From Pseudomonas oryzae (GTDB lineage: Bacteria > Pseudomonadota > Gammaproteobacteria > Pseudomonadales > Pseudomonadaceae), in the NCBI RefSeq assembly GCF_900104805.1, contig NZ_LT629751.1, positions 186,001 through 250,000 of the forward strand: a stretch of 64,000 nt of DNA, given 5' to 3'. This document shows positions 1 through 64,000 of this stretch, in pieces. Under the pieces are notes generated by a model that was not told the origin of the DNA, did not search any database, and saw only the letters and a list, made by a program, of their open reading frames with translations. A program made the position numbers and the translations under genes. Every line of letters begins with the position of its first letter. The stretch's first letter is position 1.

Positions 1-738
1 GTGGCGCCGCCGGCGTCCCGTGGCAGTCGCCTGCCCTGGCTGCTGGTCGGCGCACTGCTGGCGGCCCTGGCCGGGCTCGGCTGGTGGAGCCAGCAGCAGC
101 TGGCGCGTCTGGAGCAGCAGCTGGTCGCCACCCAGGAAAGCTTCGCGCGGATCAGCGAGGATGCGGCGGGGAGCCTCAAGGACATCACCAGCAAGGTGGT
201 GGCCACCGAGTCCAGCGTGACCAGCGAGAGCGAGGCGCTCAAGCTGCGGGTCAAGCAGCTGGAGACCCGGCTGGCTCAGCTCGGCAAGCAGCAGCAGGCC
301 GCCGACGAGCGCCAGGACGGTCAGGGCCGCCAGCTGGAGCAGCTGCGCGGCGAGCTGAAGAACCAGCAGGCCGGTGCCGGGCAACTGGCCGCGTCGCTCA
401 AGGAACAGCAGGCCGGCGTCGCCAGCCTGGAGAGCCGCGTGCAGGGGCTGGCCGGCGAGCAGGCCGCGCTGAAGGCGGCGCAGGGCGAGCTGGGCAAGCT
501 GGACGGTCGCCTGGAAGGCCTGGCCGGCGAGGTCGCCGCGCTGAAGAAGCAGGGCAATCCCAACCAGGCGATCAGCCGTCTGGAGTCGGACCTGCTGGTC
601 CTGCGCAGCCAGCTGGACAACCGCCCGGCCGCCGCTGGCACCGCCGAGCTGGACGCCTTCCGCGCGCAGATGACCCGCAACATCACCACCCTGCAGGCGC
701 AAGTGCAGAACCTGCAGCAGCAGCTCAACGCGCGCTGA
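1..738 (+). CDS. Membrane-anchored coiled-coil protein, unknown function (possibly 5'-truncated by the window edge)
   Basis: The protein has a short basic N-terminus, one hydrophobic segment at about residues 13-30 (LPWLLVGALLAALAGLGWW) and then a long hydrophilic region rich in Gln, Leu, Glu and Ala with heptad-like spacing (about residues 31-185 and 215-245). This predicts a bitopic inner-membrane protein with a periplasmic or cytoplasmic coiled coil. There is no enzymatic motif. The frame opens with GTG at base 1, so the true start and any longer N-terminal domain may lie outside the window. It is followed at once by a strong terminator. I do not recognise the family; many Pseudomonas proteins of this build are annotated only as hypothetical or ATPase-like. 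Confidence 0.6.
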   Translation: MAPPASRGSRLPWLLVGALLAALAGLGWWSQQQLARLEQQLVATQESFARISEDAAGSLKDITSKVVATESSVTSESEALKLRVKQLETRLAQLGKQQQAADERQDGQGRQLEQLRGELKNQQAGAGQLAASLKEQQAGVASLESRVQGLAGEQAALKAAQGELGKLDGRLEGLAGEVAALKKQGNPNQAISRLESDLLVLRSQLDNRPAAAGTAELDAFRAQMTRNITTLQAQVQNLQQQLNAR

Positions 739-753
739 GTTGCGCGCCTCGGA

Positions 754-790
754 CAAAAGCCCCGGCGGCCGACGGCAACCGGGGCTTTTG
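754..790. terminator. Bidirectional intrinsic terminator between the coiled-coil gene and the OYE gene
   Basis: A perfect 12-bp stem (754-765 with 779-790, CAAAAGCCCCGG and its complement) encloses a 13-base loop. The arms end in A-run and T-run, so it can work in both directions. It sits between the + strand gene ending at 738 and the - strand gene ending at 805. Confidence 0.85.
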
Positions 791-804
791 CATGGCGGCG
801 GGAC

Positions 805-1854
805 TTACAGCGTCGGGTAGTCGATGTAGCCGGCCGGGCCGGCGGCATAGAAGGTGCTGCTGTCCGCCTCGTTCAGCGCTGCGTCGGCGGCCAGCCGCGC
901 CGGCAGGTCGGGGTTGGCGATGAAGGGAATGCCGAAGGCCACCGCGTCGGCCTTGCCCTCGGCCAGCCAGCGCGCGGCCTGCTCCCTGGTGAAGCGCTCG
1001 TTGGCGATGTACACGCCGCCGAAGGCCTGCTTGAGCTGCGGGCCGAGGCTGTCGGCGGCCTCGTGCTCGCGGGCGCAGATGAAGGCGATGTCGCGCTTGC
1101 CCAGCTCGCGGGCGACGTAGGCGAAGGTCTCGGCGCGGTTGGCATCGCCCATGTCGTGGGCGTCGGCGCGCGGCGCCAGGTGCATGCCGACGCGGCCGGC
1201 GCCCCACACGCCGATGCAGGCGTCGGTGACTTCCAGCAGCAGCCGCGCGCGGTTCTCCAGCGAGCCGCCGTACTGGTCGCTGCGCTGGTTGGTACTGTCC
1301 TGGAGGAACTGGTCGAGCAGGTAGCCGTTGGCGCCGTGGATTTCCACGCCGTCGAAGCCGGCGGCCTTGGCGTTCGCCGCGCCCTGGCGGTAGGCCTCGA
1401 CGATGCCGGCGATCTCCGCCGTCTCCAGCGCGCGCGGGGTGACGTATTCGCGCTTGGGGCGGATCAGGCTGACGTGGCCCTTGGGCTGCACCGCGCTGGG
1501 TGCCACCGGCAGCGCGCCGTCCAGGTAGCAGGGATCGGAGATGCGGCCGACGTGCCACAGCTGCAGGAAGATGCGCCCGCCGGCGGCGTGCACCGCGGAG
1601 GTGACGTTCTTCCAGCCCTGCACCTGCTCCTCGGACCAGATGCCGGGGGTGTCCGGGTAGCCGACGCCCATCGGCGTCACCGCGGTGGCCTCGCTGATGA
1701 TCAGGCCGGCGCTGGCGCGCTGCACGTAGTACTCGGCCATCAGCGCGCCGGGCACGCGGCCGGGTTCGGCGCGGCAGCGGGTCAGCGGGGCCATGATGAT
1801 GCGGTTGGGCAGCTCGAGATCGCCTACCTGGATGGGGTCGAACAGAGTCGGCAT
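805..1854 (-). CDS. Old Yellow Enzyme family alkene/xenobiotic reductase (NemA/XenB type)
   Basis: This 349-residue FMN flavoprotein should use NAD(P)H to reduce activated C=C bonds or nitro and nitrate-ester compounds in the cytosol. The length and motifs fit the single-domain OYE barrel: an N-terminal PNRIIMAPLTRCRA stretch, LWHVGRIS, and the signature VEIHGANGYLLDQFL with the ligand-binding His and Asn and the proton-donor Tyr. The start ATG at 1854 follows an AAGGAA ribosome-binding site. The ArsR regulator lies 24 bases upstream on the same strand and palindromes precede that gene, so the pair probably forms a repressor-controlled, electrophile-inducible unit. NemA versus XenB cannot be settled by eye. 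Confidence 0.92.
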   Translation of the reverse strand: MPTLFDPIQVGDLELPNRIIMAPLTRCRAEPGRVPGALMAEYYVQRASAGLIISEATAVTPMGVGYPDTPGIWSEEQVQGWKNVTSAVHAAGGRIFLQLWHVGRISDPCYLDGALPVAPSAVQPKGHVSLIRPKREYVTPRALETAEIAGIVEAYRQGAANAKAAGFDGVEIHGANGYLLDQFLQDSTNQRSDQYGGSLENRARLLLEVTDACIGVWGAGRVGMHLAPRADAHDMGDANRAETFAYVARELGKRDIAFICAREHEAADSLGPQLKQAFGGVYIANERFTREQAARWLAEGKADAVAFGIPFIANPDLPARLAADAALNEADSSTFYAAGPAGYIDYPTL

Positions 1855-1878
1855 GGTCGGTTTCCTTGCTGGGTGAAG

Positions 1879-2181
1879 TCAGAGTTCGTCATCGAGCCGG
1901 CGCAGGAAGGCCTGGATGGTCTCCTCGTTGCGCCGGAAGAAGATCCACTGGCCGACCTTGCGGCTGCTGACCAGGCCGGCGCGCTGCAGGGTGGCCAGGT
2001 GCGCCGACACGGTGGACTGCGACAGGCCGGTGCGGCGGTCGATCATGCCGGCGCACACGCCGACCTCCAGCGAGTGCTCCTGGTCGGCGAAGTAGCGCTC
2101 GGGCTGCTTCAGCCAGTGGAGGATCTGGCGGCGCACCGGGTGGGCCAGGGCCTTGATGATTTCGTCGGTATCGAATGACAT
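1879..2181 (-). CDS. ArsR-family winged-helix repressor
   Basis: The protein has 100 residues, typical for ArsR/SmtB regulators. The N-terminal helix ALAHPVRRQILHWL is the family hallmark. A helix-turn-helix follows at about residues 48-70 (DRRTGLSQSTVSAHLATLQ), then a beta-wing (SSRKVGQWIFFRRNEE). There is no metal-binding CxC. A single Cys43 lies just before the recognition region and could sense electrophiles or oxidants. The gene is immediately upstream of the OYE gene (24-base gap) and likely autoregulates through palindromes at 2199-2240. The redox role of Cys43 is inference. Confidence 0.9.
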   Translation of the reverse strand: MSFDTDEIIKALAHPVRRQILHWLKQPERYFADQEHSLEVGVCAGMIDRRTGLSQSTVSAHLATLQRAGLVSSRKVGQWIFFRRNEETIQAFLRRLDDEL

Positions 2182-2198
2182 GGATGGCAGTAACTGTT

Positions 2199-2240
2199 TA
2201 TCGCGATAGAACGAAATTTATATCGGTATTTCGCGAAATA
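2199..2240. promoter_or_regulatory. Two perfect palindromes, candidate ArsR operators
   Basis: TATCGCGATA (2199-2208) and TATTTCGCGAAATA (2227-2240) are both perfect palindromes sharing the core CGCG flanked by A/T. Their centres are 30 bp apart, about three helical turns, so dimers would bind the same DNA face. They lie 18-59 bases upstream of the ArsR start, in a small AT-rich island, where an autoregulated promoter is expected. Confidence 0.7.
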
Positions 2241-2323
2241 CAAATATGCTTTCGCGCTGAACGTCCGTCCGTTCATGCTGAGTGTCGCTATCGGGGGCGG
2301 CGCCATGGCGCTAAGCTGGCGGC

Positions 2324-2902
2324 ATGAACTACCTCGCCCATCTGCATCTCGGCGGTCCGCGACCGGCGCAGCTGCTCGGCAGCCTGTACGGCGACTTCGT
2401 CAAGGGCCCGCTGGCCGGGCGCTTCCCGGCGGACGTCGAGGCCGCCATCCGCCTGCACCGGCGCATCGACGCCTTCACCGACAGCCACCCGCTGGTGCGC
2501 GCGTCGGTGGCGCGCTTTCCCGCCGAACGCCGGCGCTACGCCGGCATCCTTCTCGACCTGTTCTTCGACCACTGTCTGGCCAGTTGCTGGGACGACTACG
2601 CCGACGAGCCGCTGCAGCGCTTCAGCGCCCGGGTCTACGGCGTGCTGGCGACCGAGGCCGAGTTGCCCGGGCGCCTGGCGCTGATCGCACCGCGCATGGC
2701 CGAGCAGGACTGGCTGGGCGGCTACCGCGAGTTCGCCGTGCTGGAGCGGGTACTGCTGAACATGCAGCGGCGCCTGTCGCGCCCGCAGGCGCTGGACGGC
2801 GCGCTGGCCGAGCTGGAGCGCCTGTATCCCTGGCTGCTCGACGATTTCCGCGCCTTCTATCCCGTGCTGCAGGCCTTCGCCCGGGCGGCGCGGCAGGCCT
2901 GA
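2324..2902 (+). CDS. acpH: Acyl carrier protein phosphodiesterase AcpH (DUF479)
   Basis: AcpH removes the 4'-phosphopantetheine arm from acyl carrier protein in the cytosol. The 192-residue length and the conserved N-terminus MNYLAHLHLGGPRPAQLLGS followed by LYGDFVKG match the family; His and Asp residues of a metal-dependent HD-like fold are visible (HRRIDAFTD, LFFDHCLA). The stop is one base from the stop of the convergent acyltransferase gene, with no room for a terminator. The neighbouring ornithine-lipid genes use acyl-ACP as donor, so the linkage is metabolically sensible, though the strands are opposite. Confidence 0.9.
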   Translation: MNYLAHLHLGGPRPAQLLGSLYGDFVKGPLAGRFPADVEAAIRLHRRIDAFTDSHPLVRASVARFPAERRRYAGILLDLFFDHCLASCWDDYADEPLQRFSARVYGVLATEAELPGRLALIAPRMAEQDWLGGYREFAVLERVLLNMQRRLSRPQALDGALAELERLYPWLLDDFRAFYPVLQAFARAARQA

Positions 2903-2903
2903 C

Positions 2904-3674
2904 TCAGGCGGCTTCGCGTTCGCCCTGCTTCTCGACGGGACAGACCACCGTGGCGATGGCGGCATGGGCGCGGCGCGCCAGCTCGCTGCGCGTGAGTCCG
3001 GCCACGGCGATCGGCTCGAGCAGGTCGATCTCCACCACCGCCCGCTCGGCGGCCAGCAGGCGCAGCAGGTGCGCCGGCAGCTCGTCGTCGCCGACGAAGG
3101 GCGCCAACTGGTCGCGCGTGCCGGCGCGGCGGTAACGCAGCGCCACCGGCTGCACGGAGGCACCGCTGTCCAGGGCGGCGGCGAGCAGGCGCGGGTGGAA
3201 GCGCAGCACGGCGCTGCCATCGGAGCTGGTGCCTTCGGGGAAGATCGCCAGGTGGTGGCCCTGTTGCAGGTGCCCGGCCAGCTGACGGCCGAGATCGAGG
3301 GCTTCGCCCGCGCCGCGGCGGATGAACAGGGTGCCGGCCTGGCGCGCCAGCCAGCCGGCCAGCGGCCACTCGCCGACCTCGGCCTTGGCCAGGAACGACA
3401 GCGGGCGCAGGGCGCCGAGCACGGCGATGTCGACCCAGGACACATGGTTGGCCAGCCACAGCACCGGCGTGTCCGGCAGCCGGCCGCGCACCTCAACGCT
3501 GAACGGCAGGGCGGCCTGCAGGTGGCGCATGAAGCGCCAGGTCAGGCGCTGGCGCAGCGCCAGCGGGGCGCCGCCGCAGCGCTCGCGCAGGCCGACCCAG
3601 GCGGCGTACAGCGCGCCCTCGCCGAGCACGGCGAACAGCCGCAGCAGACGTCCGTACAGGCGCAGGCGGGCCAT
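2904..3674 (-). CDS. olsA: Lyso-ornithine lipid O-acyltransferase (PlsC family), OlsA-like
   Basis: This 256-residue 1-acylglycerol-phosphate acyltransferase-fold protein carries the catalytic motif NHVSWVD (HX4D) and the substrate motif FPEGTSS. An N-terminal hydrophobic stretch would tether it to the inner membrane. The ATG at 3674 overlaps the olsB stop by one base (TGATG), which implies translational coupling. An OlsB homologue immediately upstream identifies it as the second enzyme of ornithine-lipid synthesis, acylating lyso-ornithine lipid; a role in phosphatidic acid synthesis is the alternative. Such lipids replace phospholipids under phosphate limitation in pseudomonads (family knowledge). 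Confidence 0.85.
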   Translation of the reverse strand: MARLRLYGRLLRLFAVLGEGALYAAWVGLRERCGGAPLALRQRLTWRFMRHLQAALPFSVEVRGRLPDTPVLWLANHVSWVDIAVLGALRPLSFLAKAEVGEWPLAGWLARQAGTLFIRRGAGEALDLGRQLAGHLQQGHHLAIFPEGTSSDGSAVLRFHPRLLAAALDSGASVQPVALRYRRAGTRDQLAPFVGDDELPAHLLRLLAAERAVVEIDLLEPIAVAGLTRSELARRAHAAIATVVCPVEKQGEREAA

Positions 3675-4432
3675 CAGCCGGCCGCCTTGAAGTGGCGGGC
3701 GTAGCGCGGGCACAGCTCGTCGCGCTTGAGCAGGATGAATACGTCGGCGACCTGGAAGTCCGGATCCCAGCACGGCTCGCCGCAGATCTTCGCGCCCAGG
3801 CGCATGTAGGCCTTGAGCAGCGGCGGCAGTTCGGCGGTGAGGTTGTCGTCGGGTACCGGCAGGCTGGGCAGCGGCTGTAGCGGTTCGGCATGCAGCAGTT
3901 CGGTGCACAGGTAGCGCTCGCGCAAGCGCTGCATCACCGCGCGCGCCTGGATGCCCCCATCGCGCATCGGAATGCTGGCGCAACCCATCAGGTAGCGGTA
4001 GCCGCCCTCGTTGAGGATCTCCGCCAGCGCGCCCCACAGCACGGCGATGGTCGCGCCGTTGCGGTAGTCGGCGGCGACGCAGGTGCGGCCGATCTCCAGC
4101 GCCGGGCCGCCGAGTCTGCTCAGGCCGTGCAGGCGGAATTCGCCCTCGCTGTAGAACCGCCCCAGGCGGCGGGCGGCACCGTGATCGAGCAGGCGGGTGG
4201 TGGCGACCAGCTCGCCGTTGGCCAGGTCGCGCACGCCGAGATGGCTGCAGTGGACGTCGAAACCGTCGCAGTCGAGGCCCAGTTCGGCGCCTTCCAGGCG
4301 GGCGCCGAACTCCGTGCCGAACACCCGGTAGCGCAGGGCCTGGGCTTCGAGCAGGGCTTCGGTGCCGTGCAGGCGCTCGGCCTGCAGGCGGCGGGTGGCA
4401 CTGGCGTCGCGGGATAGTGCAGTGGCGGACAT
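3674..4432 (-). CDS. olsB: Ornithine-acyl-ACP N-acyltransferase, OlsB-like
   Basis: OlsB forms lyso-ornithine lipid from ornithine and 3-hydroxyacyl-ACP. The 252-residue product has the autoinducer-synthase-like GNAT fold: [12 protein letters not shown], then [15 protein letters not shown], and [13 protein letters not shown], all typical of OlsB. I chose the ATG at 4432 because a GGAGGATCT ribosome-binding site precedes it; longer in-frame starts have none. It is followed by olsA with a one-base overlap. Promoter elements would lie in the 248-base divergent gap before 4681, where I see no clear motif. Confidence 0.87.
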
Positions 4433-4680
4433 GCAGATCCTCCGGGCAGCCGTCGGTGGCCGCTTCCTTGTTGTGTGCATGGCCATGCTGGCAATCGCGC
4501 ATGTCGGCGCGGTGACGTGGCGGTGATGCTTCTGTGACTGCCCACGCACCCCGCCGGAGGGCGGCGGAGTAGAGTGGGGCGCACCCCGCGAGGTCGGCGG
4601 CACAGGCGTGCTTGATGCAGGTCAGTGCCTTGGCAGAGCCGCCCCGCTAAGCTGATCCGGCCCAAGAATTCGAGGTTGCC

Positions 4681-5466
4681 ATGCGTCGCGAACCCATAGT
4701 CCTGTTTGATAACGGCACCCACCAGTGCCTGTGCTTCGATGATCTGGTCAGCGGGGAAGGTGTACAGACCAACCAGTTCCTGATCGTCGACAACGAGCAA
4801 TACATGCTGCTCGATCCGGGCGGCGACCTGACCTACACCCCCCTGTCGCTGGAGCTGTCCAAGCACATTCCGGTGCAGGACCTGACCTACATCTTCGCCT
4901 CGCACCAGGACCCGGACATCATCGCCGCGCTGGACAAGTGGCTGCTGCACACCAAGGCCAAGGTCATCTGCTCGCGCCTGTGGGCGCGCTTCCTGCCGCA
5001 CCTGACCGCCAACTACCTGGCCGTCAGCCACGGCATCTCCACCTACGATCGCATCATCGCACTGCCCGACCGCGGCCAGTCGCTGCCGCTCGGCAAGTGC
5101 CAGCTCAAGGCGGTGCCGGCGCACTTCCTGCACTCGGTCGGCAACTTCCAGCTCTACGATCCGGTGAGCAAGATCCTGTTCTCCGGCGACATGGGCGCCT
5201 CGCTGGTCGACGACGCCCAGCCGGTCACCGACTTCGCCGCCCACCTGTCGAGCATGGAAGGCTTCCACCGCCGCTACATGGCCAGCAACAAGGTCTGCCG
5301 CCTGTGGGCCGAGATGGTGCGCAAGATGGACGTCGAGATGATCGTGCCGCAGCACGGTCGCCCCTTCATCGGCAAGGCGATGATCAACGCCTTCCTCGAC
5401 TGGATCAGCCAGCTCGAGTGCGGCCTGGACCTGATGGGCCCGGCCGACTACGCCCTGCCGCGCTGA
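4681..5466 (+). CDS. Metallo-beta-lactamase-fold protein with ODP (oxygen-binding diiron) features
   Basis: The 261-residue protein resembles the diiron domain of flavodiiron proteins without the flavodoxin domain. Visible ligand candidates are H75-x-D77-x-D79 (SHQDPDII), H148/H151 (PAHFLHSVGNF), D170 (LFSGDMG) and H225 (VPQHGRPF). The sixth His that normally follows the HxExD motif is Ile80, which is also seen in sensory ODP proteins. A role in O2, NO or redox sensing, or a hydrolase activity, is possible; the sequence alone does not decide. It stands alone, followed by a hairpin terminator. Confidence 0.75.
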   Translation: MRREPIVLFDNGTHQCLCFDDLVSGEGVQTNQFLIVDNEQYMLLDPGGDLTYTPLSLELSKHIPVQDLTYIFASHQDPDIIAALDKWLLHTKAKVICSRLWARFLPHLTANYLAVSHGISTYDRIIALPDRGQSLPLGKCQLKAVPAHFLHSVGNFQLYDPVSKILFSGDMGASLVDDAQPVTDFAAHLSSMEGFHRRYMASNKVCRLWAEMVRKMDVEMIVPQHGRPFIGKAMINAFLDWISQLECGLDLMGPADYALPR

Positions 5467-5490
5467 TTCGCGCGCGTCCGCGCCATCGCC

Positions 5491-5523
5491 AGCGCCGGCG
5501 TCCCGTCCACGGGCGCCGGCGTT
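5491..5523 (+). terminator. Candidate intrinsic terminator after the ODP gene
   Basis: The stem CGCCGGCG (5493-5500 with 5514-5521) can be extended outward by a wobble and an A-T pair and inward by CCC/GGG. It is followed by the T-rich stretch TTGTCGTTT. Confidence 0.6.
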
Positions 5524-5647
5524 GTCGTTTGTGCCGACTGCCTCCTTGAGCGCGCTGCGCTCCCCGGCTATGTTGCGCTGAGGAGATTGTCACGCGAGGA
5601 GCCGATGTCCCCCCTTTCCCCCTTCCTGCCGGCACGGCGCTAGCGCC

Positions 5648-6802
5648 GTGCATCCGGCCGTTTTCCCCTGGCGCGAGGGCAACCGCTTCCAGTTGCTGGT
5701 CGACGGCGAGCGCTTCTTTCCACGCATGCTGGCGGCCATCGACGGCGCGCAGCGGCAGGTCGAGGTGGAGCTCTACCTGGTCGAGGCAGGCAGCTGCGCC
5801 AGCCAACTGATCGACTGCCTGACGCGCGCCGCCGGTCGCGGTGTGCAGGTCCGCTGCCTGTTCGACGCCTTCGGCAGCCGGCAGCTCGGCAGCCGGCTGG
5901 GCGGCCGCCTGCGCGAGGCCGGCGTCGAGCTGCGCCTGTACAACCCGATCGGCTGGCGTAGCGGGCTGGGCAACCTGTTTCGCGACCATCGCAAGCTGCT
6001 GCTGGTCGACCAGACGCTGGCCTGGGTGGGCGGCGCCGGCGCCACCGACGATTTCTGGATGCCGGAATCAGGCAGCAGCCGCTGGCACGAACTGATGGTG
6101 GAGATCGCCGGCCCGGCGGTGGCCGACTGGCAGACGCTGTTCGAGCGCCAGTGGCAGGCCTGCGAGGAGCCGCAGGCCTGGCGGCCGTACATCCGCCCGC
6201 TGCGTCACCTGCCGCCGCGCCCGGCGCCCGGCGCCGGACTCGGGCGGGTCGCCTATGCCGACGCCCTGCAGCACCGCGACATCCTGCGCTCGCTGCTGCG
6301 CAACCTCGGCCACGCACGCGGGCGGGTGTGGCTGGCCACGCCCTACTTCCTGCCCAGCTGGCGGGTACGCAAGGCCCTGCGCAAGGCGGCGCAGCGCGGG
6401 GTGGACGTGCGCCTGCTGCTCAGCGGCCGCCTCACCGACCACGGCCCGGTACGCTACGCCGGGCAGCGCTACTACCCGCGCCTGCTGAAGAGCGGCGTGC
6501 GCATCTTCGAATACCAGCCGCGCTTCCTGCATCTCAAGGCGGTGCTGGTCGACGACTGGGTGAGCATCGGTTCGTGCAACTTCGACCACTGGACCCTGCG
6601 CTTCAACCTGGAAGCCAATCTCGAGGCGCTCGATCCGGGCTTGACCGCCGAGCTGACGCAGAGCTTCGCCGTCGACTTCGCGCGCAGCCGCGAGATCACC
6701 CTGGAGGACTGGTTCGCCCGGCCGCTGGCGATGCGCATCCACCAGCGCCTATGGGGCTGGCTGGATCGCGTGGTGGTCAACCTGCTGGACCGCTGGCGCT
6801 GA
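5648..6802 (+). CDS. Phospholipase D-family protein, cardiolipin synthase B-like
   Basis: The 384-residue protein has two HKD motifs: H114-x-K116-x4-D121 (DHRKLLLVDQ) and a second near residue 295 (FLHLKAVLVDDW), each followed by the usual small-residue segment (GGAGATDDFW; GSCNFDHWTLRFN). This is the layout of soluble or peripheral ClsB-type enzymes that join phosphatidyl groups at the inner membrane. There are no N-terminal transmembrane segments, unlike ClsA. The only upstream in-frame start is GTG 5648 and it lacks a good ribosome-binding site, so the N-terminus is uncertain. A nuclease or another phosphatidyltransferase role is possible. Confidence 0.8.
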   Translation: MHPAVFPWREGNRFQLLVDGERFFPRMLAAIDGAQRQVEVELYLVEAGSCASQLIDCLTRAAGRGVQVRCLFDAFGSRQLGSRLGGRLREAGVELRLYNPIGWRSGLGNLFRDHRKLLLVDQTLAWVGGAGATDDFWMPESGSSRWHELMVEIAGPAVADWQTLFERQWQACEEPQAWRPYIRPLRHLPPRPAPGAGLGRVAYADALQHRDILRSLLRNLGHARGRVWLATPYFLPSWRVRKALRKAAQRGVDVRLLLSGRLTDHGPVRYAGQRYYPRLLKSGVRIFEYQPRFLHLKAVLVDDWVSIGSCNFDHWTLRFNLEANLEALDPGLTAELTQSFAVDFARSREITLEDWFARPLAMRIHQRLWGWLDRVVVNLLDRWR

Positions 6803-6911
6803 GGCCGACGCGGTACATCCAGAAGTTGGGATGTTCGCCGGCGGGGGCGGGCGCGCTGTCGGGCTGCGGCTGGCGGCGGATCTGCTGGAGCAGTTGTCTG
6901 AGCTGACGCAT
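6777..6911 (-). CDS. Possible small protein of 44 residues, unknown function
   Basis: The frame starts at ATG 6911, seven bases after a GGGAG ribosome-binding site, and encodes a basic, Gln/Arg-rich N-terminus (MRQLRQLLQQIRRQPQ), a Pro/Ala linker and the motif NFWMYRVGLSASG. The last 26 bases run antisense into the 3' end of the phospholipase D gene. I recognise no family, and the evidence is only the ribosome-binding site and a plausible small-protein composition. Confidence 0.4.
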   Translation of the reverse strand: MRQLRQLLQQIRRQPQPDSAPAPAGEHPNFWMYRVGLSASGPAG

Positions 6912-7028
6912 GGGGTTCTCCCGTGAGGTGGCCTGGTGCATGGCGCGATGATCGCGCCAGGCCGTACGGGAATGAACTCGATTGTGCCTATGGCGGTGAT
7001 CGGGAATTTCCGCTTGCCAGAATGCAAC

Positions 7029-7060
7029 AAGGCCCGGCTCTCGGGAGAGGGCCGAGCCTT
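7029..7060 (-). terminator. Candidate terminator of the fumarase gene
   Basis: A near-perfect inverted repeat lies 19 bases beyond the fumarase stop: AAGGCTCGGCCCTC and AGAGCCGGGCCTT on the minus strand, with a short CCCG loop. It is followed on the minus strand by TTGTTGC. Confidence 0.65.
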
Positions 7061-7078
7061 GCGCGACAGGCGGGGGGC

Positions 7079-8602
7079 TTACTTCACTTCCACCGCCAGG
7101 CTGTCGGCGATCTTCTGCTTCCAGATCTGCGGGCCGGTGATGTGCACCGACTCGCCGTTGGCGTCGACCGCCACGGTGACCGGCATGTCCTTGACCTCGA
7201 ACTCGTAGATCGCTTCCATGCCGAGTTCCGGGAAGGCCAGCACCTCGGCCTTCTTGATCGCCTGGGCGACCAGGTAGGCGGCGCCGCCGACGGCCATCAG
7301 GTACACGGCCTTGTTGTCGCGGATCGCGTCGATGGCGATCGGGCCGCGCTCGGACTTGCCGATCATGCCGAGCAGACCGGTCTGCTCGAGGATCTGGCGG
7401 GTGAACTTGTCCATGCGGGTCGCGGTGGTCGGGCCGGCCGGGCCAACCACCTCGTCACGTACCGGATCGACCGGGCCGACGTAGTAGATGAAGCGGCCCT
7501 TGAGGTCCACTGGCAGTTGTTCGCCGGCGTTGAGCATGTCGACCATGCGCTTGTGCGCGGCGTCGCGGCCGGTCAGCATCTTGCCGTTGAGCAGGACGGT
7601 CTCGCCCGGCTTCCAGCTCTGCACTTCTTCCGGAGTGATGGTGTCGAGGTTGACGCGACGGGCGCTCGGGCCGGCTTCCCAGACGATTTCCGGGTAGGCG
7701 TCCAGCGGCGGCGGGGTCAGCTCGGCCGGGCCGGAGCCGTCCAGCACGAAGTGGGCGTGACGGGTGGCTGCGCAGTTGGGGATGATGCACACCGGCAGCG
7801 AGGCAGCGTGGGTCGGGTAGTCCTTGATCTTCACGTCGAGGACGGTGGTCAGGCCGCCGAGGCCCTGGGCGCCGATGCCCAGCTGGTTGACCTTGTCGAA
7901 CAGCTCGAGGCGCAGTTCCTCGATGCGGTTCTGCGGGCCGCGCTTCTTCAGCTCATGGATGTCGATCTCCTCCATGAGCGATTCCTTGGCCAGCAGGGCG
8001 GCCTTCTCGGCGGTACCGCCGATGCCGATGCCCAGCATGCCCGGCGGGCACCAGCCGGCGCCCATTTCCGGCACGGTCTTCAGCACCCAGTCGACGATCG
8101 AGTCGGACGGGTTGAGCATGCCCATCTTCGACTTGTTCTCCGAGCCGCCGCCCTTGGCCGCGACGTCGATCTCCACGGTGTCGCCGGGGACAATCTGGTA
8201 GTGGATCACCGCCGGGGTGTTGTCCTTGGTGTTCTTGCGGGCACCGGCCGGGTCGGCCAGGATCGAGGCGCGCAGGACGTTGTCCGGGTTGTTGTAGGCG
8301 CGACGCACGCCCTCGTTGATCATGTCGTCCAGGCTCAGGGTGGCGCCGTCCCACTGGACGTTCATGCCGACCTTGACGAAGACGGTGACGATGCCGGTGT
8401 CCTGGCAGATCGGACGGTGGCCGGTGGCGCACATGCGCGAGTTGATCAGGATCTGGGCGATGGAGTCGCGGGCCGCCGGCGACTCCTCGCGCAGGTAGGC
8501 CTCGTGCATGGCCTGGATGAAGTCGACGGGGTGGTAGTAGGAGATGTACTGCAGGGCGTCGGCGACGCTCTGGATCAGGTCGTCTTGCTTGATCACGGCC
8601 AT
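7079..8602 (-). CDS. Class I (iron-sulfur) fumarate hydratase
   Basis: This 507-residue enzyme interconverts fumarate and malate in the TCA cycle in the cytosol. It is of the oxygen-sensitive [4Fe-4S] FumA/FumB type, with N-terminal alpha and C-terminal beta domains fused. Cluster-ligand regions RMCATGHRPICQDTG, CPPGMLGIGIGGTAEKA and PVCIIPNCAATRHAHF are visible. Start ATG 8602 follows a GAGGA ribosome-binding site; an extension to 8644 would be spurious. Single-gene transcription unit: terminators flank it at 7029-7060 and downstream of pykA. Confidence 0.95.
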   Translation of the reverse strand: MAVIKQDDLIQSVADALQYISYYHPVDFIQAMHEAYLREESPAARDSIAQILINSRMCATGHRPICQDTGIVTVFVKVGMNVQWDGATLSLDDMINEGVRRAYNNPDNVLRASILADPAGARKNTKDNTPAVIHYQIVPGDTVEIDVAAKGGGSENKSKMGMLNPSDSIVDWVLKTVPEMGAGWCPPGMLGIGIGGTAEKAALLAKESLMEEIDIHELKKRGPQNRIEELRLELFDKVNQLGIGAQGLGGLTTVLDVKIKDYPTHAASLPVCIIPNCAATRHAHFVLDGSGPAELTPPPLDAYPEIVWEAGPSARRVNLDTITPEEVQSWKPGETVLLNGKMLTGRDAAHKRMVDMLNAGEQLPVDLKGRFIYYVGPVDPVRDEVVGPAGPTTATRMDKFTRQILEQTGLLGMIGKSERGPIAIDAIRDNKAVYLMAVGGAAYLVAQAIKKAEVLAFPELGMEAIYEFEVKDMPVTVAVDANGESVHITGPQIWKQKIADSLAVEVK

Positions 8603-8761
8603 GGAACGCGGTCCTCTATCAGGCGGAACTTCACGGCGCGCCACCGCAGGCGGCGCAAAAAAACGGCGCGGCAGTATAGCGCGCAGGCGGCATGGCGGAC
8701 ACCTGCCCGCCGTCGACCTTGGTCGATTGGCGAACGCTGCGTCGCTCGTCCGCCACCAAGC

Positions 8762-8787
8762 AGAAGGCCGCCCGAGGGCGGCCTTCT
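8762..8787 (-). terminator. Hairpin terminator after pykA
   Basis: A perfect 11-bp stem (AGAAGGCCGCC, 8762-8772, with 8777-8787) with a CGAG tetraloop lies 17 bases past the pykA stop. On the minus strand the stem ends in CCTTCT, with only a weak T-tract beyond. Confidence 0.7.
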
Positions 8788-8803
8788 ACATGTGCGGTGC
8801 CGG

Positions 8804-10255
8804 TCAGGCCAGCGGCTCGCCGACGTGGAGGATCTTCAAGGTGTTGGTGCCGCCGATGGTGTCGTAGCTGTCGCCCTTGCTCATGATCACCCAGTCGCCC
8901 GGCTCGACCACGCCGCGCTTGAGCAGCTCGTCGACCGCGGCCTGGCTGACCTTCTCCGGCGGCAGTGCCGCGGCGTCGAAGGGGATGGTCTGCACGCCGC
9001 GGAACAGGGCGACGCGCGCCTGGGTCTCTCGGTGCGGCGAGTAGGCGAAGATCGGCACCGAGGAGCGGATGCGCGACATGATCAGCGGGGTGTAGCCGCT
9101 TTCGGTGAGGGCGATGATCGCCTTGACGCCGGGGAAGTGGTTGGCGGTGTACATGGCGGCCAGGGCGATGCTCTCGTCGCAGCGCTCGAAGCTCAGGCCC
9201 ATGCGGTGGGTGGACTTCTGGCTGGTCGGGTGTTTCTCGGCGCCGACGCAGACGCGCGCCATGGCCTTGACCGCTTCCACCGGGTAGTCGCCGGCGGCGC
9301 TCTCGGCCGACAGCATCACCGCGTCGGTGTAGTCGAGCGCGGCGTTGGCCACGTCGGACACCTCGGCGCGGGTCGGCATCGGGCTGTGGATCATCGACTC
9401 CATCATCTGCGTGGCGGTGATCACCACTTTGTTCAGGCGGCGGGCGTGGGCGATGATCTTCTTCTGGATGCCGACCAGCTCGGCGTCGCCGATCTCCACG
9501 CCGAGGTCGCCACGGGCGACCATCACGCCGTCGCTGGCGCGGATCAGCGCATCCAGCGATTCGTCGTCGGCCACCGCCTCGGCGCGCTCGATCTTGGCGA
9601 TCAGCCAGGCGTCGCTGCCGGCCGCGTCGCGCAGCTGGCGGGCGTAGTGCATGTCGGCGGCGTCGCGCGGGAAGGACACCGCCAGGTAGTCCAGCTCCAT
9701 TTCGGCGGCCAGCCGGATGTCGGCCTTGTCCTTGTCGGTCAGCGCCGGCGCGGTCAGGCCGCCGCCGCGGCGGTTGATGCCCTTGTGGTCGGACAGCGGA
9801 CCGCCGACGGTGACCTTGCACAGCAGCTCGCTGGCGGTGACCTGCTCGACCTGCATGATCACCCGGCCGTCGTCGAGCAGCAGCTCGTCGCCGACCTTGC
9901 AGTCCTTGACCAGGTCCGGGTAGTCGATGCCGACCACTTCCTGGGTGCCGGCGTCGCGCGGGTGGCTGATGGAGAAGCGGAACTCGTCGCCTTGCTGCAG
10001 CTCGATGCGCTTGTTGGCGAACTTGGCGATGCGGATCTTCGGGCCTTGCAGGTCGCCGAGCAGGGCGACGTGGCGATCGTGCTTGGCGGCCAGCTCGCGC
10101 ACCAGGCGGGCGCGGGCCTTGTGCTCCTCGGGGCTGCCGTGGGAGAAGTTCAGGCGAGCGACGTTCATCCCGGCGAGGATCAGCTGCTCCAGCACTTGCG
10201 GCGAGCTGCTGGCCGGGCCGAGGGTGGCGACGATCTTGGTACGGCGAAAGGGCAT
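8804..10255 (-). CDS. pykA: Pyruvate kinase
   Basis: Pyruvate kinase converts phosphoenolpyruvate and ADP to pyruvate and ATP. The 483-residue length and motifs are typical: N-terminal RRTKIVATLGPASSS and MNVARLNFSHG, the catalytic Lys in IAKIERAEAV, metal ligands in MVARGDLGVEIG, and TATQMMESMI. The C-terminal domain (about 350-483) matches the allosteric domain. ATG 10255 has an AGGAG ribosome-binding site. It lies downstream of the universal stress protein gene on the same strand with 120 bases between, so a separate promoter is likely. Confidence 0.95.
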   Translation of the reverse strand: MPFRRTKIVATLGPASSSPQVLEQLILAGMNVARLNFSHGSPEEHKARARLVRELAAKHDRHVALLGDLQGPKIRIAKFANKRIELQQGDEFRFSISHPRDAGTQEVVGIDYPDLVKDCKVGDELLLDDGRVIMQVEQVTASELLCKVTVGGPLSDHKGINRRGGGLTAPALTDKDKADIRLAAEMELDYLAVSFPRDAADMHYARQLRDAAGSDAWLIAKIERAEAVADDESLDALIRASDGVMVARGDLGVEIGDAELVGIQKKIIAHARRLNKVVITATQMMESMIHSPMPTRAEVSDVANAALDYTDAVMLSAESAAGDYPVEAVKAMARVCVGAEKHPTSQKSTHRMGLSFERCDESIALAAMYTANHFPGVKAIIALTESGYTPLIMSRIRSSVPIFAYSPHRETQARVALFRGVQTIPFDAAALPPEKVSQAAVDELLKRGVVEPGDWVIMSKGDSYDTIGGTNTLKILHVGEPLA

Positions 10256-10375
10256 CAGGGGTCTCCTGGTCGATAGCGGGGTAACGCCGGCGCTCCCGCT
10301 TGTGGCGGCGGGCGCCGGAGTGTTCGGTTGCAGCGTGCGGGCGGACGGCCCGCGGCGCGGAAAGAGCGGGGCGCC

Positions 10376-11296
10376 TCAGTTGGCGCCGGTCGGTTGCGGC
10401 TTGAGCACCAGCAGGTCGCAGTTGACGCCCTCAAGCACGCGCTCGGCGGTGTGGCCGATCAGTGCGGTGTCGAGGTGGCCGCGGGCGATGGCGCCCATCA
10501 GCAGCAGGTCGACGGCATTCTCCTCGACGAAGCGCGGCAGGGTTTCCTCGGCGAAGCCCTGCAGCAGGTGCGTGCGCGGCTTGGCGATGGCGTGACTGCC
10601 GAGCAGCTGCTCGAAGGCCTCGCGGTGACGCTCGCCGGTGCGCTCCACATAGTACTCGTAATCGGCCACCAGTTCGGCATCGAATACCAGGGTGCGCGGC
10701 AGCGGCGCATAGCTGTGCAGGAAATGCTCCTCCAGACCCAGCTTCTTGCCCAGCGTCTGCGCCACCTCGATCAGCTGGTGGTCGAGGGTCGCCGGCTTGT
10801 CGGCGCTGTGGGTCGGGTCGAGGGCCACGGCCATTTTCCGGCCGAGCCATTCGCCGTGCGGCTTGACCAGCCACAGCGGCGCCGGACAGTAGCGGATCAG
10901 CTGCCAGCAGGTGTTGCTGAGCAGCAGGCGGTGCAACAGGCCATGGCTGTGCGCGGTCTTCAGCACCAGGTCGGGTTTCAGCTCCTCGGCGCGGGCGATG
11001 ATCATCTTGTGCAGCGGCTTGCCCCAGCGCACCTCGCTGGTCACCTGCAGGCCTTGCTGACGCAGCGGCGCGGCCAGTTGCTCCAGCCACTCCTTGCGTT
11101 GTCTGAGCAGCGAGTGGCGCGCCTTGTCCAGCGCCGGGGCGTCGAACAGCAGGCCGCTGTCCAGCGAGCTGTTGAACTCGCAGATCAGCAGCTCGAGGGC
11201 GGCGCCACTCTGCCGGGCGATCCAGGCCGCGCGTTCGAGCGCCGGTTGCGGATTCTGGGTGGGATCGATGATCACCAGCAGCTGGTGGAGTTGCAT
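10376..11296 (-). CDS. Tandem universal stress protein (UspA family)
   Basis: The 306-residue protein has two UspA domains (about 1-145 and 155-306). The second carries the nucleotide-binding-type end LLMGAIARGHLDTALIGHTA followed by the family's terminal strand CDLLVLKP; the first is more diverged. Tandem Usp proteins in pseudomonads support survival under oxygen or energy limitation (family knowledge). The start at ATG 11296 follows GAGGAAT. Its position beside pyruvate kinase is compatible with a fermentation or anaerobic-survival role, which is inference. Confidence 0.88.
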   Translation of the reverse strand: MQLHQLLVIIDPTQNPQPALERAAWIARQSGAALELLICEFNSSLDSGLLFDAPALDKARHSLLRQRKEWLEQLAAPLRQQGLQVTSEVRWGKPLHKMIIARAEELKPDLVLKTAHSHGLLHRLLLSNTCWQLIRYCPAPLWLVKPHGEWLGRKMAVALDPTHSADKPATLDHQLIEVAQTLGKKLGLEEHFLHSYAPLPRTLVFDAELVADYEYYVERTGERHREAFEQLLGSHAIAKPRTHLLQGFAEETLPRFVEENAVDLLLMGAIARGHLDTALIGHTAERVLEGVNCDLLVLKPQPTGAN

Positions 11297-11444
11297 GACG
11301 GATTCCTCGGCCGGATAGGTGGAGACCCCAGGGCGCGCACGCCGGGGGTGGTCGGCTTGATTCGCTCAGCCTAGCGCCAGCGACAGTGGACATGCAAACC
11401 GGTGACGGCGGCGTGACAGAGCCCCCGGCGGCGCTGGTTGCGGC

Positions 11445-12772
11445 TCAGAATGTGCCGGCCGCCTTCCACTGCAGGTAGCGGTTGACCAGCTCGGGGCCCA
11501 GCTCGGCGGGACGCACGTCGAGCACCGGCAGGCCCTGGGCGGCGAGGCGCTCGTGCAGGGCGTCGCGGGCGGCGGCGTAGTCGACGCTGCCGCAGTAGGC
11601 CAGCGCCTGGCGATAGCTGTCCACCGGCTGCTGGCGCTGGCGGTCGAGCACTTCCTCGCGCAGGCTGGCGATCAGCAGGCGGTGGCGGCGGGCGATCTGC
11701 GCGGCGGCCAGCGGCAGCTGCTGGTCGTCCTCGTCGCGCAGGTTGCTGAGCAGCAGCACCAGCGCGCGGCGCGGCTGGCGCGCGAGCAGCTCGCCGGCGG
11801 CGGCCAGGTAGTCGCCGGGCAGGCGCCCAGGTTGCAGGTCGTAGACGCCGTTGAGCAGCGCGTTGAGCTGGCGCTGGCCCTTGGCCGGCGGCAGGTAGCG
11901 CGGGGTCTCGCCGGCGAAGGCCAAGAGGCCCACCGCGTCGCCCTGGCGCAGGGCGACGTGGGCGAGCAGCAGGCAGGCGTTGAGGGCATGGTCGAAGTGG
12001 CTGAGGTCGCCGTCCTGGCTGCGCATGCGCCGGCCGCTGTCGAGCAGGAAGATGATCTGCTGGTCGCGCTCGTCCTGATAGTCGCGGGCGATCGGCTGGT
12101 GCTTGCGCGCGGTGGCCTTCCAGTCGATCAGGCGCAGGCTGTCGCCCTGGCGGAACTCGCGCAGCTGGTGGAACTCCAGGCCGCTGCCGCGGCGCGGGCG
12201 CTGGCGTACGCCGAGGCGGCCGAGCCAGCTGTCCACCGCCATCAGCTGCGCGCCGTGCAGGCGGGCGAAGTCGGGATAGACGCGGCTGAGGCCGGGCAGC
12301 TCGACATGGCGGCGCGCCTGCCACAGGCCGAGGCGGCTGGGCAGGCCGATCTCGCAGCGGGCGAAGCGGCTGTCGCCGCGCTGGCGCGGGCGCACCCGGT
12401 AGCGCAGCTCGACGCCCTGTTCGCGTGGCAGGGGCACGCGCTGCGGCAGGCCCTGGAACTCCAGCTCCGCCGGCACATGGTCGAACACTTCCAGCCAGGG
12501 CAGCGGTTCGCCGCCGGGGGTGATGCGCAGCGCCACCTCGTTCCAGCGGTCCAGCGCCAGATGGCCGGGCAGCACGCGCTCCACCTGCGGCGCCGGCAGG
12601 CGGCGCAGCCACAGCGCATCGAGCAGCGCCAGCAGGCCGAGGCTGAGCAGCGCGACCTGCCAGGTACGCTGGCTCCAGGCGGGCAGGGCGACGCCGAGCA
12701 GCGGCAGGGCGCCGAGCAGGATGGCGGCCAGCAGCAGGGCGGCGCTCAGGCCGAGCAGGCGGGGCGTGGGTT

Positions 12773-12776
<4 letters not shown>
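11445..12776 (-). CDS. DUF58-domain protein with N-terminal membrane anchor
   Basis: The 443-residue protein has two hydrophobic segments near the N-terminus (about residues 8-30 and 40-57). They are followed by the DUF58 signature region RRGSGLEFHQLREFRQGDS and IDWKATARKHQPIARDYQ and a vWA-like fold (IIFLLDSGRRM). DUF58 proteins work with MoxR AAA+ ATPases in protein maturation or chaperoning, by family association. The start overlaps the moxR stop by four bases (ATGA). It is the last gene of the six-gene operon. Confidence 0.88.
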
Positions 12777-13863
<1,087 letters not shown>

Positions 13864-13867
<4 letters not shown>

Positions 13868-15036
13868 AGGGCATTCCTGAGTCGTTGCAGGTCGGCGACC
13901 TGGCGGGTGAAGCGGGCGGGATCCGGGTGCTGCTCGCCGAGCGGGCGCATGGCCTGGCGCACCAGGGCGGAGTCCAGGCGGCTGAGGCGGGTCAGCAGTT
14001 GCCACTGTTCGGTGACCGGCAGGCGCTCGAAGCCGGGATGGCGCTGGCGGGCGCGCTGGCGGATGTCGCCCTGCAGTTGGGCGATCAGCGTGGCGTGCCC
14101 CTGGTGGCGGGCGAGGAACTCGGCGCAGGCCAGCAGGTGTTCGCCGAGCTGGCGGCGCGCCGGTTGCGGGTCTGCCTGCAGCGGGCCGTGGCGCAGGCCG
14201 AAGTGCCAGAGCGCCAGGGCGATGAGCAGGGCGAGGGCCAGCAGGGCTGCGGGGAAGTGGCGCAGCAGCAGGGCGAGCAGATGCTCGGCCTCGAGGCGCT
14301 GCAGGAAGATCACCTCGCTGTCCTGGGTCAGGTACCAGAGCAGCCAGGCATGGTCGTGCGCGCCGATGCGCTCGTTGTGCCACAGGCCGGCGTCGCTGAG
14401 CACGGTGACCAGGCCGTCGCCCCAGGCCAGCTGCAGCAGATGGGTGGCCCGGGCGCTGCCGGCCCAGGCATGGGCGCGGTTGCCGGTGTCCTCGAGGTGG
14501 TAGCGGGTGTCGAAGGCGAAGTAGGCCGGCGCGTCCTCGTTCTCCAGGTACAGCCGGGTCAGCTGCGGCCAGGGATCGTCGGCCGCCTCGGCCGGCGCTT
14601 CCGCGTCGCTCAGGCTGCTGCTCGGCAGGCGGCGCACCTCCAGCAGGTCGAGCAGCAGGTCGTCGCTGCGCTGGCGCTGTTCGCTCCAGTTGGCCTGGGC
14701 CACCACGATCAGGTGGCCGCCGTTGGCGGTCCAGTCGAGCAGACGCTGGCTCTGCGCGGCGCTCAGCTGGCGGCGCGAGCCGAGCAGCACCAGGCTGTGC
14801 CCGGCGGCCGGGGTGTCGTCGAGGATGGCGGTGAGGTTGTCGGTGCGGCTGACCACCAGGTCGCGCTGGCGCAGGAACTGCTCGGCGGCCAGCCAGGGAT
14901 TGGCGCGCGCCTCCGGCGCCGGGCCGAGGTCGACCAGGCGGCGCTGCGGGTCGAGTCGACCGAGCACGAGGGCGGCCACGGCGGCGAGCAGGCACAGGCC
15001 GGCGAGGATCAGCCACAGGCGTTGGCGGGCATTCAT
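13864..15036 (-). CDS. DUF4350-domain membrane protein of the MoxR operon
   Basis: The 390-residue protein has a transmembrane segment at about 7-25, an extracytoplasmic Rossmann-like domain (SLVLLGSRRQLSAAQSQRLL, then LLDWTANGGHLIVVA), a second transmembrane segment near 275-295 (HFPAALLALALLIALALWH) and a cytoplasmic C-terminus. DUF4350 proteins are consistently found with MoxR and DUF4129 genes. It overlaps both neighbours by four bases (ATGA), so translation is coupled. Function is unknown beyond the association. Confidence 0.82.
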
Positions 15037-16592
15037 GCGGCCACCTCGGGTTTTTCGGCCGGGGCGGCGGCGAACCGGCGCCACTCGGCGCACAGTTCGG
15101 GACCGAGCTCGGCCGGCGGCGGTCGGCTGCCGTAGGCCAGCGCCTGCCAGGCATCGAGCAGACGGGCGGCGAAGGCGGCGAGCGCGGCATCGTCCAGCCG
15201 TTGCACCAGCACCAGCACTTCGCCCTCGGTGTGCGCGGCCCTGAGCGGCAGCCGACGCGCATGCAGCAGGTGGCTGAGCAGGCCGCGATAGAGCAGGGCG
15301 AGGGCGGCGCGCGGATCCTGCGGCCACAGCCGCTCGACCGCGGCGGGCAGGTCGGCCGGCAGGCTCGACGGGGCGACGGCGAGGCCGAACAGCTGCGCCG
15401 GCGGCGGGGCTGGCTGCGCCGTGCGCGGGGTGCGGCTGGCGAACAGGCGCAACCAGTCGCGATAGCGCCAGGCCAGCACGGCGGCGACCACCAGCAGGCT
15501 CCACAGCAGCGCCTCGACCAGCTGGGCGGCGCCCTGCAGCCACGAGGACGGCGGGACGCGCTCGCGTGACGTATTGTCCTCGCGTTGCGGCCAGCCCCAG
15601 TCGAAGCGCTCCTCGACGCGGTGGAATGGCGGCTGGCCGAGCAGCGCGCGGATCTCCGTCTGCGCCTGGCTGCTGGTCAGCGGCTGGCGGGTCAGGCGCG
15701 GCGCATCGGGGCCGGGGTTGTCTGCGCTGGGCAGCGGACAGAGCGCGCCGTCGGCACTGGCGGGCACCTCGGCCAGCGCCGGCGGGCTGGCCAGCAGCGG
15801 GCCGAGGCCGAGCGCGAGGGCAAGGAGCAGGGCCAGGCTGGTCTGGCCGAGGCGCTCGACCAGGCGGCGGAAGGCCAGTTCGAGGTCCCAGGCTTCCAGT
15901 TCGCTGCGCCGGTTGAGGTAGAGGCTGAAGCCGCAGGCGACGTAGATCGGTTCCCAGACCACCAGCACCAGGGCGTAGCAGGCGTTGCTCAGGTGCTCCA
16001 GCCACAGCAGTTCCTCGGGCGGGCGCAGCAGCAGGCCGAGCCAGTTGTCCGGATCGCTCAGTCGCTCCGGCAGGAACAGCCAGATCAGCAGCAGCAGGCC
16101 GCTCCACAGCAGCAGCTCGACATGCATGCCGAGCACGGTCAGCCAGCGCGCCACGCCGCTGCGCCGGCCGAGGTCATGCAGGCGCTGGCGGCGCGCCGGG
16201 CCGCGCAGGTTCTCCAGTTGCACCAGCGGCAGGGTGAAGCTGCGGCTGAGGCTGAAGCGCCGCCAGGTCAGGCTGGCCAGCAGCTCGCCGCGCAGCTGGG
16301 CGGGCCAGGCGCGCAGGGCCTGCCCCAGGCTGGGCGTGGCGCCGAACAGGGCGCGGGCGAGGATGTGCAGGGCCAGGCGCTCGAAGGCCGGCTTCAGCCA
16401 CCAGAACAGCAGCAGGACCACGCTCGGCCAGCGCCACAGCAGCAGGCTGAGCACGGTCAGCAGCGGCAGGGTGAGCAGCGCCCAGCTGCCCAGCAGCAGG
16501 CCGGCGTGGCGCTGCACCAGATGCACGCCGAGGTCGACGGCCTCCCAGGGGCTGCGCGGGCGCAGGGTCGCTTCGGCGGAGCTCAGCGGCAT
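15033..16592 (-). CDS. DUF4129-domain membrane protein of the MoxR operon
   Basis: The 519-residue protein has several transmembrane segments in the N-terminal half (about 33-70, 160-180, 205-230, 255-275) and one near 370-390 ahead of a cytoplasmic C-terminal DUF4129 domain (PRAALALLYRGLLSHLLHA, TEGEVLVLV). DUF4129 is related to transglutaminase-associated regions and often accompanies MoxR/DUF58. Start at ATG 16592. The 79-base gap to the spoIIM-like gene is the only real gap in the operon. Confidence 0.82.
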   Translation of the reverse strand: MPLSSAEATLRPRSPWEAVDLGVHLVQRHAGLLLGSWALLTLPLLTVLSLLLWRWPSVVLLLFWWLKPAFERLALHILARALFGATPSLGQALRAWPAQLRGELLASLTWRRFSLSRSFTLPLVQLENLRGPARRQRLHDLGRRSGVARWLTVLGMHVELLLWSGLLLLIWLFLPERLSDPDNWLGLLLRPPEELLWLEHLSNACYALVLVVWEPIYVACGFSLYLNRRSELEAWDLELAFRRLVERLGQTSLALLLALALGLGPLLASPPALAEVPASADGALCPLPSADNPGPDAPRLTRQPLTSSQAQTEIRALLGQPPFHRVEERFDWGWPQREDNTSRERVPPSSWLQGAAQLVEALLWSLLVVAAVLAWRYRDWLRLFASRTPRTAQPAPPPAQLFGLAVAPSSLPADLPAAVERLWPQDPRAALALLYRGLLSHLLHARRLPLRAAHTEGEVLVLVQRLDDAALAAFAARLLDAWQALAYGSRPPPAELGPELCAEWRRFAAAPAEKPEVAA

Positions 16593-16671
16593 GCCGGGTC
16601 CTGCCGAAGCGGCGGGCGGGCGAATGAAATGACGTTCACGACGACTCCCTGTGAGGCAAGACCTGTCCCGT

Positions 16672-17640
16672 TCAGCTGCGCCGCCCGCCGAGCAGGAAAT
16701 AGGCGCCGACCAGCGCCCAGAGCGCGGCGCCGACGGCGTACTTCACCGCCGGGGCGAAGCGGGTGATCGACGACCAGTAGGCCTCGACGAAGGCGGCGAT
16801 CAGCAACAGGCCGATCACCCCGGCGATCAGGCCGACGCAGTCCCTGGCCGCCGCGTGCAGCGCGGCGCGCCGGCTGCGCCGGCCGGGTATGAGCAGGGCG
16901 CCGCCCAGCTGCAGGCCGGCGGCGCCGGCGAAGGTTATGGCAGTCAGCTCGAAAGCGCCATGGCCGACGACGAAACCGAGGAAGGTTTCGTCGTAGCCGA
17001 TGCGCAGCAGGTGACCGGCGATGGCGCCGATGTGCAGGCCGTTGCTGAGCAGGAAGAACAGCGAGCCGACGCCGAGCAGCAGGCCGCTGGCGAAGGTCTG
17101 AAAGGCGATGCCGATGTTGTTCATGATGTAGTAGCCGAACATCAGCCAGTCGTCGCCACTGCCGCGCTCGGACCAGGGGCCCAGGCGGCTGGCGTCGGGG
17201 TCGTACATCCGTTCCATGCCGGCGACCTGCTGCGGGGACAGCAGGCTGTAGATCAGGTCGGGGAACAGGTAGACCAGCAGGCCCATGAGCAGCAGGCTGC
17301 CGTAGAACAGCAGGCTGGCCAGCAGGATGCTGCGCCAGGCCGCGCGCACCTGGCGTGGGAAGCCGGCGAGCACGAAGGCCAGCAGGCGGGCGCCGAGCGG
17401 CTGGTTCGACCGGTACAGCTGCTGGTGGGCGCGCAGGTTGAGCCGCTGCAGGCGCTCGACCAGGCTGGCGCTGTAGGCGCGGCTCTCCGCCAGGGCCAAC
17501 TGCTGGCACAGGCGCCGGTAGGCGGCGGCGAAGCTCGCCGCCTGCGGCCCGGCCGTGCGGCTCTTCTCCAGCTCGGCGAGACGCGTGTCCAGCGCCTGCC
17601 ATTCGCCCTGGTGGCGGGCCTCGAACTGCGCCTGCTTCAT
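16672..17640 (-). CDS. Stage II sporulation protein M (SpoIIM)-family membrane protein
   Basis: The 322-residue protein has a cytoplasmic N-terminus (about 1-95) and roughly five or six transmembrane helices in the remainder. It includes the family motifs YIMNNIGIAFQTFASGLLLG and GHGAFELTAI. Despite the name it is widespread in non-sporulating proteobacteria, where it sits with RDD and MoxR genes. Its start overlaps the RDD stop by four bases. The molecular role is unknown; membrane-protein quality control or envelope assembly is suggested only by context. Confidence 0.87.
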   Translation of the reverse strand: MKQAQFEARHQGEWQALDTRLAELEKSRTAGPQAASFAAAYRRLCQQLALAESRAYSASLVERLQRLNLRAHQQLYRSNQPLGARLLAFVLAGFPRQVRAAWRSILLASLLFYGSLLLMGLLVYLFPDLIYSLLSPQQVAGMERMYDPDASRLGPWSERGSGDDWLMFGYYIMNNIGIAFQTFASGLLLGVGSLFFLLSNGLHIGAIAGHLLRIGYDETFLGFVVGHGAFELTAITFAGAAGLQLGGALLIPGRRSRRAALHAAARDCVGLIAGVIGLLLIAAFVEAYWSSITRFAPAVKYAVGAALWALVGAYFLLGGRRS

Positions 17641-18344
17641 GCGCTACCCCGCAGGCCGGCGGCGATGCGCTGCAGACGCACGGCCGCCTCGTCGGCCGGC
17701 ACGCCGAGCAGCGGCGCGAGCAGGCCGGCCAGCTCGTCGCGGCGGGCCGGCGACAGGCTGCGCTGGCGCTCGTCGAAGTCGAGCAGGCTGCGCTGCTCCT
17801 CGGCGCTCAGGGCGAAGGGCGCGGCCAGCGGGGCAACCGGCTCCAGGACCGGGGGTTGCAGCGGACGCGGCTGGTGGATCACCAGGGTGCCGGCGGCGAG
17901 ATCGCCGAGGCGCTGGAAGCGCGGGTTGGCCAGGCTGGCGAGCAGGCCGCAGCAGTAACCCAGCGGCAGCATGTCGACGAACCGCAGCAGGTTGCGCAGC
18001 AGCGCCGCGCCCCAGCCCACCGGCGTGCCGTCCTCGTGGACCACGCGCAGGCCGAGCAGCTGCTTGCCGGGCGAGCGGCCCTGGTTGAACACCTCGAACA
18101 GCACCATGTACCACCAGTTGAGCAGGAACAGCAGGATCAGGCCGAGGCCGATGCCCAGCTCGCCGAGCCGGCCGAGCACCAGCAGCACGCCGAGGCTCAG
18201 GGCGCCGCGCAGGGCGAGGTCCACGGCGAAGGCGCGCGAGCGCGCCAGCGGACCGGCCGGCGACAGCAGCAGGTCGACGCCCTCGGGCGTTTCCACCCGC
18301 AGGCGGGTGTCCAGCAGCGGGCTGGCGGGCAGGGGAGCGGGCAT
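17637..18344 (-). CDS. RDD-family membrane protein
   Basis: The 235-residue protein has the RDD domain in residues about 30-160: ARSRAFAVDLALRG carries the Arg-Asp pair in the first helix, followed by a WWYMVLFEVFNQGRSPGKQ loop and later LPLGYCCGLLASL. The C-terminal tail (about 165-235) is cytoplasmic. It is the first gene of the operon RDD-SpoIIM-DUF4129-DUF4350-MoxR-DUF58. The 115-base divergent gap to sbcB must hold the operon promoter, though no clear motif stands out. Confidence 0.87.
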   Translation of the reverse strand: MPAPLPASPLLDTRLRVETPEGVDLLLSPAGPLARSRAFAVDLALRGALSLGVLLVLGRLGELGIGLGLILLFLLNWWYMVLFEVFNQGRSPGKQLLGLRVVHEDGTPVGWGAALLRNLLRFVDMLPLGYCCGLLASLANPRFQRLGDLAAGTLVIHQPRPLQPPVLEPVAPLAAPFALSAEEQRSLLDFDERQRSLSPARRDELAGLLAPLLGVPADEAAVRLQRIAAGLRGSA

Positions 18345-18459
18345 GGCGGCAAATGGCTCGGGAAAAGTGGGGATGCTAGCGAGGCGGCCTTGCCGACGGC
18401 AATGGTTTCGCCGCGCGCTGCGTTAGACTGCCGCAGTTCTTGAGCCTGGAGCCTGTCCC

Positions 18460-19893
18460 GTGACCGCAAGCATCTTCTGGTACGACTACGAAACCACCGG
18501 CATCGACCCGCGCCGCGACCGGCCGCTGCAGGTAGCCGGCATCCGTACCGACGAGGCACTCAACGAGATCGGTGCGCCGCTCAACCTCTATTGCCGGCCG
18601 AGCGACGACATCCTGCCGCACCCGATGTCCTGCCTGATCACCGGCATCGACCCGGCGCGGCTGGAACAGCAGGGCCTCGGCGAGGCCGAGTTCATGACCC
18701 GCCTGCACGCCGAGCTGGCGCGTCCCGGCACCTGCAGCGCCGGCTACAACAGCCTGCGCTTCGACGATGAGGTCACCCGCTACAGCCTGTACCGCAACTT
18801 CTTCGATCCCTACGCCCGCGAGTGGCAGGGCGGCAACAGCCGCTGGGACCTGATCGACCTGGTGCGCACCGCCTACGCGCTGCGCCCGCAGGGCATCGAG
18901 TGGCCGCAGGAAGAGGGCCGGGTCAGCCTGCGCCTGGAGAAGCTCACCGCGGCCAACGGCATCGAGCACGGTCAAGCCCACGACGCGCTGGCCGACGTGC
19001 GCGCCACCATCGCCCTAGCGCGTCTGCTGCGCGAGCGCCAGCCGCGCCTCTACGCGTGGTGCTACCAGTTGCGCAGCAAGCCGCAGGTACTCGAGCAGAT
19101 CCGCCTGCTGCAACCCATGGTGCATATTTCCGGGCGCTTTTCCGCGCAGCGGCACTTCCTCTCCGTGGTATTGCCGCTGGCCTGGCATCCGCGCAATCGC
19201 AACGCATTGATCGTCTGCGATCTGCAGGCGGATATTGCGCCGCTCCTGGAGTTGCCCGCGGAAGTTCTCGCCAAACGCCTGTATACCCGTCGCGAAGAGC
19301 TGGGCGAGGATGAACTTCCGGTGCCGCTGAAGCTGGTGCAGATCAATCGCTGCCCGATTGTCGCGCCGCTGGCGGTATTGCGCCCGGAAGATCGCGAGCG
19401 TCTGGGCGTAGATATGCTGCAGTGCACTGCGCGGGCGCAACTGCTGGAGCAACAGCGGACAGTGTGGGCGGATAAACTGCCGCAGATCTTTGCCGAAAAT
19501 GGTTTCGCGGCCAGCGCGGACCCGGAACAGCGCCTGTATGACGGCTTTATTGGCGACCGCGATCGCGGTCTGTGCGTGCAAGTGCGCGACAGCGATCCGC
19601 AGCAGCTGGCCAAGTACGCCGGGCAGTTCACCGATGAGCGTCTGGTCGAATTGCTGTTCCGCTATCGGGCGCGCAATTTCCCGCAAACTTTGAGCGAGGC
19701 CGAACAGTTGCGCTGGATGGAGTTCTGCCGTCTGCGCCTGAGCGACAGCAGTGCCGGTGCGCCGAATACCCTGGCGCAATTCGAACAGGCAATGGGCGAA
19801 CTGCCGGGCGCTGCCGATCCCGCGCAACGGGCGTTGCTGGGGGCCTGGCAGGCCCATGCCCAGGGCCTGCGCCAGCGCTACGGGCTGGGCTGA
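18460..19893 (+). CDS. sbcB: Exodeoxyribonuclease I
   Basis: ExoI degrades single-stranded DNA 3' to 5' in recombination and mismatch repair. The 477-residue length is right. The DnaQ-fold motifs are visible: Exo I FWYDYETTGIDP with the DxE, Exo II NSLRFDDEV, and Exo III HDALADVRATI; the SH3-like and C-terminal domains follow. The GTG start at 18460 lies eight bases after GGAG. Base composition changes within the gene: 44 of 60 bases are G/C at 18841-18900, but 35 of 60 at 19261-19320 and 33 of 60 at 19441-19500. Product is intact and in frame throughout. Confidence 0.95.
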   Translation: MTASIFWYDYETTGIDPRRDRPLQVAGIRTDEALNEIGAPLNLYCRPSDDILPHPMSCLITGIDPARLEQQGLGEAEFMTRLHAELARPGTCSAGYNSLRFDDEVTRYSLYRNFFDPYAREWQGGNSRWDLIDLVRTAYALRPQGIEWPQEEGRVSLRLEKLTAANGIEHGQAHDALADVRATIALARLLRERQPRLYAWCYQLRSKPQVLEQIRLLQPMVHISGRFSAQRHFLSVVLPLAWHPRNRNALIVCDLQADIAPLLELPAEVLAKRLYTRREELGEDELPVPLKLVQINRCPIVAPLAVLRPEDRERLGVDMLQCTARAQLLEQQRTVWADKLPQIFAENGFAASADPEQRLYDGFIGDRDRGLCVQVRDSDPQQLAKYAGQFTDERLVELLFRYRARNFPQTLSEAEQLRWMEFCRLRLSDSSAGAPNTLAQFEQAMGELPGAADPAQRALLGAWQAHAQGLRQRYGLG

Positions 19894-19958
19894 AGCGCCC
19901 GGCGCCGTGCGCCGCGCCTTTTGCCGTGGGCGGGCCTGCCGCCGCAGGAATAAAGGCG

Positions 19959-20001
19959 GCACAATAAAAAACGCCAGCAGTGCTGGCGTTTTTTATTGTG
20001 C
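19959..20001. terminator. Bidirectional terminator between sbcB and mvaT
   Basis: A perfect 21-bp inverted repeat (19959-19979 and 19981-20001) around a single central base. The core ACGCCAGCA/TGCTGGCGT is flanked by A6 on one side and T6 on the other, so it serves both convergent genes. Confidence 0.93.
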
Positions 20002-20019
20002 GAGCGGCAGGCTGGCAAA

Positions 20020-20406
20020 TCAGCCGAGCAGGGTGGCCCAACCTTCGACGGTATCGGCGCCCCAGTTGGCTTTCCACTCTTTCAGGGTCTTGTGGTTGCC
20101 GCCCTTGGTTTCGATGACTTCGCCGGTGTGCGGATTCTTGTATTGCTTGACCTTGCGGGTACGCTTGGTCGGCGCTTCAACTTTGGCGGCGCGGGCCGGG
20201 CGGCCGGCCTTGGCGACTTTGCCTTCGGCATCGAGCAGGGCGAGGATATCCGGCAGGGACTTGCCATATTGGGCCATCAGCTCGCGCAGCTTGGCTTCGA
20301 AGTCCAGCTCCTTCTGCAGTTTGTCATCCAGCTTGAGGGCTTGCAGACGCTCCTGCAGTTGCTTGATGGCGGCTTCGGTCGAGCGGTATTCGTTGATCAG
20401 GGACAT
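20020..20406 (-). CDS. mvaT: H-NS-like xenogeneic silencer MvaT
   Basis: MvaT binds AT-rich DNA and silences foreign genes, including accessory loci such as T6SS cargo and phage. The 128-residue protein has an N-terminal coiled-coil oligomerisation region (about 1-60: MSLINEYRSTEAAIKQLQER, then EKLR-type heptads), a basic linker (RPARAAKVEAPTKRTRK) and the DNA-binding domain KQYKNPHTGEVIETKGGNHK. ATG 20406 follows an AAGGTAA ribosome-binding site. The bidirectional hairpin at 19959-20001 terminates it. The AT-rich upstream region fits autoregulation. Confidence 0.95.
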   Translation of the reverse strand: MSLINEYRSTEAAIKQLQERLQALKLDDKLQKELDFEAKLRELMAQYGKSLPDILALLDAEGKVAKAGRPARAAKVEAPTKRTRKVKQYKNPHTGEVIETKGGNHKTLKEWKANWGADTVEGWATLLG

Positions 20407-20469
20407 GTCGGTTACCTTGGGATAATTGGTCTGCAGGATCCGCAGTGGTGAACGAATAATAGACACAGG

Positions 20470-20486
20470 TATTTAACGAGTAAATA
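20470..20486. promoter_or_regulatory. AT-rich inverted repeat upstream of mvaT
   Basis: TATTTA and TAAATA (6-bp arms, 5-base spacer) lie in the AT-rich 256-base divergent region between mvaT and purU. This is a plausible promoter or MvaT self-binding site; nothing stronger can be claimed. Confidence 0.35.
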
Positions 20487-20662
20487 GCGGAGAAGACTTT
20501 CCGAACAATATGCGAAAAATAACGGCAGCTGTGCTGCGCAAGGAATGGAAGGCGGATTGCTTGCGCGTCACAACTCTGCAGCGCCAAGGGCGCTTCGGGA
20601 TTGCTGTAGTTTTTCCTCCGGCTGGCTAGAATGCCCGCTTTCGATGTTTGCGGAGTTACCCC

Positions 20663-21514
20663 ATGCGTACTTTCCGGTTGGTCATCGCCTGCCCTGACCG
20701 GGTCGGCATCGTGGCCAAGGTCAGCAACCTGCTGGCGACCTACAACGGCTGGATCACCGAGGCGAGCCACCACTCGGATCTGGACAATGGCTGGTTCTTC
20801 ATGCGCCACGAGATCCGGGCCGACTCCCTGCCGTTCGATCTGGAAGGCTTCCGCCATGCCTTCGCGCCCATCGCCCGCGAGTTCGGCATGCGCTGGGAGG
20901 TCTACGACTCGGCGGTGAAGAAGCGCGTGGTGCTGATGGCCAGCCGCGAGTCGCACTGTCTCGCCGATCTGCTGCACCGCTGGCACAGCGGTGAGCTGGA
21001 TTGCGAGATCCCCTGCGTGATCTCCAACCACGACGACCTGCGCAGCATGGTCGAATGGCACGGCATTCCCTATTTCCACGTGCCGGTCGATCCGCATGAC
21101 AAGGCGCCGGCCTTCGCCGAGGTCAGCCGCCTGATCGCCGAGCACCAGGCCGACTGCGTGGTGCTGGCGCGCTACATGCAGATCCTGCCGCCGACCCTGT
21201 GCCAGGACTACGCGGGACGGGTGATCAACATCCACCACAGCTTCCTGCCCTCGTTCGCCGGCGCCAAGCCCTACCACCAGGCGGCCAAGCGCGGGGTCAA
21301 GCTGATCGGCGCGACCTGCCACTACGTCACCGAGGAACTCGACGCCGGCCCGATCATCGAACAGGACGTGGCCCGCGTCACCCACCGCCAGCAGGCCGAG
21401 GACATGGTGCGCATCGGCAAGGACGTGGAGCGTCGGGTACTGGCCCGTGGACTACGCTATCACCTGGAAGACCGGGTAGTGGTGCACGACAACAAGACCG
21501 TGGTATTCGACTGA
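20663..21514 (+). CDS. purU: Formyltetrahydrofolate deformylase (first of two PurU copies)
   Basis: PurU hydrolyses 10-formyl-THF to formate and THF, balancing one-carbon pools. The 283-residue product has an N-terminal ACT domain (FRLVIACPDRVGIVAKVSN) and a formyltransferase-type catalytic domain with [19 protein letters not shown] and the Asp in TEELDAGPIIEQD. ATG 20663 follows CGGAG. A second copy (49915-50781) sits in the sarcosine operon, so this stand-alone copy is probably the housekeeping one. Confidence 0.93.
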   Translation: MRTFRLVIACPDRVGIVAKVSNLLATYNGWITEASHHSDLDNGWFFMRHEIRADSLPFDLEGFRHAFAPIAREFGMRWEVYDSAVKKRVVLMASRESHCLADLLHRWHSGELDCEIPCVISNHDDLRSMVEWHGIPYFHVPVDPHDKAPAFAEVSRLIAEHQADCVVLARYMQILPPTLCQDYAGRVINIHHSFLPSFAGAKPYHQAAKRGVKLIGATCHYVTEELDAGPIIEQDVARVTHRQQAEDMVRIGKDVERRVLARGLRYHLEDRVVVHDNKTVVFD

Positions 21515-21598
21515 TTACGCCACCGAAAGCGGACTTCGCGGGGCGCCACGGACAGGCCGGGCGCCCTGTGACAATTCAAGGACAAGAGGAGTAACGCC

Positions 21599-22021
21599 AT
21601 GCTCAAGTCGATCAAGGTGCGCGACTACATGACCCGCCACCTGGTGACCTTCCGCCCGGAAATGGACCTGTTCACCGCCATCAACCGTCTGCTCGAGCAC
21701 ACCCTGGCCAGCGCGCCGGTGGTGGATGCGCAGGGCCATCTGATCGGCATGCTGTCGGAGAGCGACTGCCTGCGGGCGATTCTCGCCGGCGCCTACTTCG
21801 ACGACGCCCACGGCACGGTCGGCGGCTACATGACCCCGGCGGTGGACACCATCGATGCCGACGCCGACGTCATCCAGGCGGCGGAGACCTTCCTGCGCGG
21901 CCAGCGCCGGCGTCTGCCGGTGCTGGAGAACGAGCGCCTGGTCGGCCTGATCAGCCGCCACGACGTGCTGCGCGCGGTCAAGGAGTTCGCCCAGCACGAG
22001 AAGGGCAAGCCGAACGACTGA
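21599..22021 (+). CDS. CBS-domain pair protein
   Basis: The 140-residue protein consists of two CBS motifs forming one Bateman module: VRDYMTRHLVTFRPEMDL with GMLSESDCLRAIL, and VGGYMTPAVDTIDADADV with GLISRHDVLRAV. Such stand-alone modules bind adenosyl nucleotides and modulate partners. The start follows AAGAGGAGTAACGCC. It lies 84 bases after purU on the same strand and before a 14-bp hairpin. Confidence 0.9.
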   Translation: MLKSIKVRDYMTRHLVTFRPEMDLFTAINRLLEHTLASAPVVDAQGHLIGMLSESDCLRAILAGAYFDDAHGTVGGYMTPAVDTIDADADVIQAAETFLRGQRRRLPVLENERLVGLISRHDVLRAVKEFAQHEKGKPND

Positions 22022-22030
22022 ACGACGACC

Positions 22031-22075
22031 GGCGGACGCGACCGGTCGCCCCGGGGGTTGGCGGTCGCGTCCGCC
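22031..22075 (+). terminator. Large GC-rich hairpin, candidate terminator after the CBS gene
   Basis: A perfect 14-bp stem (22031-22044 with 22062-22075, GGCGGACGCGACCG and its complement) with a 17-base loop. No T-run follows, so it may attenuate or stabilise mRNA ends rather than terminate fully. It lies between the CBS gene and the HerA-like gene. Confidence 0.5.
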
Positions 22076-22093
22076 ACACTGGGGAAAGGGAAG

Positions 22094-23581
22094 ATGCCTG
22101 AAAATCGTCAACTGCTGCTCGGCGCCGATCCGGCGGGGCAGCCCGTCGGCCAGCTGCTGCGCCTGGCCAATCGCCACGGCCTGATCGCCGGCGCCACCGG
22201 CACCGGCAAGACCGTCACCCTGCAGCGCCTCGCCGAAGCCTTCAGCGACGCGGGTGTCGCGGTGTTCGCCGCCGACATCAAGGGCGACCTGTGCGGCCTC
22301 GGTGCCGTCGGCGAGCCCAAGGGCAAGATCGCCGAGCGCATCGCCGGCATGCCCTGGCTGGCGCATCGGCCGCAGGCCTATCCGGTGACCCTGTGGGACG
22401 TCGCCGGGCAGAGCGGCCATCCGCTGCGCACCACCCTCAGCGAAATGGGCCCGCTGCTGCTCGGTGCGCTGCTCGAACTCACCGACAGCCAGCAGGCTGC
22501 GCTGTATGCCGCCTTCCAGGTCGCCGACCGCGAAGGCCTGCTGCTGCTCGATCTCAAGGACCTCAAGGCGCTGCTCAACCACCTGCAGGCCCATCCCGAG
22601 GTGCTCGGCGAGGACCGCGCGCTGTTCACCGGCGCATCCGGGCAGGCGCTGCTGCGCCGTCTGGCGACCCTCGAGCAGCAGGGCGCCGAGGCATTGTTCG
22701 GCGAGCCGGCGCTGCAGCTGGAGGACCTGCTGCAACCGGCGGCGGACGGTCGCGGGCGCATCCACCTGCTCGACGCCAGCCGCCTGGTGCACGAAGCGCC
22801 CAAGGTCTACGCCACCTTCCTGCTCTGGCTGCTGGCCGAACTGTTCGAGCAGCTGCCCGAGCGCGGCGACGCCGACCGGCCGCTGCTGGCGCTGTTCTTC
22901 GACGAGGCGCACCTGCTGTTCGCCGATACGCCCAAGGCGCTGCAGGAGCGCCTCGAGCAGGTGGTGCGGCTGATCCGCTCCAAGGGCGTCGGCGTCTACT
23001 TCGTCACCCAGTCGCCGGGCGATCTGCCGGACGCGATCCTCGCCCAGCTCGGCCTGCGCATCCAGCACGGCCTGCGCGCCTTCACCGCCAAGGAGCAGAA
23101 GGCCCTGCGCGCGGTAGCCGACGGCTTCCGTCCCAATCCGGGGTTCGACAGCCTGGCGGTGCTCACCGAACTGGGCATCGGCGAGGCGCTGGTCGGTACC
23201 CTGGAGGACAAGGGCACCCCGGCCATGGTGCAGCGCGTGGCCATCGCTCCGCCGCAGTCGCGCATCGGCCCGCTCGGCGAGGGCGAGCGCGCCGCGCTGA
23301 TCCGCCAGTCGCCACTGGCCGGGCGCTACGACCGGCCGGTGGACCGCGAGTCGGCCTACGAGCTGCTCACCGCCCGTGCCGCGCAGGCCGGGGCGCCGGC
23401 GGTCAAGGGCAAGGCCGGCGCGGCGCAGGAGGAGCCATCGTTCGGCGCCATGGCCGGCGAGCTGCTCGGCAGCGCGGTCGGTCAGGCGATGAAGAGCGCG
23501 GTGCGCCAGGCGGCCAACCAGCTCGGCCGCGAGCTGGTGCGCGGGCTGATGGGGTCGCTGCTGGGTGGCAAGCGGCGCTGA
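22094..23581 (+). CDS. HerA-like P-loop ATPase (DUF853 family)
   Basis: The 495-residue protein has Walker A IAGATGTGKTVTLQ near residue 35 and Walker B LLALFFDEAHLLF near 270. Further family motifs are KGVGVYFVTQSPGDLPD and the Arg-containing HGLRAFTAKEQKALRA. HerA/VirB4-like DUF853 proteins are hexameric ATPases of uncertain role in proteobacteria. The C-terminal 60 residues are Ala/Gly-rich. ATG 22094 follows a purine-rich GGGAAAGGGAAG. A regulatory partner is not evident. Confidence 0.88.
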   Translation: MPENRQLLLGADPAGQPVGQLLRLANRHGLIAGATGTGKTVTLQRLAEAFSDAGVAVFAADIKGDLCGLGAVGEPKGKIAERIAGMPWLAHRPQAYPVTLWDVAGQSGHPLRTTLSEMGPLLLGALLELTDSQQAALYAAFQVADREGLLLLDLKDLKALLNHLQAHPEVLGEDRALFTGASGQALLRRLATLEQQGAEALFGEPALQLEDLLQPAADGRGRIHLLDASRLVHEAPKVYATFLLWLLAELFEQLPERGDADRPLLALFFDEAHLLFADTPKALQERLEQVVRLIRSKGVGVYFVTQSPGDLPDAILAQLGLRIQHGLRAFTAKEQKALRAVADGFRPNPGFDSLAVLTELGIGEALVGTLEDKGTPAMVQRVAIAPPQSRIGPLGEGERAALIRQSPLAGRYDRPVDRESAYELLTARAAQAGAPAVKGKAGAAQEEPSFGAMAGELLGSAVGQAMKSAVRQAANQLGRELVRGLMGSLLGGKRR

Positions 23582-23610
23582 CGATGCATCGCGCGACCGG
23601 CGGTCGCGAT

Positions 23611-23718
23611 GGTGGGTTACGCCGCTGTGCGGCTAACGCACCCTACGGGAGCAGGGCCTTGGCCAACGTGCGGGCATCACGGACGTAGGGTGGGTTAGGC
23701 CTCCGGCCGTAACCCACC
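23611..23718. repeat. REP pair (REPIN-like), copy 1
   Basis: Two related imperfect palindromes lie head-to-head after the HerA-like gene: GGTGGGTTACGCC...GGCTAACGCACCCTACG (23611-23647) and its reverse-complement type GTAGGGTGGGTTAGG...CGTAACCCACC (23685-23718). The same two units recur at 43699-43813 in the opposite order. These are typical Pseudomonas REP elements, mobilised by RAYT transposases (family knowledge). Confidence 0.85.
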
Positions 23719-23753
23719 AACCAGGCCGCAGGCCTGGCTGCATTCGATCCGGC

Positions 23754-26087
23754 TCAGCTGGCCCGGGCGATCAGCCCCGACTCCCGCGCCGGCAGCACGC
23801 GGATGGCGACGAACTTCGAAGTCGGCGTGTGGCTGCCCGCGCCGACGCTCCCCAGCGGCACCAGCGGATTGGTTTCCGGGTAGTAGGCGGCGGCCTGGCC
23901 CGGCGGGGTGTCGTAGGCGAGCAGGGTGAAGCCGGAGACCCGTCGCTCGATGCCGTCGTCCCACAGCGACAGCAGGTCGACCTTCTGCCCGGGGGCGAGG
24001 CCCAGCCGCTGGATGTCCTGTGGATTGACGAACAGCACCTCGCGCATGCCCTTGACCCCGCGGTAGCGGTCGTCGAGGCCGTACAGGGTGGTGTTGTACT
24101 GGTCGTGGGAGCGCAGGGTCTGCAGGATCAGGTCGGGCTGCTCGCCCCGGCGGCGCACCTGTTCGGGCACCAGGTCGTCCGGCAGCGCGTGGCTGTGGAA
24201 CTCGGCGCGGCCGCTGGCGGTGTGCCACTGCCGGCGCGCCGCGGCGTTGCCGAGATGGAAACCGCCCGGCCGGGTCAGGCGCTGCTCGAAGTCGGCGAAG
24301 CCGGGGATGGTCTCGCCGATCAGGCGGCGGATGCGCGCGTAGTCCTCGACCAGCCACAGCCAGTCCACCGGTTGGCGGCCGAGGCTGGCCGCGGCGATGC
24401 CGGCGATGATCGCCGGCTCCGAGCGGATCTGCGCCGACAGCGGTTCGAGCTGGCCCCATGAGGCGTGCACCATGCTGAACGAATCCTCCACCGTCACCGC
24501 CTGCGGGCCGCCGGCCTGGCGGTCGATGTCGGTGCGCCCCAGGCAGGGCAGGATCAGCGCCTGCTTGCCGGTGACCAGGTGGCTGCGGTTGAGCTTGGTG
24601 CTGATCTGCACGGTCAGCGCGCAGCTGCGCAGCGCCCGGTGGGTACGCGGAGTATCCGGGGTGGCCTGGGCGAAGTTGCCGCCCAGGCCGATGAACACCC
24701 GCACCCGGCCGGCGAGCATGGCCTCGATGGCCTCCACGGTGTTGTGGCCGTTGCGGCGCGGCACCTTGAAGGCGAAGCGCTTTTCCAGGGCATCCAGCAG
24801 CGCCGCCGGCGGCCGCTCGTTGATGCCCATGCTGCGGTCGCCCTGCACGTTGCTGTGGCCGCGCACCGGGCAGGCGCCGGCGCCCGGCTTGCCGACGTTG
24901 CCGCGCAGCAGCAGCAGGTTGACGATCTCCTGGATGGTCGCCACCGAATGGCGGTGCTGGGTGATGCCCATCGCCCAGCAGACGATCACCCGCCCGGCGT
25001 TGCGGTAGATGCGCGCCGCCTGCTCGATCTCGGCTAGCGTCAGGCCCGACTGCGCCTCGATCTGCGTCCAGGGTGTTGCCTCCACCGTGGTCAGGTAGTC
25101 GTCCAGGCCGGTCGTATGCTCGGCGAGGAAGGCATGGTCGAACACCGCCGGCCGGCCGTCGCGCTGCGTCTCGCGCTCCCACTGCAGGAGGAACTTGGCC
25201 ATGCCGCGCAGGGCCGCCAGATCGCCGCCGAGTCTCGGCCGGAAGTAGGCGCTGTGGGTCGGTGCGGCGCCGTTGGCGAGCATCTCCAGGGCCTTCTGTG
25301 GATGCTGGAAGCGCTCCAGACCGCGCTCCTTGAGCGGGTTGAAGCACACCACCTGGGCGCCGCGCTGCACCGCCTCGCGCAGCGGTTCGAGCATGCGCGG
25401 GTGGTTGGTGCCGGGGTTCTGGCCCATCACGAAGATGGCGTCGGCGTGCGCGAAGTCGGCGTAGGTGACGGTGCCCTTGCCGACTCCCAGGCTCTCGCCG
25501 AGGCCGACACCACTGGCCTCGTGGCACATGTTCGAGCAGTCGGGGAAGTTGTTGGTGCCCAGCGCGCGGCCGAGCAGCTGGTAGAGGAAGGCCGCCTCGT
25601 TGCTGGCCCGCCCGGAGGTGTACAGCTCCAGCTGGTCGGGGTGCTGCATGGCCCGGAGTTCTGCGGCGATCAGCCGGAAGGCCTCGTCCCAGCCGATCGG
25701 CAGGTAGTGGTCGCTGGCGGCGTCGTAGCGCAGCGGCTCGGTCAGGCGGCCCTGATATTCCAGCCAGTAGTCGCTCTGCTCGGCGAGCTGGCGCACGCTG
25801 TAGCGGGCGAAGAACTCGGCGCCGATGCCGCGCTTGGTGGCCTCCCAGTTCACCGCCTTGGCGCCGTTCTCGCAGAAGTTCACCGCGTGCTTGCCGGGCG
25901 CCTCGCCCCAGGCGCAGCCGGGGCAGTCGAAGCCGCCGTTCTGGTTGGTCTTGAGCAGGGTGCGGATGTTCTTCAGTGCGTTGTCGCTGCCCAGCCAGGC
26001 GCGGGTCACGCTGCGCAGCGCGCCCCAGCCGCCGGCCGGGCCGGGGTAGGGCTGGAAGTGGGCGGCGGGCTGGAAGCGGTCGGTCAT
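23754..26087 (-). CDS. Molybdopterin oxidoreductase, FdhF/YdeP family
   Basis: The 777-residue protein matches the YdeP-type formate-dehydrogenase-alpha-like family. An N-terminal Cys cluster (FDCPGCAWG ... VNFCENG) would bind one [4Fe-4S]; the bis-MGD domain contains FPDCSNMCHEASGVGL with the probable Mo-ligand Cys; the C-terminal dinucleotide-binding domain begins near residue 650 (LRSHDQYNTTLYGLDDRYRG). No twin-Arg signal is seen, so it is cytosolic. fdhD lies 23 bases upstream. YdeP proteins are linked to acid resistance in E. coli; formate as substrate is plausible but unproven. Confidence 0.87.
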   Translation of the reverse strand: MTDRFQPAAHFQPYPGPAGGWGALRSVTRAWLGSDNALKNIRTLLKTNQNGGFDCPGCAWGEAPGKHAVNFCENGAKAVNWEATKRGIGAEFFARYSVRQLAEQSDYWLEYQGRLTEPLRYDAASDHYLPIGWDEAFRLIAAELRAMQHPDQLELYTSGRASNEAAFLYQLLGRALGTNNFPDCSNMCHEASGVGLGESLGVGKGTVTYADFAHADAIFVMGQNPGTNHPRMLEPLREAVQRGAQVVCFNPLKERGLERFQHPQKALEMLANGAAPTHSAYFRPRLGGDLAALRGMAKFLLQWERETQRDGRPAVFDHAFLAEHTTGLDDYLTTVEATPWTQIEAQSGLTLAEIEQAARIYRNAGRVIVCWAMGITQHRHSVATIQEIVNLLLLRGNVGKPGAGACPVRGHSNVQGDRSMGINERPPAALLDALEKRFAFKVPRRNGHNTVEAIEAMLAGRVRVFIGLGGNFAQATPDTPRTHRALRSCALTVQISTKLNRSHLVTGKQALILPCLGRTDIDRQAGGPQAVTVEDSFSMVHASWGQLEPLSAQIRSEPAIIAGIAAASLGRQPVDWLWLVEDYARIRRLIGETIPGFADFEQRLTRPGGFHLGNAAARRQWHTASGRAEFHSHALPDDLVPEQVRRRGEQPDLILQTLRSHDQYNTTLYGLDDRYRGVKGMREVLFVNPQDIQRLGLAPGQKVDLLSLWDDGIERRVSGFTLLAYDTPPGQAAAYYPETNPLVPLGSVGAGSHTPTSKFVAIRVLPARESGLIARAS

Positions 26088-26110
26088 GGCGGTTCCCTTG
26101 CCTGGATGGA

Positions 26111-26938
26111 TCAGGCGGCTGGCGGCGCCGGGCTGTAGACCCGCGGCGCGCTGTGGTGGGGCAGGTGGATCAGGTTGAGGTTGTGCGCGCGCGCCCACTG
26201 CACGGTCAGCGCGGTGGGCGCCGACAGGCACACCAGGGTGGCGATGCGTGCGCGCACCGCCTTGTGGATCAGCTCCAGGCTGCAGCGGCTGGTGACCGCC
26301 ACGAAGCCGTCGTCGGGCGCACTGGCCGCGCCATGCAGGGCGCCGATCAGCTTGTCCAGCGCGTTGTGGCGGCCGATGTCCTCGCGGCAGCGGAGCAGGC
26401 GTCCGCTGCCGTCGACCTGCAGCGCGGCATGCACCGCGCCGCTGTGGCGGGCCAGCGTCTGCGCGCTGGCGATGCGCTCGCGCAGGCCGGCGAGATGCTC
26501 GGCCGGCGGCAGCGGCCGGCCGGGCAGCGTGGCGAGCGGCGGCAGCGCCTGCTCCAGCGCCTCGACGCCGCACAGGCCGCAGCCGCTGGTGCCGGCCAAC
26601 TGGCGGCGCTGGCGTTTCAGCGCCCAGAAGGCGCGGCTGGAGATCTGCACCTCGGCGCGGCGCGTGGCGCCCTCGCCGTGGAGGCTGAGGTCGTAGATTT
26701 CATCGAGACTGTCGATGATGCCGCTGCTCAGGGTGAAGCCGAGCACGAAGTCCTCGAGATCCTGCGGGGTGACCATCATCACCGCCTGGCTGAGGCCGTT
26801 GTAGACGAGGGCCAGGGCGCATTCCTCGGCCAGCGGAGCGGCGGCCTGCGCGGCTTCCGGCGTCAGTTCGGCATAGCTGTAGCCCTGCAGGTCGGCGCTG
26901 GCCGGCGGTACGGCGGGTAGAGCGGTGGCGCGTGGCAT
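26111..26938 (-). CDS. fdhD: Sulfurtransferase FdhD, molybdenum-cofactor sulfuration for formate dehydrogenase
   Basis: FdhD passes sulfur to bis-MGD before insertion into formate-dehydrogenase-type enzymes. The 275-residue protein shows the catalytic motif SGCGLCG, the family stretch EDFVLGFTLSSGII and CREDIGRHNALDKLIG. ATG 26938 is preceded by a short GC palindrome covering the ribosome-binding site. Adjacency to the molybdopterin oxidoreductase supports maturation of that enzyme. FdhD is usually required for active formate dehydrogenases, which argues for true dehydrogenase activity of the neighbour. Confidence 0.92.
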   Translation of the reverse strand: MPRATALPAVPPASADLQGYSYAELTPEAAQAAAPLAEECALALVYNGLSQAVMMVTPQDLEDFVLGFTLSSGIIDSLDEIYDLSLHGEGATRRAEVQISSRAFWALKRQRRQLAGTSGCGLCGVEALEQALPPLATLPGRPLPPAEHLAGLRERIASAQTLARHSGAVHAALQVDGSGRLLRCREDIGRHNALDKLIGALHGAASAPDDGFVAVTSRCSLELIHKAVRARIATLVCLSAPTALTVQWARAHNLNLIHLPHHSAPRVYSPAPPAA

Positions 26939-26939
26939 G

Positions 26940-26952
26940 GCAGGGCCCCTGC
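26940..26952. promoter_or_regulatory. Palindrome covering the fdhD ribosome-binding site
   Basis: GCAGGG and CCCTGC (6-bp arms, one central base) begin two bases upstream of the fdhD start and include its purine-rich Shine-Dalgarno. As a helix with one central base it would need to open to form a loop, so sequestration of the site is possible but weak. Confidence 0.35.
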
Positions 26953-27059
26953 GACAATTCGACCCGGTCAGCCTATGGCGATTGGCCAGGGGCGTCCAAT
27001 CGCTGTTGCCGATACCATGATCGAGCGAGTCTATCGAGGCGCGGAGCAACGCCCCGAGG

Positions 27060-27950
27060 CTAGCCGGACAAGCCCAGCAGCGTCGCCGCTTCGGCGAAGC
27101 AGGCCTCGGCCAGCGCCAGGCGCGGCGCGCTGCGGCGCAGGATCAGGCCGAGCGGGGCGAGGGTGTGGGCGGCCTCGATGGGCGTCAGGCCGAGGTACTC
27201 GGTCAGCCGGTCCAGGCCGCTGTCCAGCGGCATCACCGCACAGCACAGGCCGGCGCTGACGGCCTGCAGCAGCTGGTGCACGGCATCGGTCTCCAGGCGT
27301 GGCTGCGGGCTGAGGCCGCGGCTGCGCAGGGCGTGATCGATGGACTGGCGAAAGTGCATGCCGCTGGACAGCAGCCCGAGCGGCAGGGCGGCCACCGCTT
27401 CCCAGTCCAGGGGCGCCTGCGCGAAGTGGAAGTGACGGCGGTCGTGCAGCAGCCCCATGCGCGTTTCCGCCAGCTCCAGGCTGTCGAAGTGTTCGCGATC
27501 GAGCCGGTCGAGGTAGGAAATTCCCAGATCGAGCTGGTTGCGCCCGAGGCGCTCGAGAATCTGCTCGCTGCTCAGGGAGAACAGCTGGAAGCGCAGTTCC
27601 GGATGGCGCTCGGCGAACAGCTGCACCAGGCGCAGCGGATCGAACCCCGCCAGCGGCACCACGCCCAGGCGCAGGGTGCCGACCAGTTGGCCGCGGCAGG
27701 CCGCCGCTTCGGCGTACAGGCCGTCCTGGGCCGCGAGCAGGCTGCGCGCCCAGGCGAGGATGCGCTCGCCCTCGGCGGTGAAGCCCTCGAAGCGCTGGCC
27801 GCGGCGCACCAGCTCGAGGCCCAGCTCCTCCTCCAGGTTGCGCAGGCGCATCGACAGGGTCGGCTGGGTGACATGGCAGCGCGCCGCCGCCTGGCCGAAG
27901 TGGCGGGTTTCGTCGAGGGCGACGAGAAAGCGCAGTTGCTTGATGTCCAT
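27060..27950 (-). CDS. LysR-family transcriptional regulator
   Basis: The 296-residue protein has the N-terminal LysR helix-turn-helix (MDIKQLRFLVALDETRHFGQ and AARCHVTQPTLSMRLRNLE) and a periplasmic-binding-like effector domain (about 90-296). It lies upstream of fdhD on the same strand with a 121-base gap, so it may regulate fdhD and the molybdoenzyme. LysR genes are usually divergent from their target, and this one is not. Its effector cannot be read from the sequence. Confidence 0.9.
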   Translation of the reverse strand: MDIKQLRFLVALDETRHFGQAAARCHVTQPTLSMRLRNLEEELGLELVRRGQRFEGFTAEGERILAWARSLLAAQDGLYAEAAACRGQLVGTLRLGVVPLAGFDPLRLVQLFAERHPELRFQLFSLSSEQILERLGRNQLDLGISYLDRLDREHFDSLELAETRMGLLHDRRHFHFAQAPLDWEAVAALPLGLLSSGMHFRQSIDHALRSRGLSPQPRLETDAVHQLLQAVSAGLCCAVMPLDSGLDRLTEYLGLTPIEAAHTLAPLGLILRRSAPRLALAEACFAEAATLLGLSG

Positions 27951-28029
27951 CGGCGGCGTGGTCCGGGCGCAGGGATGGCGCGACTCTGCCATAACCCTGC
28001 GCCGGGCGCATCGTCTTGTCGGGAGGGCG

Positions 28030-28509
28030 TCAGGTGGCCGTGAGGCTGGTGTAGTCCGCGATCTCGGGAGCTTCGTCGCACCGACGCTGGTGGGTCTGCA
28101 GTTGTTGCCAGATGCGTTCGCCGTCCTTGATGCACAGATGGATCGGCGAGAGGGAAAACTGGTGGAGTTGCAGCACGGCGATGCAGTCCTGCCACTGCTC
28201 GATCTCCAGGCGCCGCAGCCTGGCAAGGTTGAAGAGGTGTTCCTGGCCGCTCCACAGGCCGAGCAGGAAGTCCCGGCAGATTTCACTCTGCCCGTCTCCC
28301 GTGCCGCTGAGGGCGGCTTCCAGCAGTCTGGCGAGGGCTTCCTGCGCCTGGGGAATCATCGTCCGTTGCTCTGAACGCCAGCGTTCGTACCGCGCCATGC
28401 GCGCTTCCAAAGCGTGTTCGATCTCGGCTTCCTCGCGGGCGCGGCGGGCGCGCTCGATATCGTTGGCCGGGCGCTTGATCGGGAGGGGTACTGCAGCATC
28501 GTCACTCAT
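28030..28509 (-). CDS. Conserved-looking hypothetical protein
   Basis: The 159-residue cytosolic protein starts with a Pro/charged segment and a strongly helical, Arg/Glu-rich region (about 18-50: NDIERARRAREEAEIEHALE), then a more hydrophobic C-terminal half (FLLGLWSGQEHLFNLARLRR). ATG 28509 follows a GGGAGG ribosome-binding site, which supports translation. No motif or family is recognised. It is 79 bases upstream of the LysR gene on the same strand. Confidence 0.7.
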   Translation of the reverse strand: MSDDAAVPLPIKRPANDIERARRAREEAEIEHALEARMARYERWRSEQRTMIPQAQEALARLLEAALSGTGDGQSEICRDFLLGLWSGQEHLFNLARLRRLEIEQWQDCIAVLQLHQFSLSPIHLCIKDGERIWQQLQTHQRRCDEAPEIADYTSLTAT

Positions 28510-28810
28510 CGAGACCTCCCACAACTGACCGCTGCCGAACCGGTGGCAGCGGGTTTCCACTCAACAACAGTGTGAAGTCTGTATGCAATTAGACTGCAGT
28601 CAAGTTGACGTCTGAATGTTGACGACGAGCGGGGAGGGAGCGACGGAACGAGAGGTTTTGGGGTGGGGAGCTGGCTGGTGGTGGCGGGTGTCGGTCTGTC
28701 GGCGTTCTGCTGGCGGAAAGTCGACGGTTATCCGCCGTCGATCGGGGTAACGTCGGCCAGGCCGGAGTCGCGCAGGCGAGCGGGAAAACCCCACCCGCCT
28801 GCGGCGATGT
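28510..28810. other. Intergenic stretch without a convincing gene
   Basis: About 300 bases between the hypothetical gene and the putA terminator. Short open frames on both strands lack ribosome-binding sites and protein-like composition. The AT-richer part at 28560-28620 could hold the promoter of the hypothetical gene. Confidence 0.5.
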
Positions 28811-28837
28811 CCCTTGCCGGCCAGTCGCCGGCAAGGG
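28811..28837 (-). terminator. putA terminator hairpin
   Basis: A perfect 11-bp stem (CCCTTGCCGGC, 28811-28821, with 28827-28837) and 5-base loop lie 12 bases past the putA stop. There is no long T-run. Confidence 0.7.
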
Positions 28838-28849
28838 GCAGGGCAACGC

Positions 28850-31800
28850 TTAGCCGATGGTCATCAGGCTGGCGTTGCCGCCGGCGGCGGCGGTGTTGAC
28901 GCTCAGGGCGTGCTCGACCAGCAGGCGCTCCAGCGGGATGTCGCTGTCGCCCTTGTTCAGGCCGTTGACGCCGACGATCGCCCCCGGGCGCTTGGCGGCC
29001 AGCTGGCAGACTTCGCGCAGCTGGTCGGAATCGCCATGGTGGATGATGGCGTCGAAGGCCAGTTCGCAGGTGGTCCAGTCGCCGACCAGCTGGATGCGCT
29101 GCTGCACTTCCCTGGGCAGCTGGCCGAGCAGCTTGCGGTTGGCCGCGTTGTCCTGCCACAGCACCTGGCAGCCCACCGCCAGCACGGCGGCCAGCTGGGT
29201 CAGCAGGTCCTGGGCGTCGTCGGCCAGGCACAGCACGCGCTCGCGCGGCAGCAGGCTGTAGCTGTTGCGCTCGCCGGTCGGGCCGGTCAGCAGCTGGATG
29301 ATGCCGCTGGCGGCCAGCGCCGCGTAGCGCTCGGCCAGTTCAGCCAGTTCGGGCTGCTGCTTGCGCGCCCAGTCCAGCAGGGCCTGGAACACCGGGCCGC
29401 GCGACTCCGGACGCTGCACCTCGCCTTCCTGCAGCTGCTTGCTGACCGCATCCTGCGGGCGGGTGGCGAGCAGGCGGTACAGGTACAGCGGGCCGCCGGC
29501 CTTCGGGCCGGTGCCGGACAGGCCCTCGCCGCCGAACGGCTGCACGCCGACCACCGCGCCGACCATGTTGCGGTTGACGTAGAGGTTGCCGACCTTGGCG
29601 GTATCCACCACCTGGGCGATGGTCTCGTCGATGCGGGTGTGCACGCCGAGGGTCAGGCCGTAGCCGCTGGCGTTGATCTGCGCCAGCAGCTCGTCCAGCT
29701 CGGCGCGGCGGTAGCGCACCACGTGCAGCACCGGGCCGAAGATCTCGCGCTTGAGCTCGTCGAAGCTGTCCAGCTCGATCAGGGTCGGCATCACGAAGGT
29801 GCCGCGCTTGATTTCCTCGCCGTTGGCGCGCGACAGCTGGTGCACCTTGCGGCCCTTGTCGCGCATGGCCTGGATGTGCCGCTCGATGTTGCCCTTGGCC
29901 TCCTCGTCGATCACCGGACCGATGTCGGTGTTGAGGCGCTCCGGGTTGCCCAGGCTGTACTCGGCCATGGCGCCCTTGAGCATCGCCAGCACGCGGTCGG
30001 CGACGTCTTCCTGCACGCACAGCACGCGCAGCGCGGAGCAGCGCTGGCCGGCGCTGTCGAAGGCGGAGGCGATCACGTCGACCACCACCTGCTCGGTCAG
30101 CGCCGAGGAGTCGACGATCATCGCGTTCTGCCCGCCGGTCTCGGCGATCAGCGGCAGCGGGCGGCCCTGGGCGTCGAGGCGGCCGGCGAGGTTGCGCTGG
30201 ATGATCCCGGCGACCTCGGTGGAGCCGGTGAACATCACCCCGCGGATGCGCTCGTCGGCGATCAGCGCGGCGCCCACGCTCTCGCCGCGGCCCGGCAGCA
30301 GCTGCACGGCGCCGGCCGGCACGCCGGCCTCGAGGAGGATGCGTACCGCCTGGGTGGCGATCAGCGGGGTCTGCTCGGCGGGCTTGGCCAGCACGGTGTT
30401 GCCGGCGGCCAGCGCGGCGGCCACCTGGCCGCTGAAGATCGCCAGCGGGAAGTTCCACGGGCTGATGCACACCACCGGGCCCAGCGGGCGGTGGGTGTCG
30501 TTGCTGAAGTGGTTGCGCGCCTGCGCCGCGTAGTAGCGCAGGAAGTCGACCGCCTCGCGCACCTCGGCGATGGCGTTGGCGAAGGTCTTGCCGGATTCGC
30601 GCACCAGCAGGCCCATCAGCTGCTGGATCTCGGCCTCCATCTGGTCGGCGGCGCGTTCCAGCACGCCGGCGCGCTCGGCCGGCAGGGTGGACTGCCAGAT
30701 CTGCCCGCTGGCCACCGCGCACAGCACGGCGCTGCGCACGTCCTCGAGGCTCGCCTCGTGCACCTGGCCGACGATGTCGCGGTGGTCGGCGGGGTTCTTC
30801 ACCGGTTGCGCCGCGGCGGGGGCGGCGCTGTCGCAGCCGAGCATCGGCAGCGCCTGGTACTGGTGGTTGGCGGTCGACAGCAGCGCCGAGGACAGCGAGC
30901 CCAGACGATGCTCGTTGGCCAGGTCGATGCCGCTGGAGTTGACCCGCGCCGCGCCGTACAGGGCGCGCGGCAGCGGGATGCGCGGGTGCGGCAGGCCGAG
31001 GGTGCCTTCCTGGGCGGCCATCTGCTCGACCTGGGCGACCGGATCCTCGACCAGATCCTTGAGCGAGATGCTGTGGTCGGCGATGCGGTTGACGAACGAG
31101 GTGTTGGCGCCGTTCTCCAGCAGGCGGCGCACCAGGTAGGCGAGCAGCGTCTCGTGGCTGCCGACCGGGGCGTAGATGCGGCACGGGCGGTTCAGCTTGC
31201 CGTCGGCGACCTTGCCGACCACCTGCTCGTAGAGCGGCTCGCCCATGCCGTGCAGGCACTGGAACTCGTACTGGCCGGGGTAGTAGTTCTGCCCGGCGAG
31301 CTGGTAGATGGCCGACAGCGAGTGGGCGTTGTGGGTGGCGAACTGCGGGTAGATCGCCTCCGGCACCGCCAGCAGCTTGCGCGCGCAGGCGATGTAGGAC
31401 AGGTCGGTGTACGGCTTGCGGGTGTACACCGGGAAGCCTTCCAGGCCCTCGACCTGGGCGCGCTTGATCTCGCTGTCCCAGTAGGCGCCCTTGACCAGGC
31501 GGATCATCAGGCGGTGGCGGCTGCGCTTGGCCAGGTCGATCACGTAGTCGATCACGTACGGGCAGCGCTTCTGGTAGGCCTGGATGACGAAGCCGATGCC
31601 GTTCCAGCCGGCCAGCTTGGGCTCGAAGCACAGGCGCTCGAGCAGGTCCAGCGACAGCTCCAGGCGGTCGGCCTCCTCCGCGTCGATGTTGATGCCGATG
31701 TCGTACTGGCGGGCCAGCAGGGTCAGGCCGAGCAGGGTCGGATACAGCTCGTCCATCACCCGCTCGTGCTGGGCGCGGCTGTAGCGCGGGTGCAGGGCGG

Positions 31801-32785
31801 ACAGCTTGATCGAGATGCCCGGACCCTCGTAGATGCCGCGGCCGTGGGAGGCCTTGCCGATGGCGTGGATGGCCTGCTCGTAGGAGGCCAGGTAGCGCTT
31901 GGCGTCATCAAAGGTCAGCGCCGCCTCGCCGAGCATGTCGTAGGAGTAGCGGAAGCCCTTGGCTTCCAGGCTGGCGGCGTTGGCCAGCGCCTCGGCGATG
32001 GTCTCGCCGGTGACGAACTGCTCGCCCATCAGGCGCATGGCCATGTCCACGCCCTTGCGGATCACCGGCTCGCCGCTCTTGCCGATGATGCGGTTGAGCG
32101 CGGCGGTCATGCCGCTCTCGTTGTGGGTGGAGACCAGCTTGCCGGTGATCAACAGGCCCCAGCTCGCCGCGTTGACGAACATCGACGGGCTCTGGCCGAG
32201 GTGCTGGCTCCAGTTGCCGTTGGCGATCTTGTCGCGGATCAGGGCGTCGCGGGTGGCCTTGTCCGGGATGCGCAGCAGCGCCTCGGCCAGGCACATCAGC
32301 GCCACGCCTTCCTGCGAGGACAGCGAGAACTCCTGCAGCAGGCCCTGCACCAGACCCTGGCGGCCGCCGGCGTTCTTCTGGTTGCGCAGCTTCTCGGCCA
32401 GGCTCAGCGCCAGCTTCTGGCTGGCCTCGGCCAGCTCGCGCGGCATGCGCGCCTGCTCCAGCAGCATCGGCACCGCCTCGGTTTCCGGGCGACGGTAGGC
32501 GGCGGTGATCGAGGCGCGCAGCACCGACTGCGGCAGGATGCTCTCGGCGAAGTGCAGGAACACCTGCAGGCCCTGCTCGGTCAGCGCTTCCAGCGGCTCC
32601 TCGCCGGCGGCCACGGCCAGGCCGTTGTGCTCGGCCGGGGTTGCACCGCTCTCGATCTGCTCGAGGTAGTTGAAGATCGCCTGTTTGATCAGCCAGTGCG
32701 GCGTGCGGTCGATCTGCTGGGCGGCCTTCTTCAGGCGGTCGCGGGTGGCGTCGTCGAGTTTCACGCCAAGAGTGGTGCTTGCCAT
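28850..32785 (-). CDS. putA: Trifunctional proline utilisation protein PutA
   Basis: PutA oxidises proline to glutamate via proline dehydrogenase (FAD) and P5C dehydrogenase (NAD+) and represses its own regulon. At 1311 residues it has all parts: an N-terminal ribbon-helix-helix (TTLGVKLDDATRDRLKKAA), the PRODH barrel (about 200-560; GPGISIKLSALHPRYS, INIDAEEADRLELSLDL), the aldehyde dehydrogenase domain (about 640-1110; catalytic Cys in SAGQRCSALRV) and a C-terminal domain. ATG 32785 has an AGGA ribosome-binding site. Candidate operator motifs lie upstream at 32840-33092. The partner putP is absent here. Confidence 0.96.
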   Translation of the reverse strand: MASTTLGVKLDDATRDRLKKAAQQIDRTPHWLIKQAIFNYLEQIESGATPAEHNGLAVAAGEEPLEALTEQGLQVFLHFAESILPQSVLRASITAAYRRPETEAVPMLLEQARMPRELAEASQKLALSLAEKLRNQKNAGGRQGLVQGLLQEFSLSSQEGVALMCLAEALLRIPDKATRDALIRDKIANGNWSQHLGQSPSMFVNAASWGLLITGKLVSTHNESGMTAALNRIIGKSGEPVIRKGVDMAMRLMGEQFVTGETIAEALANAASLEAKGFRYSYDMLGEAALTFDDAKRYLASYEQAIHAIGKASHGRGIYEGPGISIKLSALHPRYSRAQHERVMDELYPTLLGLTLLARQYDIGINIDAEEADRLELSLDLLERLCFEPKLAGWNGIGFVIQAYQKRCPYVIDYVIDLAKRSRHRLMIRLVKGAYWDSEIKRAQVEGLEGFPVYTRKPYTDLSYIACARKLLAVPEAIYPQFATHNAHSLSAIYQLAGQNYYPGQYEFQCLHGMGEPLYEQVVGKVADGKLNRPCRIYAPVGSHETLLAYLVRRLLENGANTSFVNRIADHSISLKDLVEDPVAQVEQMAAQEGTLGLPHPRIPLPRALYGAARVNSSGIDLANEHRLGSLSSALLSTANHQYQALPMLGCDSAAPAAAQPVKNPADHRDIVGQVHEASLEDVRSAVLCAVASGQIWQSTLPAERAGVLERAADQMEAEIQQLMGLLVRESGKTFANAIAEVREAVDFLRYYAAQARNHFSNDTHRPLGPVVCISPWNFPLAIFSGQVAAALAAGNTVLAKPAEQTPLIATQAVRILLEAGVPAGAVQLLPGRGESVGAALIADERIRGVMFTGSTEVAGIIQRNLAGRLDAQGRPLPLIAETGGQNAMIVDSSALTEQVVVDVIASAFDSAGQRCSALRVLCVQEDVADRVLAMLKGAMAEYSLGNPERLNTDIGPVIDEEAKGNIERHIQAMRDKGRKVHQLSRANGEEIKRGTFVMPTLIELDSFDELKREIFGPVLHVVRYRRAELDELLAQINASGYGLTLGVHTRIDETIAQVVDTAKVGNLYVNRNMVGAVVGVQPFGGEGLSGTGPKAGGPLYLYRLLATRPQDAVSKQLQEGEVQRPESRGPVFQALLDWARKQQPELAELAERYAALAASGIIQLLTGPTGERNSYSLLPRERVLCLADDAQDLLTQLAAVLAVGCQVLWQDNAANRKLLGQLPREVQQRIQLVGDWTTCELAFDAIIHHGDSDQLREVCQLAAKRPGAIVGVNGLNKGDSDIPLERLLVEHALSVNTAAAGGNASLMTIG

Positions 32786-32839
32786 GACGGGGATCCTGTC
32801 TTGTTGTGTGCGCAGGGAGTGCGTGGCGGAAGATTAAGC

Positions 32840-33092
32840 GCAACCCTGTACCGGGTGCAACCCAGGTGCAACCGAGTCATCGGTTGCTGCCGACGAGTTG
32901 CGCTTCTGGATCCGAGGCGCACTGGCCGTCGGTCGTGCCGCGTGTGGCACAGGCCTGGAGCAAGGATAGGAGAAATCGCCGGTTGCGCGAGGACGCTGGT
33001 CGGAAGGCGCGGGCTGGTCGAGGGGTGAAACCGGTTGCCGGAATCGGTTGCGCCTGGTTCCGGGCGGGCGCGGCGGGCGGTGAGGTGCAACC
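32840..33092. promoter_or_regulatory. Cluster of GCAACC/GGTTGC motifs, candidate PutA operators
   Basis: Eight copies of GCAACC or its complement occur in 253 bases: 32840, 32857, 32868, 32882, 32981, 33033, 33046 and 33087. Three extend to TGCAAC (starting 32856, 32867, 33086), the complement of GTTGCA, the operator core known for E. coli PutA. Two are exact GGTGCAACC direct repeats 11 bp apart (32854-32862, 32865-32873). The DNA-binding domain in PutA makes autoregulation the obvious reading. Confidence 0.7.
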
Positions 33093-33142
33093 GCCGGATG
33101 GCGGCGCCGAGGACGGTGGGCGGCGCGGTCGGGGGGGGAGGG

Positions 33143-33168
33143 GCGGAAGCCCGGGCCCGGGCTTCCGC
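33143..33168 (-). terminator. 26-bp perfect palindrome after the permease gene
   Basis: A perfect palindrome (half-site GCGGAAGCCCGGG) lies 10 bases past the permease stop. It probably ends the permease transcript, although the following minus-strand sequence is C-rich rather than T-rich. Confidence 0.55.
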
Positions 33169-33177
33169 AGAGCCGGC

Positions 33178-34434
33178 TTACCAGCCGGCCGGCAGCAGCT
33201 CCAGGGAGCTGCAGATCGCGTAGGCGGCGCTGGCCAGGTAGATCAGCACGATGGCGATCTGGATCGCCGGATGGGCGATCCAGCCGCACTGCCAGGCCGG
33301 CTGCAGGTCGCCCTGGCGGCGCGCGGCGCGCAGCATCAGGATCGGCATGATCGACAGGATCACGCCGCTGAAGGCGCCGGCGAAGTACAGCGCGTTGACG
33401 AAGCCGACCATGCCGCTGTAGGCCAGCACGAAGGGCGGCACGCAGACCAGGCCGAGCACCACCAGGCGGGTCTTGGGCTGGGTTTCCGCGCCGAGGGAGT
33501 GGAACTTGTCGAAGATGTTGGTCAGGAAGCTGCCGCCCAGGCCCCAGTAGGAGGTCAGCATGGCGCACAGGGCGAAGGTGTTGGCGGTGTAGAACGCCCA
33601 CTGGCCGAGCGCCTGGCCCCAGGCCAGGGTGGCCACCTCGGTCTGGTTCTCCAGGCCGGTGAGGGCGATCACCGACATAGGCACGATCGACAGCAGCACG
33701 AAGGTCAGGCCCATGCCGGTGATCACCGCCTTGGGCAGGCGCTCGGGGGCATGGCTGAAGCCGCGCGCCATCTCCGGCACGATGTACTGGGCGGAGAAGC
33801 AGAACACCGCGATGTTGAACACCGGCACCATGTACACCCAGTCGCCCTCGAACAGGCGGGCGGCGTCGGTGTTCTCGTTGACCAGGGTGGCGATCACCAG
33901 GATGACGATCATGCTGACCATGCCGATGCTGATGAACTTCTCGCCCTTGCCGATGGCGCCCAGGCCCATGTACAGCACCAGCGCCGCCGGCACGAAGAAC
34001 AGCAGGCTGCCGAGCGCCGGGTCGATGCCGAGGAAGGCGCTGAGGATCTTGCCGCTGCCGCTCATGTAGGCGATCAGCGCGCCGATGCTGTTGACCGCCA
34101 CCGAGGCGAAGATCGCCCAGGCGCCGAACGAGCCCACGTAGCGCTGGGCCAGGCCGCTGAGCTGGTTGTGGGTGCGGGTGCGCAGCGCGGTTTCCGACAC
34201 GTAGAGCATGGAAATGGTGGTGAACACGCCGGCCACCGCCAGCCAGATCAGCAGCGGCATGAAGCCGGCCTTGCGGCTGGCGTAGGCCATCGACAGCACG
34301 CCGGCGCCGATGTTGGTGCCGACGATCATCGCCACGGCTTCGAGGAAGCTCAGGCGCTTGACCTCGAGGCCCGACGCGTCGACGGCCTCTCCTGCAGCCT
34401 GATCCTGGAAGTTCTGGACCCGGGTATTACTCAT
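33178..34434 (-). CDS. Aromatic amino acid permease family transporter (HAAAP, TyrP/Mtr-like)
   Basis: The 418-residue protein has about 11 transmembrane helices and the family N-terminus: EAVAMIVGTNIGAGVLSMAY, then ASRKAGFMPLLIWL. Later FCFSAQYIVPEMARG is also typical. HAAAP carriers import Trp, Tyr, Phe or related amino acids by proton symport. It lies upstream of putA on the same strand with a 392-base regulatory gap, in the place where pseudomonads often have a proline permease; a proline-linked substrate is therefore possible but not supported by family. ATG 34434 follows GAGGAT. Confidence 0.88.
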   Translation of the reverse strand: MSNTRVQNFQDQAAGEAVDASGLEVKRLSFLEAVAMIVGTNIGAGVLSMAYASRKAGFMPLLIWLAVAGVFTTISMLYVSETALRTRTHNQLSGLAQRYVGSFGAWAIFASVAVNSIGALIAYMSGSGKILSAFLGIDPALGSLLFFVPAALVLYMGLGAIGKGEKFISIGMVSMIVILVIATLVNENTDAARLFEGDWVYMVPVFNIAVFCFSAQYIVPEMARGFSHAPERLPKAVITGMGLTFVLLSIVPMSVIALTGLENQTEVATLAWGQALGQWAFYTANTFALCAMLTSYWGLGGSFLTNIFDKFHSLGAETQPKTRLVVLGLVCVPPFVLAYSGMVGFVNALYFAGAFSGVILSIMPILMLRAARRQGDLQPAWQCGWIAHPAIQIAIVLIYLASAAYAICSSLELLPAGW

Positions 34435-34667
34435 GACAGCATCCTCAGATGAACATTCAACCAACAGAAGGCCCTGACCTTGAGCTGCCTGGCCTTTGCG
34501 TCTGCGAACGAACGAGGGCACTGCGGGACAACGGTGGGGAAGGGGCCTCCTGGCAATCGTCCTGATTCCGGCTGGGGTGCGGAGGCAGGGTGCGGGCGCA
34601 CGGCTCCGGACCGCCGGTTTCAAGCGGGCGGTGAAAATATCACACGGGATGTTGTTTTATTTGAAAT

Positions 34668-34695
34668 GCCTGATTCGACTTTGGTCGAATCAGGC
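34668..34695 (-). terminator. Terminator after chrA
   Basis: A perfect 12-bp stem (GCCTGATTCGAC, 34668-34679, with 34684-34695) and TTTG loop lie 30 bases past the chrA stop, followed on the minus strand by an A/T-rich run. Confidence 0.8.
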
Positions 34696-34724
34696 CAGGA
34701 CAGGGCACGACCTTTGCCAGCGGC

Positions 34725-36083
34725 TCAGTTCAGCGCCAGATGCACCAGCAGCCCCGCCAGCGCGCAGCCGCCCAGCACCTCGATCACCCCGCGCTGGAAG
34801 CGCAGCAGGGCCAGCGCGGCGGCCAGGGCGATCAGCGCCGACGGCCAGTCGAAGCGGCCGGCGAAGCCTTCCGGCCACAGCACGTGGTAGCCGAAGAACA
34901 GCGCCAGGTTGAGGATCACCCCGACCACCGCGGCGGTGATGCCGGTCAGCGGCGCGGTGAAGCGCAGCTCGCCGTGGGTCGACTCCACCAGCGGCCCGCC
35001 GGCGAGGATGAACAGGAACGACGGCAGGAAGGTGAACCAGGTGACCAGGCAGGCGGCCACGGCGCCGGCGAGGAACGCCTGCTCCGGGCCGAACAGCTCC
35101 AGCACGTAGCCGCCGACGAAGCCGACGAAGGCCACCACCATGATCAGCGGGCCGGGCGTGGTCTCGCCCAGCGCCAGGCCGTCGATCATCTGCGTCGGCG
35201 TCAGCCAGCCGTAGTGGCCGACCGCGCCCTGGTAGACGTAGGGCAGCACCGCGTAGGCGCCGCCGAAGGTGAGCAGGGCGGCCTTGGTGAAGAACCAGCC
35301 CATCTGCGTCAGGTGGCCGTGCCAGCCGAACAGCGCGGTGAGCAGGGCCATCGGCAGCAGCCAGAGCAGCGCGCCGACCAGCGCGGTGCGCAGCAGGCGC
35401 GAGCCGTGAAAGCGCGCATGGGCGGGCGTCGGCGTGTGATCGTCGATCAGCGCCGGGCCGTAGGCATGTTTCGCCGCAGCGTGGCCGCCGCCGGCCTGGA
35501 AGCGCTGCGGCGCCAGCCGCCCGCCGAGGTAGCCGAGCAGCGCGGCGCCCAGCACGATCAGCGGAAAAGGCACCTGCAGGGCGAAGATCGCCACGAATGC
35601 CGCGGCGGCGATGCCCCACAGCCAGGCGTTCTTCAGGGTGCGCGCGCCGATGCGGTGGGCGGCGTGCACGACGATGGCGGTGACCGCCGGCTTGATGCCG
35701 TAGAACAGTCCGGCGACCAGCGGCACATCGCCGAAGGCCAGGTAGATCCACGACAGGGCGATCAGGATGAACAGCGAGGGCAGCACGAACAGCGCCCCGG
35801 CGATCACCCCGCCGCGTGCGCCGTGCAGCAGCCAGCCCAGGTAGGTGGCCAGCTGCTGGGCCTCCGGGCCGGGCAGCAGCATGCAGAAGTTCAGCGCGTG
35901 CAGGAAGCGCTTCTCGGAGATCCAGCGGCGGCGCTCGACCAGCTCCTGGTGCATGATCGCGATCTGCCCGGCCGGGCCGCCGAAGCTGATGAAGCCGAGT
36001 CTGAGCCAGAACCGCAGGGCTTCGCGCAGGGCAGGCGCGGCGGGGGGCGTGTCCGCTGCGGACGGGGTACGGGGTTCGGTCAT
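34725..36083 (-). CDS. chrA: ChrA-type chromate ion transporter
   Basis: The 452-residue protein is a fused two-domain CHR transporter with about 10-12 membrane helices. The N-terminal repeat has [20 protein letters not shown] and [18 protein letters not shown]. The C-terminal repeat has [20 protein letters not shown] and [13 protein letters not shown]. ChrA proteins export chromate using the proton motive force in the long-chain family. No chrB or other metal gene is adjacent, so expression control is unknown. Some CHR proteins do not confer resistance. Confidence 0.92.
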
Positions 36084-36185
36084 GGGGCGGTGTCCCTGGT
36101 GGCGGTCGCCCCCTCCCGGGCGACGGTGGCGAATGGCGAGGACTGATCCGTGGCGGGGGTACAGACTCGGCGATGGCCCGGCAGT

Positions 36186-36953
36186 TTACTCCGCGGCGTG
36201 TTGCAGGACAGCGTGCGCGTCCAGCCATTCGCCGATGCGGGCGGCCACCCAGGCGCCGTCGTCCAGCGGCAGGTCGTGGCCGGCGCCGGGATGCTCGGCG
36301 TAGGCCAGCTGCCAGTGCGCGGCCAGTGCCCGCGAGCAGTGCGGATCGACCAGTGCGTCGCGGCGGCCGCCGAGCACCAGCATGGGCAGCGGCGGGCGCC
36401 GCGCCGGCAGGCGGAAGCGCGCGGCGGCGGCCAGCTGGCGCAGGGCGTTGGCGGTGCTGACCGGATGGCGGCGGCGCAGGGCGATCCAGGCCTCCAGCAC
36501 CGCCGGATCGGCGCGCGCGCTGGTCAGGCGCAGGATAGCCGCCTCGCGCTCGCGCGCATCGCGGCTGGTCAGCACGCCGAGCAGGGCCGGGTAGCCGGCC
36601 GGGCGCAGGCGGCGGTGGAACGGGCTGAGGCCGGCGAAGCTGGTGTTGATCAGCACCGCGCCGGCCACCTCGGCCGGATGCGCCGCGGCCCAGGCCACCG
36701 CCACCATCGCCCCCAGCGACATCGCCAGGATATGCAGCGGGCCGCGGATGCCCTGCGCCTGCAGCTGTGCGCGGCAGGCCGCGACCATAGCGTCGACCGT
36801 CGGCGGGCTGGCCTCGTGGTGCCGCGCGCCGTTGCCGGGCAGGTCGAGGGCGAGGATGCGCGCGCCCGGCAGGCGCGCCGCCAGCACGGCGGGGAACTCG
36901 CCCCAGTGACCGCTCTCGCGGGTCAGGCCGCGCAGCAGGAGCCAGGTCGCCAT
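36186..36953 (-). CDS. Alpha/beta hydrolase
   Basis: The 255-residue hydrolase carries a nucleophile elbow AMSLGAM, an acid in GGRRDALVDPHCS and the catalytic His in PGAGHDLPLDDG. The N-terminus LLLRGLTRESGHWGEF gives an oxyanion-hole-type LRG in place of the usual HG. The substrate is unknown. The start codon lies one base after the stop of the upstream M14-type gene, so the two are co-transcribed and probably co-translated. Confidence 0.85.
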   Translation of the reverse strand: MATWLLLRGLTRESGHWGEFPAVLAARLPGARILALDLPGNGARHHEASPPTVDAMVAACRAQLQAQGIRGPLHILAMSLGAMVAVAWAAAHPAEVAGAVLINTSFAGLSPFHRRLRPAGYPALLGVLTSRDAREREAAILRLTSARADPAVLEAWIALRRRHPVSTANALRQLAAAARFRLPARRPPLPMLVLGGRRDALVDPHCSRALAAHWQLAYAEHPGAGHDLPLDDGAWVAARIGEWLDAHAVLQHAAE

Positions 36954-36954
36954 G

Positions 36955-37974
36955 CTAGTGCCACGGATACCAGCGGCGCAGGGCCTGCTGGCGATGCTGC
37001 TCGCGCGCCTCGCCGACCGGGCACCAGCCGCGCCAGCCGCAGGCGGCGCGGCCGACGAAGTCCAGCCACTCCACCTGGCGGCGCAGCACGCGCGCCTCGC
37101 GGTGGCCGAGCAACGGGTTGAACAGGCCCTGCAGCGACAGCAGCTGGCGCGGATTCTTCTTCACCCACAGCCAGGAGCCCATCTCCAGGGTCAGCGGCAG
37201 GTGCACCCGCGCCGGGTCGCGGCAGGCGCGCCGGTACAGGTGGTCCCACAGGTCGCCGTGGGTCAGGTACTGGCAGCTCTGCGGCTCGAACACGTAGGGG
37301 TGGTAGTGGTGGGTCTGGTCGAGCACCTCACTGAGCGCGTGCATCTCCGCCAGGTGCGGGATCGGCTTGCGGGTGCCGGCGTAGGGGAACCAGATGCGGT
37401 CGCGCAGGCCGAAGCCGGAGTGGCAGTCGACGGCGATGCTGAAGTGGTGGCTGAGCAGCTCCGCCTCCACCAGGTCGCACAGCGCCTGGCTCTCGGCCTG
37501 CATCGGGGCGCTGCGCGGGCCGCGATACCAGGGCAGGCGCGAACTCAGGCGCTGGCCGCCGACCAGGAAGGCGGCGCGCTGCTCGGCCTCCAGCGGCGCG
37601 TTGCGCATCAGGTCGACGCCCTGCGGGTTGGCGCGGGTGCCGCGCCACAGGCCGCCGGGGTTGACCACCGGCATGAACACCATGCGCATGCGCTCGAGCT
37701 GTTGCTGCAGCAGGCTGTCCCAGGCCAGGCGCGCCGCCACGCTGCGCAGGAACGACAGCACCACGCTGGCGCCGATGCGCTCCAGGCCGTGCACGCCGCC
37801 GAAGTAGCCCACCGCCGGCGCCTCCGCGGCCGGGTTGCCCAGGCTGATGGCGTACACCGGCAGGTCGTGCTCGCCCACCGCCACCCGGCACAGCACGCGC
37901 GCGTCCAGCAGGTGGCCGAGCCGGTCGAGCAGATGCTCCAGTTCGACGAGTTCGCTGGGCGCGCTGGCGGACAT
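36955..37974 (-). CDS. M14-family zinc carboxypeptidase-like hydrolase
   Basis: The 339-residue protein shows M14/aspartoacylase-type features. Zinc-site HxxE is in GGVHGLERIG, the third ligand His in VDCHSGFGLRD, substrate-binding VNPGGLWRGTR, and catalytic Glu in LPLTLEMGSW. There is no signal peptide, so it is cytosolic. M14 relatives of this size include gamma-Glu-DAP-type and succinylglutamate-type hydrolases; the substrate cannot be fixed. AAGGAG precedes ATG 37974. It forms an operon with the downstream alpha/beta hydrolase. Confidence 0.82.
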   Translation of the reverse strand: MSASAPSELVELEHLLDRLGHLLDARVLCRVAVGEHDLPVYAISLGNPAAEAPAVGYFGGVHGLERIGASVVLSFLRSVAARLAWDSLLQQQLERMRMVFMPVVNPGGLWRGTRANPQGVDLMRNAPLEAEQRAAFLVGGQRLSSRLPWYRGPRSAPMQAESQALCDLVEAELLSHHFSIAVDCHSGFGLRDRIWFPYAGTRKPIPHLAEMHALSEVLDQTHHYHPYVFEPQSCQYLTHGDLWDHLYRRACRDPARVHLPLTLEMGSWLWVKKNPRQLLSLQGLFNPLLGHREARVLRRQVEWLDFVGRAACGWRGWCPVGEAREQHRQQALRRWYPWH

Positions 37975-38217
37975 GGGATCTCCTTGGCGGAACAGAGCGG
38001 TGGCAGTCGCAAATTCGGCGCGGGCTGATACGCTTTCACTTGCCGGCCATGATGGGCCGGTGGCCGGGCCATCACCTGGGTCGGCGGTCGTGCCGCGTGT
38101 CGGTCGTACCCCGGATGCACCCCTTCGCTAGCCAGTTTAGGCGCCCGTGTGGCGCCCGCTTGGCAAAGCGGTGGCCGGAATCCAGCGATTTTTCATTCAG
38201 GGGACGAAGAAAACGCG

Positions 38218-39165
38218 ATGGATACCCTCAGCAGTTTCAGCGAGTTCGAAGCCTCGGCGCGGGCGGTGATCGACTTCCTGCGCCGGCGGCTGGGTTTCGA
38301 CCTGTGGATGGTCACCCGCCTGGAAGGGGAAGAGGGCCTGGTGCTCCTCTGCGAGGACCACGGTTACGGCGTCGCGCCCGGCACCCAGTTCCGCTGGGCC
38401 GACTCCTGCTGCGCGCAGATGGTGCAGGGCAACGGCCCGCACATCGCCCCGGACACCGCGCAGGTGCCGGCCTATGCCGCGGCGCCCCTGGGGCGCAGCC
38501 TGCCGATCGGCGCCTACATCGGCATGCCGCTGCTGCGCGCCGACGGCAGCCTGTTCGGCAGCCTGTGCGCCATCGACCCGCGGGCGCAACCGGCGGCGAT
38601 CGTCGGCGAACTGCCGCTGCTCGAGCAGCTGGCGGACATGCTCAGCACCACCCTGCAGCTGGAGCTGCGCATCGCCGAGGAGGCGCGCCGCGCCGAGCGC
38701 TTCCAGGCCGAGGCGCTGACCGACGCCATGACCCACCTGTACAACCGCGGCGGCTGGGAGCAGCTGCTCGACGCCGAGGAGGCGCGCTGTCGGCGTTACG
38801 GGCATTCGGCGGTGGTGCTGATGATCGACCTCGACGAACTGAAGCGGGTCAACGACAGCCAGGGACATGCCGCCGGCGACGCGCTGATCGTGCGCACCGC
38901 CCATGCGCTGCGCCGCGCGGTGCGCGAGATCGACATAGTCGCGCGCCTGGGCGGCGACGAGTTCGGCGTGATCGGTGTCGGCTGCGGCGTCGCCGGCGGC
39001 GACGTCCTGCGCGCGCGGGTGGAGGCCGAGCTGGCGAGCGACGGCATCCGCGCCTCCATCGGCCTGGCCCTGCGCGAGGCGCGCGACGGTCTGCGCGAAG
39101 CCTGGGTGCGTGCCGACCAGCGCATGTATCAGCGCAAGCACGTGCGTTTCGACCGGGCGCACTGA
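38218..39165 (+). CDS. GAF-GGDEF diguanylate cyclase
   Basis: This enzyme should make cyclic di-GMP from two GTP. It has an N-terminal GAF sensor domain (about 10-150) and a C-terminal GGDEF domain (about 165-315) with an intact active site LGGDEFG and an inhibitory-site REID five residues before it, so product feedback is likely. No transmembrane segment, so it responds to a cytosolic ligand, or via Cys residues in the GAF (DSCCAQM). ATG 38218 is chosen to give a standard GAF start; a GGGGA stretch lies somewhat far upstream. Confidence 0.9.
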   Translation: MDTLSSFSEFEASARAVIDFLRRRLGFDLWMVTRLEGEEGLVLLCEDHGYGVAPGTQFRWADSCCAQMVQGNGPHIAPDTAQVPAYAAAPLGRSLPIGAYIGMPLLRADGSLFGSLCAIDPRAQPAAIVGELPLLEQLADMLSTTLQLELRIAEEARRAERFQAEALTDAMTHLYNRGGWEQLLDAEEARCRRYGHSAVVLMIDLDELKRVNDSQGHAAGDALIVRTAHALRRAVREIDIVARLGGDEFGVIGVGCGVAGGDVLRARVEAELASDGIRASIGLALREARDGLREAWVRADQRMYQRKHVRFDRAH

Positions 39166-39195
39166 CTTCGCCCGTCGCCTGCCATACTTCGAACC

Positions 39196-39948
39196 ATGGT
39201 CAGCGCGACTTTCCGCTTCTACGAGGAGCTCAACGACTTCCTGCCCGCCGAGCGCCGCCGCCAGGCGTTCACCTGCGAGTGCGCGCGGGCGGCCACGGTC
39301 AAGCACATGATCGAGGCGCTCGGCGTGCCGCACACCGAAGTCGAACTGGTGCTGGTCAACGGCGAGTCGGCGGGCTTCGAACGGGCCATCCTCGATGGCG
39401 ACCGCATCGCCGTCTACCCGCGCTTCGAGGCGCTGGACATCAGCCCGCTGCTCAAGGTGCGCAGCCGGCCGCTGCGCGCGCTGCGCTTCATCGCCGACGC
39501 CCACCTCGGCGGGCTGGCGCGCCTGCTGCGCATGAGCGGCTTCGATACCCTCTACGACAACCGCTTCGAGGACGCCCAGATCGCCGAGATCGCGGCCCAC
39601 GAGGGGCGCATCGTGCTGACCCGCGACCGCGAACTGCTCAAGCGGCGCATCGTCAGCCACGGCTGCTACGTGCATGCGCTCAAGCCCGCGCTGCAACTGC
39701 GCGAGCTGTTCGAGCGCCTCGACCTGGCGCGCAGCGCGCGGCCGTTCAGCCTGTGCGTGCACTGCAACCTGCCGCTGCACGAGGTCGCTACCGAGCTGGC
39801 CCGCGCCCGCGTGCCGCCGCGCGCGGCCCTGCTCTACTCGCGCTTTCTCGGCTGCGACGCCTGCCAGCGCCTGTACTGGGAGGGCTCGCACTGGCGCAAC
39901 ATGTGTGCGCTGCTCGGCCCGCTGCTGGCGCCGCCGGGCGACGATTAG
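39196..39948 (+). CDS. Mut7-C RNase-domain protein with N-terminal ubiquitin-like domain
   Basis: The 250-residue protein has a ubiquitin/ThiS-like N-terminal domain (about 1-85) and a Mut7-C PIN-like nuclease domain (about 90-250): RFIADAHLGGLARLLRMSGF and IVLTRDRELLKRR carry the acidic residues. A zinc ribbon follows (CVHCNLP ... CDACQRLYW). It is a putative RNase of unknown target. Its TAG stop lies at the very edge of the MITE-like element at 39949-40089, suggesting the original C-terminus may have been altered. Confidence 0.88.
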   Translation: MVSATFRFYEELNDFLPAERRRQAFTCECARAATVKHMIEALGVPHTEVELVLVNGESAGFERAILDGDRIAVYPRFEALDISPLLKVRSRPLRALRFIADAHLGGLARLLRMSGFDTLYDNRFEDAQIAEIAAHEGRIVLTRDRELLKRRIVSHGCYVHALKPALQLRELFERLDLARSARPFSLCVHCNLPLHEVATELARARVPPRAALLYSRFLGCDACQRLYWEGSHWRNMCALLGPLLAPPGDD

Positions 39949-40089
39949 GGCCTGTACGAAAAGCCAGCCGAGCGAAGGTCAGGCAAGGCGAAAAGTGGCG
40001 AGGAAGCGGGGTTTACTCGTCGTAAATGAACATTCCGCGCTGCTTTTCAACGCAGCCTGACCGAGCGCAGGCACTTTTCGTACAGAGCC
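39949..40089. mobile_element. MITE-like inverted-repeat element between convergent genes
   Basis: An element of about 140 bp has perfect 12-bp terminal inverted repeats CTGTACGAAAAG (39952-39963) and its complement (40074-40085). The match extends imperfectly outward to GGC/GCC and TAG on both sides. The interior is also loosely palindromic (CCGAGCGAAGGTCAGGC against GCCTGACCGAGCGCAGG). It carries no gene. The TAG of the Mut7-C gene and the TAG of the opposite lipoprotein gene both lie at its two ends. Confidence 0.7.
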
Positions 40090-40544
40090 TAGTCGATCTC
40101 GCCGCAGAACAGGTCGTAGCCGCCGTCCGCCGGGCTGGCGCGCACCACCAGGCTGTAGCCGCCGCTGCGCAGCTGCGCCAGCGGCACCTCCAGCCACTTG
40201 TTCAGCCGCCAGCCGGCCTGGGCGAAGCCGACGCGGCTGGCCAGCACGATCCGGTTCAGCTCCCAGGCCGGTGCCGGGCCGAGCCGCTCGCAGCGGCCGG
40301 GGTAGAGGTAGGTGTACAGGTGCACCGGACGACTGGTGCCGTCCGGCACGCCGCCGACGAAGATGACGATGCCGGTGCGGCCGTCCTCGCCGGTCAGGCT
40401 GGCGCGGGCGATCTCGCCGGCGTTGTGCTGCGTCGCCCGCAGCGGCACGTCGAGGATCTGCCGCGGCTCGCCGCCGCGGCCGGCGCAGCCCGGCAGCGCC
40501 ACGGCGGTGGCGACGAGCAGCAGGCAGGTCTGGGGGATCTTCAT
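40089..40544 (-). CDS. Small predicted lipoprotein, unknown function
   Basis: The 151-residue product begins with a type II signal peptide (MKIPQTCLLLVATAVALPGC; lipobox LPGC, Cys20), followed by a compact beta-rich-looking domain of about 130 residues with two further Cys (GRCERL and LFCGEID) that could form a disulfide. The family is not recognised. The stop codon lies at the boundary of the MITE-like element. It is 44 bases downstream of the GNAT gene on the same strand. Confidence 0.75.
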   Translation of the reverse strand: MKIPQTCLLLVATAVALPGCAGRGGEPRQILDVPLRATQHNAGEIARASLTGEDGRTGIVIFVGGVPDGTSRPVHLYTYLYPGRCERLGPAPAWELNRIVLASRVGFAQAGWRLNKWLEVPLAQLRSGGYSLVVRASPADGGYDLFCGEID

Positions 40545-40588
40545 CGCGTGCCTCCTCGGCCGGGTCGCCCCTGCAGCCTAGCCCAGCT

Positions 40589-41032
40589 TCACAGCGCCCG
40601 GCGCAGCGGCCGCATCGGCGAGGGCGCGAAGCCGTGGCGCCGGTAGAAGCGCTGCGCCGCCTGGTTGTCGCCGTCGGTGAGCAGGGTGATCCGCCGGCAG
40701 CCCTCTGCCTGGGCATGGGCGATGGCCGCCTGCAGCAGTGTCGAGCCGATGCCCGCGCCGCGTGCGCCGGCGTCGACCACCATGTCCTCGAGCAGCGCCA
40801 CCCGCGCGCCGAGCGCGGTGGACACCGTGTAGAGCAGACTGACCATGGCCCGCACGCGGTCGTCCTCGACCGCCACGAGGATGGCGCCGAGCGCCGGATC
40901 GGCGAGGATCGCCGCCAGGCCGCGCTGCTGCGCCGCATGGTCGGGGGTGAATTCGGCTTCCTGGGCGAACAGCTGGGCGAGCAGCTGGCACAGTGCCGGC
41001 AGGTCGGCGGCGGTGGCGAGGCGGACGGACAC
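40589..41032 (-). CDS. GNAT-family N-acetyltransferase
   Basis: The 147-residue acetyltransferase has the acetyl-CoA-binding motif A VVDAGARGAGIGSTLLQAAI and the later RRITLLTDGDNQAAQRFYRR segment. This resembles small-molecule or amino-acid acetyltransferases, but the acceptor is unknown. It is part of a short minus-strand series: histidine phosphatase, then this gene (60-base gap), then the lipoprotein. Confidence 0.88.
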   Translation of the reverse strand: MSVRLATAADLPALCQLLAQLFAQEAEFTPDHAAQQRGLAAILADPALGAILVAVEDDRVRAMVSLLYTVSTALGARVALLEDMVVDAGARGAGIGSTLLQAAIAHAQAEGCRRITLLTDGDNQAAQRFYRRHGFAPSPMRPLRRAL

Positions 41033-41092
41033 GGCGAGGCTCCATGAGCAGGGAGAGGTGGCGCAGCGATGCAGAAAGCGCGCCAGCAGCGC

Positions 41093-41671
41093 TCAGACCG
41101 CCTGACGAGCCTCGGCGCCGGGCCGATACACGCTGCATTGCCAGTAGCCGCTGAACGGTCGCTTCGGTCCCTGCCAGCCGAGGGCCAGCAGCTCGCGGGC
41201 GATCAGCATGGTCATCAGGCCGTGGCCGACCAGCAGCACCGAGTCGTTCTCGCGGGCCAGCTCGATCAGGCGCAGCGCCGCCTGGCGGGCCCGCCAGCGG
41301 CTCTGCGGCAGGGGCGCGGCATGCAGGGACACGCCGTAGAACCAGGCCAGGCGGAACATCGCGCTCCACGCCAGCGGCGGCAGCTTCGCGCAGGACCAGT
41401 GCGGGCAGGGCAGCTCGGCCTCGCAGAACAGCGCGTCGCACAGCACCTCGCGCCCCGCCGCCAGCCGCTGCGCCGACTGCAGGCTGCGCGGCAGGGGGCT
41501 GCTGGCCAGCAGCCGGGCGGCGGCGGCCTGGGCGCGGATGGCCGCCGGCACCGCGGCGGGCGCGATGCCGGCGCGGTCGTAGTGGCGCAGCCAGTCGCTC
41601 ATCGCCATCGGCGCGACCCAGGAGTCGAGCTGCAGGTCCGGTTTGCCATGGCGGGCGAGGGTGATGTGCAT
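41093..41671 (-). CDS. Histidine phosphatase (phosphoglycerate-mutase-like) family protein
   Basis: The 192-residue protein has the catalytic RHG in ITLARHGKPD, an Arg in SPLPRSLQSAQRL, an acidic residue region CEAELPCP and the second His in LLVGHGLMTML. This is a complete phosphatase core. Substrates of such small members (phosphosugars, protein phospho-His, nucleotides) are not predictable. It is the first gene of a short minus-strand series. Confidence 0.87.
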   Translation of the reverse strand: MHITLARHGKPDLQLDSWVAPMAMSDWLRHYDRAGIAPAAVPAAIRAQAAAARLLASSPLPRSLQSAQRLAAGREVLCDALFCEAELPCPHWSCAKLPPLAWSAMFRLAWFYGVSLHAAPLPQSRWRARQAALRLIELARENDSVLLVGHGLMTMLIARELLALGWQGPKRPFSGYWQCSVYRPGAEARQAV

Positions 41672-41951
41672 GGGTTGTTCCGAGCGGAGTCGCCTTAGCC
41701 ACTATAGGCCGTGCGCGCGAGCGGCATGGCGCCGGGGTTCACTGTTCTGCGCTGGGCGGCGGGGGCGATCGATGGCTGGCCTTCAGGTTCCCGTCAGCCA
41801 GTCGATAACAAGGCGACGAGAGTCGCTGCCGCCGCGGTTGCCGAGGCTCCTGTGGCGATGACGGTCGCCGGCCACTGTGGCTCAGGTTGCCAGGCGGTCG
41901 AATGGCGCTCCTCGTCAGCCAACAACAACAAGATATGGGCGGGGTGACGAT

Positions 41952-42872
41952 ATGCCGAGATACGGTGCAGGCTTGCGGGCTCGATTGGCGCCAGGGCGCC
42001 GCGCGTTTTGGCGCGCACTGGCAGGGCTGTGCGGCGGTCTGGCGTGCAGCCTGCCGGCCGTCGCCCTGGATCTGGACGCCGGCGAATACGTGCCGGCTCC
42101 GGCCGGTACGACCCTCGGCCTGCTCTACCTGCAACAGGCCGAGCGCGACCACCTGTACCGCGACGGCCACCGCCTGGCCGGCTCGCCGGGCCTGGATTCG
42201 CAGATCGGTATCCTGCGCGTGGCGCACTACGCCGACCTTGGCGGCTATCGGATCGCGCCGCAGATCATCCTGCCCTTCGGCCGTGTCGATGGGCGCCACG
42301 ATGCGCATCTGCTCGGCGACAGCAGCGGCGTGGCTGATCCGAGCCTGGCCATGCCGGTATGGTTGCTGAACCAGCCGGAGCAGCAGCGCTTCTTCGCCAT
42401 CAGTCCCAACCTGTCCATTCCGGTCGGCAGCTACGACAACGAGCGGCGCCTGAATCTCGGCGAGAACCGCTGGAAGCTCAACCTGCAGGCCGCCTACGTC
42501 ACCGCTATCGGTGCGCGGCTGGCGCTGGATCTGGCGGCGGATGTGACCTTCTACGGTCGCAACGACAGCTACGGGCCGCTGCAGTGGAGCCATCGGCAGA
42601 AACCCAGCTACCAGTACCAGGGCTTCCTGCGCTACCCGCTGAGCCACACCCTGGACCTGCGCGGGGGGCTGTCCTGGCAGTCCGGTGGCGAGAATTGCGT
42701 GGAAGATTCCTGGCAAAACGACAGTCAACGCACCGGCAAGTGGTCAGCGGGGTTTGCCTGGTTCTTCCTCGCGGATACCCAGCTGGTGGCCACCGTGGGC
42801 CGCGATCTGGTGGTGGATAACGGCTTCTTCGAGGAGCGGCGGCTCAATATCCGCCTGCTGCACGTCTTCTGA
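41952..42872 (+). CDS. Outer-membrane MetA-pathway phenol degradation-like (SphA-type) barrel protein
   Basis: The 306-residue protein has a signal peptide (about residues 1-39, ending PAVA before LDLDAG), then alternating amphipathic strands with aromatic ends and a terminal Phe (RLLHVF), as in outer-membrane beta-barrels. Motifs such as ISPNLSIPVGSYDNERRLNL and WQSGGE are typical of the transporter family PF13557, implicated in uptake of hydrophobic or aromatic compounds. It stands alone; substrate unknown. The ATG at 41952 has only a weak GGGTGA upstream. Confidence 0.8.
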   Translation: MPRYGAGLRARLAPGRRAFWRALAGLCGGLACSLPAVALDLDAGEYVPAPAGTTLGLLYLQQAERDHLYRDGHRLAGSPGLDSQIGILRVAHYADLGGYRIAPQIILPFGRVDGRHDAHLLGDSSGVADPSLAMPVWLLNQPEQQRFFAISPNLSIPVGSYDNERRLNLGENRWKLNLQAAYVTAIGARLALDLAADVTFYGRNDSYGPLQWSHRQKPSYQYQGFLRYPLSHTLDLRGGLSWQSGGENCVEDSWQNDSQRTGKWSAGFAWFFLADTQLVATVGRDLVVDNGFFEERRLNIRLLHVF

Positions 42873-42890
42873 CGGCGCCTGGCGCGCCGC

Positions 42891-43673
42891 TCAGCCGCCC
42901 AGCTCGGCGGAAATCCGCACCGCCGTCTGCAGCAGCGCCTCGCGAAAGCGCGCCTGGGATTCCGCGCTGTCCATCACCGCGTCCGGGCCGGACAGGTTGA
43001 TGGCGGCAACCACCTCGCCGAGGTGGTTGCGGATGCCGGTGGCGATGGCGGTGGAGTAGTCGGAGCGGTGCAGCACCCAGCCGCGCGCGCGGTCGCCGGC
43101 GATCAGCTCCTGCAGCTCGGGCAGGGTCCTGGGCGCCGGCGGCGCGTAGCCGTCGAGACGCACATGGGAGTAGAGCGCGTCGAGCACCGGCGGGGTCAGG
43201 CCGCTGAGCAGGATGCGGCCCATGGCGGTGCAGTGGCAGGGGATGCGCGTGCCGATCGGGATGTTCACCGACAGGCGCTGGGCGGCGAAGGCGCGGCACA
43301 GGTACAGGCTGTCGGTCTGCTCGCGGATGCTCAGGTGGCAGGACAGCGAGGTGCGGTCGCGCAGGGCGTTGAGGTGCGGCAGGGCGAGGTCGACCAGGTC
43401 GCGGCTGGCCAGGTAGCTGAAGCCGTCGGAGACCACCTGCGGGCCGAGTTCCCAGGTGTTCTTGGCCAGCTTGCGCAGGTAGCCCATCTCCTCGAGGGTA
43501 TAGAGGATGCGGTAGAGCGCCGAGACGCTGACGCCCAGGCGCTCGGCGATCTCGTTGCTGGCCAGGCTGCGCTGGCGGGCGTTGAACATCTGCAGGATGG
43601 ACAGGCCGCGCTGCAGGGCGGGGACCCTGTAGTCGGTGTCGCGGCCGTTGTCGAGGTCTTCGTCGAGGGACAT
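42891..43673 (-). CDS. IclR-family transcriptional regulator near the sarcosine operon
   Basis: The 260-residue protein has an N-terminal winged helix (ALQRGLSILQMFNARQRSLA, SNEIAERLGVSVSALYRILY) and a C-terminal effector domain (about 90-260; CHCTAMGRILLSGL, GIRNHLGEVVAAINLSG). It lies downstream of soxG, separated by a REP pair, so it is not obviously part of that operon. IclR regulators control catabolism of aromatic or small organic acids; a link to the adjacent MetA-type barrel or to sarcosine use is possible. Confidence 0.9.
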   Translation of the reverse strand: MSLDEDLDNGRDTDYRVPALQRGLSILQMFNARQRSLASNEIAERLGVSVSALYRILYTLEEMGYLRKLAKNTWELGPQVVSDGFSYLASRDLVDLALPHLNALRDRTSLSCHLSIREQTDSLYLCRAFAAQRLSVNIPIGTRIPCHCTAMGRILLSGLTPPVLDALYSHVRLDGYAPPAPRTLPELQELIAGDRARGWVLHRSDYSTAIATGIRNHLGEVVAAINLSGPDAVMDSAESQARFREALLQTAVRISAELGG

Positions 43674-43698
43674 GGAAAACTCCGCAGGTGAGTGAGGC

Positions 43699-43813
43699 GT
43701 AGGGTGGGTTAGGCCGCAGGCCGTAACCCACCGACCGGCCGCAAGGCCGGCCATGGCGATGCCTGGCGGCATCGATGGTGGGTTACGCCGCTGCGCGGCT
43801 AACCCACCCTACG
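43699..43813. repeat. REP pair (REPIN-like), copy 2
   Basis: GTAGGGTGGGTTAGG...CCGTAACCCACC (43699-43732) and, inverted, GGTGGGTTACGCC...TAACCCACCCTACG (43777-43813) face each other between the IclR gene and soxG. The units match the pair at 23611-23718, but the order of the two units is reversed. A position between two co-oriented genes suggests that it also acts as a terminator. Confidence 0.85.
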
Positions 43814-43825
43814 ATTGGCGGCGCC

Positions 43826-44506
43826 TCACAGCAGCGCATCGATCCCCGCCGGTGCGCCGCCGAACTCGGCCATGGCATCCAGCAGCGCGCCCCAGAAGTA
43901 GTCCGCCGAGGCGCGGTCGCAGAGGATGTGGAAACACGGCAGCTCGCCTTCCGGCAGGTTGACCACGATGACGTTGATCCGCGCCGCCGAGGTCTGCGCC
44001 ACAGCGCCGACCGGGAAGGCCTCGGGTCGCAGGTCGACGCCGCACAGCTTGGCCATCACTTCGCTGATGTGCTCGCCGGTGAGCAGCAGCCAGGCGTGGC
44101 TGTCCTGGCGCGGCAGCAGGTAGTTGCCGCCGGCGCCGAGCTGCCAGTCCCGTTCCTCGCCGGCCAAGCGCGAACCGGCGTCGCGCAGGCTGCCGAGCAG
44201 CAGGTACTCGGTCTGCGACAGGCGCGCCACGTGGCCGCCGTCGGCCTGGGTCAGCGCCCGGTTGGGCGCCTCGGGCAGCGCGTAGCCGCGCCCGCTCAGG
44301 TAGTCGGCGGCCTGCGCGCCGCGAAAGCCGACGCGCGCCAGGTTGCTCAGGTCGATGAGCGCGCAGCGTTGCAGCTGCGGGCTTTCGTCGTGCTCGCCGT
44401 AGTGGGCGACCACCACGCTGTCGCCCAGTTGGCCGAGGGTGGCGCCGGCGTGGCGGCGGTACAGCGGGCTGCGTTCGGTGAATTGCTGGGCTTGCAGAGC
44501 GGCCAT
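43826..44506 (-). CDS. soxG: Sarcosine oxidase gamma subunit
   Basis: The 226-residue subunit of heterotetrameric sarcosine oxidase has a fold related to the T-protein (GcvT) domain and no cofactor of its own. Recognisable parts are the N-terminal HDESPQLQRCALIDLSNLAR and the C-terminal VNLPEGELPCFHILCDRASAD. It is the last gene of purU-folD-soxBDAG, two bases after soxA. A REP pair directly downstream likely ends the transcript. Confidence 0.92.
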   Translation of the reverse strand: MAALQAQQFTERSPLYRRHAGATLGQLGDSVVVAHYGEHDESPQLQRCALIDLSNLARVGFRGAQAADYLSGRGYALPEAPNRALTQADGGHVARLSQTEYLLLGSLRDAGSRLAGEERDWQLGAGGNYLLPRQDSHAWLLLTGEHISEVMAKLCGVDLRPEAFPVGAVAQTSAARINVIVVNLPEGELPCFHILCDRASADYFWGALLDAMAEFGGAPAGIDALL

Positions 44507-44508
44507 GA

Positions 44509-47415
44509 TCACAGCTCCTGACGTTGGGTTTCGGGATCGAAGAACGGCAGCTTGACCACCGTCGCCTGCACCACCTGGCCGCCTTCGACGCGGATCGGGA
44601 TCTGGCTGCCCGGCGCGCTCTGTTCGAACGCGCAGTAGGCCAGGCCGATGATCTGGCCGAGGGTGGCGCTGTACTCGCAGGAGGTGACGTTGCCGCTGAT
44701 GTCCGGGCCGTTGAGTACCAGGTGGCCTTCCAGCGGCTTGGCCGAGGTGGCCGGCAGGGTGAAGCCGACCAGCTTGCGCTTGAGCGGCTGCGCCTCGAGG
44801 ATCTCCACCGAGCGCTTGCCGACGAAGAACGGCTTGCTGCGCGCGATCGCCCAGCCCATGTCGATCTCCGCCGGATGGGTCATGCCGTCGGTGTCCTGGC
44901 TGATGATCACGTGGCCCTTCTCCAGGCGCAGCAGGCGCTGGGTCTCGACGCCGAACGGACGGATCTCGTCCTTGGCGCCGGCCTGCATCAGCGCGTCCCA
45001 CAGGTACTCGCCGTAGCGTGCCGGCACGTGGATCTCGTAGCCCAGCTCGCCGACGAAGCCGACCCGCAAGAGGCGCGCCGGGATGCCGGCCACCGTGCCC
45101 AGGCGCACGCCCAGGTAGGGGAAGGCCTCGGCGCTGAGGTCGACGTCCTGGCACAGCTTGCGCAGCACGTTGCGCGCGCGCGGCCCGGCGACGTTGACCG
45201 CGGCCAGCGCGGCGGTGACGTTGGTGATGTCGACGTCCAGGCGCCACTGCGCGTTCCACTTGAGCATCTGCTGGTAGATGCGGTCGACGCCGCTGGTGGT
45301 GGCGGTGACGTAGAAGTGGTTTTCCGCGAAGCGCGCGCAGACGCCGTCGTCGATCACCACGCCGTGCTCGTTGGTCATCAGCGCGTAGCGCGAACGGCCG
45401 ACCGGCTGCTTGGCGAAGGCGAAGGTGTACAGGCGGTTGAGCAGCTCGGCGGCGTCCGGGCCGCGCACGTCGAGGCCGCCGAGGGTGGAGACGTCGATGA
45501 TGCCGACCTTCTCGCGCACGTGGCGGGCCTCGGCCTGCATGCACGTCTCGCGCTCCTCGGGCTTGCCGTAGTAGGCCGGGCGCTGCCAGACGCCGGCCGG
45601 CATCATCTTCGCGCCCAGCTCGACGTGGCGCTGGTGCATGGCGGTCTGCCGGTACGGGTCGAAGCCGCGGCCGGCGACGTGGGCCAGTTTCTCGGCGACG
45701 AACGGCGGGCGCGCGGTGGTCACCCCGGTCTCGCTGACGCTGCGGTTGGTGGCCTGGGCCACCAGCCGCGCGGTGGGTAGCGCCGAGTGGCGGCCCTGCG
45801 AGGGGCCCATGCCGACGGTGGAGAAGCGCTTGACCAGCTGCACGTCGCGGTAGCCGTGGCGGGTGGCGTTGACGATGTCGCGCACCTGCAGGTCCTCGTC
45901 GAAGTCGACGAAGTCCTTGCCGTCCGGGTGCGGGAAGATCGGCCAGTCGAAGTTGACCCGCGGCTCGGCGGCGAACGCCTTGCCTGCGATCGGCGCACTC
46001 AGGCCGAGCCGGTCGGCGGCGGCGCCACCGGCCAGGCCGCCGTCGAGCAGCACGTTGTCCAGCGCGTGGCGGCCGTTGACCGAGCCGGCCACGCTGAGGT
46101 GCTTGGGCAGGCCGCTGAGGGTGAAGGCGGCCTGGGCGTCGTCGTAGCTCAGCTTGCCGCCGGCCTGGCAGAGCAGCTGGTAGACCGGCATGTAGCCGGC
46201 GGACATGCACAGCAGGTCGCAGGCGATGGTTTCGCCGGCGCCGGCCACCTGGCCCTTGCCGGTGATGCGGCGCACGTCGACGCCGGTGACGTGGCGCATG
46301 CCCTTGGCGTGCAGCGCCTCGTACACGGTGCTGCCGCTGCGCACGGCGATGCCGTGTTGCTTCAGCGCCTCGGCCAGCCGCGCGTCGGCCGGTGCGTTAC
46401 GCATGTCGATCACGGCGGCGACCGTCACCCCGGCATCCAGCAGGTCGAGGGCGGCGAGATAACCGTCGTCGTTGCCGGTCAGCACCACCGCGCGCTGGCC
46501 GGGCTTGACCGCGTAGAGCTTGATCAGGCGCTGGGCGGCGCTGGTCAGCATCACCCCCGGCAGGTCGTTGTTGCGGAACACCACCGGCTGGTCGAAGGCG
46601 CCGGCGGCGACGATGCACTGCCTGGCGCGCACCTTGTACAGGCGGTTGGCGTGGATCACCGGCAGGAAGTTGTCGGCGAACCAGGCGTTGCAGGTGGCGT
46701 CCTTGAGGATGCGGATGTTCGGGTGGTTCTCCACCGCGCCGACCAGTTGCGCACGCAGCTCGCCGGCGCGCTTGCCCTCGATGTCGAAGCGCGCCCAGGC
46801 CAGGGCGCCGCCGAGGTAGGACTGCTGCTCGATCAGCAGCACCTTGGCCCCGGCGTTGGCGGCCTGCAGCGCGGCGTTGAGGCCGGCGGGGCCGGCGCCG
46901 ACCACGGCGACGTCGACGAACAGGAAGGCCTTGTCGTGGTACTCGGGCTGGAACTTGAGGTCCAGCACGCCGAGGCCGGCCTTCTTGCGGATGATCGGCT
47001 CCCAGACCTTCCAGATGCCCTTGGGCTTGTAGAAGGAGCGGTAGTAGAAGCCGACCGGCATGAACCTGGAGAACTTGCCGAGGAAGGCGTCGCGGTCGCC
47101 GTCCAGGGAGCCGGCGAAGTTCTGCCCGGTGACGGTCAGGCCCTCGGCCAGCGGCTGCAGGTCGGCCAGCACGTTGGGCTCGCTGGGCAGCTGCACCAGG
47201 GTGTTGGCGTCCTGGCCAGCCATGGTCAGCGGGCCGCGCGGGCGGTGGTACTTGAACGAGCGCGACAGCAGCCAGCGGCCGTTGGCGGCCAGGGCGCTGG
47301 CGATGCTGTCGCCGGCGTAGCCCTGATAGCTGCTGCCGTCGAAGGTGAAGCTGAGCGGCCGGCTGCGGTCGATCAGCAGGCCCATGGGCGCGGGCAGGCG
47401 GCTGAAGGCGGTCAT
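44509..47415 (-). CDS. soxA: Sarcosine oxidase alpha subunit
   Basis: The 968-residue subunit binds NAD+ and tetrahydrofolate. The N-terminal ferredoxin-like domain (about 1-95) has no Cys, so it holds no iron-sulfur cluster. A Rossmann motif GAGPAG lies at 173-178, and a second nucleotide-binding region follows. The C-terminal half (about 570-968) is a GcvT-type aminomethyltransferase that converts the demethylated carbon to 5,10-methylene-THF. The start overlaps the soxD stop by four bases (ATGA). Confidence 0.95.
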   Translation of the reverse strand: MTAFSRLPAPMGLLIDRSRPLSFTFDGSSYQGYAGDSIASALAANGRWLLSRSFKYHRPRGPLTMAGQDANTLVQLPSEPNVLADLQPLAEGLTVTGQNFAGSLDGDRDAFLGKFSRFMPVGFYYRSFYKPKGIWKVWEPIIRKKAGLGVLDLKFQPEYHDKAFLFVDVAVVGAGPAGLNAALQAANAGAKVLLIEQQSYLGGALAWARFDIEGKRAGELRAQLVGAVENHPNIRILKDATCNAWFADNFLPVIHANRLYKVRARQCIVAAGAFDQPVVFRNNDLPGVMLTSAAQRLIKLYAVKPGQRAVVLTGNDDGYLAALDLLDAGVTVAAVIDMRNAPADARLAEALKQHGIAVRSGSTVYEALHAKGMRHVTGVDVRRITGKGQVAGAGETIACDLLCMSAGYMPVYQLLCQAGGKLSYDDAQAAFTLSGLPKHLSVAGSVNGRHALDNVLLDGGLAGGAAADRLGLSAPIAGKAFAAEPRVNFDWPIFPHPDGKDFVDFDEDLQVRDIVNATRHGYRDVQLVKRFSTVGMGPSQGRHSALPTARLVAQATNRSVSETGVTTARPPFVAEKLAHVAGRGFDPYRQTAMHQRHVELGAKMMPAGVWQRPAYYGKPEERETCMQAEARHVREKVGIIDVSTLGGLDVRGPDAAELLNRLYTFAFAKQPVGRSRYALMTNEHGVVIDDGVCARFAENHFYVTATTSGVDRIYQQMLKWNAQWRLDVDITNVTAALAAVNVAGPRARNVLRKLCQDVDLSAEAFPYLGVRLGTVAGIPARLLRVGFVGELGYEIHVPARYGEYLWDALMQAGAKDEIRPFGVETQRLLRLEKGHVIISQDTDGMTHPAEIDMGWAIARSKPFFVGKRSVEILEAQPLKRKLVGFTLPATSAKPLEGHLVLNGPDISGNVTSCEYSATLGQIIGLAYCAFEQSAPGSQIPIRVEGGQVVQATVVKLPFFDPETQRQEL

Positions 47416-47720
47416 ACGGTGGCCTCCCGGGCAGGCGCCTTGGCGACGAAGTCGACGCGGCGGGTGAAGACTTCCTTCGCATCGAAGGTGCGGATGATCT
47501 CGTCGGTGACGGTGTGGCGCTCGGCGAGGAACCAGTAGCTGGAGGCGTTGTGCATCCACCACTCGGTGACCACGCCGGCGTGGTTGTCGCTGTTGAACAC
47601 GTAGTCGGCCCACTCGGCGTCGCTGCAGCTGGCCGGGTCGGGCATCGGCTTGAACTCGCCGCCGTAGGTGAATTCGCTGATGTTGCGCGGACCGTTCAGG
47701 GGGCAGGGCATGATCTTCAT
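47412..47720 (-). CDS. soxD: Sarcosine oxidase delta subunit
   Basis: The 102-residue subunit shows CPLNGPRNISEFTYGGE near the N-terminus and VVTEWWMHNASSYWFLAERH in the middle. In structurally known enzymes this subunit binds zinc through three Cys and one His; here Cys6 and His57 are present, while the other two positions appear to be Asn/Gly and Ser61. It sits 10 bases after soxB and overlaps soxA. Confidence 0.93.
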   Translation of the reverse strand: MKIMPCPLNGPRNISEFTYGGEFKPMPDPASCSDAEWADYVFNSDNHAGVVTEWWMHNASSYWFLAERHTVTDEIIRTFDAKEVFTRRVDFVAKAPAREATV

Positions 47721-47730
47721 CGCGGGTTCC

Positions 47731-48972
47731 TCAGTGGCTGGCGGCGGTGGCGCCCATTTCGTTGACCTGCTGGAAGGTCGAGAAGCGCTCCAGGGCGAAG
47801 GGCTTGATCAGCTCCGGCGTCCGGCCGCCGCTGGCCACCAGTTCGGCCATGGTCTGGCCGCAGATCGGCGTCGACTTGAAGCCCCAGGTGCCCCAGCCGG
47901 CGTCGAGGTAGTAGTTGTCGATGGGCGAGCGGCCCATGATCGGGCTGTAGTCCGGAGTCATGTCGGTGATCCCCGCCCACTGGCGCATCAGCCTGGCGTT
48001 GGCCAGGAACGGGAACATCTCGATGGCGTGGGCCAGCAGGCCTTCCTTGAGGTCCAGGGTCGAGCGGGTGTTGTACAGCGGGTAGGGGTCGGAGCCGCCG
48101 CCGATCACCACCTCGCCGCGGCCGGTCTGCTGCACGTAGCAGTGCAGCGCCGAGGAGCTGACCAGCGGGTCGAGGAACGGCTTGAACGGCTGGGTGACCA
48201 TCGCCTGCAGCGGGTAGCTGTGGATCGGCGCGCGGATGCCCAGCTTGTTCAGCAGCAGCGAGCTGTGCCCGGCGATGGCCTGCACCGCGCAGCCGCACTT
48301 CACCGTGCCGCGGTTGGTCTTCACCGCCACCACCCGGTTGCCCTCGACCACGAAGTCCTGCACCTCGGTGAGCTGGTGGATCTCCACGCCGCGCTTGGCC
48401 GCCTGCTTGGCGTAGCCCCAGGCCACCGCATCGTGGCGCGCGGTGGCGCCGTCGATGTGCCAGAGGCCGGCGAGCACCGGCAGGTGGCCGGGGTCGAGGT
48501 TGAGGGTCGGCACCAGCTCGCGGATCTGCTGGCGGTCGATCATCTCGGTACGCCCGCCGAAGTGCTTGTTGACCTCGGCGCGCTGGCGGAAGGCGCGCAC
48601 CGTGGCGTCGGTGTGCGCCAGGGTCAGCTGGCCGCGCTCGGAATACATGATGTTGAAGTCGAACTCGTTGGAGAGTCCCTGGAACAGCTTCACCGACTCG
48701 GCGTAGAACTTCACGCCCTCGCTGGTCAGGTAGTTGGAGCGGATCACCGCGGTGTTGCGCGCGGTGTTGCCGCCGCCCAGGTAACCCTTGTCCAGCACCG
48801 CGACGTTGGTCACGCCGTGGTACCTGGCCAGGTAGTAGGCGGTGGCCAGGCCGTGGCCGCCACCGCCGATGATCACCACGTCGTAGGCCGGCTTGAGTTC
48901 CTTGGGCGCCGGCAGATCGACCTCCGCCGGGTACTCGGAGCTCAGGCCGTATTTAAGAAGACTGAAAGGCAT
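47731..48972 (-). CDS. soxB: Sarcosine oxidase beta subunit
   Basis: This 413-residue FAD/FMN-binding subunit oxidises sarcosine to glycine, passing electrons to O2. The dinucleotide-binding motif VVIIGGGGHGLATAYYLAR lies at 32-50; GGGNTARNTAVIRSNY and HDAVAWGY are conserved in the family, as is the C-terminal GWGTWGFKSTPICGQT. I chose ATG 48972 for its GGAGG ribosome-binding site; upstream in-frame residues are not conserved-looking. It lies 37 bases after folD. Confidence 0.95.
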   Translation of the reverse strand: MPFSLLKYGLSSEYPAEVDLPAPKELKPAYDVVIIGGGGHGLATAYYLARYHGVTNVAVLDKGYLGGGNTARNTAVIRSNYLTSEGVKFYAESVKLFQGLSNEFDFNIMYSERGQLTLAHTDATVRAFRQRAEVNKHFGGRTEMIDRQQIRELVPTLNLDPGHLPVLAGLWHIDGATARHDAVAWGYAKQAAKRGVEIHQLTEVQDFVVEGNRVVAVKTNRGTVKCGCAVQAIAGHSSLLLNKLGIRAPIHSYPLQAMVTQPFKPFLDPLVSSSALHCYVQQTGRGEVVIGGGSDPYPLYNTRSTLDLKEGLLAHAIEMFPFLANARLMRQWAGITDMTPDYSPIMGRSPIDNYYLDAGWGTWGFKSTPICGQTMAELVASGGRTPELIKPFALERFSTFQQVNEMGATAASH

Positions 48973-49009
48973 GCTGCCTCCTCGTTGGGCCGTGCCGGCC
49001 GTTGAACGA

Positions 49010-49918
49010 CTACTGCGCGACCGCCTGCTGGGGCGAGTTGGGCGCGGACTGCCGGGCATGCTGCTGGCGCGCGGCGGTCACGGTGTTTTGCATCAGGAGG
49101 GCGATGGTCATCGGCCCGACGCCGCCCGGCACCGGAGTGATGGCGCGGGTCAGCGGCTGCACGTCGGCGAAGTCGACGTCGCCGACCAGCCGCGAACGGC
49201 CGTCCTCCTCGATGCGGTTGATGCCGACGTCGATGACCACCGCGCCGGGCTTGATCCACTCGGCCTTGATCATCCGCGGCCGACCGACCGCGGCGACCAC
49301 GATGTCGGCCTTGCTGCACAGCGCCTGCGGGTTCCTGCTGCGCGAGTGCAGCACGGTCACCGTGCAGTCGGCGGCCAGCAGCAGGGCGGCCATCGGCTTG
49401 CCGACGATGTTCGAGCGACCGATCACCACCGCGTGCTTGCCGGCGAGATCGCCGAGGGTGTCGCGCAGCAGACGCATGCAGCCGGCCGGGGTGCAGGGCA
49501 CCAGCACGTCGCGGCCCTGGCTGAGGCCGCCGACGTTCTCGCTGTGGAAGCCGTCGACGTCCTTGGCAGGGTCGATGGCCTGCAGCACCGCGGTCTCGTC
49601 GATGTGCCTGGGCAGCGGCAGCTGCACCAGGATGCCGTGCACCGAAGCGTCGGCATTCAGCGCGGCGACCAGCGCCAGCACCTGTTCGGCGGATGCGTCG
49701 GCCGGCAGGCGATGCTCCAGCGAGCGGATGCCCACCTCGCCGGCGCGCAGCACCTTGTTGCGCACGTAGACGTGGCTGGCCGGGTCGTCGCCGACCAGCA
49801 CCACGGCCAGTGCCGGCTCGATGCCTTCGGCCTTCAGGGCGATGACCTCGGCGGTCACCTCGGCGAGGACCCGCGCGGAGGCGGCCTTGCCGTCGATCAG
49901 TTGGCCGGGCGCGCTCAT
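49010..49918 (-). CDS. folD: Bifunctional methylene-THF dehydrogenase/cyclohydrolase
   Basis: FolD converts 5,10-methylene-THF to 10-formyl-THF with NADP+. The 302-residue enzyme has the catalytic Tyr-Lys pair in HVYVRNKVL, the NADP site [14 protein letters not shown] and [15 protein letters not shown]. The start overlaps the purU stop by four bases. Placement between the sarcosine oxidase and formyl-THF deformylase genes shows a dedicated route for methylene-THF disposal. A second, general folD probably exists elsewhere (inference). Confidence 0.95.
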
Positions 49919-50781
49919 CGGAAGATCACCGTCTTGTCGTGGTTGAGGAACACGCGGTGCTCCAGGTGGTACTTGACCGCCTTGGACAGGGCCACGGTCT
50001 CGGTGTCGCGGCCGACGGCGACCAGGTCGTCCGGTGCGTAGTTGTGGTCCACGCGCTGGACTTCCTGCTCGATGATCGGGCCTTCGTCGAGGTCGGCGGT
50101 GACGTAGTGGGCGGTGGCGCCGATCAGCTTCACGCCGCGCTCGTAGGCCTGGTGGTAGGGCTTGGCGCCCTTGAAGCCGGGCAGGAACGAGTGGTGGATG
50201 TTGATGGCGCGGCCCGAAAGTTGCTTGCACAGATCGTCGGAGAGGATCTGCATGTAGCGCGCCAGCACCACCAGTTCGGTCCTGGTCTCGTCGACGATCT
50301 TCATCAGCTCGGCTTCCTGCTGGGCCTTGGTCTCCTTGGTCACCGGCAGGTAGATGAAGCGGATGCCCTCGCGCTCGGCCATCGGCCGCAGATCGAGGTG
50401 GTTGGAGACGATGGCGGTGATCTGCATGTGCAGCTCGCCCTTCTGGTGGCGGTAGAGCAGGTCGGCCAGGCAATGGTCGAACTTGCTGACCATCAGCAGC
50501 ACGCGCATCGGCTTGCTGGCGTCGTGCAGCTCCCAGTCCATGTCGAACTTGCCGGCGACATCGACGAAGCCCTGCTCGATCGCTGCAATGTCACCGGCGA
50601 AACCGGTGTTGAAGCGGAACACCGCGCGCATGAAGAAGGTGCCGCTGACCTCGTCGTCGAACTGCGCCATCTCGCTGATGTAGCAGCCATGGTCGGCGAG
50701 GAAGGAAGTCACCGCGGCGACGATGCCCGAGGTTGCCGGGCAGCTGATCTTGATCACGTACTGGTTCGGAGCGTGTTGCAT
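49915..50781 (-). CDS. purU: Formyltetrahydrofolate deformylase (second PurU copy, sarcosine operon)
   Basis: The 288-residue enzyme has an ACT domain ([19 protein letters not shown]) and a catalytic domain with [19 protein letters not shown] and [12 protein letters not shown]. It releases formate and regenerates THF for the sarcosine oxidase cycle. It is the first gene of the operon, with GAGGACTCGAC before ATG 50781 and an unusually AT-rich leader upstream. It differs clearly from the copy at 20663, so the two are paralogues rather than a recent duplication. Confidence 0.95.
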
Positions 50782-50966
50782 GTCGAGTCCTCTGGAGGTG
50801 GAGGCAGCGGTTGCAAGGCGAAAAATTCGTCGGTGAAGCCCGATTTCATCCCTGAATAATTTTGACTGATGGGAATATATTTTTCGTGCTGGTGTTTTTA
50901 TAAGCGAAGGAAAGCGGTGTGTCTATGCCTGTTGTGAATTTTTTTATCGTGTGGAGAATTTTTTGA
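50782..50966 (-). promoter_or_regulatory. AT-rich leader of the purU-folD-sox operon
   Basis: This 185-base stretch is far richer in A/T than its surroundings (runs such as AATATATTTTT and TTTTTTTATCG). It contains the short inverted repeat CGAAAAATTCG region at 50818-50830. It should hold the operon promoter and regulator sites; P. aeruginosa controls related genes with SouR and GbdR (established), but I cannot point to their sites here. Confidence 0.45.
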
Positions 50967-50990
50967 GGCGCGGGCGCGGGCGCGGGCGCG
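50967..50990. repeat. Four perfect GGCGCG hexamers
   Basis: A short tandem repeat of four identical units lies at the switch from the AT-rich sox leader to GC-rich non-coding DNA. The remaining bases up to 51186 show only a loose 8-bp inverted repeat (AAGCCTCC at 51104, complement at 51145) and a GTAGGGTGG similar to the REP core at 51095. No gene is seen. Confidence 0.6.
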
Positions 50991-51186
50991 GCAGCCGGGG
51001 GCAGACGCTGGGCGGGCAGGAGGGCGAGGACGGCGACGCAGCTGGGGAAGCAGAAAGGAGCGGCACGGCCGGCCGCTGGGTCTGGAGTGAAGGGGTAGGG
51101 TGGAAGCCTCCTGCGTAGATCGTCGAAGTGCGGCTACGAAAGAGGGAGGCTTGCGCCGGAGCGTGCCGGCGCGCGGAATGAAACAG

Positions 51187-51564
51187 TCAGTCTTCGCTGA
51201 TGCAGTGTTCGTACTGCTCGGCGTACTGCTTGTCGAAGATTAGGGGGTGGGGCTCGTCCAGCTCCGCGGAAGTGTTGAGCAGTTCGTGGCTCTGGATGTC
51301 GTATTTCACCCAGCCGATGGTACCCGAGCCGTCGGTGTCAAAAACCACTTGGGCGGAGACGGTCTCGCCCTGGTTGTCGTCGATCAGCAGGTTGGCTTTG
51401 TCCTTCTTCACGTAGGTGAAGGGGAAGTTGCTGCTGCGCACCAGTTCGGTGAGGTAGCCGTAGCACTGGCTGCGATCACTCTTGAGGTCCCCAGCGCTGG
51501 CTTGGGCAGCGCCCAGCAGCAGGGCGGCGAGGGCGAGTGGAGCGAGGGTGTAGCGTGCGATCAC
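51187..51564 (-). CDS. Small exported protein at the end of the vgrG island
   Basis: Starting at GTG 51564 after GAAGAAAA, the product has 125 residues with a clear signal peptide (about 1-24, ending AQASA before GDLKSD). The mature part has two Cys (34 and 121) that may pair, and FDTDGSGTIGW, which resembles an EF-hand loop. No family is recognised. It could be a periplasmic accessory or immunity protein of the island; this is context only. Confidence 0.6.
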   Translation of the reverse strand: MIARYTLAPLALAALLLGAAQASAGDLKSDRSQCYGYLTELVRSSNFPFTYVKKDKANLLIDDNQGETVSAQVVFDTDGSGTIGWVKYDIQSHELLNTSAELDEPHPLIFDKQYAEQYEHCISED

Positions 51565-51609
51565 GTTAGTTTTCTTCGAACTCGTTGACGAGCCGGGCAC
51601 GGATCTGAT

Positions 51610-51753
51610 CTAGGTGGGTACGGTACACAGTCTGCACGTTGAGGGCGGTAGAGTGCCACCGCTCATTCGGGCGATGGCGCGCTGACTCATGCCGCGCAGC
51701 AGACAGACCTGGATGTTGGAGAGTTCTTCGACGCTGAGTGCGTGATATGACAT
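51610..51753 (-). pseudogene. IS30-type transposase N-terminal remnant
   Basis: From ATG 51753 the translation reads MSYHALSVEELSNIQVCLLR and then GMSQRAIARM, which closely follows the conserved start of IS30 transposases (LSxEER...GxSxRxIAxxL). After this the frame degrades (PPSTCRL) and stops. No terminal inverted repeats or catalytic domain remain. It marks a past insertion between the TPR gene and the small exported gene. Confidence 0.5.
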
Positions 51754-51787
51754 GGCAACACCGTACCGGAAAGCTCATGTGTTGCAC

Positions 51788-52855
51788 TCAATTTTTGTGG
51801 TCGCCCATTCTCGAAACGACTCGATGCGGAGTTTTGGATTGCTTTTGGGCTGCGACCATTCTTTCATAGTACTGGTTATAGGCTTTCTGAGCCTGTTCTC
51901 GCTTGCCCAGTGCCCAGTACGCATCCGCAAGGTTCAGGTAGGCAACGACTCTGTCTGGGTGTTTCAGGGTAATGTGTTTCAGGAGTTCAGCGGCCTCAGG
52001 ATAATAGCCCGCCTGCTCGAATAGAAAGCCGAGGTCGTTAGACCAGCCGACCTTTTGCGGGAAGTAGTATTTTTCGACGATGTATTTCTCAGGATCGCAT
52101 GCGCCATCGTCATCTCCTGCAATGAAGTAGCTGACGAAGGTCTTCAGTTCTTCATCGTTACCAGCCTTGTAGGCCTTCAGGGCGGCGTTGAAATTGCTGG
52201 ATGCCGTCTCCGGCATCAGTTTTTCCGCTGCGGCTCCTGATGTCTGATGCGCAAGGCGCCAGTCCCTCAGCGCGCCGAAGGCGCGGGTGCCGTCGAAGTC
52301 GGCGATCGACTTGAAGGCGAGGGCTTTCCTGTCGGTTGCGTAGGTGCTCAGCAGGGACTGGTCACATTCGGTGTTGTTTTCATTCAACAGAACCTGGGTC
52401 AGGTCGAAAGACTTCGCGGCGACGTCATATTTGAATTTCAGGTTGAAGTTGTAGGAGCTATTCCCTTCTTCTCGGGTGATGAGAACCAGGTAATCCCCCG
52501 CCTGGGCCGCGGGCGAAAGCAGGGTGTAGCGTTCACCTTGCAGATCGGTCACCGATACTTTTCCCTGACCTTCGGCGATCAGGTCTGCCATGTAGCCATC
52601 GTAGCTATGGGGCGAGTAATCGTTCTCGATGCGAGGTAGGGCCTTGTCTGTATCGACCACCGTCGCGCCCGTACGGTCGGTGATCAGCAGGCGCTGCGCG
52701 CGCGTGTCGTTACTGTCCGTAAGGCGCATCTCCTGGATTGAGGACATGTCTTCAAGTCTTATCGTTTCTGTGTTCGCAATAGCGTTGGTTAGTGCGAGAG
52801 TCGAGGCGACTGCAAAATATCGCATGCTGATTTTGCTTGTGTGAAATATCAGCAT
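51788..52855 (-). CDS. Exported TPR-containing protein of the vgrG island
   Basis: The 355-residue protein begins with a signal peptide (ISMRYFAVASTLALTNAIA), continues with a beta-rich central domain of unknown type (about 40-190) and ends with TPR-like helices (about 275-345: AGYYPEAAELLKHITLKHPD, VAYLNLADAYWALGKREQA). Start at 52855 is favoured by GGGGA; 52825 is the alternative. GC content is well below the chromosomal norm. The position after the LprI-type gene suggests another periplasmic protein of the effector-immunity set. Function unknown. Confidence 0.65.
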   Translation of the reverse strand: MLIFHTSKISMRYFAVASTLALTNAIANTETIRLEDMSSIQEMRLTDSNDTRAQRLLITDRTGATVVDTDKALPRIENDYSPHSYDGYMADLIAEGQGKVSVTDLQGERYTLLSPAAQAGDYLVLITREEGNSSYNFNLKFKYDVAAKSFDLTQVLLNENNTECDQSLLSTYATDRKALAFKSIADFDGTRAFGALRDWRLAHQTSGAAAEKLMPETASSNFNAALKAYKAGNDEELKTFVSYFIAGDDDGACDPEKYIVEKYYFPQKVGWSNDLGFLFEQAGYYPEAAELLKHITLKHPDRVVAYLNLADAYWALGKREQAQKAYNQYYERMVAAQKQSKTPHRVVSRMGDHKN

Positions 52856-52936
52856 CTGTGTCCCCAGTGCGTTATTCACGGCCTGTTTGTGTTGTAACAA
52901 AAAACAGAGTCTGCGATTTCCATGGGGTGGTGGTGT

Positions 52937-53338
52937 TCATATTTCAGGGGCGATGCTATTCAAATATATCGCCCTATCTTCGCTTATCCTTGATACGCAA
53001 TTATTGATCGTGGTCTGATATGCCTCTGTGGTTTCTTCTATTTCAAAGGCTTCGAGCTTGCAGTCGGCGTCTCGCAGCTTGATCCACTCCCGTTGCGCCT
53101 CTCTCAAAAGGGAGATATATTGATCCGCCAACGATGGCGTGTTCTTGTACTGGTTTTTTATTCGAGCCAGAGTTGCCTTGTATGATGAATTTAGAAGACT
53201 ATCTGAGTGATGTCTTCTGTATTCTGCGCATTGAGCTACCTGTTGAGATGATTCAATTCTTTCGCACGGATTTTTAGCGATATCACCGAGTGTGGGATGG
53301 GCAATAATTAATAGTGAAAGTGAATATATTTTTTTCAT
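52937..53338 (-). CDS. LprI-type lysozyme inhibitor family protein (DUF1311), candidate immunity protein
   Basis: The 133-residue protein has a signal peptide without lipobox (about 1-18, ending TLG). Four Cys (25, 37, 93, 114) and the helical pattern LLNSSYKATLARI ... LLREAQREWIKLRDADC are the hallmark of PF07007, whose member LprI inhibits lysozyme. It is 10 bases downstream of an effector that ends in a lysozyme-like domain, so it is a strong candidate for the periplasmic immunity protein protecting the cell's own wall. This is inference from family and position. Confidence 0.8.
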   Translation of the reverse strand: MKKIYSLSLLIIAHPTLGDIAKNPCERIESSQQVAQCAEYRRHHSDSLLNSSYKATLARIKNQYKNTPSLADQYISLLREAQREWIKLRDADCKLEAFEIEETTEAYQTTINNCVSRISEDRAIYLNSIAPEI

Positions 53339-53348
53339 ATCGAGAGCT

Positions 53349-56186
53349 CTAGTTATTCCTGATGTAGCGGGCTCTATTGCGGCCGGGCTCGTATTGCCTG
53401 ATGGTTGGCGTATTCTCTATGTAGCGTATTAATTCTTTCTTGTCATTTTTCATGCCTGCTTTCATTGGGTTTGGCCCCTTGGTGAAACCTTGGTACACAA
53501 AGTCCACCAGTACATCCCTGATGACCTGATCAAGGGCTCTCCATTCGGTTCTACCAAGCTCGCTTGCAGTCCAGTGATTGTAGTTTTTAACGGTGCGCTC
53601 TACGTAGTCTGGATAGATTATATTAAAGAGAATTATTTCCTGCTCGGTGGTGATTTCCCCAATGCTTGTTTTGTAGTCTTTTACAAATTTCTGCGCAACA
53701 GTGCCTTTCTTTCCATGCGCCTGAGCAATCTTGGCTGCCTGGTCGTGCTTGAGTCCAGCACTTTTCATATGATTGTAAATTTCTGAATCACTCCGGAAGC
53801 CCATATCGTAACCGCGGCCGAGCGTAACCCCTGATAGTTCGTTTCCTGGCCAGTGAATGACCCGGCTGAAGAACGGGGATGAGGGTATGTTATTTCCTTC
53901 GGCGTCAAATGTTATTTGACCTTCCTTAATGATGGGAGCAACCTTAGTCGCTGTACTGAAGGCACCGATAAGAGCGAGTGGTTGCAGTTGCCATGCTTTT
54001 CCATCCGCGCTAATTCCATACTTTACAGCCACATCGTTCCACCAGCTCAGGGTCTTGATGCGGTTTTTCTCTTCGATCCAATCCTGATTGGGATCATCGG
54101 GACTGTGGCCCATCAGATCATCGAGTTCGTCCCAGCGCGACGCATCCCAGAACCACTCGCTTTCATGCCGCGTGACGAGCTGCGAGATGGATTGGGCATG
54201 CCATGGCTTTTCCAGCGCTGCTCGAATCTCTTCCGAGGTCATCTTGCCGTTGCGGTTGGTGTCGATGATGTCGTAGAGACGGCTGCGCACAGGGCCTTTG
54301 TCGGACTGGTCGATCGCGCCCTGGTAGCTGACCTTCTCATCGTCGGACAATCGGCGAGTCGCGTTGAGATAGTAGGCCAGCCCCGAACTAGGGGTATCGG
54401 TATCCTCGAGAAAATCGAAGCCTTCCCATTCCCACGGACTGTGGCGGGTGGTGATAAGCTCCTGCTCCGATAGCCAGCCGTTGATGGGCTGGCCGTCCTT
54501 GTCGGCCAGCAGCTCATCGAGTCGCCACCAGTTGGTCTCGGGCGAACAGCCGGTTGCCGTGTTATTGGCCGGGACCTTGATCTTGGCCTCGGCGGGCAGC
54601 GCATCCAGCAGGTTCTGCGGCAGGATCAGGTCGACGCCGATCTCGGCTCCTTCGTCACTCAGCTTCGGTGGGTTTTCGCTCTTGATGTCATCCCGGTGAG
54701 GGATCAGCTTGCTGGCCCCAGCATGGATCTTCAGCAGAGTTTTTTCCCCGGCCGGCAGGTTCTGCGCCCAGGTACGGCTTCTGCTGATGAACGCTGGTAC
54801 ATCTTCACAACTGAAGACTTCCAGATGCAGCAGCTCCTGAGGTGAACCGTCGCTCTGATTCTGGTACTTGCCTACATGGCCGATCAGGTCGCCCGCCTTG
54901 ATCGGCACGGGTGGATCAAGGAGCACCACGGAGCCCATGGCCTTGGGTTGCGATTGAGCCGTCAGGAAGGAAGAAGAAACATAGCCAGGCAGGGTGCCGT
55001 CTTCCCCAGGCGTCAGTGCCGGCTCGTTGTTGCCACTGATCACCTGCTCGAGCTTGAGGAACGCACCTTCACCCGAAGCGCGGATCTGGGCGCCTTTGCT
55101 GAGCTTACCTACAACTGGTGCATTCCCTCGGGCTTCAGCTCTTACATTGAGTTCGCCGCTGTGGGTGTTAACGGTATACACGCCAGATCGCCAGAAGACC
55201 GGTCGCTCCAGCTTCTCGTCCTGGCGATAGTCTTTCCAGCACCTGAGGTGCATGTACAGGCTGTAAATGGTCAGCGCCGGCGGCTTGGGTTTCGACTCAT
55301 CATTGGTGGAGGGTGCCTTGGCCTGAAGCGTATGTTTGACCAGAACGAAGCCGGTGGAGAACGGGGCTCTTATCTGAAGCGGCGGTCTACCGGCGTAGGT
55401 GCTGACGGGGTATTCCTCATCAATACGATAAGCGACCACTTCGCCATGGGTCATGCAGTTGATGCGGCTCTGGTCGAAGGCTTCGGACGTGCCCATGTCC
55501 AGGTGAATGCCGCCATGCCACAGACCGTTTCCACCGATGGGGTAGAACCCTGCCCTGGCCTTGCTAAATGCGGTCAGGTGTTGAAGCGAATGCCCTGCAG
55601 ACGGCGTGCAGGGGTAGCACCAGTCACCCTTGGCACTGCTTTCATTGCCATTGGCAACTTCTGGCTTTTCCTCGTCCGGGTTCAGAGTGCCGCTGATCAT
55701 GTCCGCGATGTAGCGTTTGAAATCACCTTCCTCAAGCTCGGCATGAACGTGGATGGCGTAGCTCTGTGCCCCCGCCCTGTCCGTTCCGGCCTGGAGGCCA
55801 ATGTGCTGGCCGTAGGTGATGGCGTCGCCATCGTTAACCTTGAAAGTGGGGTGAAGGTGCAGGATCTGCCCGATCAGTTGACCGTTGGTGGGGGCGTCAT
55901 AAATCTTCAGCGTGCCGTAAGCACGACTGGTCTTGGCATAGCCGGCCAGCGGGCTGGGAACGGGGATGGATCGGTTGCTGCCATCAACGAGCAGCACGAA
56001 ATCCTTCTTGATAAGCGTGCGGCCACCGACGTGGCGCACCTCTTCGAGCTGACCGTTGATGGTCTCGTAGTTCCGGTTTGGCTCACGCCCTGCGGAGGGG
56101 TGGTGTTTGGCGAGATCTTCGTAGCGGTTTACGTCCTCGATGCGGCTTCCAACACTTTCAACGATTTTGTAGCGACGCCTTGTCAT
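53349..56186 (-). CDS. Multidomain peptidoglycan-degrading T6SS effector candidate (M23/SH3/EF-hand/pesticin-type lysozyme)
   Basis: The 945-residue protein has no signal peptide. A first M23-like segment covers about 70-160, including SYAIHVHAEL (146-151). A second M23-like region starts at 213 (GNGLWHGGIHLDMG, 219-232; LYMHL, 310-314) and finishes at 427-460 (IKAGDLIGHVGKY, LLHLEVFS). Between them, at about 335-408, lies an SH3b-like stretch (YTVNTHSGELNVRAEARGN). A canonical EF-hand loop DTNRNGKMTSEE is at 642-653. The end (about 775-945) resembles pesticin/T4-lysozyme muramidases: HWPGNELSGVTLGRGYDMG with Glu783, Thr788 and Asp794. Position after vgrG supports type VI delivery into the target periplasm. 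Confidence 0.8.
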   Translation of the reverse strand: MTRRRYKIVESVGSRIEDVNRYEDLAKHHPSAGREPNRNYETINGQLEEVRHVGGRTLIKKDFVLLVDGSNRSIPVPSPLAGYAKTSRAYGTLKIYDAPTNGQLIGQILHLHPTFKVNDGDAITYGQHIGLQAGTDRAGAQSYAIHVHAELEEGDFKRYIADMISGTLNPDEEKPEVANGNESSAKGDWCYPCTPSAGHSLQHLTAFSKARAGFYPIGGNGLWHGGIHLDMGTSEAFDQSRINCMTHGEVVAYRIDEEYPVSTYAGRPPLQIRAPFSTGFVLVKHTLQAKAPSTNDESKPKPPALTIYSLYMHLRCWKDYRQDEKLERPVFWRSGVYTVNTHSGELNVRAEARGNAPVVGKLSKGAQIRASGEGAFLKLEQVISGNNEPALTPGEDGTLPGYVSSSFLTAQSQPKAMGSVVLLDPPVPIKAGDLIGHVGKYQNQSDGSPQELLHLEVFSCEDVPAFISRSRTWAQNLPAGEKTLLKIHAGASKLIPHRDDIKSENPPKLSDEGAEIGVDLILPQNLLDALPAEAKIKVPANNTATGCSPETNWWRLDELLADKDGQPINGWLSEQELITTRHSPWEWEGFDFLEDTDTPSSGLAYYLNATRRLSDDEKVSYQGAIDQSDKGPVRSRLYDIIDTNRNGKMTSEEIRAALEKPWHAQSISQLVTRHESEWFWDASRWDELDDLMGHSPDDPNQDWIEEKNRIKTLSWWNDVAVKYGISADGKAWQLQPLALIGAFSTATKVAPIIKEGQITFDAEGNNIPSSPFFSRVIHWPGNELSGVTLGRGYDMGFRSDSEIYNHMKSAGLKHDQAAKIAQAHGKKGTVAQKFVKDYKTSIGEITTEQEIILFNIIYPDYVERTVKNYNHWTASELGRTEWRALDQVIRDVLVDFVYQGFTKGPNPMKAGMKNDKKELIRYIENTPTIRQYEPGRNRARYIRNN

Positions 56187-56218
56187 GTCTTGTCCTGGGT
56201 TTTAATCGTGTTGAACGG

Positions 56219-56692
56219 TCAGAGGCCGCAGGCCGCTCCGAAGGTCTTGTAGCTCTCTGTCTTGCCGCCCGATTCAAAGTCAAGGTCAACGTGCCGGTCA
56301 TCCGATTCGCCGTACTCCGACTGATTGAACTGCCTGACCGTAGTGAGCGTGGCACTCATATCGGCGTAGGCGTAGGCCGTACGGGTCTTGGTGATATCGG
56401 TCTGTTGCAGCTCCTGGACGGTGCCGGCAATTTTGACGAATAGCACTTCATCTATTTCGACGGCGATCGGCTGGGCGTCACGCAGGGCCCGATACTGCTC
56501 ATCGGCCGGAACCAACGCGCAGCGGTAATTCTCGATACCGCCTCCTTCCTGGTATCGGGAGACGGCTTCCTGGTAGGTGATGGGCTCGAGTTCGAGGGCG
56601 GTACAGCCAGCCAGATACCCGCAGGACAGGATGAACAGCAGCATCTGGCCTGCAGGGTGTTGAAGGGGGCGTTTCTTGATCCTGGTATTCAT
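56219..56692 (-). CDS. Small lipoprotein between vgrG and the effector gene
   Basis: The 157-residue product has a basic N-terminus, a hydrophobic core (QMLLFILSCGYLAGC) and lipobox LAGC with the lipidated Cys at 30. The mature domain is acidic (SDDRHVDLDFES) and has two further Cys (YRCALVP and FGAACGL). It is eight bases after the vgrG stop and 32 bases before the effector. It could be a second immunity protein or an envelope accessory. DUF4123-type adaptors, usual at this position, are cytosolic, so it is not one of those. Confidence 0.7.
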   Translation of the reverse strand: MNTRIKKRPLQHPAGQMLLFILSCGYLAGCTALELEPITYQEAVSRYQEGGGIENYRCALVPADEQYRALRDAQPIAVEIDEVLFVKIAGTVQELQQTDITKTRTAYAYADMSATLTTVRQFNQSEYGESDDRHVDLDFESGGKTESYKTFGAACGL

Positions 56693-56700
56693 CGTTTGGT

Positions 56701-58725
56701 TCAGCCGGAAAAATTCATGGTTCTTTTTACTTTCTTTTTAGGTTTGAGCAGACCAGCAGGTGCCTGCTCCAACAAGCTCCCTGCCTTGTCCCCATCCGCC
56801 GCCCCCGGCCGCACCGGCGCCTTGATGCCAATCCCCGACCCCGTCCCTGGCGAGCCCCCCGCATTGACCCTGATCTGCGGCCCCACCACGGTGACCCCGC
56901 TCGGGTCGAGCTTGATGAAGCTCCCTCCCGCCTTGAGGGTGAGCTCCATACCAGCCTCGATGACCATCTTCTGCCCAGCCTTGAGGTGGATTTCCTGGCC
57001 GGCTTCGATCAGTTGGGCGACGCCGAGTTTGATGTGCTGGCTCTGACCGACGGTGAGGTGGTCGTCGGGCTTGACTTCCACCTTGCGGTCGCCGTGTACG
57101 GTCAGGTGTTCCTCGGCCTTGAACTCGCTGTAGCTGTTGGCCTCCACGGTGTCGTGGCGCTCGTGGCCGACGCGGATCTTCTGGTCGTGCTCGATGTTCT
57201 GGTCCCAGTCGCGCTGGGCGTGGAGATAGATCTGCTCGGCGCCCTGGCGGTCCTCGATGCGCAGTTCGTTGTAGCCGCCCCCGCCGGGGGAGCTGAGGGT
57301 CTTGAATACCGTGCGGGTCTTGTAGGCCGGCAGCTCGTAGGGCACCACGTGCTCCTTGTGGTACAGGCAGCCGGTGACCAGCGGCTGATCGGGGTCGCCC
57401 TCCAGAAAGCCGACCAGCACCTCCATGCCCACCCGCGGGATGGCGATGCCGCCGTAGCGGTCGCCGGCCCAGCTGCTGGAGACGCGCAGCCAGCAGCTGG
57501 TGATGTCGTCGTCCTGGCCCTCGCGGTCCCAGTGGAACTGCACCTTGACCCGGCCGTACGCGTCGCAGTGGATCTCCTCGCCGGCAGGGCCGGTGACCAC
57601 GGCGCTCTGGCTGCCCAGCACCCGGGGCTTGGGATGCTTCAGCGACGGGCGGTGCAGGGTGTCCCAGGGCGTGGCGACGAAGCGGTTGCGGTAGCCCTGC
57701 TGGAAACCATCGCTGGTGGTCGTATCGCTGGTCACCGCCTCTTCGAGCACCTGCGGCTGGCGGCCCTCATGGTGCACGGCGCGGATCAGCCACAGATCGT
57801 TCCACTCGCGGCGCGGATGCTCGGTGAGCTCCAGGAAGTGGCCGCTGCGCAGGTTCGGCTGGTCGCCGTCGCCCTCGGCCAGCCGGTAGTCGCTGCGATG
57901 ACGCTCCAAGGCACGACGGGCCAGCTGCTTGCCGCGCGTGCGCTCGGTGAAGCGGCCGGGGTAGTCGTAGTCCTCCAGATCCGGTTCGAACGCGCTGGTG
58001 GCGGCGCTTTCCAGCTGCAGGCGCGGCTGCTCGAAGTCGTAGTCGCGGCGGCTCACCCGGCTGGTGCGGGTTTCCAGGCGTACGGCGAAGTGCTTGATCA
58101 CCGGATCAATGGCGACCAGGCCGCTGTCGGGCAGATAGGCGGTGGGACGGCCCAGCTTGGGGAATGCGGTCTGGTCGTCGCCCAACACCAGCAGATGGCC
58201 GTCCGGGCCGTGGCGGAAGTGGTAGTGGATGCCTTCCTCCTCGCACAGGCGCTGCACGAAGTGCAGGTCGGACTCGTCGTACTGCACGCAGTAGTCGCGC
58301 GCGGGGTAGTCGGCGCCGAGCTGGAAGCGGTGGCCGTCGCCTTCGAGGATGCCGTGCTCCTCCAGTACCCGGCCGACGATCTGCGGCACGGTGAGGTGCT
58401 GGAAGATGCGCTGGTTGACCCGGTGGGCGAGGTAGGCCAGGCGCGGCACCAGGCTCAGGCGGTAGCGGGTCAGGCGCTGGCCGGAGTCGCCCTGGGCGAT
58501 GCGGTAGACCAGACCGTGCACGCCGCTGCCGTCCGCGGCGAAGGCGAGGAAGGCCGGGCGGTTGAGCAGGGTTTCGAGGTCGAGGTCGGGTCGCTCGCCG
58601 ACCAGTTCGAGCTCGAAGTGATAGGGGGTGTCGAGGGCTTCGTGGCCGTCGAAGGCGAGCACCTGCAGGTCGGTGTCGACGCCGTCGATGGCCAGCACAA
58701 TATGCGCCTGATTGGCATCCAGCAT
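56701..58725 (-). CDS. vgrG: Type VI secretion system spike protein VgrG
   Basis: The 674-residue VgrG has the gp27-like N-terminal part (about 1-350; TPYHFELELVGERPDLDLET, YDESDLHFVQRLCEEEGIHY), the OB-fold (DAYGRVKVQFHWDREG, then SSWAGDRYGGIAIPRVGMEV) and the gp5-type beta-helix with short repeats (LHAQRDWDQNIEHDQ, HLTVHGDRKVEVKPDDHLTV). The tail of about 70 residues is Gly/Pro/Lys-rich with no enzyme domain. ATG 58725 has GGAGG upstream and is preferred over 58743. No other T6SS structural gene is in the window, so it is an orphan vgrG carrying its own cargo. Confidence 0.95.
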   Translation of the reverse strand: MLDANQAHIVLAIDGVDTDLQVLAFDGHEALDTPYHFELELVGERPDLDLETLLNRPAFLAFAADGSGVHGLVYRIAQGDSGQRLTRYRLSLVPRLAYLAHRVNQRIFQHLTVPQIVGRVLEEHGILEGDGHRFQLGADYPARDYCVQYDESDLHFVQRLCEEEGIHYHFRHGPDGHLLVLGDDQTAFPKLGRPTAYLPDSGLVAIDPVIKHFAVRLETRTSRVSRRDYDFEQPRLQLESAATSAFEPDLEDYDYPGRFTERTRGKQLARRALERHRSDYRLAEGDGDQPNLRSGHFLELTEHPRREWNDLWLIRAVHHEGRQPQVLEEAVTSDTTTSDGFQQGYRNRFVATPWDTLHRPSLKHPKPRVLGSQSAVVTGPAGEEIHCDAYGRVKVQFHWDREGQDDDITSCWLRVSSSWAGDRYGGIAIPRVGMEVLVGFLEGDPDQPLVTGCLYHKEHVVPYELPAYKTRTVFKTLSSPGGGGYNELRIEDRQGAEQIYLHAQRDWDQNIEHDQKIRVGHERHDTVEANSYSEFKAEEHLTVHGDRKVEVKPDDHLTVGQSQHIKLGVAQLIEAGQEIHLKAGQKMVIEAGMELTLKAGGSFIKLDPSGVTVVGPQIRVNAGGSPGTGSGIGIKAPVRPGAADGDKAGSLLEQAPAGLLKPKKKVKRTMNFSG

Positions 58726-58905
58726 GCCTTGGCCTCCATCCATGGATTGGCGAAAGCGGCAAGGTGCCGGAGCGCGCGGCAGCGTTCAATGCTGGCATTT
58801 TAATAATCCTGCGCCGGGTCAACAAACCGCAGGAGGAGGATTTCCGGGCTGTGACCTGGGCCAAAAAACGCTGGCGCCGCTGCCGACGACGCGCGGCGTT
58901 CGGCG

Positions 58906-60200
58906 CTACAGCCGTTCGAAGCGAAACGGCCGCGGATCGACCAGCGGCTTTTCCCCCGTGATCAGATCGGCCAGCAGATGCCCCGCCCCCGGGGCGATGC
59001 CGAAGCCGTGCCCGGAGTAGCCGGTGGAGAGGTACAGCCCCGGCAGTTGCGCCACCGGGCCGATCACCGGGATGGCGTCGGGGGTGACGTCCATCGCTCC
59101 GGCCCAGCTCTGCGCGACGCGCAGGTCGCGAAAGAACGGGAACACCTCGGCCAGCGCGGTGCGCGCTTCGGCGAGGATCGCCGGCGAGGGCTGTGGATCG
59201 AGCACCCGGCAGCGCTCGAACGGGCTGAGGCCATCCAGATCCCAGCGGCTCGGCAGCCGCCATTCGTCGAGGAACTCGCGGCCGAGGCGCACGCGCACTT
59301 CGCGGTACTGCCTGCCGAGCGCCGGCAGGAAGTCGCCCAGGTAGCGGAAGCTGTCCGGGGTGATCGGCGCGAGATTGGCGCTGCGCTGGGCGATGGTGTA
59401 GCCGCCGTCGGCGCGCTTGCGGAAGGCGTAGCGGCTGGCGCCCAGGGCCTGCTCCGGGCCGCCGGGCATCGGCGGGGTGCGTAGCACCGAGGCGAGCACC
59501 TTGAGTTGCGGCAGGCGGATGCCGAGGCTCTTGCACAGCAACGACGACCAGGCGCCGCCGGCGAGCACCACGCTGGAGCAGGCAGCTCGCCGCGCTCGGT
59601 GACCAGCGCGGCCACCCGCCCGCCGGCAGTGGTTACCCCGCGCACCGCGCAGCGGGTGAAGATGCGCGCGCCGAGCCGGCGCGCGGCGCGGGCGATGGCG
59701 GCGCTGGCCAGCTGCGGTTCGGCGCGGCCGTCGTGCGCGGCGAACAGCGCGCCGCTCCAGCCGGCGCGCGCCCCCTCGGGCTGCAGACGGCGCAGCTCGG
59801 CGCCCTCGACCAGCCGCGCCGTGGCGCCAAAGGCGCTCGCGCCGCGTAGCCAGGCGGCCTGCTCGGCCTGCTGGCGCGGGTTCTCGCAGGCGTACCAGAT
59901 GCCGGTGCGCGTGAAGCCGGTGTCCTCGCCCAGCGTCGTCCGCCAGTCGTCCCACAGGCGCAGGCTGGCCAGCGCCAGCGGAATCTCCGCCAGGTCGCGG
60001 CCCATGCTGCGCACCCAGCCCCAGTTGCGCGACGACTGTTCGGCGGCGATCTCGCCCTTCTCCAGCAGGGTCACCGCGACGCCGCGAGCGGCGAGCCAGT
60101 ACGCGGTGCACACGCCGATGATGCCGCCACCGATGACCGCCACCTCGGTGCGGGCGGGGAGCTGGGCGTCGCTGGGAAGGCTGGGGATCTGCGGATACAT
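58906..60200 (-). pseudogene. FAD-dependent D-amino acid/glycine oxidase-type protein, frameshifted
   Basis: The first part, from ATG 60200, reads TEVAVIGGGIIGVCTAYWLA with a proper dinucleotide-binding motif and continues to about residue 205 (VTERGELP). The homologous remainder (CSSVVLAGGAWSSLLCKS ... GLYLSTGYSGHGFGIAPGAG) is in another frame and ends at 58906. One base appears to be missing around 59580-59584. Otherwise it looks like an intact DadA/glycine-oxidase relative of about 430 residues. It may be a true pseudogene or a sequence error. An IclR-type regulator gene is divergent from it. Confidence 0.8.
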
Positions 60201-60324
60201 GGCGCACCTCGATGAGTCGGGAATGGCCCGATCCTGCCGGACGAGGCGCGGCGCGCAACTTGCATCGCTTTCCAGCGAGCGACTTTCTCAGCATGTGGGA
60301 ATCAGCCAACGGAGGTTCGCCGCC

Positions 60325-61137
60325 ATGCCTACCGCCAGTCTCGCCAGCCCGGCCCGGGTGCCGGGCACCCAGACCCTCGAACGCTCCTTCGCCCTGTTGC
60401 GTGCCATCGCCGCGGCGGGGGAGGAGGGCGCCAGCCTCGACGAACTCTGCGCCCTGCTCGGCGGCACGCCGAGCACCACCTACCGCCTGCTGCAGGCCCT
60501 GCGCCAGCAGGGCTTCGTCCGCTCCGGCGAAGCGCGCGGCCGGTACGTGCTGGGTTACGAGCTGTTCGCCCTCGGCGCCCGCGCCGGCAATCCCGGCGGC
60601 CTGCGCGACCATGCCCGCCCGGCGCTGCTGCGCCTGGCCGAACGCTTCGGCGACAGCTTCTTCCTGCTGGTGCCGGATGGCCACGCGGTGCTCTGCCTGG
60701 AGCGCCAGGATGGCCGCCAGCCGGTACGCAGCTACAGCGAGGCGGTGGGCGGGCGCATTCCCATGGGCGTCGGCCAGGGCTCGCAGGTGCTGCTGGCGCA
60801 CATGAGCCGCCGCGACTGCCGCGACATTCTGCGCCACAACGCCGCCAGCCTGCGCCTCGACTACGGGCTGGACAGCGAGGTGATCGCCGCCAGCCTGCCC
60901 AGCGTGCGTCGCCTCGGCTATGCTTGCGGCCTGCCCGACCGCCGTCTGCCCGGCTACACCGGCCTCGCGGTGCCCATCGTCGACGGCGCCGGCCAGGTTG
61001 CAGGCGCGCTCAGTTGCGCGCTGTCGCGGCCGCAGATGACCGCCGCGCGCCGCCAGGCGCTGGCCGAGGCGATGATGGGCGAGGTGGCGCGGATCGTCGG
61101 CGCCATGCCGGCCGCCGGGCAGCGGCAGCCCGCCTGA
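60325..61137 (+). CDS. IclR-family transcriptional regulator
   Basis: The 270-residue protein has the winged helix (LERSFALLRAIAAAGEEGAS, LDELCALLGGTPSTTYRLLQ) and the IclR effector domain (about 95-260; GVGQGSQVLLAHMSRRDC, GYTGLAVPIVDGAGQVAGAL). It diverges from the frameshifted oxidase gene with 124 bases between, the classic layout of a regulator and its target. ATG 60325 follows ACGGAGGTTCGCC. Effector probably an amino acid or amine (inference). Confidence 0.9.
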   Translation: MPTASLASPARVPGTQTLERSFALLRAIAAAGEEGASLDELCALLGGTPSTTYRLLQALRQQGFVRSGEARGRYVLGYELFALGARAGNPGGLRDHARPALLRLAERFGDSFFLLVPDGHAVLCLERQDGRQPVRSYSEAVGGRIPMGVGQGSQVLLAHMSRRDCRDILRHNAASLRLDYGLDSEVIAASLPSVRRLGYACGLPDRRLPGYTGLAVPIVDGAGQVAGALSCALSRPQMTAARRQALAEAMMGEVARIVGAMPAAGQRQPA

Positions 61138-61143
61138 GCGACG

Positions 61144-61339
61144 TCAGCCGCGCCCGCGCGACTCCCGTTGCCCCGCCACCTGCTGGATCTGCTGGCGCGG
61201 CTGCGGCAGCAGGGTCTGCTCGATGAAGGCGGTGGTGCAGAGGTGGATGCGCTCGGCGCGGGCGAGGAAGTCGCGGCCCTCGCCGTGGTCGTAGAACGCC
61301 TCCAGCTCGCCGACCAGGCGCTGCACCGCCGGCGCCACC
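61144..61339 (-). pseudogene. 3' fragment of an unidentified gene
   Basis: An open stretch ending at TGA 61144 encodes a protein-like helical sequence, VAPAVQRLVGELEAFYDHGE followed by GRDFLARAERIHLCTTAFIE, but has no start of its own. Upstream it runs into the 3' end of the XRE-cupin gene in another frame. It looks like the tail of a gene whose 5' part was replaced when the XRE/EamA block arrived. Family not recognised. Confidence 0.45.
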
Positions 61340-61912
61340 TCAATACACCACGGTCCGCATGAAGTGGAGGACATCGCTGCCGATGTTCTCGTAGGCGTAG
61401 GGCTGGGACGTGTCGATGACGAGGAAGTCGCCTTTGCGCAGCGTGTGCGGCGTTGCGCTCAGGGTGATCCGCAGGGTGCCGTCGACCACGTAGATCATCT
61501 CGCGCCAGTCCTTGGGGTCCGGCTCGGCCACGTACTTCTCGCCGACATCCATGACCCAGTCCCAGAGTTCGGCCTCGTGCCTGGCCGGGGCCGAACCGAG
61601 CAGGATCGACCGGCTGATCTGCGACTGGCCTTTCCAGGTCAGCGCGTGGATGGGCTGGGTCGGATCCGCGCCGTGCTCGCGCACGATCTCGGAGAAGCTG
61701 ACGCCAAGCGCCGTGGCGATCCGGTGCAGTCCGGTCAGGCTGACGTTGGCATCGCCGGCCTCGACGCCGATCAGGGTCCGTCTGCTGACGCCTGCGGCCT
61801 CGGCCAGGGCGACCTGGCTCAGGCCGCGCTGCAGCCGCAGCCGGCGCACGTTCGCGCCGACATGGGCCAACACTTCCTCTTCGGGTTGACTGTGCAATAT
61901 TCTGCACCTCAT
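61340..61912 (-). CDS. XRE-family regulator with C-terminal cupin domain
   Basis: The product (190 residues from ATG 61912) has a Cro/C1 helix-turn-helix (GANVRRLRLQRGLSQVALAE, AAGVSRRTLIGVEAGDANVS) and a cupin sensor domain (about 85-190; DWREMIYVVDGTLRITLS, RKGDFLVIDTSQPYAYENIG). XRE-cupin proteins typically repress an adjacent transporter or catabolic gene, here the divergent EamA gene. The start is uncertain: 61912 lacks a ribosome-binding site and one operator candidate would lie inside the gene; GTG 61873 or TTG 61870 after GAGGAA would place both operators upstream. Confidence 0.85.
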   Translation of the reverse strand: MRCRILHSQPEEEVLAHVGANVRRLRLQRGLSQVALAEAAGVSRRTLIGVEAGDANVSLTGLHRIATALGVSFSEIVREHGADPTQPIHALTWKGQSQISRSILLGSAPARHEAELWDWVMDVGEKYVAEPDPKDWREMIYVVDGTLRITLSATPHTLRKGDFLVIDTSQPYAYENIGSDVLHFMRTVVY

Positions 61913-61931
61913 GATGTGCAACATTCTGCAC
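61892..61931. promoter_or_regulatory. Tandem 16-bp operator candidates in the XRE-EamA divergent region
   Basis: GTGCAATATTCTGCAC (61892-61907) and GTGCAACATTCTGCAC (61916-61931) differ at one base, repeat directly with a 24-bp period, and each is an interrupted palindrome with GTGCA/TGCAC arms. They are well placed for control of both divergent genes by the XRE protein. Confidence 0.75.
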
Positions 61932-61949
61932 ATTGATACACGTGGCGTC

Positions 61950-62902
61950 ATGGGAATCAAGCATCTGGGTTTCGCGCCCAGCCGTCAGGAAGCCGCGCTG
62001 ATCCTGGTCACCATGGTCTGGGGGGTACCTTTCTGGCGGTGCAGCATGCCCTGACCGTGAGCGGCCCGCTGTTCTTCGTGGGGCTGCGATTCGCCGTGGC
62101 GGCGCTGTGCACGCTGCTGCTGGCGCTGAAGACCTGCAGCGGCCTGACGCTCCGTGAACTGCTCGCAGGGACGACCATCGGTACGGCGATCTTCCTCGGT
62201 TACGAGCTGCAGACGATGGGGCTGCAAACCATCTCCAGCAGCAAGTCCGCCTTCATCACCGCCCTGTACGTGCCCATGGTGCCCCTGCTGCAGTGGGCCA
62301 TCCTCCGGCAGCCTCCCCGGCTGATGGCCTGGGTCGGCATCGCCCTGGCCTTCAGCGGACTGGTTCTGCTGGCAGGCCCGGAGGCGGGCGGCATCGGCGT
62401 GGGCACGGGTGAGCTGCTGACGCTGGTGAGCGCCCTGGCGATTGCCGGCGAGATCATCCTCATCGGGCGCTTCGCCGGCAGCGTGGACATCCGCAGGGTG
62501 ACCGTCATCCAGCTGCTGGTGGCTTCCGTGCTGGCATTCGCCTGCATGCCGCTGGCCGGTGAGCCGATCCCGCCGTTCAGCTGGACGCTGATCGCGCTGG
62601 CCGGCGGGCTGGGGCTGGCCAGCGCCCTGATCCAGCTCACCATGAACTGGGCGCAGAAATCCGTCTCGCCGACCAAGGCCACGCTGATCTACGCCGGCGA
62701 GCCGGTCTGGGCGGGCATCGTGGGGCGACTGGCGGGCGAGCGGTTGCCCATCCTCGCCGTTGCCGGTGGGGGCCTGATCGTGGCGGGGGTGATCGTCAGC
62801 GAATTGAAGCTGGCCCGCAGGCGCACGGCCGGGAAGGCGGGCAGCGAGCTGCGCGAGGGCAAGTCGAGCGGGGCGGACAGGCCGTGGTCGGCCCCGTTGT
62901 GA
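61950..62902 (+). pseudogene. EamA-family (DMT) transporter, frame broken at a G tract
   Basis: Translation from ATG 61950 gives MGIKHLGFAPSRQEAALILV followed by TMVWG; the natural continuation GTFLAVQHALTVSGPLFFVG is in the next frame. The break is at six G residues (62020-62025); seven would restore the frame. The rest (to 62902) encodes about nine transmembrane helices with both EamA repeats (YAGEPVWAGIVGRLAG is typical). A GTG at 62039 could start a 287-residue product lacking most of helix 1. It diverges from the XRE-cupin gene. Confidence 0.75.
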
Positions 62903-62919
62903 GACGCCGGGCGCTTTCC

Positions 62920-63318
62920 TCAAAATGTATAGCAGTTGGTCCCAAGAGCCCCTTTGTAGCAGGTGGTATGCTTAGTGAATCCACCTGACTCTCTTGAGTT
63001 TCTGTCGTACTCATCCCGCCACCCTGCAAATCGGGTAGCCAGCTGATTGCAGTCTGCCGCACTGACCGGTGAGGTCTCCATCCCGACCAGGCTTCTCTGC
63101 AGCAGGTTAGGAGAGTAGGTATAGCCTGCAAGGTCTTGTTGAATACGGGTGTTACCGTAGGCCAACAGCGAGGGATCTATCGCCCCGCGTTGTTCACATA
63201 CCTGGGCTCGATGCAGCATCTGGGCATACTGAAAGTATTCCGGCATGGGCATCTGAGGAGGTGGGGTACTGGCACATCCGGCCAGCAAACCAAGGACAAC
63301 AAGCATACTCCGGCGCAT
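62920..63318 (-). CDS. Small lipoprotein, unknown function
   Basis: The 132-residue product has a lipoprotein signal (MRRSMLVVLGLLAGC, lipobox LAGC, Cys15) and a mature helical domain with four more Cys (QVCEQRG, ADCNQLA, TTCYKGA, TNCYTF). It has no recognised family. Base composition is lower in GC than the surrounding chromosome. It converges with the EamA gene at a distance of 17 bases. Confidence 0.7.
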   Translation of the reverse strand: MRRSMLVVLGLLAGCASTPPPQMPMPEYFQYAQMLHRAQVCEQRGAIDPSLLAYGNTRIQQDLAGYTYSPNLLQRSLVGMETSPVSAADCNQLATRFAGWRDEYDRNSRESGGFTKHTTCYKGALGTNCYTF

Positions 63319-64000
63319 GAAAACGACCTCTCTGGGCTAGGGCCCCGAGTATAAAAGCAGGCTTCCTTGCCCGCCTAGAGATCACACCCAGCCGTTGCGC
63401 TGCAGCCGGTAGTTCTGCGCGACCTCCGTCCTGGTTCTCCAGCAGCAGGTATGCCTGCTCGAACAGCTGCAGGTTGTTGTTCCCCTCGTGGTAGGCCGTG
63501 GCCCACTTCAGGCCCATGGGCTGAACAGGCGACTGGGCACGAAGTAGACCAGAGCTTCCTCATGACTGAGCGGCAACTCGATGTCCACGGCAGCCGGATC
63601 GAAAGCCCCCTCCACCATGACCAGGCGCAGATGATCTGCCCGGTACACCACGGTCAGGTACAGCACAGACAGCAGGGCCGTCAGCCCCGCTCGATCTTAA
63701 GCCGTTCAATGATGAAGGGATCGGCCGGCTAAACCAGCAGGCACTGGCTGACGCCCTCGCGCATGATCAGGACCACCCGCACCTCCCGCTGTGAGAAGCG
63801 CTTGTGTCGCTCGGTCAGCTCCGGCTCACCGCGGTCAACACTCGGTTCTAGGTGTTCTCATTGATAACGGCATCAACGGAGCCGCCCAGGCTGAGTGGCG
63901 GCAGTCCGCCCTGTCGTGCGCGTAGCTGAGCGGCACGCGCGTCTCGGTCGCGTGGCTGGTAGAGCGCAGGCAGGGCCGGCAGCAGGTCGAGGTGCCGGCT
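63319..64000 (-). pseudogene. Degenerate gene remnants at the window end
   Basis: No intact gene fits this 680-base stretch, but the minus strand shows several protein-like fragments in different frames. They include SRHLDLLPALPALYQPRDRD (about 64000-63940), ELTERHKRFSQREVRVVLIM (about 63830-63770), IELPLSHEEALVYFVPSRLF (about 63590-63530) and MGLKWATAYHEGNNNLQLFE (63517 downward), interrupted by stops and frame changes. They look like one or two broken genes of unrecognised family. The extent beyond 64000 is unknown. Confidence 0.4.

Follow-up and report, generated by a model that had tools for sequence, protein, structure and literature searches.

The 392-bp stretch upstream of putA in the window (the whole 64-kb stretch of DNA that we analysed) is, judging from its own sequence and that of its relatives, very likely the control region of putA and an operator for the PutA protein itself. 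Autogenous PutA operators in general are already known. The motif in question is conserved, is linked to the ribbon-helix-helix (RHH) domain of PutA and is anchored to a promoter-like element. Through it the PutA operator code reaches across the family, with a built-in natural control, namely the sampled genomes whose PutA lacks the DNA-binding domain and which also lack the motif.

A GGTTGC array between putA and a permease gene

The genes of the window genome (G000) that flank the array, and the gap between them, are as follows.

28850 to 32785, minus strand: putA, a complete open reading frame of 1311 aa with RHH, proline dehydrogenase and aldehyde (P5C) dehydrogenase domains
32786 to 33177, no strand assigned: putA upstream region, the stretch between open reading frames that forms the gap to the permease
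33178 to 34623, minus strand: permease open reading frame of the Trp/Tyr type (PF03222), located upstream of putA and co-oriented with it

The preliminary description had reported eight GGTTGC/GCAACC motifs within 32840-33092, and all eight were recovered exactly, as GCAACC at 32840, 32857, 32868 and 33087 and as GGTTGC at 32882, 32981, 33033 and 33046. The array takes up 253 bp of the 392-bp gap, and the putA upstream region has a G+C content of 71%. The clustering had been called far above chance, which our counts bear out: 8 copies were seen in the gap against 0.32 expected from the rate in the rest of the window (Poisson P of at least 8, ~2e-9, a post hoc value to be multiplied by the ~160–250 stretches that could have caught attention). 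Across the whole 64-kb window there are 60 copies (shuffle mean 42.8; 0 of 100 shuffles reached 60), the densest 253-bp stretch outside the putA-permease gap holds 3, and simulation of 200 first-order Markov sequences of 64 kb gave a densest stretch of 4. Three copies (32857, 32868 and 33087) do extend to GTTGCA, as had been noted, while the remaining five read GGTTGC[G/C/T] (5 versus 0.26 expected at the window rate; P ~8e-6).

PutA also carries the RHH domain attributed to it, with PF21775 at residues 11–43 (80.2 bits; cut-off 27) ahead of PF18327, PF14850, PF01619 and PF00171. Its residues 1–58 match five distinct solved PutA sequences (2ay0, 2jxg, 2gpe, 2rbf and 4o8a), and we take the RHH structures 2jxg, 2jxh and 2jxi to be those of P. 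putida. Thr5, Gly7 and Lys9, presumably the DNA contacts of the domain, are all present.

The permease belongs to the tryptophan/tyrosine family (PF03222) and so is a different transporter from PutP. Within the genus, eight genomes were compared (the window genome and seven others, hereafter the siblings): the permease adjoins putA only in the window genome; it lies elsewhere in two siblings and had no match in the other five. Control of the permease through GGTTGC was considered and rejected, with zero full GGTTGC words in 33092-37833. Directly after the permease stop is a perfect 13-bp inverted repeat without a loop (33143-33168). A strong terminator between permease and putA was likewise rejected, since this hairpin lacks a minus-strand T-run and the scanner called none; it is doubtful as a terminator.

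The motif follows the RHH domain across the family

We compared 450-bp upstream regions of 79 RHH-bearing and 26 RHH-less members of the family, taken from 287 genomes with a match, 150 of which were listed. The 79 comprise 30 initial loci, a further 40 from the remaining 120 matches listed (25 of the 34 at ≥84% identity and 15 of the 86 others) and nine RHH-bearing genomes from another search. The 26 were drawn from 35 genomes picked by hand among the matches listed, and their lack of the RHH domain was judged by a match start at residue ≥90 together with the translated start, rather than by a domain search.

RHH-bearing regions contained 280 GTTGCA and 199 GGTTGCACC (permuted words: mean 12, maximum 54; 0 of 179 reached 280). 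The RHH-less regions contained 6 GTTGCA versus a permuted mean of 4.4 (48 of 179 words reached 6), and GGTTGCACC was found in none of the 26. Absence of the motifs upstream of orthologous putA genes had been named in advance as telling against the idea; 78 of the 79 RHH-bearing regions hold one GTTGCA or more.

At the low end, one locus of the 79 has no GTTGCA and two have a single copy. The RHH strand is altered in two of the three, L113 (Lys9 to Arg) and L115 (diverged), whereas L108 has an ordinary RHH yet only a single GTTGCA and no pair, which counts against a strict rule. We also observed that L113 and L115, both changed in the RHH strand, have no tandem motif upstream, hinting at a changed binding specificity of their PutA proteins.

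A tandem pair anchored to a promoter-like element

The part of the array nearest to putA contains the following features.

32865 to 32873, minus strand: proximal operator unit 1, GGTTGCACC, sharing its alignment column with 7/7 siblings
32854 to 32862, minus strand: proximal operator unit 2, GGTTGCACC, sharing its alignment column with 7/7 siblings
32855 to 32860, minus strand: predicted -35, TTGCAC, inside operator unit 2, from the spacing to TANNNT in relatives
32831 to 32836, minus strand: predicted -10, TAATCT, 18 bp after TTGCAC

The conserved core of the family is GGTTGCACC twice, usually 10 bp apart. A GTTGCA pair occurs at 10 bp in 68 of the 79 loci and at 11 bp in one, the window genome; 10 of the 79 have no GTTGCA pair at 9–12 bp, and six of these have no GTTGC pair at 10 or 11 bp either; the promoter-spacer counts cover the remaining 73 of the 79. 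In the window the proximal units start 11 bp apart, against 10 in the siblings, and TAATCT lies 18 bp beyond. No other locus shares this 11-bp spacing: of the 73 with a proximal GTTGC pair, the remaining 72 have 10 bp. It may be genuine, or the assembly may be off by one base.

In 68 of the 73 loci with a pair, the second TTGCAC is followed by TANNNT, with a spacer of 17 bp in 26 loci and 18 bp in 42; all other spacers from 5 to 39 together gave 9 matches. Because this spacer recurs despite a distance from pair to ATG that ranges from 71 to 153 bp across loci, the second operator unit most likely supplies the -35 of the putA promoter, and the operator would thus be tied to the promoter -35 and not to the start codon. 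A named set, the best 80 of 593 loci, which partly overlaps the 79 (L128 equals L016 over 400 bp), gave a 10-bp GTTGC pair in 80/80, TANNNT at 17 or 18 bp in 76/80 and 12 matches at other spacers. One Aeromonas locus and three Yersinia/Serratia loci have the pair and no TANNNT at 17 or 18 bp. The promoter scanner found no sigma-70 consensus, and TTGCAC agrees with TTGACA at three positions only. The TTGCAC-17/18-TANNNT anchoring does not appear in the consulted parts of PMC5293562, PMC5879082 and PMC8249747, and we do not claim it as novel.

For the window locus we infer PutA binding, repression and release by proline. When proline is scarce, the RHH domain of PutA would bind the GGTTGCACC units, and PutA on the side-by-side proximal units would keep RNA polymerase off; bound PutA would cover the promoter because the second unit contains the predicted -35 (TTGCAC, 18 bp from TAATCT). 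With proline present, PutA would move to the membrane as an enzyme and putA would be freed, by analogy with the proline-driven switch described for E. coli and Salmonella (consulted parts of PMC5293562 and PMC5879082).

Comparison with known put systems

The window locus resembles the put regulon of E. coli and Salmonella in its RHH-bearing PutA, its GTTGCA units, a tandem pair and several sites spread upstream; in E. coli K-12, our control, GTTGCA was found at -234, -209, -77, -67 and -32, with an overlapping reverse copy at -65. Unlike the window, E. coli has putA and putP divergent and its pair at 10 bp; here putP is elsewhere, a Trp/Tyr-type permease adjoins, the pair is at 11 bp and the A is missing from five of the eight copies. 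Genomic SELEX placed E. coli PutA at the putA/putP spacer and nowhere else (PMC8249747, in the part consulted).

P. putida has the same protein family with a closely similar RHH, and its putP is divergent from putA (PMC5879082, consulted in part, citing Vilchez 2000), whereas putP is elsewhere in the window genome. In P. putida HAI-2 (locus L168) the tandem pair is again present, and TANNNT stands at 17 bp. The bifunctional PutA of P. aeruginosa has the same enzyme activities as the window PutA, which differs in having the RHH; the P. aeruginosa protein, with PruR as a separate regulator, lacks it and is thought not to autoregulate (same part of PMC5879082).

A distal pair, probably left over from a putP operator

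Two further sites lie at the far end of the array.

33084 to 33092, minus strand: distal operator, GGTTGCACC, matched by order and orientation to the siblings' sites at -297 to -316
33046 to 33054, plus strand: distal putP-facing unit, GGTTGCGCC (GGTTGCACC in the siblings), matched by order and orientation only

In six of the seven siblings putP is divergent beside putA; it is elsewhere in the window genome (G000:C1:2572293-2573750), where no divergence across the putA region is seen, and in sibling G003. At 14 of the 15 loci with a divergent putP within 1.2 kb of putA, a putP-facing GGTTGCACC is followed exactly 18 bp on by TAGNNT, so that the putA layout is mirrored; L114, the fifteenth, has TTGCTA at 18 bp, and its facing site lies outside the stretch first scanned. 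In place of TAGNNT the window genome has GGCGGG and G003 has GCTAGG. The two distal sites are separated by 40 bp in the window, 41 bp in G003 and 45–46 bp in the putP-linked siblings; both are canonical in G003 and one of the two is in the window. The distal pair is probably the remnant of an operator for a former divergent putP. We infer this descent from order, orientation and distance; in the window, the distal sites fall outside the columns that the siblings' sites occupy in the multiple alignment. A divergent putP is not taken as a necessary feature of the control region, because 64 of the 79 RHH-bearing loci have none within 1.2 kb of putA either.

Whether the remnant still acts is a separate matter. 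The distal sites could instead be a relic of the old putP operator, in decay and without any role today, a real possibility that we do not favour. The displaced putP, the altered hexamers in the window genome and G003 where 14 of 15 linked loci have TAGNNT, and the loss of the A from one of the two distal sites in the window all fit decay. Against this, 50 of the 64 loci that lack putP within 1.2 kb keep a further GTTGCA upstream, over 60 bp from the proximal copy, G003 has both of its distal sites in canonical form, and the descent from a putP operator rests on order, orientation and distance rather than alignment. On the reading that we prefer, an autogenous putA operator, the distal pair may still assist repression of putA.

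With putA and putP apart, this lineage offers a small natural experiment on how operators behave once their target gene has left. Upstream of the moved putP, by ~460–480 bp from its ATG and directly after the stop of the preceding gene, is GGTTGCGACTGGTTGCAC (G000:C1:2574245-2574262); by eye, no TANNNT was seen 17 or 18 bp from it. The same place in G003 has two perfect units with a degenerate one between them. In L123 (G000:C1:2571000-2576500) the tandem GGTTGC pair is followed by palindrome-like stretches near TTTTTGCAAAAA and CTTCTGCAAGAAG (around 2574200-2574262), which are common in outline to G003, and the gene preceding the moved putP resembles a TonB-dependent receptor by eye. The putA neighbours differ between the window genome and G003, the two without adjacent putP; in L126 (G003:C8), the same-strand gene upstream of putA (1376–1993) resembles an XRE-cupin regulator by eye.

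Copies particular to the window genome

The remaining copies, scored for a counterpart within six alignment columns in the seven siblings, are these.

32840 to 32845, minus strand: GGTTGC copy GGTTGCGCT, within the promoter spacer, no sibling counterpart
32882 to 32887, plus strand: GGTTGC copy GGTTGCTGC, no counterpart at the same column; L010 has GTTGCG 5 columns off
32981 to 32986, plus strand: GGTTGC copy GGTTGCGCG, no sibling counterpart
33033 to 33038, plus strand: GGTTGC copy GGTTGCCGG, no sibling counterpart
32897 to 32901, plus strand: ninth, weaker GTTGC without the leading GG, GAGTTGCGCT, no sibling counterpart

The preliminary description had put the eight copies together as one array and named conservation in related genomes as a check. 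Such conservation holds for 32857 and 32868, which are aligned and canonical in 7/7 siblings, and is missing for the four copies above that have no counterpart; a further two (33046 and 33087) match by order, orientation and distance, not by column, so the eight cannot simply be counted as eight operators. The four GGTTGC[G/C/T] copies at 32840, 32882, 32981 and 33033, particular to the window genome, may be either weak extra sites or drift.

All eight or nine copies might nevertheless work as a denser homotypic array in which weak copies raise local PutA occupancy, a possibility that we consider doubtful. A weak function of the non-A copies is possible because their number (5 versus 0.26 expected) exceeds the window's own rate, and over 392 bp upstream the window's 8 GGTTGC is the highest of the 79 RHH-bearing loci (the next, at two loci, is 6). 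The change of A to G at 33046 also occurs in a proximal unit of L038, L058, L062 and L064, so that GGTTGCG is one unit of the proximal pair there. GGTTGC[CGT] is mildly enriched in RHH-bearing regions (52, the window's 5 included, versus a permuted mean of 19.7; 2 of 59 words reached 52), against 10 versus 6.7 in the RHH-less regions (10 of 59 words reached 10), which for this and the pair counts were taken as 550-bp stretches that stop 100 bp short of the match. Such an array is harder to reconcile with the four copies that lack a counterpart in seven siblings, with the 71% G+C of the region and with the lack of any non-A GGTTGC in the same stretch of five siblings (L010 has one and L012 two).

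A further reading, which we think unlikely, is that the put operators were rebuilt after the two genes separated, the core shifting to 11 bp with a compensating cluster of weak GGTTGC copies while putP kept a far-upstream tandem; in that case PutA would control two distinct promoters, each with its own operator layout.

Genome-wide scans

A scan of the genus for the 10-bp tandem (≤2 mismatches) gave perfect matches only at putA, one in each of the seven siblings. In the window genome the same scan gave two matches only, the putP site and G000:C1:3923905 (two mismatches); the window putA pair is missed by this pattern because its spacing is 11 bp. A free-spacing pair scan of the whole genome was too loose (56 pairs versus 48 for the control). 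Over 4.64 Mb, GGTTGCAC occurs 86 times versus 207 for its reversed control, so the motif is not a dispersed repeat. Other GGTTGCAC pairs are at G000:C1:2388754/2388853 (99 bp apart) and 2430412/2430880.

It is highly improbable that the copies belong to another regulator, or to a repeat or uptake-type sequence with no link to PutA. A pair that overlaps a promoter could in principle seat any repressor, but the motif tracks the RHH domain and agrees with what E. coli has at its put locus, the seven siblings carry the perfect 10-bp tandem at putA and nowhere else, and GGTTGCAC is rarer than its reversed control. Chance clustering, for which the high G+C (71%) and nothing else speaks, has practically no credence, being refuted for the core pair by family conservation and possible for single extra copies.

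Related putA loci

Among the best 80 of 593 loci, Pseudomonas linyingensis is the closest named relative, with 92% PutA identity; over 400 bp its upstream region is identical to that of G002 (L016). This makes Geopseudomonas the probable genus, a name that the taxonomy contains, though without this species under it. A plasmid search found putA-like DNA in 226 records, and the five matches listed end at or near the gene start. In L182, from Pseudomonas sp. RIT409, the putA match covers 5609 bases instead of ~3950, which suggests an insertion inside putA.
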